Part shown: in pieces, positions 1-32,108 of the stretch
Layout of the letters: every line of letters starts with the position of its first letter
Position numbering within the stretch: position 1 is the first letter of the stretch
DNA from: Flavobacteriaceae bacterium
GTDB taxonomy: Bacteria > Bacteroidota > Bacteroidia > Flavobacteriales > Flavobacteriaceae
DNA: 32,108 bases
Direction: 5' to 3'
Assembly (NCBI GenBank): GCA_002711215.1
Contig: PAHA01000004.1
Coordinates: forward strand, 1 to 32,108
Made by a program: the position numbers and the translations under genes
Notes under the pieces: generated by a model
Told to the model about the DNA's origin: nothing
What the model saw: only the letters and a program-made list of their open reading frames with translations
Databases searched by the model: none

Positions 1-99
1 CCATCTCCATCAGGACTAGTTATAAAACCCATTTTAGATGCACCAACTCTAGCTGCTACTATTTCTGCTTCATAGTAACCATTAAGCATTTTCATATTA
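1..99. repeat. Terminal direct repeat, left copy (circular contig overlap)
   Basis: Bases 1-99 are identical to 32010-32108. The portal reading frame continues through the join: the Met codon starting at 32104 corresponds to base 95, which is 741 bases (247 codons) below the portal start at 836. Ninety-nine is a common assembler k-mer size, so this most likely marks a circular or circularly permuted molecule of 32,009 bp and not a packaged terminal repeat. Confidence 0.95.
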
Positions 100-836
100 G
101 CCATAATAGGTGAAATAAAAGATACACCTCTTGTTTGTTCTGCTCTTTGTGGTAAGTAAGCGTGTATTATTTCATCTGCTGGAACTCTAATATATTCTTG
201 TTGTGGTTTTGGATATGTATTATCGTATGGATGCTTTTTAAATAAATGATAAGCAACTGGTTTACCACCCTTATCAAGCTCAACACCCATCTTAATACTG
301 TTGCCATTTTTAAGCATAGTATCATTTTTATTTTCGTCTAAATGATCTGCTTCTATAAAAGATATTCTAAAACCAAATGGTGAATTGGTATCTTTAACTT
401 TTCTTACTAATACCTCACCATCCCTACATAAAGATTCTATAAATATTTTTTGACAATCTATAAATGTAAGTCTTTCATTTACAGTACAACTACCAAGTTG
501 ACACCACTCTTTCCATGATCTTTCAATAAGCAGGTTAGCCCCAATGTCTAATGACTGATCGTCATTTCGAGCCTTAGAGCTAACTCTTACGCCCTGCTTT
601 CCGATCACATTCGATACCATCAGGTTTAAGTATCTTGAAATGAATGGATCGTTCCTTGCCAAATCACGACCTCTATCTCGTAGAAGTCTTATATTATCCT
701 TAATTTCAGCATCAGCAGAGGTTGAGCTAGTTATAAAATCAGCAAATAACCTGCCTGTATTAGCACCTGTATAACTTCTTTTAAATTTTCTTTTTGGTTT
801 TTTATTACCACCAAATATGTCGTTATACCATGCCAT
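1..836 (-). CDS. Portal protein, N-terminal part (lambda gpB-like); continues at 32009-31358
   Basis: This is the first 278 codons of the portal, the dodecameric ring at the unique capsid vertex through which DNA is packaged and the tail is joined. I translated it by hand. It starts MAWYNDIFGG, has the ARNDPFISRYLNLMVSNVIG stretch, DGEVLVR, ADEIIHAYLPQRAEQTRGVS and then runs off base 1 in an open frame. These are features of the lambda-type portal family that accompanies GpA-type terminases. The ATG at 836 shares one base with the TAA of the upstream gene (TAATG), so translation is probably coupled. Joined to 31358-32009, the protein is 495 residues, close to the size of lambda gpB. The split is only a result of where the circle was opened. 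Confidence 0.93.
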   Translation of the reverse strand, partial: MAWYNDIFGGNKKPKRKFKRSYTGANTGRLFADFITSSTSADAEIKDNIRLLRDRGRDLARNDPFISRYLNLMVSNVIGKQGVRVSSKARNDDQSLDIGANLLIERSWKEWCQLGSCTVNERLTFIDCQKIFIESLCRDGEVLVRKVKDTNSPFGFRISFIEADHLDENKNDTMLKNGNSIKMGVELDKGGKPVAYHLFKKHPYDNTYPKPQQEYIRVPADEIIHAYLPQRAEQTRGVSFISPIMANMKMLNGYYEAEIVAARVGASKMGFITSPDGD

Positions 837-1462
837 TATGTTAAGTCTGTTACATTAGTTGTTTGAGTTGATCCAAAATTTACCTTTACAGTATTACCTG
901 AACCTTGTTTATTTCTTATTCTTGCAAGTTTTATTTCTTTTAAGTATTCAGCTTTATATCTATCTCTAAATGTTAAAAGTTCATCTATAGACATTCTTGA
1001 TAAAGACCTACCAGCTATAGACATTGAAGATTGATCCATTGATGCTCTGTTTTCAATTACAGCTTCTATTGCATCAAGCGTAATCTTTGCATGGCTTCTT
1101 AAATCAGCACTTGTATTAGCTAAGTTTTGAGTAATAGTGGTTCTTCCTGAATCAACCATAATTCTATTAGAATCAGATGATTTAGTTATATATGCTTCCC
1201 AAATGTAATCACCTATTGAATAACTGGTGGTGCTAGATGATGCAGCTTCTATGTAATAGGTGCTATCAGCTTCAGTAGCAGTAAGTGTAAATTTAGCAGT
1301 ACCACCACCACCTGAATCTTCGTGAAATTCATAGGTTAATGCGTAAGAACCAACTGGATAATCACTTGCAAGATCATCCCTACGCCATGCCCAAAAATCT
1401 CCAAGCACAAGTTTACTAGGTTCTTTAGTAGTGTAATTGACTCTATCAAATGCGTTTGACAA
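836..1462 (-). CDS. gpW-like head-tail joining protein with an extra N-terminal beta-rich domain
   Basis: The 208-residue protein sits between the large terminase and portal genes, exactly where lambda encodes gpW, the small protein that plugs the portal before tail joining. The C-terminal third (about residues 140-208: SIAGRSLSRMSIDELLTFR, RYKAEYLKEI, then KVNF) resembles gpW-like proteins, with an RSLSRMSIDEL helix and a short basic strand. The N-terminal 130 residues are rich in Ser, Thr, Tyr and Gly, look beta-stranded, and I do not recognise them. The start is TTG, chosen because AGAGAGGT lies about six bases upstream and no ATG is nearby. Lambda gpW is about 68 residues, so this is much longer. 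The positional argument is strong, the domain match moderate. Confidence 0.6.
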   Translation of the reverse strand: MSNAFDRVNYTTKEPSKLVLGDFWAWRRDDLASDYPVGSYALTYEFHEDSGGGGTAKFTLTATEADSTYYIEAASSSTTSYSIGDYIWEAYITKSSDSNRIMVDSGRTTITQNLANTSADLRSHAKITLDAIEAVIENRASMDQSSMSIAGRSLSRMSIDELLTFRDRYKAEYLKEIKLARIRNKQGSGNTVKVNFGSTQTTNVTDLT

Positions 1463-1549
1463 GTAAAAACCTCTCTTATTTATAGATTAATCTACCTATA
1501 ACACTAAGGTTCATTACTATAATGTCAATATTTATAAGTTAAATAGTTG

Positions 1550-3370
1550 CTATTTCCAAGAAGTAGCAAAATTTTCCCTGTTTATACCCTTTTTTTGTTT
1601 TTGTTGTGCTTTTTGTTGTGGTTTTGAGTTATTTACTAATATCTTGTGTTCAATAACATCATAATTAGGATTTAATATGTAAATAGCAGCAAAATTGTAA
1701 ACAAGAGTATCTAAGGCTTCATTTCTTGGTCTTATTTGTTTCCATATTAAAGACTTTTTACCTCTTATCCATTTAGTAACCCTTTTTTCTGCTGTAAGTT
1801 GTTTAAAATATTCTTCGTCAACATCAGAACAAAAATGTAGTGTAGTAGATTCAGGATCAGTAGATAATCTAGCAAATATAGATTCTTTAGCAGTATCAGT
1901 TCCAACACCATAAAGAACAGCTTTATTTTTACCAACAAATGTAGGTCTATTAGCTATTGGTTTACCAGCTTGTGATAAACCTTTGATAGCAAAGATTCTT
2001 CTAGCTTGTCGTGGCTTAGTAAACTGATAAACCATATTAGTATGATGTCCACCTGAATCTATACAAGCACATGAAATAGGTATGATTCTATTTGTTTCAG
2101 TCTTGTATCTTTTTTTAAGGTAAGCATCTAAATCTGACCATACATTGAAAGCATTAGGATCACCCCAAAATATCTTGTAGTCTATAACCCATGCTTCGTA
2201 GTTCTTACCCCATCCTACTAGTTGGCACTCTAATCTATCTTTCTGACAATCAATTCCTGCTGTTATAACTAAAACATCTTCAGGAACATTAGTTTTATCA
2301 TAAGCCAATCTTCTTTGTAATAAAGTGTCATACTCTACTGCATCGCCTTGTTCTTCCCATGATTCACCTAATGCAGTATTTATAAATGTTTTTAATGTTT
2401 CAGGATTCTTTTTAGCTTCAAGAAAGTTAGTAGCCATTTGCGACCATGTACTCCAAACTGAATAAAGTTCTGATATATGGAATCCTGCTGTATTACTAGA
2501 TTCATTAGATGCTCTCCACTCACCATGTTTTAACATCCATTGTTTTTTTGATTCTTCAATGACTGATCCACATTCCTCACAAGCATAAGCTGCTGTTTCA
2601 GGTTTATCTTCTTCCCAAACAACATTCTTCCATTTCAATACTTGCTTATGTTCACATTCAGGGCAAGGCACATAGTAATAGCGTTTATCTGATTCTTCAA
2701 AAGCTGCTTCTATTGCAGAAAGTCCTTTTATGGTTGGTGTAGAACACATAAATATTTTTCTATTCCAAAATGTTTTAGTTCTAGCTACAGCAAGTGCAAT
2801 AGGTGAACCTTCAGAACCAGCACTTAACTCATATCTATCTACTTCATCCATTAACAAAATTCTAATCGGTCTTGATGCTAAACCTGAAGCAGAATTAGAG
2901 CCAACAATAGTTAAATGACCACCAGCAAACTTCTTATGCATAGTAGTATTGTTTGCATCTCTACTTCTTGCGTCTTTAACACTACCTCTTAACTTTTCAC
3001 TATCTCTAATCATGGCTGACAATCTATCTTTACTAAATGCTTGCCCCATAGCTAGTGTTGGTTGCACAATTAATATTGGTGAAGCATCTTGATCTATGTA
3101 ATAACCTATAGCATTAAGTATTATTTCAGTCTTACCAACTTGCGATGAAGTCATTACAACTATTCTTTCAATATTAGGATTATTGAAAGTGTCCATTATT
3201 TCTCTTTGATATTCTGCTCTACTGGTATTCCATTGACCAGCTTCAGCAGAAGATTCAGGCGATAACTTCCTATAACGATCTGACCACTCAGATAATTTTA
3301 ATTTAGGTGGTGGTTTAAATGTCTGTTTCGTGTTTTTCAACACGATCTGCATATTTTGTAGGTATTCCAT
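1550..3370 (-). CDS. terL: Terminase large subunit (GpA family)
   Basis: This is the motor that pumps DNA into the prohead and cuts it at genome ends. The 606 residues show an adenine/Walker A region with SSQVGKT at 75-81, Walker B LLMDE at 172-176 and the STP coupling motif at 210-212. A four-cysteine knuckle follows (C236, C239, C264, C267), then RNase H-like nuclease acids at D374 (AGID), D438 (CIDSG) and D554 (EALD). The opening KLSEWSDRYRKLSPESSAEAG is characteristic of the lambda GpA family, which normally pairs with cos packaging. The ATG at 3370 overlaps terS by 56 bases and has no good Shine-Dalgarno. Met7 (3352) or a GTG nearby are alternatives, so translation is probably coupled to terS. 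Length is typical. Confidence 0.95.
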   Translation of the reverse strand: MEYLQNMQIVLKNTKQTFKPPPKLKLSEWSDRYRKLSPESSAEAGQWNTSRAEYQREIMDTFNNPNIERIVVMTSSQVGKTEIILNAIGYYIDQDASPILIVQPTLAMGQAFSKDRLSAMIRDSEKLRGSVKDARSRDANNTTMHKKFAGGHLTIVGSNSASGLASRPIRILLMDEVDRYELSAGSEGSPIALAVARTKTFWNRKIFMCSTPTIKGLSAIEAAFEESDKRYYYVPCPECEHKQVLKWKNVVWEEDKPETAAYACEECGSVIEESKKQWMLKHGEWRASNESSNTAGFHISELYSVWSTWSQMATNFLEAKKNPETLKTFINTALGESWEEQGDAVEYDTLLQRRLAYDKTNVPEDVLVITAGIDCQKDRLECQLVGWGKNYEAWVIDYKIFWGDPNAFNVWSDLDAYLKKRYKTETNRIIPISCACIDSGGHHTNMVYQFTKPRQARRIFAIKGLSQAGKPIANRPTFVGKNKAVLYGVGTDTAKESIFARLSTDPESTTLHFCSDVDEEYFKQLTAEKRVTKWIRGKKSLIWKQIRPRNEALDTLVYNFAAIYILNPNYDVIEHKILVNNSKPQQKAQQKQKKGINRENFATSWK

Positions 3371-3815
3371 TGTCTGCTAATTCATTTAGTGCATCATAAA
3401 TGCAATCTTGTATTAATTTTTCAGCTTCAGCGTAGTTATCAGTTGCAATCATTTGATGTGCAAGTCTTGATGGTATGCCTAAGAGCTTTGCTCTAACATT
3501 TGCAACAAAATCAGTCCATGTGTCTTGAACTAAAGGTGCTGGTATTAGCTTTCCTTCTAATTCTGATACTTCTAACTCTGCTTTATCAGCTTGTGCCTTA
3601 GTTAAGCGTGTTTTTTCTTCTGCTATATCACCTGAACCACTTTTTTTGTGATAACCAGCTAGTTTTCTAAGATAACTGATGTAACTATGTCTGCAAACAT
3701 CAACATTTAGTGGTGATCTACCCTTTTTTGATGGTAATACACCTTTTGTAATTAATTCAGAAATGCTTTTTGTTGATAAGTCCAAGTGTTCTGCTACATC
3801 TCGTTGCGTTGCCAT
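3315..3815 (-). CDS. terS: Terminase small subunit (Nu1-like)
   Basis: The small terminase recognises phage DNA at the packaging site and loads the large subunit. The 166-residue protein begins with a winged helix-turn-helix of the Nu1/MerR style (residues 1-40, TQRDVAEHLDLSTKSISELI, then GVLP). A basic linker follows, then a charged coiled coil (EEKTRLTKAQADKAELEVSE) of the kind that drives Nu1 multimerisation. The order terS then terL with overlap is as in lambda. Upstream of its ATG is a 107-base gap that I propose as its binding region. The Shine-Dalgarno is weak (TTAGG). The family call rests on motif style plus position. Confidence 0.85.
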   Translation of the reverse strand: MATQRDVAEHLDLSTKSISELITKGVLPSKKGRSPLNVDVCRHSYISYLRKLAGYHKKSGSGDIAEEKTRLTKAQADKAELEVSELEGKLIPAPLVQDTWTDFVANVRAKLLGIPSRLAHQMIATDNYAEAEKLIQDCIYDALNELADNGIPTKYADRVEKHETDI

Positions 3816-3922
3816 AACCTAACAATTACCTAAATATATATAGCCTATCGCTAAAAAAAAACTGTAGTCGCGAATTACCCATAGAAAACCTACAGAAAGA
3901 ACCTACAATGCCCTGCCCTACC
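3816..3922. other. Candidate cos / small-terminase binding region
   Basis: This is the intergenic gap immediately upstream of terS, where lambda-like phages carry cos. It contains an 8-base direct repeat AACCTACA at 3887-3894 and 3900-3907 (13-base period). An inverted pair, CTGTAG at 3862-3867 and CTACAG at 3890-3895, encloses a TCGCGA palindrome (3868-3873) that stands out in AT-rich DNA. A GCCCTGCCCTACCCTA stretch follows near 3910. Repeats plus location suggest terminase recognition; the nick site itself cannot be told from sequence alone. Confidence 0.4.
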
Positions 3923-4516
3923 CTACTTAGCACTTTTTAACGCCCTGTTAAATGATTTAACAAAGTTTTTATTAAAAACATTTGCACTAAATTTTTCTGC
4001 AATTAAATAAAATGGAAATCTAGGTCTGTAATTAACTGACTTTTCAAAACCAATTATTAACTTAACTCTTTGGTTTTTATTGGTTCTTTCCCATACACCT
4101 GTTGTACCCTTAACTGTTCCTATAAATTGCTTATCTTTCTTGATCAATCCAGTTCTTTTACCAATAATATTACCAAATTTATTTAGCCTAGCGTTAGGTA
4201 TAAATGGTATGGGTATGAACTTGCTGTCTGTCCTTATACCACCATCTACTTGATACTGCATATAATTAGCAACAACATCTTTCATTATTAAAAAACCAAC
4301 TAATAAATTCTTTTTAGCTTTATCTACAAAAAAGCCACGCTTAGTAAATGGTGTTGGTCTATCTAACTTTTTATCTAATTGCTTTCCCATTTCTTTACGC
4401 AACTGAAACAAAGTTGTGTTAATTGCGTTTTGTGTTGCAAAAGGTATTTGTTTCTTTTGTGCGTTAGTAGTCCACTTAGTTATTTCTTTTATATTGCTCT
4501 CTACATTAACTTTCAT
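3923..4516 (-). CDS. Putative virion-associated / neck-type protein (RPTPFTKRG family)
   Basis: The 197-residue basic protein has an N-terminal helix (IPFATQNAINTTLFQLRKEM), a LDRPTPFTKRGFFV motif near residue 50 and beta-rich remainder. The motif matches, from memory, phage structural proteins of the tail-completion or neck type (lambda gpZ / HK97 gp10-like functions). I cannot confirm the fold. If correct, it has been moved: tail-completion genes normally sit beside the connector genes at about 28 kb, but this one lies just upstream of the packaging site and terS. A clean GGAG lies five bases before the ATG. Its start overlaps the small helix-turn-helix gene upstream by 11 bases, so it may be expressed with the end of the early block. 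Confidence 0.45.
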   Translation of the reverse strand: MKVNVESNIKEITKWTTNAQKKQIPFATQNAINTTLFQLRKEMGKQLDKKLDRPTPFTKRGFFVDKAKKNLLVGFLIMKDVVANYMQYQVDGGIRTDSKFIPIPFIPNARLNKFGNIIGKRTGLIKKDKQFIGTVKGTTGVWERTNKNQRVKLIIGFEKSVNYRPRFPFYLIAEKFSANVFNKNFVKSFNRALKSAK

Positions 4517-4670
4517 ACTTTCTCCAATATGATTTAGTCTTAAATACTAAACCAAACTCTTTTGCTTTTCTTCTTACAGTAGATGGATGGCATCCAAAAG
4601 TCATAGCTACATCATGCGAGGACTTACCCTGTTGTATTTTTTCTTTTAATTTGTCTTTATCTATTTTCAT
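4506..4670 (-). CDS. Small helix-turn-helix protein (54 aa)
   Basis: Hand-translated, 54 residues, beginning MKIDKDKLKEKIQQGKSS. Residues 10-40 read as a resolvase/Trp-repressor-like helix-turn-helix: a QQGKSSHDVAMTFG first part, a turn, then HPSTVRRKAKEFG as recognition helix rich in Arg and Lys. It is probably a DNA-binding regulator, or a DNA-binding accessory for packaging given the neighbouring terminase genes. The ATG overlaps the stop of the hydrophobic micropeptide upstream (ATGA), and its own end overlaps the next gene by 11 bases. The Shine-Dalgarno is weak (GGT), consistent with coupled translation. No longer homologue is recognised. Confidence 0.65.
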   Translation of the reverse strand: MKIDKDKLKEKIQQGKSSHDVAMTFGCHPSTVRRKAKEFGLVFKTKSYWRKYES

Positions 4671-4738
4671 CTGTTTACCATGAATTGATATATCGTTAAT
4701 AAAATAAGCATCAATAATGCATAAAAACTTAAATCCAT
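4667..4738 (-). CDS. Hydrophobic micropeptide (23 aa, one membrane span)
   Basis: A 23-codon frame reading MDLSFYALLMLILLTIYQF followed by a short MVNR tail. It is one uninterrupted hydrophobic helix with an acidic N-terminus and Arg at the C-terminus. The ATG shares a base with the stop of the DUF3310 gene (TAATG), and its TGA shares four bases with the next start (ATGA), the same junctions used between proven genes here. There is only a weak AGAG upstream, so expression would depend on coupling. Function unknown; a membrane-acting peptide is possible. A chance frame that merely bridges two genes cannot be excluded. Confidence 0.45.
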   Translation of the reverse strand: MDLSFYALLMLILLTIYQFMVNR

Positions 4739-4980
4739 TATAGGTTCTCTAATTCTTCAATCATCTTATTATTATAAAATCTTAACTTTTTTAGATCACT
4801 TATATTCTGTTGCTTTTCTTTATGTCTATATAAATACTTCCAACAGTTGCCTTCTAAGTAAGATATAAAACCCTGTTTACCTAATTGCTGTTTTATAATC
4901 TCTAAACATGGCATATTACCAATGTTGTAATGTGGTGGTTCGTTAATTAAATCTTCGAAACTATTTATTGTTTTTGGCAT
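4738..4980 (-). CDS. DUF3310 family protein
   Basis: Eighty residues with the DUF3310 pattern: PPHYN near residue 15, then EIIKQQLG, GFISYLEGNCWKYLYRHKEK in the centre and a closing DLKKLRFYNNKMIEEL helix. The family is widespread in tailed phages as a small stand-alone domain. It is sometimes annotated as a nucleotide kinase-like protein, but its activity is not established to my knowledge. It lies in a coupled series of small genes downstream of the replication genes: the start overlaps the previous gene by 20 bases and the stop overlaps the micropeptide start. Whole-domain length suggests it is intact. Confidence 0.8.
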   Translation of the reverse strand: MPKTINSFEDLINEPPHYNIGNMPCLEIIKQQLGKQGFISYLEGNCWKYLYRHKEKQQNISDLKKLRFYNNKMIEELENL

Positions 4981-5164
4981 TTGCTATTCTCCTTTTAGTT
5001 AATTCTCTTTTACATTTAATTCTTAATTTTGGATTTGCATTAGTATCATTCGCTATTCTAACTAATTCATCTTGCTTTGTGGCGTGTAAATAAAAGTGTT
5101 CAGTAGTTGTCTTACCTGTTTGTCTGCTATATGTCTTAACACTTTTCTTTAACTTTGTTGGCAC
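4961..5164 (-). CDS. Small basic protein, unknown function
   Basis: Sixty-seven residues, strongly basic, starting MPTKLKKSVKTYSRQTGKTT and ending in a Lys/Arg-rich helix (LRIKCKRELTKRR). I recall similar short proteins in marine podovirus and siphovirus early regions, but no function. It overlaps both neighbours (29 bases with the upstream 37-residue gene, 20 with DUF3310), which argues for real, compact coding. The charge suggests nucleic-acid contact; that is inference only. Confidence 0.6.
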   Translation of the reverse strand: MPTKLKKSVKTYSRQTGKTTTEHFYLHATKQDELVRIANDTNANPKLRIKCKRELTKRRIANAKNNK

Positions 5165-5249
5165 TTTTCTTATCCTTTTTAAATATCTTATCCCAATTCT
5201 TATCTATTTTCTTTTTATCTTCAGGTCTACGCTTACTACCTTTGCTCAT
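5136..5249 (-). CDS. Small basic protein (37 aa), unknown function
   Basis: Hand-translated 37 residues beginning MSKGSKRRPEDKKKIDKNWD and continuing with a KIFKKDKK stretch. The MSKGSKRRP opening with a short amphipathic NWDKIF motif recurs, from memory, in many T7-like and marine phage genomes as an unnamed conserved small protein. It overlaps the upstream gene by 14 bases and the downstream gene by 29. A GAGAAG lies about eight bases before the ATG. Recurrence of this opening is the main reason to accept so short a gene. Confidence 0.65.
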   Translation of the reverse strand: MSKGSKRRPEDKKKIDKNWDKIFKKDKKSANKVKEKC

Positions 5250-5745
5250 AAGTTATCTTCTCAAAGTTCACTTCTTTACTTAGTTTTGACAACAAATGTT
5301 TAGCATCCATAAAGTCTTTTGGTATGCATCTTAGCAATTCTTCAATACTAAATATTGCAATATCTTTCTCTTGTTTATGTATTTTAACTAACAATGGTTT
5401 TTCTTCATCAGTATCACAAACTAATATATTCTTATTATCAAATCTAAAACACCTAGCATTAGGTTGTATCTGATGATAACCACTAGACTCTAATTTTATA
5501 TTAAGTTGTTGAAATGCCCTATCCATCATTTCTATTTTAGCTATCTTTCTTTTAATTGATTCAGATCGTAAAGATTGTTTTAATATCATTTCTGCTCTAC
5601 AAAACTTTATCTCAAAATCTACACCTACCATCATAAAGATTCTTTTCCTGTTACCCCACTTAGCATAAGTTTCTGATTCATAAGTGCGTAATCCCTTTAA
5701 TTTATCTTTTAACTGATTATCTAAATATGTATTTGGTTGGTTCAT
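5236..5745 (-). CDS. Hypothetical protein following the candidate origin
   Basis: A 169-residue protein I do not recognise. It has a charged helical first half (YESETYAKWGNRKRIFMMVG, then a run of Lys/Arg-rich helices to about residue 85). A mixed second half contains CFRFDNKNILVCDTDEEKPL, and no metal or nucleotide motif is visible. It is the first gene after the iteron region, and its codons 2-4 (Asn-Gln-Pro) carry another AACCAACC copy of the repeat, so the repeat array reaches into the coding sequence. It could be a regulator or accessory factor for replication; this is position only. Confidence 0.6.
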   Translation of the reverse strand: MNQPNTYLDNQLKDKLKGLRTYESETYAKWGNRKRIFMMVGVDFEIKFCRAEMILKQSLRSESIKRKIAKIEMMDRAFQQLNIKLESSGYHQIQPNARCFRFDNKNILVCDTDEEKPLLVKIHKQEKDIAIFSIEELLRCIPKDFMDAKHLLSKLSKEVNFEKITYEQR

Positions 5746-5876
5746 AATACTGTAATCTTAGTTGGTTGGTGGTTGGTTGTATTAGAAATACAAACCAAAC
5801 CAACCATCTTTCTATTGATTTTGCCAAAAAACCCAACCAAAAACCAACCAAAAACCGACCAAAACCCAACCATATC
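5735..5876. repeat. Iteron-like repeats, hairpin and G-rich motifs: candidate replication origin
   Basis: The 129-base gap after the primase-helicase holds many copies of CCAACC/GGTTGG. Four copies lie in one orientation at an exact 11-base period (5833, 5844, 5855, 5866; third copy CCGACC) with A-rich spacers. Opposite-orientation copies lie at 5735, 5764 and 5771. Bases 5764-5776 read GGTTGGTGGTTGG, a two-tetrad G-quadruplex pattern. Bases 5764-5805 can form a long bulged hairpin with a perfect inner stem TTGTATT/AATACAA (5777-5783, 5787-5793). Phased iterons beside a replicative helicase are typical of origins. Operator or mRNA-structure roles remain possible. Confidence 0.55.
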
Positions 5877-7749
5877 AAAATACCTCATTATCAAAGGATT
5901 TAGCTTGATAGCCATAACCTTCTTTGTAATGCACTAATTCCATGTCTTTTAAATCAGCTAATCTTGATTTTAAAGCACTATCTGATATGTCCATCCTAGC
6001 TTTTAATATCGTAAATTTAACCCAAACACTTACTGGATCATTAGGTGCTTTTTCTTTTTGATATTCCTCAATAGCCTTAATTGTTTCTTCTCTAGCCTTA
6101 GTTAAGCCTAGTTTCTTAGGTGATTCATCTGTTATAGCTAATACACCTGATGTAACACCTTGATAACCATATAATGTTTGTTCCCTAAATTTAAAGTAAA
6201 GATCATCTATTGGAGTGCCATCTTTAACTAAAGTTTGCTTTACAGTAACTAGCATAGCCTTATCATCGCTATTCTTATCCCTATCTACCCTAAATTCATA
6301 ATCTAAAGCTGCTGGTAATACAGAACTACCCCTTGCCCTACCATTACTACCATGTCCAGTATGATGAACTATAACTATTGTTGCGTTAAATTCTTCTTTT
6401 AATTCATCTACCCTTTGAATAAACTTATTCATATCTTCTGTAGAGTTCTCATTAAGTCCATAGTTCCTAGCTAAAGTATCAATGATAATCATACCTATAT
6501 TGCCTTTATCTATTTCTATATCTCTACAAACATTCTGCAACATAGCAAATTCTTCATCATCGCCTATTCTTGAACCTCTATTTGAAACTAATAATGGTTT
6601 ATTACTAATGTTTATATTGTAAAACTCCTCATAGGCTTTTACCCTACGACCAACACCAATAAAACCTTCACCAGCTAAGTAAAGTACAGTTGATGGTTTT
6701 GTATTAAAACCATAAAAGTCTTTACCTGAACTAACAGCACAAGCCATAGCAATAGCTAAAAATGACTTACCTGATTTGGGTGATCCAAAGATAGACATTA
6801 CTGTTCCTCTTTCACATACCCTATCTACCATCCAATCAGGTTCAGTAAGATTATCCATAATCTGATTTACACTTTGAAAGTATAAAGAACCTCTAGGTGG
6901 TTTAAGTTTGTTTTGTTTTATGTAATTAATAAGATCATCTGACGATTTAAAGTAATTGCTTTCATAAGCATCATATAAATCATCTTTTTCTTTAAAGTCT
7001 TTAGGTGGATTAGTAATTGTTACCTTGCACCCATTTTGTTTTAAATGTCTTTCTATGTCTTTAGCACACTTCTTACCAGCTTCATCATTATCAGGAAAAA
7101 TATATACCTCTCTATTATAAATTTTAGACCAGTCTGCTTTATCCCAAGCATTTACCCCACCATGCCAAGTACAACAGTCATAGTCATATATCTGCTGACA
7201 TCCTTTTAGTGCCTTTTCACCTTCATTAATTATTACTGGTTTATCAAGATGTTTTTCTTCAATGTAAATAGGTAATGATCCATCAGGTCTTTTCATAGAC
7301 CAAGTGCCATTAGTATTTAATGTAAATGGTGCATATTTTTGCTTTATGTGATGTCCTTCAGGAAATCTTAAAACCATAAAATTATCTGCATATTTAACTT
7401 TAATTTCTGCTTGTCTGTAGAGATCAATCATTTGTTCCCTAGAGAATGATTTAGCACCACTTTTGCGTGGAACTTTTGTTCCACCATTAGAGGAGTAATT
7501 ATTTTGTGATGCTAAATCATAACCATACTGTTTAAGTGTAATGGCTACATCTTTATTTAGATGTTTAATAAGATCGACAATACCACCACCAGTATCATTT
7601 TCAAAATCATACCAAGTGGCATCTTCAAGATTTAATACTAAAGAACCTTTATTACCCCACCTATATTCTGTTGATGTTGTAGATTTAGGTTCTCCAAGTA
7701 AATCTCTAGCTACCTCAGGTGCTATTCTTTGCCAATCTATGTTTTGCAT
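5875..7749 (-). CDS. Bifunctional primase-helicase (Toprim + RecA-fold ATPase)
   Basis: A 624-residue replication protein. Residues 1-80 are a primase-like N-terminal region (WYDFENDTGGGIVDL) without a clear zinc finger. Residues 165-250 are a Toprim domain with INEGEKA (E176, E178) and FPDNDEAG (D220, D222). Residues 300-500 are a RepA/DnaB-like RecA-fold ATPase with Walker A GSPKSGKS at 322-329, Walker B IIID (D424) and a VHHTGHG switch at 461-467. The last 80 residues look like a winged helix (ISDSALKSRLADLKDMELVH). It probably unwinds DNA and primes synthesis for host polymerase, since no phage polymerase is encoded. The ATG shares a base with the SSB gene stop (TAATG). The candidate origin lies right behind it. 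Confidence 0.9.
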   Translation of the reverse strand: MQNIDWQRIAPEVARDLLGEPKSTTSTEYRWGNKGSLVLNLEDATWYDFENDTGGGIVDLIKHLNKDVAITLKQYGYDLASQNNYSSNGGTKVPRKSGAKSFSREQMIDLYRQAEIKVKYADNFMVLRFPEGHHIKQKYAPFTLNTNGTWSMKRPDGSLPIYIEEKHLDKPVIINEGEKALKGCQQIYDYDCCTWHGGVNAWDKADWSKIYNREVYIFPDNDEAGKKCAKDIERHLKQNGCKVTITNPPKDFKEKDDLYDAYESNYFKSSDDLINYIKQNKLKPPRGSLYFQSVNQIMDNLTEPDWMVDRVCERGTVMSIFGSPKSGKSFLAIAMACAVSSGKDFYGFNTKPSTVLYLAGEGFIGVGRRVKAYEEFYNINISNKPLLVSNRGSRIGDDEEFAMLQNVCRDIEIDKGNIGMIIIDTLARNYGLNENSTEDMNKFIQRVDELKEEFNATIVIVHHTGHGSNGRARGSSVLPAALDYEFRVDRDKNSDDKAMLVTVKQTLVKDGTPIDDLYFKFREQTLYGYQGVTSGVLAITDESPKKLGLTKAREETIKAIEEYQKEKAPNDPVSVWVKFTILKARMDISDSALKSRLADLKDMELVHYKEGYGYQAKSFDNEVF

Positions 7750-8363
7750 TAAAAGGGTATATCTTCATCTGTTAATAAATCATTATTGTCATTGATCTGC
7801 TTATTAACCAAATCAGATAAACCATCATTAGGTGATTTAATATCATTATCACTTTCATCTTCATAATACCAACTAGGTATAACAAACTCATTTGATCTAG
7901 GTGCAAATTTAGCAAACTCAAAACTAAGCTCACTAGATTGTCCTAAACCTACTTGCAGCTTCTTAGCACCTGTAAATTTAACAACTGGTAATAAATCACC
8001 ATTATTATCTTTTTCATTCCAAAACAAACCAAGTATTTTATTAAATGCTTGTGTTTCTGCAAATGTCATATTTTGCCACAATAAAGGTCTTGATAGTCCT
8101 TGTGGTAATACCCAAGCTGAAAAAGCTCTTTTATAATCTTCTTCAGGCTTACTTGCTGCAACACCAAATTGTTTATCCCAAACAAAGTCATAACCTGATA
8201 CTTGTTTGTAACATCCCCAACCACTTAAAAAAGTAGCTGGATCAAGCTGTAGATATTGAAACTCTATAGGCGACTCGCCATTGTGAAAGCTCATATCTCC
8301 AGTTTTCCATTTTAAGTAAGGCGACTCACCACCACCACTACTCATTCCACCTAATATATCCAT
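7749..8363 (-). CDS. ssb: Single-stranded DNA-binding protein
   Basis: A 204-residue protein ending in an acidic tail LLTDEDIPF. An acidic C-terminus ending IPF is the hallmark of SSB proteins and is used to recruit replication partners. The body is not the canonical bacterial SSB but matches phage versions with an OB-like core, containing MSFHNGESPIEFQYLQL near the start and aromatic residues (WGCYKQVSGYDFVWDKQFG). It would coat single strands at the fork and during recombination. It is translated together with the primase-helicase downstream. The start has GGAG seven bases upstream; Met7 is a possible second start. Confidence 0.8.
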   Translation of the reverse strand: MDILGGMSSGGGESPYLKWKTGDMSFHNGESPIEFQYLQLDPATFLSGWGCYKQVSGYDFVWDKQFGVAASKPEEDYKRAFSAWVLPQGLSRPLLWQNMTFAETQAFNKILGLFWNEKDNNGDLLPVVKFTGAKKLQVGLGQSSELSFEFAKFAPRSNEFVIPSWYYEDESDNDIKSPNDGLSDLVNKQINDNNDLLTDEDIPF

Positions 8364-8375
8364 ATATACTCTCCA

Positions 8376-8585
8376 TTAATGTATTGTTTTATCAATACTG
8401 TTTAAAAAATCAATTTCAAGATTTGTATAATTACGCATCTTAAAGCTGACATAATCTTCATCGTTAATGATTCCTAAAAAATCACAAGCGATATTTATTC
8501 TATCAAATCGTTCTCGACAATAGTCCTCAAACTCATTTTCTAGCATAAAACTTTCAACATCCATGTGCCTTTTGTAAGATTTCAT
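8376..8585 (-). CDS. Small acidic protein, unknown function
   Basis: Sixty-nine residues, no recognised family. The first half is acidic and helical (DVESFMLENEFEDYCRERFD), the second continues with IACDFLGIIND and ends hydrophobic. It overlaps the resolvase-like gene by 32 bases if the first ATG is used. Met8 (8564) has AAAGG three bases before it and would shorten the protein to 62 residues. Sitting between the resolvase-like nuclease and SSB, it may belong to the replication or recombination set, but nothing in the sequence shows a role. Confidence 0.55.
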   Translation of the reverse strand: MKSYKRHMDVESFMLENEFEDYCRERFDRINIACDFLGIINDEDYVSFKMRNYTNLEIDFLNSIDKTIH

Positions 8586-8964
8586 CCATATTCTCGCAAA
8601 GGTCTGTTAATGGACACATCATTGTAATCTTGTTTGATCTTGGAACATCTGAAACTAACCAAGCTGGAACTATGCATTGTATTTTTTGTCTATCATATTT
8701 CCATATTAAAATAGGTATGTATTTATCACCAGCACTTTCTAGTGTTTGTGTCCACCAATTATTTCTAGGCATATTAGAACCAGCTTTATATCTTTTACAT
8801 TCTATTGCAAAGTTATCTAAATAAATATCTGCTTGTCCTTTTTCTTGGTATTGATCTAAGTTTCTTTTCACCCTTTTATCTATATTGTTTGATGAAAAGT
8901 AATTATTAATTTTATTTACAATAAATCTTTCAAATGCAGCACCCTTATTCCTAGAGTTCACCAT
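8554..8964 (-). CDS. Holliday-junction-resolvase-like PD-(D/E)XK nuclease
   Basis: A 136-residue nuclease of the archaeal Hjc-like style seen in phages. From the chosen start it has RNKGAAFERFI with E12, then QADIYLD (D46) and FAIECKRYK (E55, K57), giving the complete E...D...ExK active site. It would resolve branched DNA before packaging or act in recombination with the exonuclease and SSB nearby. I chose the ATG at 8964 because AGGA lies six bases upstream; an earlier start at 8988 lacks this. The start overlaps the upstream gene by 14 bases and the end overlaps the next by up to 32. No truncation is apparent. Confidence 0.75.
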   Translation of the reverse strand: MVNSRNKGAAFERFIVNKINNYFSSNNIDKRVKRNLDQYQEKGQADIYLDNFAIECKRYKAGSNMPRNNWWTQTLESAGDKYIPILIWKYDRQKIQCIVPAWLVSDVPRSNKITMMCPLTDLCENMDEILQKAHGC

Positions 8965-9118
8965 AATCAGTCCTAACAGTTCTACCACTCATATATGCTA
9001 TTTCTTTATAATGCTTACCAGCACCTCTTTGAAAATAAATCCATTTGATTTGTTTATCTAGCTTTTCTTCTAATATTTCTCTTCTTCTTTTTTCTACAGC
9101 TTCTTTATTTTGACTCAT
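8951..9118 (-). CDS. Small basic protein with possible helix-turn-helix
   Basis: Fifty-five residues from the ATG at 9118, chosen because GAGGAG lies seven bases upstream; an upstream in-frame ATG at 9136 would use that same Shine-Dalgarno as codons. The first half is a highly charged helix (EAVEKRRREILEEKLDKQ). The second half, HYKEIAYMSGRTVRTDYGEL, looks like the turn and recognition helix of a small HTH. It may bind DNA as a regulator. It overlaps both neighbours by 14 bases, in keeping with an operon of coupled genes. Confidence 0.5.
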   Translation of the reverse strand: MSQNKEAVEKRRREILEEKLDKQIKWIYFQRGAGKHYKEIAYMSGRTVRTDYGEL

Positions 9119-9269
9119 CTTGATACTCCTCTTCATAAGAACATACTCCTAATTTTAATAAAAGCTGACTTGCTGACTCTATGCTCATATTATTCTTTGC
9201 AGCAAATACTTTAATCTCTGTATGTAGATCACTTGGAATCCAAAGTGCTTTTTTGTAAATATCTTCCAT
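9105..9269 (-). CDS. Ribbon-helix-helix-like small regulator (54 aa)
   Basis: Hand-translated 54 residues. The pattern KALWIPSDLHTEIKVFAAKN then MSIESASQLLLKLGV is that of Arc/MetJ-type ribbon-helix-helix proteins: a short N-terminal strand (KALWIP), helix A (DLHTEIKVFAAKN) and helix B (SIESASQLLLKLG), with an acidic tail. Such proteins bind operators as dimers, so this is a good candidate regulator of the early promoter region near 12.56 kb or of its own operon. The start has an excellent GGAG seven bases upstream. The end overlaps the following gene by 14 bases. Family assignment is by pattern only. Confidence 0.75.
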   Translation of the reverse strand: MEDIYKKALWIPSDLHTEIKVFAAKNNMSIESASQLLLKLGVCSYEEEYQDESK

Positions 9270-9322
9270 ATAAACTCTCCATATAAATATTAATATTAAT
9301 ATGACTTTATTGCCATAGTTAA

Positions 9323-9400
9323 TTAATACTTTCTTGCATTTCTCTTATAATCAACATAAGGGCAAAAGATAAACTCTCCATAATACCTAAATACTCTCAT
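9323..9400 (-). CDS. Possible micropeptide (25 aa)
   Basis: A 25-codon frame, aromatic and basic, beginning MRVFRYYGEFIFCPYVDYKR. It starts four bases after the exonuclease stop and has AAGGG eleven bases upstream, within the exonuclease's last codons. Spacing is longer than ideal and no homologue is recognised. A 53-base AT-rich gap (9270-9322) with an ATATTAATATTAATAT palindrome separates it from the ribbon-helix-helix gene. May be a chance frame. Confidence 0.3.
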   Translation of the reverse strand: MRVFRYYGEFIFCPYVDYKRNARKY

Positions 9401-9404
9401 ATAT

Positions 9405-10346
9405 CTATTTGCCCTTTTTAATCGTTAATGTTTTACTTCTAATCTCATAAGCATCTTTTGGTGGCACTATCTTTTCAGGTTGAGCCTTATACTTACGCAT
9501 TTTCCAGTTAATAACATATTCACCAGTTCTACCTACAGATGCGTTGCCCATTTGATCCATAATATGTGCTGATAGTTTTTCTTTCATAGCACCTAAATTC
9601 TTTATCATGTCATTAGTTTGTTCTAACTGCTTTATAAATTCTACTGTATCTTCAGGTAGTATCTTAATTTCATCTTCTGCAACTGGATATTTTATATGTG
9701 CATCAGATGTAACTTGTGGAGTGTAGTAATCTTCTTCATCTATTCTTCTATTAAAGTCCATTACCTTTTCTTCTAATTCTTTTTCAAACTCATAGTCTTT
9801 AGGTATGACATAAATTCTAAGATCAGTTGACTGGTAAAGAATAATTAAAATACCTGCATTTGCTTGTGTAGTGGACATAGCAGCTTTTAATTGCAAAACA
9901 CCTAACCAATCAGGTGGTATGTCATCAGGATAGATGCTAGTGCATTTAACCTCTATTGGTGTATCGCCATCAAGATATACTTCAGAACTATTTAATGTAT
10001 GTATGCCATTTTCTATATCTTCTTTTATAGTTAGCTTTTCAGGGTAAGCCATACCATCTAATGATCCCTCTAAGGGTAATATAGGATGTACTACCTTTTT
10101 AGTTACCTTATCTTCATACTTATCTATTCCAAGTCTTTTCATACATTCTTGTATCAAAGGCTTTTCCAATACATCTCCTGTTCTTTGTCTAAGTGTTTGT
10201 GGTGTCCTAATGCTTTCACCATGCCTTGCCCTAATACAGTCATTAAGAACCTCTTGTTTAGTCTTAAAATGTCCAGCATCAAATAAATATGGCACTAAGG
10301 AATGAGTGCAAAAATCATCTCTTGTTATCTTACCTATAGGTTTCAT
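9405..10346 (-). CDS. YqaJ-type 5'-3' exonuclease (lambda Exo-like fold)
   Basis: A 313-residue protein with the YqaJ viral-recombinase nuclease core. It has E62 in DVLEKPLI, EGSLDG with D97, TPIEVKC with E132 and K134, and the downstream WLGVLQLKAAM motif with Q152 that completes this PD-(D/E)XK subtype. A strand rich in aromatic and charged residues follows (LRIYVIPKDYEFEKELEEKV), and the C-terminal 80 residues form a helical extension. It would digest one strand of double-stranded ends to start recombination. In most phages it is paired with a RecT, Beta or Erf annealase, and none is recognisable here. SSB and the resolvase-like nuclease are downstream in the same operon. The ATG overlaps the previous stop (ATGA). 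Confidence 0.85.
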   Translation of the reverse strand: MKPIGKITRDDFCTHSLVPYLFDAGHFKTKQEVLNDCIRARHGESIRTPQTLRQRTGDVLEKPLIQECMKRLGIDKYEDKVTKKVVHPILPLEGSLDGMAYPEKLTIKEDIENGIHTLNSSEVYLDGDTPIEVKCTSIYPDDIPPDWLGVLQLKAAMSTTQANAGILIILYQSTDLRIYVIPKDYEFEKELEEKVMDFNRRIDEEDYYTPQVTSDAHIKYPVAEDEIKILPEDTVEFIKQLEQTNDMIKNLGAMKEKLSAHIMDQMGNASVGRTGEYVINWKMRKYKAQPEKIVPPKDAYEIRSKTLTIKKGK

Positions 10347-10525
10347 CTAGCTATCCCCAATATATATTTAATTTCATCTAGGCTATCCCTAACTATGTAT
10401 TCTTCACCTAACACCTCTACTATGACATCGCTAGTAATATCATCTTTATAAAAACCACTTATAAACCTAGCTGGTATATTTAGTTCACCACCACCAACAA
10501 GATTAAATGTTACATTATTGCTCAT
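10343..10525 (-). CDS. Small hypothetical protein
   Basis: Sixty residues, not recognised. It looks like a small beta-rich domain: a strand VTFNLVGGGELNIP, then DDITSDVIVEVLGEEYIV, ending in a short helix with hydrophobic LGIAR. GGAG seven bases before the ATG and ATGA overlaps at both ends make it a convincing member of the early operon. It is placed directly before the exonuclease, so a recombination accessory or inhibitor role is conceivable but unsupported. Confidence 0.55.
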   Translation of the reverse strand: MSNNVTFNLVGGGELNIPARFISGFYKDDITSDVIVEVLGEEYIVRDSLDEIKYILGIAR

Positions 10526-10764
10526 TTTGTTTCTCCAGCTTGGTAATCCTCTGCTCTTTGTATTTCTAGTTTTATCATATCTAGTTTAGTAAGTAATGAC
10601 ATAAACTTATCATCTTGTGGCATAACTTCTTTATCTATTAAATCAGTTAAAACTTTTGGACATACCTCTAATGACTCTGCCAATAAACTTTTACTAAAGA
10701 AATATTTATCAATCAAATGCTTAATATCTTTACGCATTTTAATAACCTCTATTGCTTTTATCAT
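10522..10764 (-). CDS. Small helical protein, possible Cro-like DNA-binding protein
   Basis: Eighty residues. Residues 13-55 (HLIDKYFFSKSLLAESLEVC, PKVLTDLIDKEVMP) resemble a compact helix-turn-helix in which LLAESLEVCPKVLTDLI would be helices 2 and 3, as in Cro-type proteins. The charged tail ends GETK. Two starts have good Shine-Dalgarno signals: 10764 (GGAG, seven bases) and Met10 at 10737 (AGAGGT, seven bases). Junctions on both sides are ATGA overlaps. It is a weak candidate for a phage regulator. Confidence 0.5.
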   Translation of the reverse strand: MIKAIEVIKMRKDIKHLIDKYFFSKSLLAESLEVCPKVLTDLIDKEVMPQDDKFMSLLTKLDMIKLEIQRAEDYQAGETK

Positions 10765-11012
10765 TTTGTTTCTCCAAGTAATTTATCTATACAATCATCA
10801 AGTATTGGTTTTACTGATATATATGTTTGTTCATAAGGCTTATGTTTTTTCCATTCTCTACTATCTTCAAGATGATAATGAGCTTGATTAAATTTACGAG
10901 ATAATCTTTCACATAACTGTATTTCTAATTGTTTTCTTAAAACACACTCCATATCAACATCAACATCAGTTAATACTTCATCTGCTAGTTTTACTAATTT
11001 AGCTTTGTTCAT
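10761..11012 (-). CDS. Small hypothetical protein
   Basis: Eighty-three residues, predicted mostly helical, with acidic DEVLTDVDVDMECVLRKQL at the start and a basic centre (SREWKKHKPYEQTY). No family recognised. The last codons GGA GAA ACA AAA (Gly-Glu-Thr-Lys) also form the Shine-Dalgarno of the next gene, which is why two adjacent proteins share the C-terminal GETK. The start has GGAG seven bases upstream. Confidence 0.5.
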   Translation of the reverse strand: MNKAKLVKLADEVLTDVDVDMECVLRKQLEIQLCERLSRKFNQAHYHLEDSREWKKHKPYEQTYISVKPILDDCIDKLLGETK

Positions 11013-11271
11013 TTGCTAACTCCTTTATTAAATCGTCTAGTTTGTAATAGATATTAGGTGTGGTTTCAGAATGATATTTCCAAAACTCTCTCTCTTTTCG
11101 TTGTGTTTCAATGTATGGTTTTAGCATTTCATTTTTCAAGTCATTTTTACATCTTTCCTTAGAAATTTCATAATTTTCTCTAGTTGAATCTATTGCAAAA
11201 CCAAGCCAATAAAGAACTACTTTAGCCTGTTTTTTTGTAAGTTTTAGATTAACCTTATCATTCATATTCAT
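10999..11271 (-). CDS. Small early protein, paralogue of the 76-aa protein at 11669-11899
   Basis: Ninety residues, unknown function. It aligns along its length with the product of 11669-11899. Both have NLKLTxKQAxVVxYWL at the start, ENYxIxKERCK in the middle, RExWKYH and YKLxxLIxE at the end. The KERCK and REFWKYH elements suggest a small helical bundle with a conserved aromatic/basic face. The two copies flank two unrelated genes, so an ancestral duplication was followed by insertion or shuffling. GGAG lies seven bases before the ATG. It could be a host-takeover protein, by location in the early block only. Confidence 0.6.
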   Translation of the reverse strand: MNMNDKVNLKLTKKQAKVVLYWLGFAIDSTRENYEISKERCKNDLKNEMLKPYIETQRKEREFWKYHSETTPNIYYKLDDLIKELANEQS

Positions 11272-11455
11272 TTGCTAACTCCTCTAGTTTTGCCTTCTCG
11301 TTAAATAAATTGTTTTTCTTCAGTTCCATAACTTCTTCAGCTTCTTTTAATTCTTCTTCAGCAATATCTACTCTTGTTTGCTGTTCCAAAATATCACAAG
11401 CCTGTTGAAATGGATTAGACATTTTGTTTGCTTCTTCTTGCTCTTGCTTTTGCAT
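11258..11455 (-). CDS. Small coiled-coil protein
   Basis: Sixty-five residues, almost entirely predicted coiled coil: Glu-, Lys- and Leu-rich from about residue 20 (DILEQQTRVDIAEEELKEAE and onward). No family recognised. The chosen ATG (11455) lies inside the upstream gene; Met12 (MSNPFQQA, at 11422) is a plausible alternative start near the upstream stop. The C-terminal ELANEYE is encoded by the ribosome-binding region of the next gene. Confidence 0.45.
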   Translation of the reverse strand: MQKQEQEEANKMSNPFQQACDILEQQTRVDIAEEELKEAEEVMELKKNNLFNEKAKLEELANEYE

Positions 11456-11669
11456 TGATCCTATCCCTTATAAATTGATTATCAGCCTCCATATCTTCCC
11501 ATAACTCTTGTAAAACAGCTTTCCTAATTACCTTGTCTTTCTCATAGATAATTAAATCAGACTTCTTAGGAATCCAAGTATCGTAATATTGTTTGGTTTG
11601 ACATTCTTCTGTAAATGACCAATCAAAGGTTTTGCCATATAGAGAAGAATTAATTTGATAAATAAACAT
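11415..11669 (-). CDS. Small hypothetical protein with basic tail
   Basis: Eighty-four residues. The first half is aromatic (FIYQINSSLYGKTFDWSF, later YYDTWIPKK), suggesting a small beta or mixed domain. The second half is helical and the last 15 residues are basic (INAKARARRSKQ). Not recognised. The start shares one base with the upstream stop (TAATG). It lies between the two paralogous small proteins. Confidence 0.5.
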   Translation of the reverse strand: MFIYQINSSLYGKTFDWSFTEECQTKQYYDTWIPKKSDLIIYEKDKVIRKAVLQELWEDMEADNQFIRDRINAKARARRSKQNV

Positions 11670-11899
11670 TATTTTTCTTCAATTAATTTATGCAATTTAT
11701 AACCTATATCGCCACAAGCCTTTGCATGATATTTCCAATACTCTCTATCTTCTCTTTCAGAATCTATCCATTCTCGTAATGATTTATCTTTACAGCGTTC
11801 TTTGGCAATTTGATAATTTTCATTTGCAGCACAATCACCATATTGAAGCCAGTAATCAACTACCTCTGCTTGTTTTTCTGTAAGTTTTAAATTAATCAT
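11669..11899 (-). CDS. Small early protein, paralogue of the 90-aa protein at 10999-11271
   Basis: Seventy-six residues, shorter copy of the duplicated family: NLKLTEKQAEVVDYWLQYG, ENYQIAKERCK, REYWKYHAK, YKLHKLIEE. Relative to its partner it lacks about 14 residues, mainly in the middle region and at the tail. Cysteines in ERCK and KACGD are present, but no metal-binding set is complete. The start has AAGGAG six bases upstream, encoded in the last codons of the preceding 48-residue gene, and the junction is ATGA. Role unknown. Confidence 0.6.
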   Translation of the reverse strand: MINLKLTEKQAEVVDYWLQYGDCAANENYQIAKERCKDKSLREWIDSEREDREYWKYHAKACGDIGYKLHKLIEEK

Positions 11900-12042
11900 T
11901 TTTTCTCCTTATTCACTCTATATTTATGACCTTGTTTTTTTACTTTAAGAATCTGTCTGCCAAGCTCAATCATGTCTTTGCCTACAAATGCTTTAAACCA
12001 AAAGTTATTTTTTGGTAGCCATACTTCTAATGTGTATCTCAT
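11896..12042 (-). CDS. Small basic protein (48 aa)
   Basis: Hand-translated 48 residues beginning MRYTLEVWLPKNNFWFKAFV, with a middle GKDMIELGRQILKVKKQGH and a Lys-rich end. The pattern strand-turn-strand-helix (YTLEVWLP, FWFKAF, MIELGRQILKV) suggests a small alpha/beta domain. It joins the upstream gene by TAATG and the downstream gene by ATGA, exactly filling the space between them, so I accept it despite its size. No family recognised. Confidence 0.6.
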   Translation of the reverse strand: MRYTLEVWLPKNNFWFKAFVGKDMIELGRQILKVKKQGHKYRVNKEKK

Positions 12043-12293
12043 TATGCACTCTCCTTTTTCCATTCGATCATATAACCAAAAATAGAATCAAATTTACTTA
12101 TAGTAAAATCATCTGTTGGTATGCAATCATCTATTTCAACTTCCCAAGTTTCCCAGTCATTTAAACTTTTAGGTTTAAGAATATTAATTATGCACCAAAC
12201 TCTTTTACATCTAAGCACTCTAGCTGGTAGTAGTTTGTCATTGTTTTGCCAATCTTTGTAATAAATAGCTTGATTAGGTTTTAGTTTTTTCAT
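12042..12293 (-). CDS. Small hypothetical protein
   Basis: Eighty-three residues, unknown. A beta-rich, SH3-like look: YYKDWQNNDKLLPARVLRCK, VWCIINILKP, WETWEVEIDDCIP, rich in Trp and Cys. Such small barrels often act as protein- or nucleic-acid-binding modules, but this is only an impression of strand pattern. Second gene of the early operon, linked at both ends by TAATG junctions. Confidence 0.5.
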   Translation of the reverse strand: MKKLKPNQAIYYKDWQNNDKLLPARVLRCKRVWCIINILKPKSLNDWETWEVEIDDCIPTDDFTISKFDSIFGYMIEWKKESA

Positions 12294-12529
12294 TACGCCA
12301 CCTTCTCATCAATTATTGTTATTGGTGCTGTTGGCATTTCTTTGTGTAAAGTTTTTGCAATTTTAACTGCCTCACTTTTTGTAGCGACAGTATCATGAAA
12401 AAGTTTACTGTTTACCATTTTTCCATTTACCACTCTAGGTGCGTACCAAAGCACTATATCCCACTCTGGCTTACCCAAACCAAGCGTTACATTGTCAGGG
12501 CAGACTACTATGTGTTTTACTTCTTTCAT
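12293..12529 (-). CDS. First gene of early operon, small hypothetical protein
   Basis: Seventy-eight residues, not recognised. Strand-rich N-terminus (VKHIVVCPDNVTLGLGKPEW, IVLWYAPRVVNGK) and one helix (KSEAVKIAKTLHKEMP). It is the first gene behind the strong promoter at 12562-12591, with a clean GGAG seven bases before the ATG. It should therefore be among the earliest and most expressed proteins, a typical place for host-takeover or anti-defence factors; that role is inference from position. Confidence 0.55.
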   Translation of the reverse strand: MKEVKHIVVCPDNVTLGLGKPEWDIVLWYAPRVVNGKMVNSKLFHDTVATKSEAVKIAKTLHKEMPTAPITIIDEKVA

Positions 12530-12553
12530 ATCGTTTCTCCTTTTTTGTTTAAC

Positions 12554-12574
12554 ATAAGTATATTATATACTTAT
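12554..12574. promoter_or_regulatory. Palindromic operator overlapping the early promoter
   Basis: A perfect 10-base inverted repeat, ATAAGTATAT and ATATACTTAT, separated by one base. It covers the -10 element and the predicted start point of the early promoter. This is the geometry of a repressor site. Candidate ligands in this genome are the ribbon-helix-helix protein (9105-9269) or the small HTH proteins. AT-rich sequence raises the chance of accidental palindromes, but ten perfect pairs at a promoter is notable. Confidence 0.55.
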
Positions 12575-12591
12575 ATATATAAATATATCAA
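12562..12591 (-). promoter_or_regulatory. Sigma70-like early promoter
   Basis: On the minus strand, TTGATA (12591-12586) and TATAAT (12567-12562) are separated by 18 bases: one mismatch in -35 and none in -10. The start point would fall near 12555, giving a leader of about 25 bases before the ATG at 12529. It lies in the 74-base gap between the end of the late block and the early operon. It is the best promoter I find in the window. Confidence 0.7.
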
Positions 12592-12603
12592 CAATTATTT
12601 AAT

Positions 12604-13053
12604 TTACTTTAAAAGAGGATTTATCTTAGGAACTGAACTTAGTTGATCTAAAGTGTCTTTGAATGAATCAATAGCTAGGCTTGGCGTAATTATGGATGTG
12701 TTAAATGTGAAGTAAGTCTGCGTAGTGTTATTTGGTTGGAAGAAGATATGTCTATTTGCATTATCAAAAAAGACAAAAGCGTGTATATCACAATGATAGT
12801 GCTTATATACACTAGATAATGATCTTGAAGTTTCAGTTGCAAAAACATATTTACCTTGTTTAGTTTCTCTCCTACTCTTAACTTGAATAGTATATTTAGC
12901 AGAACCTAATTCAACCATTAGGTCTGCTGGATGTTTTTCTTGTGTTTTATAACACCAATCACAATGCTCTAAAAGAAAAGTTTGAACTAAAGATTCTCCT
13001 AATGCACCAAGCCTAGAATTAGCTTGATGATCTTCACTTGTCTTGTTTCCCAT
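12604..13053 (-). CDS. PD-(D/E)XK endonuclease-like protein, possible free-standing homing nuclease
   Basis: A 149-residue protein with a compact nuclease core: RLGALGESLVQ (E20), HPADLMVE (D44), YTIQVKS (Q57, K59), then a SLSSVYKHYHCDIHAFVFFD helix-strand. The Glu...Asp...Gln-x-Lys arrangement, with Gln replacing the usual acid, is that of the I-Ssp6803I-type PD-(D/E)XK homing nucleases as I remember them. An inactive or restriction-like relative is the alternative. It lies between the endolysin and the early promoter, at a module boundary where free-standing nucleases often insert. The ATG at 13053 overlaps the endolysin end by 20 bases and has no good Shine-Dalgarno; a GTG at 13062 is possible. 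Confidence 0.6.
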   Translation of the reverse strand: MGNKTSEDHQANSRLGALGESLVQTFLLEHCDWCYKTQEKHPADLMVELGSAKYTIQVKSRRETKQGKYVFATETSRSLSSVYKHYHCDIHAFVFFDNANRHIFFQPNNTTQTYFTFNTSIITPSLAIDSFKDTLDQLSSVPKINPLLK

Positions 13054-13489
13054 CCTGACCACATAGAGCTAATTGCCTAGAATTATACAATGCCCTGTTT
13101 GGAGTTTGAATAGCATATTTTGATCTAAGCACTTCTTCTGATGCTTCTACCCATTTACCAAGTTCCATTAATTGTCTAGTTTCTCTAAAAGACATAAAAC
13201 CAGTAATACCCATTTGAAAGCACATATCAATACAAACTAATCTTGCTTTTTCAGGAAAAGTACGCCATACACCCCAATTACTCGTAAGTTGTTCTTGTAC
13301 TCTTTTAATATCGTTATTAAGTAAAAATAGAGCTTCTTCTTCTGTTATACCCCTATCTTCTAAATTTCGACCTATACCAACTGTTAATTTATGTTCTGTA
13401 CATTGATAAGGGTTTAATCTAAGTCCTTCATGCCTACGCAACATATCAACTATTTTATCTAGCATAATTGAGTAGTTGCCACCCATCAT
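13034..13489 (-). CDS. Endolysin, T4-type lysozyme (GH24) with Glu-Cys-Thr active site
   Basis: A 151-residue muramidase that cuts the glycan backbone of peptidoglycan at lysis. The active-site stretch HEGLRLNPYQCTEHKLTVGI aligns without gaps to T4 lysozyme: E21 matches Glu11, C30 matches Asp20 and T36 matches Thr26. Natural E-C-T variants occur, and T4 D20C is reported to stay active, so this enzyme is probably functional. The C-terminal lobe is conserved (FPEKARLVCIDMCFQMGITG, NRALYNSRQ). No signal peptide or SAR anchor is visible, so release should depend on the adjacent holin. The start shares a base with the holin stop; Met2 or Met9 are other possible starts. Confidence 0.93.
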   Translation of the reverse strand: MMGGNYSIMLDKIVDMLRRHEGLRLNPYQCTEHKLTVGIGRNLEDRGITEEEALFLLNNDIKRVQEQLTSNWGVWRTFPEKARLVCIDMCFQMGITGFMSFRETRQLMELGKWVEASEEVLRSKYAIQTPNRALYNSRQLALCGQDGKQDK

Positions 13490-13884
13490 TATTCTTTTAA
13501 ACTATTTCTAGCAACGCCTTTAAACTTTTCAAATGATCTGTAGCCACCTAGTCCTAAAAGAGATAGTGTTAATGTTAATAATCCCTCTGTTTGTATTGCT
13601 GGTAATGAAACATCTGATCCAGTAACTATTATTAGCCAATTTAAAAAAGGTGCTAAGAAAAAAGACCAAAAAAGACCTAAACAACATACCCACATAATAG
13701 CTGGTCTTGCACCTGATACAAATAATGATGAATGTTTTGCTTGTTCTTTATTGACTTCTATTTGAGCCATATTAGCTCTATGAAGTTCTGTTTTGAGTTC
13801 GTGTTCTAGTTTTTGTTTTAAATCCTTATCAGCAACAAACTTATCAAGAATATTACTGATAGGATCAATAAGTTTTTCTAACAT
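13489..13884 (-). CDS. Holin (3-TM, GTA-holin-like family)
   Basis: The 131-residue protein matches the three-transmembrane holin family first named from gene-transfer agents. A soluble charged N-terminal helix (residues 15-50, ending QIEVNKEQAKHSS) is followed by GARPAIMWVCCLGLFWSFF (58-76), a second hydrophobic segment FLNWLIIVTG (80-89), LPAIQTEGLLTLTLSLLGLG (95-114) and the closing GGYRSFEKFKGV. It would form the timed lesion that lets the endolysin reach the wall. Endolysin follows directly through a one-base overlap and an XhlA-like membrane protein precedes it. Residue pattern, length and context all agree. Confidence 0.88.
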   Translation of the reverse strand: MLEKLIDPISNILDKFVADKDLKQKLEHELKTELHRANMAQIEVNKEQAKHSSLFVSGARPAIMWVCCLGLFWSFFLAPFLNWLIIVTGSDVSLPAIQTEGLLTLTLSLLGLGGYRSFEKFKGVARNSLKE

Positions 13885-13885
13885 A

Positions 13886-14083
13886 TTACATCGCTGTTTT
13901 TACTATCAGCGTAATTAAAGATGCAACAATAGTTGTAAGACCACCAATAAGCCAAATCTTTATATAATCAACTGTACCTTGTAAATCATCAGTTTTTTTA
14001 TAAATAGTTCGCCATCTTTCTTCGCACATTTTTTCATGCACTCTCAAATCTGAATGAACATCATTAGCAGTCTTTCTAGCCAT
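13886..14083 (-). CDS. XhlA-like small membrane protein (lysis accessory)
   Basis: Sixty-five residues: an N-terminal charged amphipathic region (HEKMCEERWRTIYKKTDDLQ) followed by a single C-terminal membrane span (IWLIGGLTTIVASLITLIV). This is the layout of XhlA/hemolysin-type proteins that work beside holins in several phages. It is directly upstream of the 3-TM holin and endolysin, so a lysis accessory role is likely; a second holin or pinholin-like function is also possible. No spannin pair was found elsewhere. Confidence 0.65.
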   Translation of the reverse strand: MARKTANDVHSDLRVHEKMCEERWRTIYKKTDDLQGTVDYIKIWLIGGLTTIVASLITLIVKTAM

Positions 14084-14337
14084 TATTCTTCTTTATCTTC
14101 CTCAATGACTTCAGGATTTATGCTTCTTTCAAAAGATTGTATAACTATGTTTTTATAATCATTAGTCATAACATAGTCATCATGTGCTGCTTGTAAAGAT
14201 GCAAGTTTTCTACCAATAACATTTAACCTAGATGCTAATGCGATCTGTTCTTCACTAAGATCAGATTGTCTATATTCAACATCATTAAAGGTTATTATTA
14301 CTGGTTCTTGGTTTTCCATATTTTCATTATCACTCAT
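14083..14337 (-). CDS. Small acidic protein, DUF6447-like
   Basis: Eighty-four residues, acidic at both ends, with an EPVIITFNDVEYRQSDLSEE opening, a helix (QIALASRLNVIGRKLASLQA) and an acidic tail. The layout, a short strand pair around a YxxSDLSEEQ motif and then a coiled helix, resembles a small phage family I remember as DUF6447, without known function. It lies between the fibre-associated gene and the lysis genes. GGAG with good spacing precedes the ATG. Possibly a virion-associated or fibre-assembly helper. Confidence 0.5.
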   Translation of the reverse strand: MSDNENMENQEPVIITFNDVEYRQSDLSEEQIALASRLNVIGRKLASLQAAHDDYVMTNDYKNIVIQSFERSINPEVIEEDKEE

Positions 14338-14374
14338 ATTTACTCTCCTTATAAGTAGTTAAAATTTAAGTATA

Positions 14375-14647
14375 TCAGGTATTAGCACTAATATATTCTT
14401 GACCTGTAATAATAGCATTAGAACAATCAATTTTTCTAGTATCAGACGAACCTACAATATCAGGTTGCATATCGTTAGTTCCATCATAAGTTAATATAAT
14501 TTCTAAATGATCTACATTTCTTTTTACTTTTTCATTAATTTTAGTTTGTGTCATGTTTTCAACATCCCTAGTTCCTGCTTTTACACCATCAATTATAGAT
14601 ACGCTGTCAAGCGCTGCTGTTAAACATTCATTTACTGTTTGTGCCAT
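14375..14647 (-). CDS. Hypothetical protein downstream of tail fibre
   Basis: Ninety residues, not recognised. Two halves: a helical first part (NECLTAALDSVSIIDGVKAG, then TKINEKVKRNVDHLEIIL) and a Thr/Asp-rich second part ending with IDCSNAIITGQEYISANT. It begins one base after the fibre stop. The fibre's last codons (AAA GGA GAA) supply its Shine-Dalgarno, so the two are coupled. This placement is common for fibre chaperones or attachment partners, but nothing in the sequence proves it. Confidence 0.5.
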   Translation of the reverse strand: MAQTVNECLTAALDSVSIIDGVKAGTRDVENMTQTKINEKVKRNVDHLEIILTYDGTNDMQPDIVGSSDTRKIDCSNAIITGQEYISANT

Positions 14648-14648
14648 T

Positions 14649-17600
14649 TTATTCTCCTTTTAAAGTTTTTATTTCAGATTTTAATTCATCTACTTGCGTA
14701 GAAAGTTCTTGAACTGCTTTAACCATTAAAGGCATCAATGAAGCATCGCCTATTCTTTGCCTTCCATCTGATTTATCTTCAGTCCACATATCAAAGCCAT
14801 CTTTTAAATTATGTTTATCGATAACTTCTTTAACTTCTTGTGCTATAAAACCATGATTATATTTACCATTCATTACTCTTTCTTCAGAACCTTCTTTATA
14901 GGCTTTCATTTCTGAAGGAATATCTTTTTCTTTTTTCCATTGAAAAGTAACAGGTCTTAAATCGTTTATAAAATCTAAACCTATTTCTTCATCTTGTATA
15001 TTTTCTTTTAATCTTATATCTGAAGGTGCTGTAATTGTGGTAGCACCAAAAGCTATGTTTGAATCTGTAGAACTACCACCAAATGTAAAATTACTATCTC
15101 CTGTACCCTGCACTCCATATCCTAGTACAATTTGACTTGAACCATTACCTGAAGTTGTATTATTCATTCCAAGAACAACATTATATAGACCTGTAGTAAT
15201 ATCATTACCTGCATTCATGCCAACTGCTGTATTCCTACTACCTGAAGTTAGAGCTACCATACATTGACCAAAGCCTGAATTATAATCACCTGTAGTTAGT
15301 TTATACATACAGGCTTCACCCACACCAGTATTAACATCACCAGTTGTTAAATCTTCCATTGATCTAGTGCCAACTGCTGTATTTGAACCACCTGTAGTTT
15401 GAGCTTTTAATGAATCATAACCTATTGCTGTTGTGTAACCACCTGTTGTATTAGATGCTGCTGCTTGATAGCCAACTGCTACAAATCTAGTTGCTGTAGT
15501 AACTGATGTACCTGCTTTATAGCCAACTGCTACATTACCACTTGGTGTTGTAAGAGCATCTAAAGCATTTCCTCCTATAGCAATATTAGCATCACCAGTA
15601 GTATTGGATGCTAAAGCATTATCCCCTACAGCTGTATTTACAAAACCTTCGGTATTTGCTGCTAAAGTGTTGTGACCTATAGAAACATTTTGATAACCTG
15701 TAGTGTTAGCTAACATAGATTGCTGACCAACTGCTGTATTGAGATAACCAGTTGTGTTTGCTTTCATTGCTTCCCAACCAACTGCTACATTGTTATATCC
15801 AGTGGTGTTTGAATACATAGAATCCTTTCCTACTGCCACTTGCTGAGAACCTTCTGTATTTGAAATTAAACTATTATGACCTATTGCTACATCGCCTGAA
15901 CCTGTAGTGTTTGCACTTAAAGCAGAATCACCAATAGCAGTATTATTTGAAGCAGTGGTATTTGCATCAAGTGCGTTTCTTCCTATAGCTACATTTTCAC
16001 CACCAGTTGTATTAACTGCCATAGCATTTTGACCAATAGCAACATTTCTATCTCCTGTCGTATTGCTTGTTAGAGAACTTTCTCCAAGTGCTGTATTACT
16101 ATGCCCATCAGTATTTGCATCAAGTGAGTTTCTTCCTACTGCGACATTATCGTAACCTGTAGTATTTGCTAATAAAGCTAAAGACCCAACTGCTGTATTT
16201 GAAGCACCTGTGGTGTTTGCTGCTAGAGAACTTGCACCTACTGCTGTGTTGTTAGATGATGTAGTGTTTGCTAATAAAGCTGAACTACCAACTGCAACAT
16301 TTGTAGTACCTGTTGAGTTCGCTTTAAGTGATTGGTGTCCTATGGCTGTATTATTATCTGCTGTCGTATTGCTCTCTAAAGCAGCTCTGCCCATAGCAAC
16401 ATTATTACCACCTGTAGTATTAGTAAATAAAGCTGTTTCACCAAAAGCATTATTGTTTGAACCAGTAGTAACTTTGGCTAATGCTTGAACACCAACACCT
16501 GTATTTTGGTCGCCACTTGTCAAATCATCAAATACTTCAAAACCTAATCCTGTATTGTTATTAGCACCATCAAGTGTGCCTGTACCAGCATCATTACTAA
16601 TGAGTAAACTATTAGTAAAGTCAGCTATGTTATATTTAATACCTACGCCATTGATTGTGCCTGTAACACTTAAAGTAGAACCATCATAAGTAAGACCTGA
16701 TTCACCATTTAAAGTATTTGCACTACCACTACCAGTTATTACTCTATTATCAGCATTGTTATTAATAGTTGTTCCTGATCCTGCATCTTCCCAAGCAACA
16801 CCACTTCCTGTTGAGGTTAAAACTTGTCCATCTGAACCTTGTTGACTACCTATTGTAAGGTTATCTGTTTCTAGTGTTCCATCAATATCTACATTTCCAC
16901 TTATGTCTAATTCAGTAGCAATAATTTTATTATTAAATGTAGCAGCACCTGCATCTGACATATCAAGGGTGAGGGCAGATATTGTTGAGCCATTATCTTT
17001 TCCTTTAAATATAATATCTTTGTCATCTACTCTAGACATTATTACAAAGTTAGTGCCTGTATTAGCTAATAAACCAATTTCAGTACCACCATCTTTAAAC
17101 ATGACATTACCACCATCAGCATCTAAATTAATATCTCCACCAACATCTAGTGTTAAATCACCTGCATCAGAAATAGTAGAACCATTTATTGTTATATCAT
17201 CTACTGTAAGTGTTGATAGAGTTCCAAGACTTGTAATATTAGTTTGTGCTGCTGTTGATAAAGTTCCTGCTAGTGTGCCACCTGTTACTGTTCCTGATGT
17301 TGTTATAGCAGAAGAACCTACATCTATGCTTCCAAATCCTGATGTTATTGATCCACCATCTAAAGCACCAACACTTGTAATTTGAGTTTGAGCAGCATCT
17401 ACTGATAATGAATGTGCAACACCCTCACCTGATGTAGCACCTGTTGATGTAAGACCTGTTCCTGCTGTTATGGTACTTACATAATCGCCTGTAGTGTCTG
17501 TTCCAAGTGCAACTGAATTAGCTTGAATTGTTGTAGAAATAGATATACCTGCTGTTCCATCAAAGTTTGCAGTACCTACTACATCTCCTGATAATGCTAT

Positions 17601-20087
17601 TGCCCTTGCTGTTTCTAATGCTGTTGCTGTTGCTGCATTTCCTGTTGTATCTTGGTTTAAAGTTCCTACTACAAAATCTAAAGTACCATCTGAATCATCA
17701 TAAGTTACTGTAATACCTGTTTCAGTATTACCTGTAACCATGCCACCAACTATATCTTGCACTCTTTCAGTTGTCATATATAGGTTGCTAGAACCTTCTG
17801 CAATATCATCAGTATCTAATGTAACTGCCCCTGTTGCTGAATTTACACTTGTTACTGGTGCTGATGATTGTGTAAAGCTAATAACACCTGTAGAACTATT
17901 GTAAGAAATATCACCACTAGCAGATATTGCTGATCTACTTCTTGCATTAGTAAAATATAAATTACTAGAACCCTCTGATAAATTATCTGTATCATGGTTA
18001 GATAATGTTGAAACTTGTCCTGTTACATTACCTGTTATATTTCCTTCAAATGTAGCAACAAGTGTTCCACCAGCATATCCTGTTCCTGATGTATTAACTG
18101 TTGTTGTTGGTTCTACTTGTAAATCTTTAAATAGCTTAAACTTACCTGAATCATTTGCATCTCTAAATAACCCTGCATATAAATCTTGCGATCCTGAAGT
18201 GTCATACAATCCATAAAATCCTATATCTAGTGAATCAGCACCAGTATTAGCTTTTGCTAATTTAATCAATGGATCAGTTACAGATAAAGTATCACTATTA
18301 ACAGTTGTAGTTGTACCATTAACTGTTAGATTACCTGCAATAGTTACATCATCAGGTAAACCTATTGTTACTGTTGCAGTTTCACTACCTGAACCTGATA
18401 CTTCTATTTCATTAGTTGTTCCTGCAATTGTAGCTACATAATTTCCTGTTGATTGTGTTCCTAAAGTAACGGCATTGTTAGCTAATTGATCTGTTCCTAT
18501 AGCATCATCAGCAATATCTAATGTTATTGCAGCAGTTTCACTTCCTGAATTAGCTACAGTTATTCTTGTATTACCAGCATCAGCTATAGTTGCTACATAA
18601 TTACCTGTTGTATCAGTTCCTAAAGCTACACTATTTGCTGCAATAGTTGTAGATAAAGTAATATTACCTGTACCATCAAAGCTAACACCTGAAGCTGTAA
18701 CATCTCCTGATAAAGCAATAGTTCTACCTGTAGCAAGTGCTGTAGCTGTATCTGCAACAACACCTGATAAATTATTAATAAATGTGTTTGTAACCCTAGC
18801 ATCAATAGCAGAATTTGCTCTTGCATCTGTATAGTAAAGATTGCTTGAACCCTCGCTAAGATTGTCTGTATCAAATGGTGATAGTGTTATAACTGGCGTT
18901 AATGTTCCAGCAGTATCATCATAAGTAAAACTTATACCAGTTCCATTTTGTATTAATGCTGCAACTCGATCATCAGTTCTTTCATTAGTAAAATATAAAT
19001 TACTAGAACCTTCACCAATATCATCAGTATCAAATGTATGTGATCCACCTAATGCTATTGCTTGTGAATTTACAGTAACACTTGAATTAGCTAACTTAGC
19101 ATTTGCAATAGAACCAGCTAACATAGCATTTGTTATACCAGTCGCTTTCACTCTAAGTGCATCAGAGTTTATCTCTATAGAAGAATCATCTACGCCAACA
19201 GCTAAAGTAACATCTCCTGCTGTACCACCACCAGTCAAGCCATCTCCTGCTACTACAGATGTTATATCAGCACTATTAGTATTAGCTATTGTTAATGTTC
19301 CAGCAGTATCATCATAAGTAAGACTTATATTTGCACCTGCTGTTAATAATGTATTTACTTGGTCATCTACCCTTTCATTTGTAAAGTATTTGTTTGTTGT
19401 TCCTTCACCTATATCGTCTGTATCTAATGTTATGTTTGCAGTTCCATCAAAACTTACACCTGATATATTTCTTGCTGTAGCCAATGCAGTTGCAGTAGAA
19501 GCATTACCAACCAAAGCACCTGTTACTTGATTAAATACTACATTGTCTGATGTTGCTACTGATTGACCAATAGAGAAAGTTACGCCATTACCTGAAGCTG
19601 CTGATGTAACACCAGTACCACCTAATAGCGATAAAGTTTCTGAATCAAGATCAATAGCAATAGTAGAAGAACCATCGCTAATATCTAAATCTTGTGCTGT
19701 AACTTGGCTATCTACATAAGCCTTAATTGATTGTTGTGTTGCTAATGCTGTTGCAGAATCACTACTTAAATTATCTTCATCTAATATAGAGGTTACTGTT
19801 GATCCTGAACTAAAACTAAATGATGTAATACCATTAACAGTTCCAGCATTTATATCTATTGTGTTATTAGCAGTTATGCTAAATGGCATTGTTATCCAAG
19901 CATCGTTAGCTGAATTTCTAAGTTTTAAAACATTTGCAGATGTATCAATCCACCACTCATAAGCAAAAGTAGTAGATGGCTCACTTGAACCACTATTGTT
20001 TGATGAAATAGCTAACAGAGCATTATTTAAGTCTGTTCTAAAGTTAGCACCTGTTTGGTTTGCTATGTTGTAATCGTGTTGTGCCAT
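14649..20087 (-). CDS. Giant tail fibre with YadA-like head repeats and S74 intramolecular chaperone
   Basis: A 1,812-residue host-recognition fibre. The N-terminus (MAQHDYNIANQTGANFRTDL and WWIDTSANVLKLRN) is a probable attachment module. Residues about 80-1190 are Ser/Thr/Gly/Asp-rich beta repeats with recurring EGSSNLYFTN, SFDGTGNITL and TDTTGNYV elements. Residues 1195-1635 hold 26 tandem repeats of the trimeric-autotransporter head type. The C-terminal 124 residues form a peptidase S74 chaperone: SDIRLKENI with S1689 at the expected self-cleavage point, HGFIAQEVKEV, ASLMPLMVKAVQEL and a coiled end. S74 domains trimerise fibres and then cut themselves off, so the mature protein would end near 1688. 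It takes up about a sixth of the genome. Confidence 0.93.
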   Translation of the reverse strand: MAQHDYNIANQTGANFRTDLNNALLAISSNNSGSSEPSTTFAYEWWIDTSANVLKLRNSANDAWITMPFSITANNTIDINAGTVNGITSFSFSSGSTVTSILDEDNLSSDSATALATQQSIKAYVDSQVTAQDLDISDGSSTIAIDLDSETLSLLGGTGVTSAASGNGVTFSIGQSVATSDNVVFNQVTGALVGNASTATALATARNISGVSFDGTANITLDTDDIGEGTTNKYFTNERVDDQVNTLLTAGANISLTYDDTAGTLTIANTNSADITSVVAGDGLTGGGTAGDVTLAVGVDDSSIEINSDALRVKATGITNAMLAGSIANAKLANSSVTVNSQAIALGGSHTFDTDDIGEGSSNLYFTNERTDDRVAALIQNGTGISFTYDDTAGTLTPVITLSPFDTDNLSEGSSNLYYTDARANSAIDARVTNTFINNLSGVVADTATALATGRTIALSGDVTASGVSFDGTGNITLSTTIAANSVALGTDTTGNYVATIADAGNTRITVANSGSETAAITLDIADDAIGTDQLANNAVTLGTQSTGNYVATIAGTTNEIEVSGSGSETATVTIGLPDDVTIAGNLTVNGTTTTVNSDTLSVTDPLIKLAKANTGADSLDIGFYGLYDTSGSQDLYAGLFRDANDSGKFKLFKDLQVEPTTTVNTSGTGYAGGTLVATFEGNITGNVTGQVSTLSNHDTDNLSEGSSNLYFTNARSRSAISASGDISYNSSTGVISFTQSSAPVTSVNSATGAVTLDTDDIAEGSSNLYMTTERVQDIVGGMVTGNTETGITVTYDDSDGTLDFVVGTLNQDTTGNAATATALETARAIALSGDVVGTANFDGTAGISISTTIQANSVALGTDTTGDYVSTITAGTGLTSTGATSGEGVAHSLSVDAAQTQITSVGALDGGSITSGFGSIDVGSSAITTSGTVTGGTLAGTLSTAAQTNITSLGTLSTLTVDDITINGSTISDAGDLTLDVGGDINLDADGGNVMFKDGGTEIGLLANTGTNFVIMSRVDDKDIIFKGKDNGSTISALTLDMSDAGAATFNNKIIATELDISGNVDIDGTLETDNLTIGSQQGSDGQVLTSTGSGVAWEDAGSGTTINNNADNRVITGSGSANTLNGESGLTYDGSTLSVTGTINGVGIKYNIADFTNSLLISNDAGTGTLDGANNNTGLGFEVFDDLTSGDQNTGVGVQALAKVTTGSNNNAFGETALFTNTTGGNNVAMGRAALESNTTADNNTAIGHQSLKANSTGTTNVAVGSSALLANTTSSNNTAVGASSLAANTTGASNTAVGSLALLANTTGYDNVAVGRNSLDANTDGHSNTALGESSLTSNTTGDRNVAIGQNAMAVNTTGGENVAIGRNALDANTTASNNTAIGDSALSANTTGSGDVAIGHNSLISNTEGSQQVAVGKDSMYSNTTGYNNVAVGWEAMKANTTGYLNTAVGQQSMLANTTGYQNVSIGHNTLAANTEGFVNTAVGDNALASNTTGDANIAIGGNALDALTTPSGNVAVGYKAGTSVTTATRFVAVGYQAAASNTTGGYTTAIGYDSLKAQTTGGSNTAVGTRSMEDLTTGDVNTGVGEACMYKLTTGDYNSGFGQCMVALTSGSRNTAVGMNAGNDITTGLYNVVLGMNNTTSGNGSSQIVLGYGVQGTGDSNFTFGGSSTDSNIAFGATTITAPSDIRLKENIQDEEIGLDFINDLRPVTFQWKKEKDIPSEMKAYKEGSEERVMNGKYNHGFIAQEVKEVIDKHNLKDGFDMWTEDKSDGRQRIGDASLMPLMVKAVQELSTQVDELKSEIKTLKGE
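15183..16505 (-). repeat. 26 tandem 51-bp repeats inside the fibre gene
   Basis: Codons 1195-1635 contain 26 consecutive units with consensus NxAVGxxALxxNTTGxx. Twenty-five units are 17 residues and one (NSGFGQCMVALTSGSR) is 16. The Ala-Val/Ile-Gly core with a small-residue turn is the left-handed beta-roll repeat of YadA-type trimeric heads. DNA copies are diverged, so the protein pattern, not recent slippage, is conserved. Confidence 0.9.
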
Positions 20088-20127
20088 ATTAAAGTCCTCT
20101 TTTTAATTTTATACCTTTGTTTAAAAT

Positions 20128-20328
20128 TTATAAATCATTTGTATTGTAATTTATTGTTATTTCTTGCTCTACAGGTTTACCATTAACAAATTTATATTTA
20201 GATGGTGAATAATTACCCTCTACTATTGTTTCATCTTCCTTTATAGGTATATCAGTTATATTACAATCTGAACTTGTAACATATTCTATTATTCCTGTAT
20301 CTGTTTTATAAATTGTAAAATCTTTCAT
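20128..20328 (-). CDS. Small protein between hub and fibre
   Basis: Sixty-six residues. The order strand (MKDFTIYKTDTGIIEYVTSS), ETIVEGNYSPSKYKFVNG and KPVEQE resembles short phage proteins next to fibre genes that contain the phrase 'EGxYSPxxYxxVxGxPV', often annotated as fibre-associated or assembly proteins. It starts with a one-base overlap on the hub stop and is followed by a 40-base gap before the fibre. Function not known; fibre attachment is plausible. Confidence 0.55.
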   Translation of the reverse strand: MKDFTIYKTDTGIIEYVTSSDCNITDIPIKEDETIVEGNYSPSKYKFVNGKPVEQEITINYNTNDL

Positions 20329-23300
20329 TATGTTGTGTTATCCAAAGTTACATGAAGTTGCATATGAGTATGATTATAAGTACCTGAAAAATAAACTCTC
20401 CAATAAACAGTTGATTGAGTATCGCTAAGTGTAGTTATTTGACCTTGATACATATAAACATAACCTCTATAAGTTCCAGCACTCCAATAAATATTTGTTT
20501 CGCCACCTGAAGCATCAGTCCAATTTGAATTATCTAAAGAATATTGAACCCTGCCACCATTCACATCCCCTAATACAGCTGATAAAACTGCTGTATAAGT
20601 AGCATTATCTCTAACACTTGTTATGGTTACAGGCACAAAAGAATCATTACTGCCTGTATAAATAGTGCTACCACCAGCACCTCTAATTGCTGATCCATAC
20701 CTTAATAAAGGCATAAAAGTTTCAGTTGCTAAATGACTTTTAATATCTGTACTAACATTATCAAAATGTTTTACATTTAAAGTATTAGTGTTAATTCTTG
20801 CAGAATCTAAAGTATCAGATGTAATGCTGTTTGCACTTAAATTAGATACCTTTGCATCTGTAACAGCATCATCTGCTATTTGTGTTGTACCTACACCACC
20901 TGATTTTACAATTAAATTACCACTACCATCTGAATCAATAGTTACATCATCTATTTGTATGTTATCAGCATTTAAAGTTCCAGTAGTAATATTGTCTGCA
21001 TTTAAGTTTGTTACAGCTACATTACTTGCATTTAGTGTTCCAGTAGTAACATCATTAGCAGATATAGTTCCAAAAACACCTGATGCAGATGTAAGTGTTC
21101 CTGAAGCTATATTACCAGCAACTATTGTAGATGATGCTATTTCTGATGTAGTAATAGTACCTGCAACTATTTCTGAAGCTGTAACAGCATTTGCTGCAAT
21201 ACTATCTTGATTTACTGCATCTGTAGCTATCAAGGCATTTGTTACAGCATCATCTATAATTTTTGCTGTAGTTACTGCATCATCTGCTATCTTGCCACTT
21301 GTAATTGATCCATCTTTAATATCTGTAGCTACTGTAGGTTCATCTCCAACTGTAAATGTTAATGTAGCTGCTGTAGATTCACTACCTAAAGGATTCAAAG
21401 AAGAAACACTTGCAACATAGTTTGTGCCTTTTGGAATAAAATTAAGATCGCAATTTTCAACATCTACTATTTTATTCACAACTTGATTGCCTGAAGAATC
21501 AACAACATTTACCCTATATTGATAATTAGGAAAATCAGTTGGCTCATTCCAAGATAAAAAAGGTCTACCAGTAGAACTTGCATCAGTATCAGTAAATGCT
21601 AAACCTGTTGGTGCTTTTACAGCATAAGCAGATGGTAAGTTTGCAAGTTCTTCTACTGGTTCTTGTGCTGGTACTTCCCAAGTATAAACATCAAAATATT
21701 CTATTAAACCAACAGATACTAAACCATCAGATTGAAGCTCTAATGCTTCAACTCTACATACCTTACTACCAAATCCTAAACCTGCATAAGTAAAATCGAC
21801 TATATCACCCACATTAAGTTTATACATTTCTGAAGTTCCTAAAAACTGTATTGTTGTTTGATTCCTACTTCTAGTTAAAATAGCCTTACCCATATTATGT
21901 GCAATATATGGATCAGTTACATAAGGAAACTCTGCTTTTACCTCTAATTCTTCACCACCATCATCAGAAGTAAAATCACTTGCATCAGTAGTAGCAGAAT
22001 GTAATATAGTTGCTGTATCAAGTTCATATTTTTTATTACCATTAAAAAATTCTATTACAACTTTGTTTGCTCTTTGATCTTTATTACCATAATCAACAGT
22101 TATACCAGCATCAGCAATTATATGATTATCTGTAATACTAAATGTAGAAGAACCAGTATCTTCTATTTGTAATTCATATTTACCATCAACATACAAAAAT
22201 ATACCTCGCATATTTGCAAGTAATTCTTTTGCATTTTCCATAACAGTCTTATTGCAGTCTAAATAACCATTACAATGAAATCTTTTTACTTTTAAAAGAT
22301 AAGTGCCTGTATTAGATGAATAATCAGCACCTAATGTATCATCAACATAAACTCTATAATCTTCACTAGCATCAAAAAATTCATCCCTTTGCACATCTTT
22401 AATATTTTTAGCATTTAAAATAGTAGTTCCACCTGAATTAACTAATGTAATTTGTTCACCAATCTTATTTTGAAACCAATCTGTATTAGCGTTAGTTCCC
22501 AAAACACTAATAAAATCATTACCATTATCACCACTCCATGTTAGAGCTTGTGCTGAACCATTATGAAAAGGTGGATCAACTAGTGTATCAGCAGTATTAG
22601 CAGCACTTTCAAATGTAGATGTATTTATTTTTGCAATAGGTAAACCCTTACCATATTCAGTATTTGTTATGTAATCTAAAAAACATAAAGCAGGATTATC
22701 AGACCATTCATAAGTTGATACAGTTCCAAATGTTTGTCCTGCATCTCTTGGATCAAAAACTTTTTTACCTTTTACTTGTACTGTTAATTGTGGAACACCT
22801 GACCAAATACCTTCTTTGTCATAACCATAATGTGCTGCTATATAACAAACACCATTCAGTTTATGTGCTGAAGTCCAGTTAGACATAGATGCAACTAACA
22901 TAGGATCAGCAGTTTGTGTAGCAGCACCATGATGTAAATTAAAAACATATCTATATTTAGATGTTGGTGAAGTGCCAAATCCACCAGCACCAGCGTTTAT
23001 ACCTGTTCCATTTTGACTAACAGTATTTAGTGAACCTGATCCTGAATTGATTTTATCTGAACCTATATAACCACCATCTCTAAATCTTGCTGAATCAGTA
23101 AGAGGATTGCCATCAAGTTCTATTGTCTTGCCAAGTATTTCTTCACATTCTCCAACTGCTAAAGCATAGACTACATATAAATCTCTAGAGTCATTTGCGT
23201 TAGTATCCATATAGATTATTTGTGTACCAACCCTACGATTACCATATATAACTGGTATCTTGCCACCAGCAGATGTTTTGTTACCAAGTATGTCTTGACC

Positions 23301-23453
23301 TTTTGCAAGCATATTTTTTGCCTGCATAAAACCTTTAACACCCATGACTGCTGTAAGAACTTTAGCTATTTTGACTGCTGTTTGCGCCCATTTAGTAGCT
23401 GCATACCATTCGCCAACTTTTTGAAAAAATGCAGCTATTGCTTCAAATGCCAT
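20328..23453 (-). CDS. Central tail hub / tip protein (lambda gpJ-like)
   Basis: A 1,041-residue baseplate hub. The N-terminus is amphipathic-hydrophobic (residues 22-45). GGKIPVIYGNRRVGTQIIYM (63-82), an IWSGVPQLTVQVKGKKVFDP stretch (216-235) and DNPALCFLDYITNTEYGKGL (252-271) are typical of TipJ/phage-tail_3 hubs. Residues about 612-702 form a fibronectin type III domain (APTGLAF...RPFLSWNEP...YRVNVVD). Residues 710-895 carry roughly ten-residue repeats (DGSITSGKIADDAV, TTGTLNADNI) that probably form a beta-helix stalk. The last 130 residues are a Ser/Thr/Tyr-rich globular tip. It would close the tail tube, eject DNA and carry the fibre encoded downstream. In lambda, gpJ is 1,132 residues. 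Confidence 0.88.
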   Translation of the reverse strand: MAFEAIAAFFQKVGEWYAATKWAQTAVKIAKVLTAVMGVKGFMQAKNMLAKGQDILGNKTSAGGKIPVIYGNRRVGTQIIYMDTNANDSRDLYVVYALAVGECEEILGKTIELDGNPLTDSARFRDGGYIGSDKINSGSGSLNTVSQNGTGINAGAGGFGTSPTSKYRYVFNLHHGAATQTADPMLVASMSNWTSAHKLNGVCYIAAHYGYDKEGIWSGVPQLTVQVKGKKVFDPRDAGQTFGTVSTYEWSDNPALCFLDYITNTEYGKGLPIAKINTSTFESAANTADTLVDPPFHNGSAQALTWSGDNGNDFISVLGTNANTDWFQNKIGEQITLVNSGGTTILNAKNIKDVQRDEFFDASEDYRVYVDDTLGADYSSNTGTYLLKVKRFHCNGYLDCNKTVMENAKELLANMRGIFLYVDGKYELQIEDTGSSTFSITDNHIIADAGITVDYGNKDQRANKVVIEFFNGNKKYELDTATILHSATTDASDFTSDDGGEELEVKAEFPYVTDPYIAHNMGKAILTRSRNQTTIQFLGTSEMYKLNVGDIVDFTYAGLGFGSKVCRVEALELQSDGLVSVGLIEYFDVYTWEVPAQEPVEELANLPSAYAVKAPTGLAFTDTDASSTGRPFLSWNEPTDFPNYQYRVNVVDSSGNQVVNKIVDVENCDLNFIPKGTNYVASVSSLNPLGSESTAATLTFTVGDEPTVATDIKDGSITSGKIADDAVTTAKIIDDAVTNALIATDAVNQDSIAANAVTASEIVAGTITTSEIASSTIVAGNIASGTLTSASGVFGTISANDVTTGTLNASNVAVTNLNADNITTGTLNADNIQIDDVTIDSDGSGNLIVKSGGVGTTQIADDAVTDAKVSNLSANSITSDTLDSARINTNTLNVKHFDNVSTDIKSHLATETFMPLLRYGSAIRGAGGSTIYTGSNDSFVPVTITSVRDNATYTAVLSAVLGDVNGGRVQYSLDNSNWTDASGGETNIYWSAGTYRGYVYMYQGQITTLSDTQSTVYWRVYFSGTYNHTHMQLHVTLDNTT

Positions 23454-24002
23454 TTACATTCCCCACCTAACATCTTCTTTAACCTGAGTAGCAAACTCCA
23501 TACCCTTATCGTTACTACTAAATGCTTGTTGAGATTCATCTGAATAATGTCTACCTTTTGTTAAATTCCAGTTTGACCAATGACTAGCAACAGTCATACT
23601 AAGTACAGAATTATTAATATTTTCTTGTATAGATACATTTCTTATTTGACCTGTAAAATAATTTATAGCACCTACAATAGCTTCGTTAGTATCAAAGTAA
23701 GCTAAATATATTTCAACTTCTTTATCTGTAAATGCACCAGTTTGTACTAAAGACCTAACTTGATCTGTAATGTTAGAAAAACCTATATTTATTTCATCTA
23801 CCTGTAATTGTCCTGTTTCAGCAGTTGGATCAACTGAAAGAAAAGAACCACCAGCTTCATAAGTATTAGAATCATAAACAACATTAGTATAATAATCAGT
23901 AAGCCTTATTGTGGATGATAAATTTAGTTCAACTAAAAAAGCTGTTTTAGTTGCTGTTGATGATACTTGTGTTTGTAAAGCAGTTGATAAACTTCTAGGC
24001 AT
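23454..24002 (-). CDS. Minor tail protein (lambda L / DUF2163-like)
   Basis: A 182-residue protein between the distal tail protein and hub. It has an N-terminal helix with TAFLVELNLSSTIRLTDYYT, YEAGGSFLSVDP near residue 50, and VEIYLAYFDTNEAIVGAINY followed by FTGQIRNVSIQE, a strand set typical of DUF2163/gpL hub-adapter proteins. A YSDESQQAFSSNDKGMEFA end matches the same family. Unlike lambda gpL, no Cys set for an iron-sulfur cluster is present. It should connect the tail tube ring to the hub. Stop and start are adjacent with the hub gene and overlap by one base upstream. Confidence 0.75.
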   Translation of the reverse strand: MPRSLSTALQTQVSSTATKTAFLVELNLSSTIRLTDYYTNVVYDSNTYEAGGSFLSVDPTAETGQLQVDEINIGFSNITDQVRSLVQTGAFTDKEVEIYLAYFDTNEAIVGAINYFTGQIRNVSIQENINNSVLSMTVASHWSNWNLTKGRHYSDESQQAFSSNDKGMEFATQVKEDVRWGM

Positions 24003-24607
24003 TAGCTAATAACCTCTCTAACATCAAATGAAATAGTATATAAACCACTAGCATTTGTTGAATACATAATTTCATTGTTTTCAAGATATACAGTAAAACT
24101 TGGTTTATTTACAGTTACAGCTTCATTATCTGCTAGAGCAGCTACTAAATTTGGTGATATTAAAACAGTTAATGCACCTGATCCATCTGAATCAATATCA
24201 CTCTGAACCATATAAACTTTTGAATGATTTGCAAACTTAATTAAATCACCAGCTTTTAAAGCACCAGTTGTACTTGCTGTAAAACCATCAAGTGCAATAG
24301 AACCATCAGCAGCAGAATGAACACCTGCTACTAAAATATCTGTTTCAGCTTTTGATGCACCTAAATTATCTAATGGTGCTGTAATAGTAAAATCTTCAAA
24401 AGAACCTTTTTGTTTTTGTAGAAATGCAAATATCTCCATAGCCTTTTCTTGTTGCATAGGTGGCATTTGTGCTGTAAATGAAAAGTATTGTGAACCAATT
24501 TGTCTGACTTGTTTTTTACCTGATAGTGTTTGATTTAATAGCGTTGGTCTATTATCTTGAAAGTTTAAAGCACTAAATAATGGATTTGTTGGGAAAGCAC
24601 CTGACAT
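24002..24607 (-). CDS. Distal tail protein (marine-phage type)
   Basis: A 201-residue protein right after the tape measure. It opens MSGAFPTNPLFSALNFQDNR, then QIGSQYFSFTAQMPPMQQEK and FAFLQKQKGSFEDFTI, a pattern of distal tail/adapter proteins that form the hexamer at the tube end. The middle part (GALKAGDLIKFANHSKVYMV then DSDGSGALTV) is an inserted small barrel that I recall in many marine phage relatives. It ends with a strand pair SFTVYLENNEIMYS. Position between tape measure and the L-like protein agrees with the role. Confidence 0.75.
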   Translation of the reverse strand: MSGAFPTNPLFSALNFQDNRPTLLNQTLSGKKQVRQIGSQYFSFTAQMPPMQQEKAMEIFAFLQKQKGSFEDFTITAPLDNLGASKAETDILVAGVHSAADGSIALDGFTASTTGALKAGDLIKFANHSKVYMVQSDIDSDGSGALTVLISPNLVAALADNEAVTVNKPSFTVYLENNEIMYSTNASGLYTISFDVREVIS

Positions 24608-26292
24608 TATACAACTCCCATCTTACCTTGATTGTTCATAGCATTATTTATAATGCTTGTTATCAAACCTTTTCTTGATGCTAACAACTGGTCAAAACCA
24701 GCAGCATCAACAGTAGATATATTAAAATTAACTGTAGCACCCATACCTTGTCCTTTTGTATGATCTATAATTGTTTCGTTAGGGTGTAGTATTGCTGGAA
24801 AGCCCCCTTTTCCGTCTACGCCACCTGCTCTAACACCCATGCCTGTATAACCACCACCATCAAAACTTTTACCTTCAAAAAATGATTCAAACTTACTTGT
24901 TATGGGTTTAATTAACATTTGCTGTATAGCAATTCTTAAAAGCTGTTCAACAACATAATCTGCAAATGCTTTAAATTCTAATTTACCATTTTTAAGACCA
25001 TCAATTATAGAATCTTCAAATTTTTTCATAGAAGAAACAACTGTATTTTCTAAATTAGTTTTTACATCTCCAAGTTGTTGATTAAATCTTTCTAATGGTG
25101 ATAGTAAATTTGTTAAACCTGATTGACCATTTTCTCCTAAAGTTGTTATTGCTTCTCCACCAGCTAAAATCTTTGTAATCATTTCATCAAGAGTAAGATT
25201 CATTTTTTCTGCTAAAGCTGTAAAAAATCCAATATCTTTTTCAGCTAAATCAGAAATTTCACCACCAACCTTCATCAATTCAATTTTTACATCGATAATC
25301 TCTTTTCCTAAATCATCGAATAATCCAAATAAAGATTGTCTTACTTCTAAAGTATGCTTTCTTGTTTTAAGCATAGCTTCTCTTATAGTTAAAAAACCAC
25401 CCTGTACACTTACAGTAAATGCAGAAATAGAATCAAAAAAACCAGCTACAGCTAAGGAAAATTGTTGTAAACCTTGCAACAGACTTACAGCTATATTTTG
25501 TCCTAATGTTTGAAAACCACCTGAAGCTGCATTAGCTTTAGTTAGGTTATCACTAAGCTCTGTACTTATTGCTTGTAATGCTGGTACAAAAGCAGCAAAG
25601 ACTTGATTTTTTACAGCACCAAGCTGTAAACCAATTACTGAAACAGAATCATTAAACTTTTCAACATTTCTTATAGTTTGTTCATCAAGAATTATACCTA
25701 AAGTTTTTGCTCTATCTATAAAACCATCAAGACCTTCTGATCCATTTCTAAATATTTCGCTGAATTGAATACCTGCTCTACCAAATAAATTCGCTAATAC
25801 TGTTGCTCTCTCTGCTTCAGAGCCTAATTCACCTAATCCATCTGCTGTTTCTTTTAATATACCTTCAAAACTTTTTAGAGAGCCATCTGAATTTTTTATG
25901 TTTACTCCTAAGTCTTTAAATATATCAGCTTGTGTTTTAAGACCTCTACCTGCATCACCTATTGATCTTGCAAATTTTTCTAAACCTTTTTGTGTTTGTT
26001 CTACAGTAGTTCCTGATTCGATTGCAGCTAATTGAAAAGCCTGTAATGTTTCAGTAGCAATACCAGTTCTTGATGCAGTTTTGCCTAAAGTATCAATGTA
26101 ATCAAATGATTTTTTTACTAATAAAGCTAAAGCACCAGCAGCAGCTACAGCAGCTAAACCAACACCACCAATTAACTTTGCAGCACCAACAGCAGCACCA
26201 CCAACAGACTTTAAGCTACCTTTAACTTTATCAAAAGCAGCTTTAGTTTTATTTACAGCAGTTAATTCAAACTTTATTTTTTTATTTGCCAT
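24607..26292 (-). CDS. Tail tape measure protein
   Basis: A 561-residue protein that sets tail length and leaves through the tube at infection. N-terminus basic (ANKKIKFELTAVNKTKAAFDKVKG), then a long Ala/Gly hydrophobic segment at about 30-60, then alternating helices typical of tape measures (TLQAFQLAAIESGTTVEQTQ). The end carries FDGGGYTGMGVRAGG and FPAILHPNETIID, the C-terminal motif of lambda-like gpH. It is short for the family: at the usual 0.15 nm per residue it predicts a tail of about 85 nm. Its ATG overlaps the frameshifted chaperone end by 11 bases, as lambda H follows GT. Confidence 0.92.
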   Translation of the reverse strand: MANKKIKFELTAVNKTKAAFDKVKGSLKSVGGAAVGAAKLIGGVGLAAVAAAGALALLVKKSFDYIDTLGKTASRTGIATETLQAFQLAAIESGTTVEQTQKGLEKFARSIGDAGRGLKTQADIFKDLGVNIKNSDGSLKSFEGILKETADGLGELGSEAERATVLANLFGRAGIQFSEIFRNGSEGLDGFIDRAKTLGIILDEQTIRNVEKFNDSVSVIGLQLGAVKNQVFAAFVPALQAISTELSDNLTKANAASGGFQTLGQNIAVSLLQGLQQFSLAVAGFFDSISAFTVSVQGGFLTIREAMLKTRKHTLEVRQSLFGLFDDLGKEIIDVKIELMKVGGEISDLAEKDIGFFTALAEKMNLTLDEMITKILAGGEAITTLGENGQSGLTNLLSPLERFNQQLGDVKTNLENTVVSSMKKFEDSIIDGLKNGKLEFKAFADYVVEQLLRIAIQQMLIKPITSKFESFFEGKSFDGGGYTGMGVRAGGVDGKGGFPAILHPNETIIDHTKGQGMGATVNFNISTVDAAGFDQLLASRKGLITSIINNAMNNQGKMGVV

Positions 26293-26766
26293 TTCTTTGC
26301 CTTTCTTCTACTAATTCAAAGTATGCTATCCATCCTTGATATTCATGGATGCTAATTTTTTGCAATTCTTCTAAAGTTTTGCCTAGTTTTTCAGCTAGTG
26401 CATATTGCGAATATAAATTAACATCCTCTATTAGTTTTTTTTAACATCCTCAATAGGTTCTTGCCCCATAATTTGAGTTGCTACTTTAACTAATATTTCT
26501 TGATCTACATTATTTAATAAAGAACCTTTATCATCTAATGTAAATAATTTATCTCCATTTTCATCAAGTGCTTTGTAGATAAGTACATAAGCCATCATTG
26601 TTAGATCATCATTCTTACTCATTTTATAGAGTTTAGAAGTTTCACTTAGCGTTAATGGCTTACTGTAAATTTCTAAAGGCTTATCTTCTTCACCCCACTC
26701 AGGCACTTTAATCACCTTTACATCTTGCTCTGCAAAATGCGTTTTAGCTCTCTCAATAGCTTTCAT
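26282..26766 (-). CDS. Tail assembly chaperone GT, made by -1 frameshift (161 aa)
   Basis: Reading the 111-residue G frame to its AAC codon (26436-26434) and shifting back one base opens a 50-codon extension, LIEDVNLYSQYALAEKLGKT then LEELQKISIHEYQGWIAYFE and a short tail. It ends at 26282 inside the tape measure start. The extension has no start codon or ribosome-binding site of its own, is protein-like (helical, WIAYFELVEE) and overlaps the next gene by 11 bases. This reproduces the lambda G/GT arrangement: a minority fusion product binds tape measure while G binds tube protein. Coordinates span both frames; base 26434 is read twice. Confidence 0.88.
26431..26766 (-). CDS. Tail assembly chaperone G (unshifted form)
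   Basis: A 111-residue product of normal reading, ending N111 and TAA. It is acidic-helical with a beta start (KVIKVPEWGEEDKPLEIYSK) and a central YKMSKNDDLTMMAYVLIYKA helix, ending QIMGQEPIEDVKK. Lambda gpG-type proteins bind and store tail tube and tape measure before assembly and are absent from the virion. The gene lies between the tail tube and tape measure genes, the conserved place. It serves as the upstream half of the GT fusion. Confidence 0.85.
   Translation of the reverse strand: MKAIERAKTHFAEQDVKVIKVPEWGEEDKPLEIYSKPLTLSETSKLYKMSKNDDLTMMAYVLIYKALDENGDKLFTLDDKGSLLNNVDQEILVKVATQIMGQEPIEDVKKN
26434..26440 (-). promoter_or_regulatory. -1 frameshift slippery heptamer A AAA AAC
   Basis: In G's frame the codons are GTT AAA AAA AAC TAA, so the heptamer A-AAA-AAC has the X-XXY-YYZ phase required for tandem -1 slippage. 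It lies one codon before the G stop. The downstream TAATAGAGG could contribute a stop-proximal pause; no strong pseudoknot is obvious. An 11-base repeat GAGGATGTTAA flanks the site. Confidence 0.85.
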
Positions 26767-26768
26767 GA

Positions 26769-27158
26769 TTAATAAGTTCCAGTAGTTAAACCACCAGTAC
26801 CTTGAACTGTAATACTAGATTCAACCAATCCATCAAATGAAGATGTTATTGATTTGCCAGTTACAATAGCAGTACCAGTTAGCTTTACATCGCCACTTGT
26901 AGTTCCTTCAGGTGCAAAGTTTAATGTTACAGATGAACCAATAGATAATGCAGTTTGTCCATTAGTATCAGTTTCATCATAAATAACATCGACTGATCCA
27001 CTAAAGTCTTTAATAGATGCTAAGTAAGTTTTTGAGCTATCACCCATTGAAGTATCTTCAACAGTATCAATAGTTTCATCTATACTAAAACTTCTAATTT
27101 CAGCAATAGCGTTAGAGCCAACTTGTACAGTTCCTTCTTTTCCAAGATGTGTTGCCAT
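26769..27158 (-). CDS. Major tail tube protein (lambda gpV-like)
   Basis: A 129-residue single-domain tube subunit: MATHLGKEGTVQVGSNAIAE, RSFSIDETIDTVEDTSMGDS, TYLASIKDFSGSVDVIYDET, then GSSVTLNFAPEG and a final VESSITVQGTGGLTTGTY. This is the common short tail-tube beta-sandwich that stacks as hexamers. It lacks the Ig-like C-terminal domain of lambda gpV (246 residues). It lies right before the G/GT chaperones. Two bases separate it from G. Highly expressed late gene, with AGGA six bases before the ATG. Confidence 0.9.
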   Translation of the reverse strand: MATHLGKEGTVQVGSNAIAEIRSFSIDETIDTVEDTSMGDSSKTYLASIKDFSGSVDVIYDETDTNGQTALSIGSSVTLNFAPEGTTSGDVKLTGTAIVTGKSITSSFDGLVESSITVQGTGGLTTGTY

Positions 27159-27160
27159 AA

Positions 27161-27304
27161 TTATTCCTCGTTATGTTTTGAAGAAGATTTAGGTTTATCT
27201 TTCGATGGGATTGCTTCTTCTTTCCAACCCTTTTCTTTTAAATACTCAACACTATCAGGGTGAGCATCTATAGAACTTTTGCCATTTGGACTAATCATTT
27301 TCAT
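27161..27304 (-). CDS. Small conserved connector-region protein (47 aa)
   Basis: Hand-translated 47 residues: MKMISPNGKSSIDAHPDSVE, then YLKEKGWKEE and a Lys/Ser-rich tail. The form M-x-SPxG-K..ID.HPxxVxxxL.KGW recurs, from memory, in marine phage genomes in the connector-to-tail-tube interval as a small unnamed protein. GAGGT lies six bases before the ATG, and its final codons give the ribosome-binding site for the tail tube gene. It may be a minor connector or assembly factor. Confidence 0.7.
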   Translation of the reverse strand: MKMISPNGKSSIDAHPDSVEYLKEKGWKEEAIPSKDKPKSSSKHNEE

Positions 27305-27316
27305 AATTGTACCTCG

Positions 27317-27763
27317 TTAAACTGCTACATCAGGTGCTGTTTCCTGAACATAGTAGTTGGTTAAAAATGTGAGAACAGCATAGCTTAATGGTTGTTCTCC
27401 CTCTGTATTATATTCTATTTCAGTTGATTGTAAAAAACAGTCTTTTGCAAGACTATTTAATGTTGTATCAGCACTTATTGCTACCTCAACTTCCTTACAT
27501 ATCTTATCAACTTGGTCGTCAAAATTACTAGTTTGTTTTACATAAACTTCAACAATTAATTCTAATTCTCTACTCATTAACCTGTTTGTACTTATAACAA
27601 TAGGCTCAGATGTTTCGTTTTTTGTATAAATAACTAATGCTGGTAAGTTTGTATTTTCTAAAGGATATATTCTTGTTTCAAATACATTACTACCAGTAGT
27701 AGTAAGACCAGTTAATACTGTTCCTGCTCTTTCTCTTATTTGTTGTCTAATATGATTTGCCAT
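27317..27763 (-). CDS. Tail terminator / completion protein (lambda gpU-like)
   Basis: A 148-residue protein of the minor tail U type. It has a basic N-terminal helix (HIRQQIRERAGTVLTGLTT), the strand TRIYPLENTNLPALVIYTK and RELELIVEVYVK. A helix follows (NFDDQVDKICKEVEVAISAD), and it ends EGEQPLSYAVLTFLTNYYV. gpU forms the hexameric ring that stops tube growth and meets the head connector. Order here (FII-like, U-like, tube) matches lambda FII-Z-U-V apart from absence of a Z-like gene at this place. Confidence 0.75.
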   Translation of the reverse strand: MANHIRQQIRERAGTVLTGLTTTGSNVFETRIYPLENTNLPALVIYTKNETSEPIVISTNRLMSRELELIVEVYVKQTSNFDDQVDKICKEVEVAISADTTLNSLAKDCFLQSTEIEYNTEGEQPLSYAVLTFLTNYYVQETAPDVAV

Positions 27764-28113
27764 TATATTTCCTCTAACATCAATGCAGAAAAACCTGTTC
27801 GATCTGATTGAACATTAACAATAGTATAATTTTGTGCTGATTTTAAAGTATTACCATCAACATCCTTTATTGCAGATACATTTAGAGTATTACCAAAAGC
27901 AATATTTGGCACATCTATAGTTCTACAATATGCAATAGGTTTTAATGCTTCTACACCTGTTCCTTCTACTTGCTCTACATATTCATTATTAATAATTATG
28001 TTTATTGTGCTTGAAGAACCACCTACTGTATATGTAGCAGTAACACCATGACCAAAATTAATGTCTAGGTAAGCACTCATATCTTCTTCTGTTTCTAACC
28101 TATATTGCGACAT
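27763..28113 (-). CDS. Head-tail connector FII-like protein, second copy
   Basis: A 116-residue beta protein: an N-terminal helix (EDMSAYLDINFGHGVTATYT), INIIINNEYVEQVEG, GVEALKPIAYCRTIDVPNIA and TIVNVQSDRTGFSALMLEE. It has the length and strand order of lambda gpFII (117 residues), the protein that binds the connector and tail. It is clearly related to the upstream neighbour (GHGVT, PDI/PNI, NTL, DxTGF motifs align), so the gene has been duplicated in tandem. One copy may have become a distinct adaptor or stopper ring. Stop and start overlap by one base. Confidence 0.7.
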   Translation of the reverse strand: MSQYRLETEEDMSAYLDINFGHGVTATYTVGGSSSTINIIINNEYVEQVEGTGVEALKPIAYCRTIDVPNIAFGNTLNVSAIKDVDGNTLKSAQNYTIVNVQSDRTGFSALMLEEI

Positions 28114-28511
28114 TATTCTTTCTCCAAAATTACACTTACAAAACCTGTATTATCAGGTTCTATTGTTTTGATAAAAAATGTTGTTTCAGGCGTAAGAGTA
28201 TTGCCTTTGTTTGTTGTTATAGCATTAACAACTAATTTATCTCCTTGTGTAATATCAGGTGCATCTGTAGCTTTTAATATTGCAGTAGGTTGAAAACCCT
28301 CGACTGATATAGATTCTCCCTCAATACTTACATAAGGTTGATCTATAATTAGATTTATCAATACTGAAGAACCATCGTCTATAAGTCCTAAAGTATCAAT
28401 TAAAGGAAAGGCATCGAATAGCTTTCCTGTTTCAAAATAAGTGCCAGTAACTCCATGCCCTGTTGTAGCATCAAGGAAAGAAGTAAAATCTCTAGCACTC
28501 TCAATAGCCAT
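28113..28511 (-). CDS. Head-tail connector FII-like protein, first copy
   Basis: A 132-residue relative of the next gene with an extra insert after GHGVTGTY (TGKLFDAFPLIDTLGLIDDG). The shared frame continues with LINLIIDQPYVSIEGE, SVEGFQPTAILKATDAPDIT, TTNKGNTLTPETTFFIKTIE and DNTGFVSVILE. Comparable to lambda gpFII in the GVxVEG...RTDEV...GDTL...V..V.PDxxG pattern. In a lambda-like scheme one of the two would replace the missing adaptor or Z-type component. Directly behind the small post-capsid protein. Confidence 0.68.
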   Translation of the reverse strand: MAIESARDFTSFLDATTGHGVTGTYFETGKLFDAFPLIDTLGLIDDGSSVLINLIIDQPYVSIEGESISVEGFQPTAILKATDAPDITQGDKLVVNAITTNKGNTLTPETTFFIKTIEPDNTGFVSVILEKE

Positions 28512-28513
28512 TT

Positions 28514-28717
28514 TTACTTACTTCTTTTTTTGACCTTTGTTTCTGATTTTTTTAAACCAACACTTCTATTAGTTTCTTTTTTTGGTTTGCCTTTGTATTC
28601 TTCAGCTTTACCATAACCAACAAGTGATCTACCTTCATCATAAGAAAGCTCTACTATATCACCTGCTTTTACTTTTTCTTTGTTAGCTACTGTATCTTGT
28701 AAAATTAAATATTTCAT
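28514..28717 (-). CDS. Small post-capsid protein (67 aa)
   Basis: From the ATG at 28717, chosen because AAAGGTG lies six to seven bases upstream; an earlier in-frame ATG at 28780 would begin right behind the capsid stop and include the hairpin. The protein begins MKYLILQDTVANKEKVKAGD, has IVELSYDEGRSLVGYGKAEE, an SH3-like strand pattern seen in small proteins after marine phage capsid genes, and a very basic tail ending KKRSK. Candidates: capsid decoration, connector helper or DNA-contacting head completion protein. Confidence 0.6.
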   Translation of the reverse strand: MKYLILQDTVANKEKVKAGDIVELSYDEGRSLVGYGKAEEYKGKPKKETNRSVGLKKSETKVKKRSK

Positions 28718-28735
28718 TTTTTCACCTTTTGTAAG

Positions 28736-28759
28736 ATGGGTGGAAATTAATCCACCCAT
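28736..28759. promoter_or_regulatory. Hairpin behind the major capsid gene
   Basis: Perfect 9-base inverted repeat ATGGGTGGA / TCCACCCAT with a 6-base AT loop, in the 62-base gap after the capsid stop. There is no U-tract on the transcribed side (CUUACAAAAGG follows), so it is not a standard intrinsic terminator. An mRNA 3' stabiliser or partial attenuator that keeps capsid mRNA higher than downstream tail mRNA is more likely. Confidence 0.6.
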
Positions 28760-28779
28760 GTTATTTGTACTAAGTACCA

Positions 28780-31374
28780 TTAACTAGCAGCACAAAATGA
28801 AACTGCGTGTCTAACAGCAGTATCAATAGATTGTAAAGCCACTACTCTAACTGTACCTGAAGTTGAATTGCTATATGGATCAACAACAATGTCTAATCCA
28901 CCAAACATTCCAATTAGTAAGTCATCAAAGTTACCAAATACATAATTGTTTGCAGTTAATTGTGGTGAAACAACAACTTTATAGCCATTAATTTCATCAT
29001 TAACAGCTACAAATTGTGCTGTATTGGTTGCTTTTTCAGTAGTTTTTAATGTTCCATAGTTAGTTGGATGCACTATATAAGCTAAATCGCCCATTAAAGC
29101 ATTATCAACTCTTACAGAAGTTTCCATACTCACCATCTCAGCGAATGTGGGTGCAGCAGCACTTGAAAGTGATACTGAGTTAATGCCTGAAGTATTAGTA
29201 ATACCTGTTGGATTACCTGAACTTCCTGATCCTTCTAAAGCACCATCATCAATAGCAATAGCCATAGATTGTGCTAAGTCATTTCTAATTAAGTTTTCAA
29301 CATCAATAGATGATTGAATCATTAATTGTCTAGTAACATCTGTAAATGCACCTAGAGTTTTTGGAGAAAGACTTACATTACCTACTGTAAATTCTGATTC
29401 ACCAGCAGCACCACCCTCTGAACTAATAAATGCAGCAGTTGATGCAGCAGTTTTTCTTGGGATTTTTACATCGCCACTTAGTCCATTAAGCATAGTTGCC
29501 ATAGGCATTACAGCAGAGTTATTTCTTAGAACATCAATAAAGTCGCCACCTCTATAGTCTTGACCTATTAAATCACCATCAGAACCAGCAGATAAATCTC
29601 TCTGACTCCAATTTCTCATAACTTCTTCAGGAAGCATTACGCCTTGTGCTGTTTTCCCATAAGCTCTTTGAGCTGCTTCTGAACATTCAAATTCAAAACT
29701 TGCTGCTTCTTGTGCTTTTCTATCTGTAGGATTAGCCATAGCATTGATAGCTCTCATTATGCTAAATCTTTTTGTTTCCTTTTCAGTTAAACCAATTTCT
29801 GAAGGAGTTTCTAAAGGCACATCGTTAGAAATATTTTCTAATAATTCACCTCTAAATTCTTCAACAGAAACACCATCTTTTATAGCTTGATTAGCTAAAT
29901 CTCTTTTGTTGTGTCTTACACCAAGATCAATAATTTCTTTTGAGTTCTTTTGAAATTCTTTTCTTGCTTCATCAACACTTTGCGATCTAACTTCATCAAG
30001 ATTAATTTCTTTATTCTCGTTTTCCATTATTTCCACCTTTGTTGTGTTTAATGTTTGTTTATCTTTAGAACGACCAACTCCAACTAATCTACTTTGATCT
30101 GCTGGAACACTTACAGAACTAATTTCCATAGGCGTCCATGATGCACGATAATAAGTATCATCATCTTTGTTTTCTCGTTCCAGTTTATCTACCCTGTAGC
30201 CAACAGATATATTCATGCGAATACCATCAACTACATCTCTAAAAACTTCTTCAGCAAGAGCAGATTTTCCAAATCTCACTACAGCAGTTGTCCTTTTTGC
30301 TGTCTGATCTAGTTTAAATTCTTCAACTACACCTATTTGCTTTTTCATATCGTGATCTAACAGTAGTGGTGCAGTTTTAGATTGCATAAATTCCATATTT
30401 ATTTCATCTTCAGAATGTCCTAGCACTTCCATACCAAAACTTCTTTCTACTGGGGTTTCACTTGAAACACCAATCCTAACAGTCCTTTTTTCTTCATCAA
30501 TAGATCGAGCCTTAGATAAATCTATGGTTCTGAATTTCATAGGCATTTCTAACACCTTGCGATCTTCTTTCTCCTGTTCTCTATCTTTATCTTCATCTTC
30601 ATCGTGATAAGGTCTATCAGATTCAGTCATTTCCATTTCTTCTTTATCCTCATGGTGCTTTGCAAACTCTATGATTACAGAATCATCAGTTTCATTCACA
30701 TTGAGGATATGTCTATCTTCTTTATCTTTCATAGCTTTTTCCTCGTTAATAGTTGATAAAGTTTGTTGTTCCAATTTTTTAGAATTGAAATCGTTTAAAT
30801 CCCTTATAGGATTAATCTTTGTAAGGGTGCTAAATTTATGACCAACTTCAGTATCAGTTGGTTTACCACCTCTATAAACTTGTATTAATGCTGCTGGATC
30901 ATCTTCTGTACCTGTTACAGAAAAATTGCTATTTGGAATATTGATTTTACCATCTCTTTCAATTTTTATAATCTTACCTCTTGCTCTCCCACCAGCACTA
31001 TTCCAACTTACAAAATCCCCTACTTTAAGTGTGTTTGGTTCTGCTCTATTATCTTCTTTTTTCATTTGTTCTACTAATCTGCTTGACCAAGAATATCCAG
31101 CATCGCCACCCCATAACGCCCATGCTATTCTTCCATTAGAAGGATAGCCTTCTTCACCTGAATCAAAGCCTTCAGCTTCTTTATCAACTTCATGTCTACT
31201 AAAAAAGCTATACATTCTTTTAACTGTTTCATCAGATAAGTTTTCACCATTGACTATTTGCCTTGCTCTAACAGCACCTATTCTAGTTCCACCACGACCA
31301 AGTTCTTCTCGCCAGTCTATGCCTTTTTGTGCTTCAGCTTTCATACCTTCATTTGGTTTAGGCATCTTCTTCAT
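28780..31374 (-). CDS. Accessory domain + HK97-type prohead protease + major capsid protein in one ORF
   Basis: From the ATG at 31374 (AAGGTGGGG upstream) the frame is 864 residues. Residues 20-95 hold a WREELGRGGTRIGAVRARQI / AWALWGGDAG domain found in phage and ART-associated proteins. Residues 117-188 are a DUF2945/HVA1 Tudor-like barrel (VGDFVSWNSAGGRARGKI). Residues 215-285 are an acidic linker. Residues 285-435 are a prohead protease (H341 in LLLDHD, S390 in NISVGY, EISSVSVPAD at 417-426). Residues about 450-530 are a delta/scaffold-like helix region. Residues 531-864 are an HK97-fold capsid protein (DVKIPRKTAASTAAFISSEG to VRVVALQSIDTAVRH). The protease would cut scaffold and itself away. 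Strong in-frame internal start signals occur at 30732 and 30027. The start overlaps the portal stop by 17 bases. Confidence 0.9.
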   Translation of the reverse strand: MKKMPKPNEGMKAEAQKGIDWREELGRGGTRIGAVRARQIVNGENLSDETVKRMYSFFSRHEVDKEAEGFDSGEEGYPSNGRIAWALWGGDAGYSWSSRLVEQMKKEDNRAEPNTLKVGDFVSWNSAGGRARGKIIKIERDGKINIPNSNFSVTGTEDDPAALIQVYRGGKPTDTEVGHKFSTLTKINPIRDLNDFNSKKLEQQTLSTINEEKAMKDKEDRHILNVNETDDSVIIEFAKHHEDKEEMEMTESDRPYHDEDEDKDREQEKEDRKVLEMPMKFRTIDLSKARSIDEEKRTVRIGVSSETPVERSFGMEVLGHSEDEINMEFMQSKTAPLLLDHDMKKQIGVVEEFKLDQTAKRTTAVVRFGKSALAEEVFRDVVDGIRMNISVGYRVDKLERENKDDDTYYRASWTPMEISSVSVPADQSRLVGVGRSKDKQTLNTTKVEIMENENKEINLDEVRSQSVDEARKEFQKNSKEIIDLGVRHNKRDLANQAIKDGVSVEEFRGELLENISNDVPLETPSEIGLTEKETKRFSIMRAINAMANPTDRKAQEAASFEFECSEAAQRAYGKTAQGVMLPEEVMRNWSQRDLSAGSDGDLIGQDYRGGDFIDVLRNNSAVMPMATMLNGLSGDVKIPRKTAASTAAFISSEGGAAGESEFTVGNVSLSPKTLGAFTDVTRQLMIQSSIDVENLIRNDLAQSMAIAIDDGALEGSGSSGNPTGITNTSGINSVSLSSAAAPTFAEMVSMETSVRVDNALMGDLAYIVHPTNYGTLKTTEKATNTAQFVAVNDEINGYKVVVSPQLTANNYVFGNFDDLLIGMFGGLDIVVDPYSNSTSGTVRVVALQSIDTAVRHAVSFCAAS
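30025..30042 (-). promoter_or_regulatory. Internal ribosome-binding site and start for a separate major capsid protein
   Basis: Inside the fusion ORF the sequence AAAGGTGGAAATAATG places AGGTGG five bases before an in-frame ATG (30027). Initiation here gives a 415-residue product: the scaffold-like helix region plus the HK97-fold capsid, a usual size for a stand-alone capsid precursor. It begins precisely after the protease domain. The same AAAGGTG type of signal precedes the gene at 28717. Confidence 0.65.
30730..30745 (-). promoter_or_regulatory. Internal ribosome-binding site and start before the protease domain
   Basis: The sequence ACGAGGAAAAAGCTATG puts GAGGA about seven bases before an in-frame ATG (30732). 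Initiation would yield a 650-residue protease-capsid product lacking the Tudor-like and WREELGRGG domains. Glu/Lys-rich coding favours such motifs by chance, so the support is weaker than for the capsid start. Confidence 0.45.
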
Positions 31375-32108
31375 CCCCACCTTGTATATTAGCTTCAACT
31401 GGTAACTTAGTTCCAAATGGTTGATATGCTATTTCTATACCATATTGTTTTGCTAACTCAACTTCTTTTTGATGTTGTTCAAATAGTTCTTCTGTATCTC
31501 TACCATAAGCAGCACTTATATCTGAATATGTAATTGTTCCATTTTGTAAACCTAATATATTTGATTGCATTTCTTTTAAAGGATCAATCCATGCAAAACT
31601 TCTTGGTATGAAGTTTATTGATCTAGCAAACTTATCAAACTTACCTATTGGTAAATTTATATAACCTGTAGATATTGCCATTTCTAACCATGACTTAAAT
31701 ATAGGATTTATAAAATGGTCTATTACAAACTGTTGATAAACTTGATACATACTTCTATCTTCTAATGCACCTTGTCTAATACTTGAATAGTTTACTGAGG
31801 TTAAATCATTACTTAAAGCGTGATATGAAATATTTAAACCTGATGCAATACTTCTTAATACGCTGGTTGTAAATGGTTCAAATGCAGATGTTGGATGTGT
31901 AGGATCAAAAGAAGTGAATTCCATACCTGCTGGTAATTGTTCAAACACTCCTGCTTGTGCGTTCATAGTAGGATTAAATGTATCTTCTTGTTCACCATCT
32001 CCGACATAACCATCTCCATCAGGACTAGTTATAAAACCCATTTTAGATGCACCAACTCTAGCTGCTACTATTTCTGCTTCATAGTAACCATTAAGCATTT
32101 TCATATTA
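31358..32108 (-). CDS. Portal protein, C-terminal part (joins 1-836)
   Basis: Residues 247-495 of the portal, entering at the window end in the same frame that leaves at base 1. It contains GYYEAEIVAARVGASKMGFI, PAGMEFTSFDPTHPTSAFEP, ASGLNISYHALSNDLTSVNY and SSIRQGALEDRSMYQ, the conserved C-terminal core of lambda-type portals with the clip and stem region, and ends NIQGGDEEDA. Bases 32010-32108 repeat 1-99, so genomic coordinates continue from 1 to 32009. The last 17 bases overlap the start of the protease-capsid ORF, as lambda B overlaps C. Confidence 0.93.
   Translation of the reverse strand, partial: NMKMLNGYYEAEIVAARVGASKMGFITSPDGDGYVGDGEQEDTFNPTMNAQAGVFEQLPAGMEFTSFDPTHPTSAFEPFTTSVLRSIASGLNISYHALSNDLTSVNYSSIRQGALEDRSMYQVYQQFVIDHFINPIFKSWLEMAISTGYINLPIGKFDKFARSINFIPRSFAWIDPLKEMQSNILGLQNGTITYSDISAAYGRDTEELFEQHQKEVELAKQYGIEIAYQPFGTKLPVEANIQGGDEEDA
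32010..32108. repeat. Terminal direct repeat, right copy (circular contig overlap)
   Basis: Identical to bases 1-99. See the left copy for the frame evidence that the contig is circular; unique length is 32,009 bp. Confidence 0.95.

Follow-up and report, generated by a model that had tools for sequence, protein, structure and literature searches.

Results

A single open reading frame encodes the head proteins

The window analyzed here is the whole 32,108-nucleotide stretch of DNA. It has a 99-bp direct repeat at its ends (window positions 1-99 and 32010-32108), and from this terminal repeat the contig probably represents an entire circular phage genome, about 32.0 kb long, that was placed in a bacterial genome bin. 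The portal gene is followed by the head gene of interest and then by the tail-terminator and tail genes. The head gene, at 28780..31374 on the minus strand (864 codons from ATG 31374), joins accessory, S78 protease, delta/scaffold, and HK97 capsid regions, and inspection of the ORFs showed a single, unbroken reading frame from 28780 to 31374. This continuous frame and the in-frame ATGs at 30732 (codon 215) and 30027 (codon 450) had been named in the original prediction, and their coordinates were confirmed.

All domains lie on the minus strand. The front of the protein consists of a phrog_2859-like accessory domain (residues 7-117; 31024..31356) and a Pfam Hva1_TUDOR domain (residues 119-167; 30874..31020). 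A Pfam Peptidase_S78 match follows at residues 331-428 (30091..30384), scoring 21.6 bits against a cut-off of 21 and including His341 and Ser390, which were invariant in 44 sequences and which we take to be the catalytic pair of the protease from knowledge of the family. Residues 450-599 (29578..30027) form a predicted delta/scaffold region with helices from residue 459, and the mature capsid domain occupies about residues 600-864 (28783..29577), as placed by alignment with 8gta, the R4C capsid chain. Pfam Phage_capsid covers residues 611-861 (PF05065, 130 bits), TIGR01554 scored above its cut-off for the capsid part, and phrog_617, a family of fused major head proteins, covers residues 280-862 (E value of 5.5e-145).

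An AlphaFold model built from an alignment of 44 sequences showed a confident protease at about residues 290-435, helices from residue 459, and a C-terminal part of the HK97 type. Foldseek returned 8gta (R4C capsid) as the top match, with GTA and HK97 proheads next. The R4C capsid chain in the PDB is a 268-residue C-terminal piece that aligns to residues 600-859 of the ORF, so that the sequence from Met450 onward would correspond to about 150 residues of delta region followed by the mature subunit.

A 9-bp hairpin (ATGGGTGGA/TCCACCCAT) lies immediately 3' of the fused ORF (window 28759-28736, minus strand). It was found in 29/29 sequences (the window and its relatives) with altered stem sequences, and 4 of the 7 consensus pairs showed compensatory changes. 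The downstream gene probably starts past this hairpin with its own Shine-Dalgarno (SD) sequence rather than at 28780.

Candidate translation starts lie at the domain boundaries

The two internal ATGs had been proposed to fall at domain boundaries, in agreement with the Pfam and PHROG matches and with the AlphaFold model, in which the low-pLDDT linkers at residues 147-222 and 436-459 each hold one of them. Internal start 1 (ATG codon 215; 30730..30732, minus strand), with a predicted 650-residue protease-capsid product, is preceded at 8 nt by GAGG (30741..30744, minus strand). Internal start 2 (ATG codon 450; 30025..30027, minus strand), with a predicted 415-residue capsid precursor as its product, is preceded at 5 nt by AAGGTGG (30033..30039, minus strand). 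Both motifs are as originally described. With an E. coli-type anti-SD assumed, the duplex energies were -5.9 kcal/mol for the first and -7.2 kcal/mol for the second, within the range of other gene starts in the window. The mRNA around both starts (-18 to +12) was predicted to be unusually open, with unpaired probabilities of 0.59 at start 1 and 0.57 at start 2 versus 0.39 at random in-gene positions.

At the upstream end of the ORF, Met4 (ATG 31365) has a stronger SD than Met1 (ATG 31374), at -7.4 versus -3.2 kcal/mol on the same anti-SD assumption, and Met4 is conserved while Met1 is not. The true upstream start is, on this comparison, probably ATG 31365; because Met1 is absent in relatives such as L001 and L005, a longest product of 861 residues is preferred to the 864 first proposed, whereas the 650- and 415-residue products of that proposal remain likely.

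Both candidate starts are conserved in close relatives

From 80 fetched loci of close relatives, a dereplicated set of 33 was obtained. Protease and capsid were fused in the loci with enough sequence, and the front part was freely swapped. One 1.5-kb fragment (L079) has a frame break within the capsid.

At site 1, ATG215 was present in 68/68 loci spanning the site, and GAGG preceded it in all 33 dereplicated relatives despite indels and amino acid changes. The Glu codon 211 within this SD was GAG in 33/33, against a background GAG usage of 17.7% in these genes. GAGG was retained in a relative that reads Glu-Gly-Lys here (L002), in one whose SD is shifted by one codon (L060), and in one where nearly all of the accessory region is missing and GAGG-ATG215 is still present (L028). 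The lowest synonymous-change ratio of the whole gene, 0.23 among 842 seven-codon windows, fell at codons 214-220. The next-lowest windows, in order, were 213-219, 205-211, 201-207, 459-465, and 437-443, and low synonymous substitution was also seen across 201-211, 437-443, and 456-465, the last of these lying a short way past site 450, where suppression was strong.

At site 2, a start codon was present in 33/33 dereplicated relatives, with GTG in one lineage; among the individual loci, 71 have ATG, and in two (L005 and L078) GTG takes its position. L059 has Met at this position in the alignment. The codon preceding the Val/Ile ended in G in 31/33, whether it encoded Lys, Arg, or Glu, and the AGG core is thereby retained in 31/33 relatives. 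Two close relatives (L036 and L053) have the ATG and no recognizable SD.

Start codons and SDs were thus maintained while neighboring amino acids and linker lengths varied. Judged by this alignment, both internal starts are under selection at the DNA level, a pattern that protein constraint does not predict, as would be expected if they function as originally proposed. Because the dereplicated sequences are partly non-independent, these tests overstate significance to some degree.

The accessory region is a mosaic

Domains of the accessory part have been swapped among relatives, giving a mosaic. Upstream of internal start 1, six relatives (L018, L020, L037, L050, L051, and L060) carry a cupredoxin-like insert (THALRFSTTEDGTH...YYYCVNHxGMGGKI) that resembles domains of tail-fiber families, and in other relatives DUF5824 occupies the same spot. 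The ORF had been proposed to derive from three ancestral genes fused with their ribosome-binding sites. This origin was not borne out, since protease and capsid were already fused in 325/325 phrog_617 loci spanning both domains and the accessory part has a mosaic makeup; from the sequences, the accessory-protease junction instead looks like a place where domains were exchanged repeatedly ahead of a start that was preserved.

The linker start recurs across the phrog_617 family

A search with protease and capsid profiles yielded 325 ORFs with the protease, or 124 after dereplication. In the protease-capsid linker, an ATG was present in 123/124 dereplicated members, and the exception (L151) reads AAGGAG-ACCCCT-GTG with an N6 spacer. 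No relative that keeps the fusion and lacks a start codon in this linker was found among the family members examined, a combination that would have argued against the original prediction. The presence of an ATG was nonetheless dropped as evidence in the wider family, as 80% of equal-length control windows also have one. Because ATG alone is weak, the case here rests on the excess of SDs, the substitutions to GTG, and the synonymous test in close relatives.

With a strong SD defined as a duplex energy of -5 kcal/mol or better, the linker held an ATG with a strong SD in 87/124 members versus 47±4 in 300 synonymous shuffles (maximum, 59); the same combination occurred in 11.6% of control windows. 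A strong SD preceded 61% (89/145) of linker ATGs compared with 9% (141/1594) of the ATGs that lie outside the linker in these genes. In R4C, whose head has 415 capsid subunits (PMC10276861), the linker ATG stands after TCGGAGGACGCA. The SD-less members belong mostly to a cyanophage-like group, with a few others. In this group (S-CBS1, S-LBS1, and relatives), the linker ATG is present with C-rich sequence upstream and no recognizable SD (L086, L088, L262, L263, L267, L268, L270, L275, L277, L304, L314, and L322), which suggests a different mode of initiation in their hosts.

A long N-terminal extension is absent in 98/124 dereplicated members. Accessory-bearing distant relatives (CRP-406, CRP-821, L190, L223, and L227) carry site 1 again with a different sequence. 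No relatives split at the domain boundaries were found among the phrog_617 loci and close relatives. Two candidates were ruled out: L167, a capsid ORF with no protease in frame, begins at a contig end, and the annotated split in CRP-823 falls inside the accessory region. In CRP-823 (L085, 2498-5426), a frame break within the accessory region has led to the fused gene being annotated as two overlapping capsid genes; the break is either a real mutation or a sequencing error.

Other protease-capsid fusions have a similar layout

Among Gifsy-2-type ClpP-capsid genes, 19/19 dereplicated relatives have an ATG past the ClpP domain, together with a GAGGA-type SD. Gene l5 of Lactococcus phage c2 has AAAGGAG-ATG at codon 131, just past the protease, and this holds in 27/27 relatives. 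A note in the c2 record puts the N terminus of the mature capsid at codon 206. RcKai has AAAGGAAA-ATG at codon 214, and an SD-preceded internal start is present in the small actinophages Maggie, Penoan, Sputnik, Adaia, and McGonagall. No SD-preceded internal start was found at the linker of the small actinophage fusions of Piku, Schiebs, and Berka (L462, L463, and L464), which belong to a separate family of fusions, so a fused protease-capsid gene is possible without one; these three phages should be of use as natural controls. Across the sequences compared, the nested layout is widespread among fusions, yet not obligatory for every one.

Discussion

In this marine phage, an accessory domain, a head maturation protease, and the capsid are joined in one chain, with preserved start signals hidden inside. 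We consider it very likely, from the conservation of the sites, that the fused ORF represents three in-frame nested genes sharing one stop codon, with products of about 861, 650, and 415 residues. The two shorter products are likely because the sites are conserved beyond protein constraint and the linker start codon is kept in every family member examined.

In the scheme we propose, ribosomes entering at the upstream site would make the full accessory-protease-delta-capsid chain, those entering at ATG215 the protease-delta-capsid chain, and those entering at ATG450 the delta-capsid protein, a complete HK97-type capsid precursor that would serve as the bulk shell subunit. Because the capsid fold is shared, a minority of longer chains could co-assemble and bring the protease into the prohead, along with the accessory domain in the case of the longest chain; inside, the protease would cut off the delta regions and free itself. 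By our estimate, about 50 kDa extra on all 415 subunits would nearly fill the interior of a T=7 prohead, which favors long chains as a minority. Start 1 would allow accessory domains to be swapped without altering the supply of the protease-capsid chain. The production of three proteins, their ratios (with the protease:capsid ratio originally proposed to be set by translation), their co-assembly, and the timing of cleavage and release are features that we infer.

Under an alternative that we regard as unlikely, only the full-length chain would be made, the protease would excise itself at the linkers, with the ATGs and SD-like motifs explained as leftovers or protein-constrained residues. The protease does look active, with His341 and Ser390 invariant, the linkers are disordered in the model and so cleavable, the mature c2 capsid begins well beyond its protease, and Piku, Schiebs, and Berka maintain fusions with no recognizable internal start. 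However, constraint at a cleavage site would act on the protein and not on SD codons, and here GAG211 is fixed, the AGG core outlives Lys/Arg/Glu changes, and the start codon shifts to GTG and not to a random codon. Moreover, the mature capsid starts near residue 600, distant from Met450, and a prohead built wholly of long chains would be nearly filled by the estimate above.

Less probable still, in our view, is that the SD-like motifs slow elongating ribosomes to aid co-translational folding, with no initiation. Such pausing would not require a start codon at a set spacing from the motif, whereas 33/33 close relatives and 124/124 members of the wider family have ATG or GTG, and the mRNA is predicted to be open at both sites; what speaks for pausing is that the modeled domain boundaries place both sites exactly between domains. 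Nor do we give much credence to ATG450 being the sole working start and ATG215 a recently inherited relic. The 98/124 wider-family members without a long N-terminal extension have no need for start 1, but the strongest synonymous constraint in the gene at codons 214-220, the 33/33 conservation of GAGG, and the presence of their own versions of start 1 in accessory-bearing distant relatives are hard to reconcile with a relic.

Nested initiation, our preferred reading, has precedents. Nested protease/scaffold genes such as lambda C/Nu3 are textbook examples, and in both lambda C/Nu3 and Mu I/Z an in-frame internal start within the protease gene yields an N-terminally truncated second head protein. 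The earlier comparison with lambda C/Nu3 is apt: the fused ORF likewise has in-frame, SD-preceded internal starts inside a protease-bearing head gene, conserved beyond protein constraint. However, the inner product in those systems is a scaffold and the capsid gene is separate, whereas the inner product here would be the capsid precursor, and the fused ORF has two internal starts. The S78-type protease, delta-capsid architecture, and HK97 fold, together with the Phage_capsid match, resemble HK97 gp4/gp5, which are two separate genes rather than one fused ORF.

Protease-capsid fusions are themselves already described, in NCBIfam (NF045540 and NF045541), in Arthrobacter phages (PMC5513430), and in Paracoccus prophages (PMC6536676). 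The fused ORF did not reach the NF045541 protease/capsid fusion cut-off (142 versus 525 bits), and its best stretch covered only residues 292-557. The tripartite Gifsy-2 gene (ClpP protease-scaffold-capsid; NF045540/phrog_133) also holds protease and capsid in one ORF but differs in its ClpP-type protease and in its capsid family, the protease of the fused ORF being S78. Phage c2 l5 shares the protease-capsid fusion with an SD-preceded ATG in the linker; it differs in its Gram-positive host and has no recognizable relation in the NCBIfam scan. The closest counterparts are the phrog_617 fusions (R4C, VP882, ep3, S-CBS1, and CRP-811), which are homologous over protease and capsid and share the linker start codon, one-ORF match across both domains, and S78 protease with conserved His and Ser, although most lack the accessory domain and hence internal start 1. 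In the annotations and literature examined, this gene is taken for one undivided capsid or fusion gene, and a search of a limited literature library found no report of a fusion gene in which a conserved internal start yields the capsid protein.

When protease and capsid are fused in one gene, stoichiometry becomes a problem, as a head needs capsid subunits by the hundred and a much smaller number of proteases. This problem would be met by a conserved internal start while the genes stay joined, and such a start would also explain the swapping of accessory domains at the front of a capsid gene. Given that the layout is common to unrelated fusions (S78-HK97, ClpP/Gifsy-2-type capsid, c2, and some small actinophages), we lean toward the view that phages with fused head genes generally express them by initiating internally where protease and capsid meet, such that many database "fusion proteins" may be pairs of nested genes, with the capsid precursor as their unannotated main product. 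The scheme predicts N termini at fixed Met codons in the cultured phages R4C, CRP-811, VP882, Gifsy-2, and c2. If true, it would correct how a major virion protein is annotated in many phages, marine ones among them.
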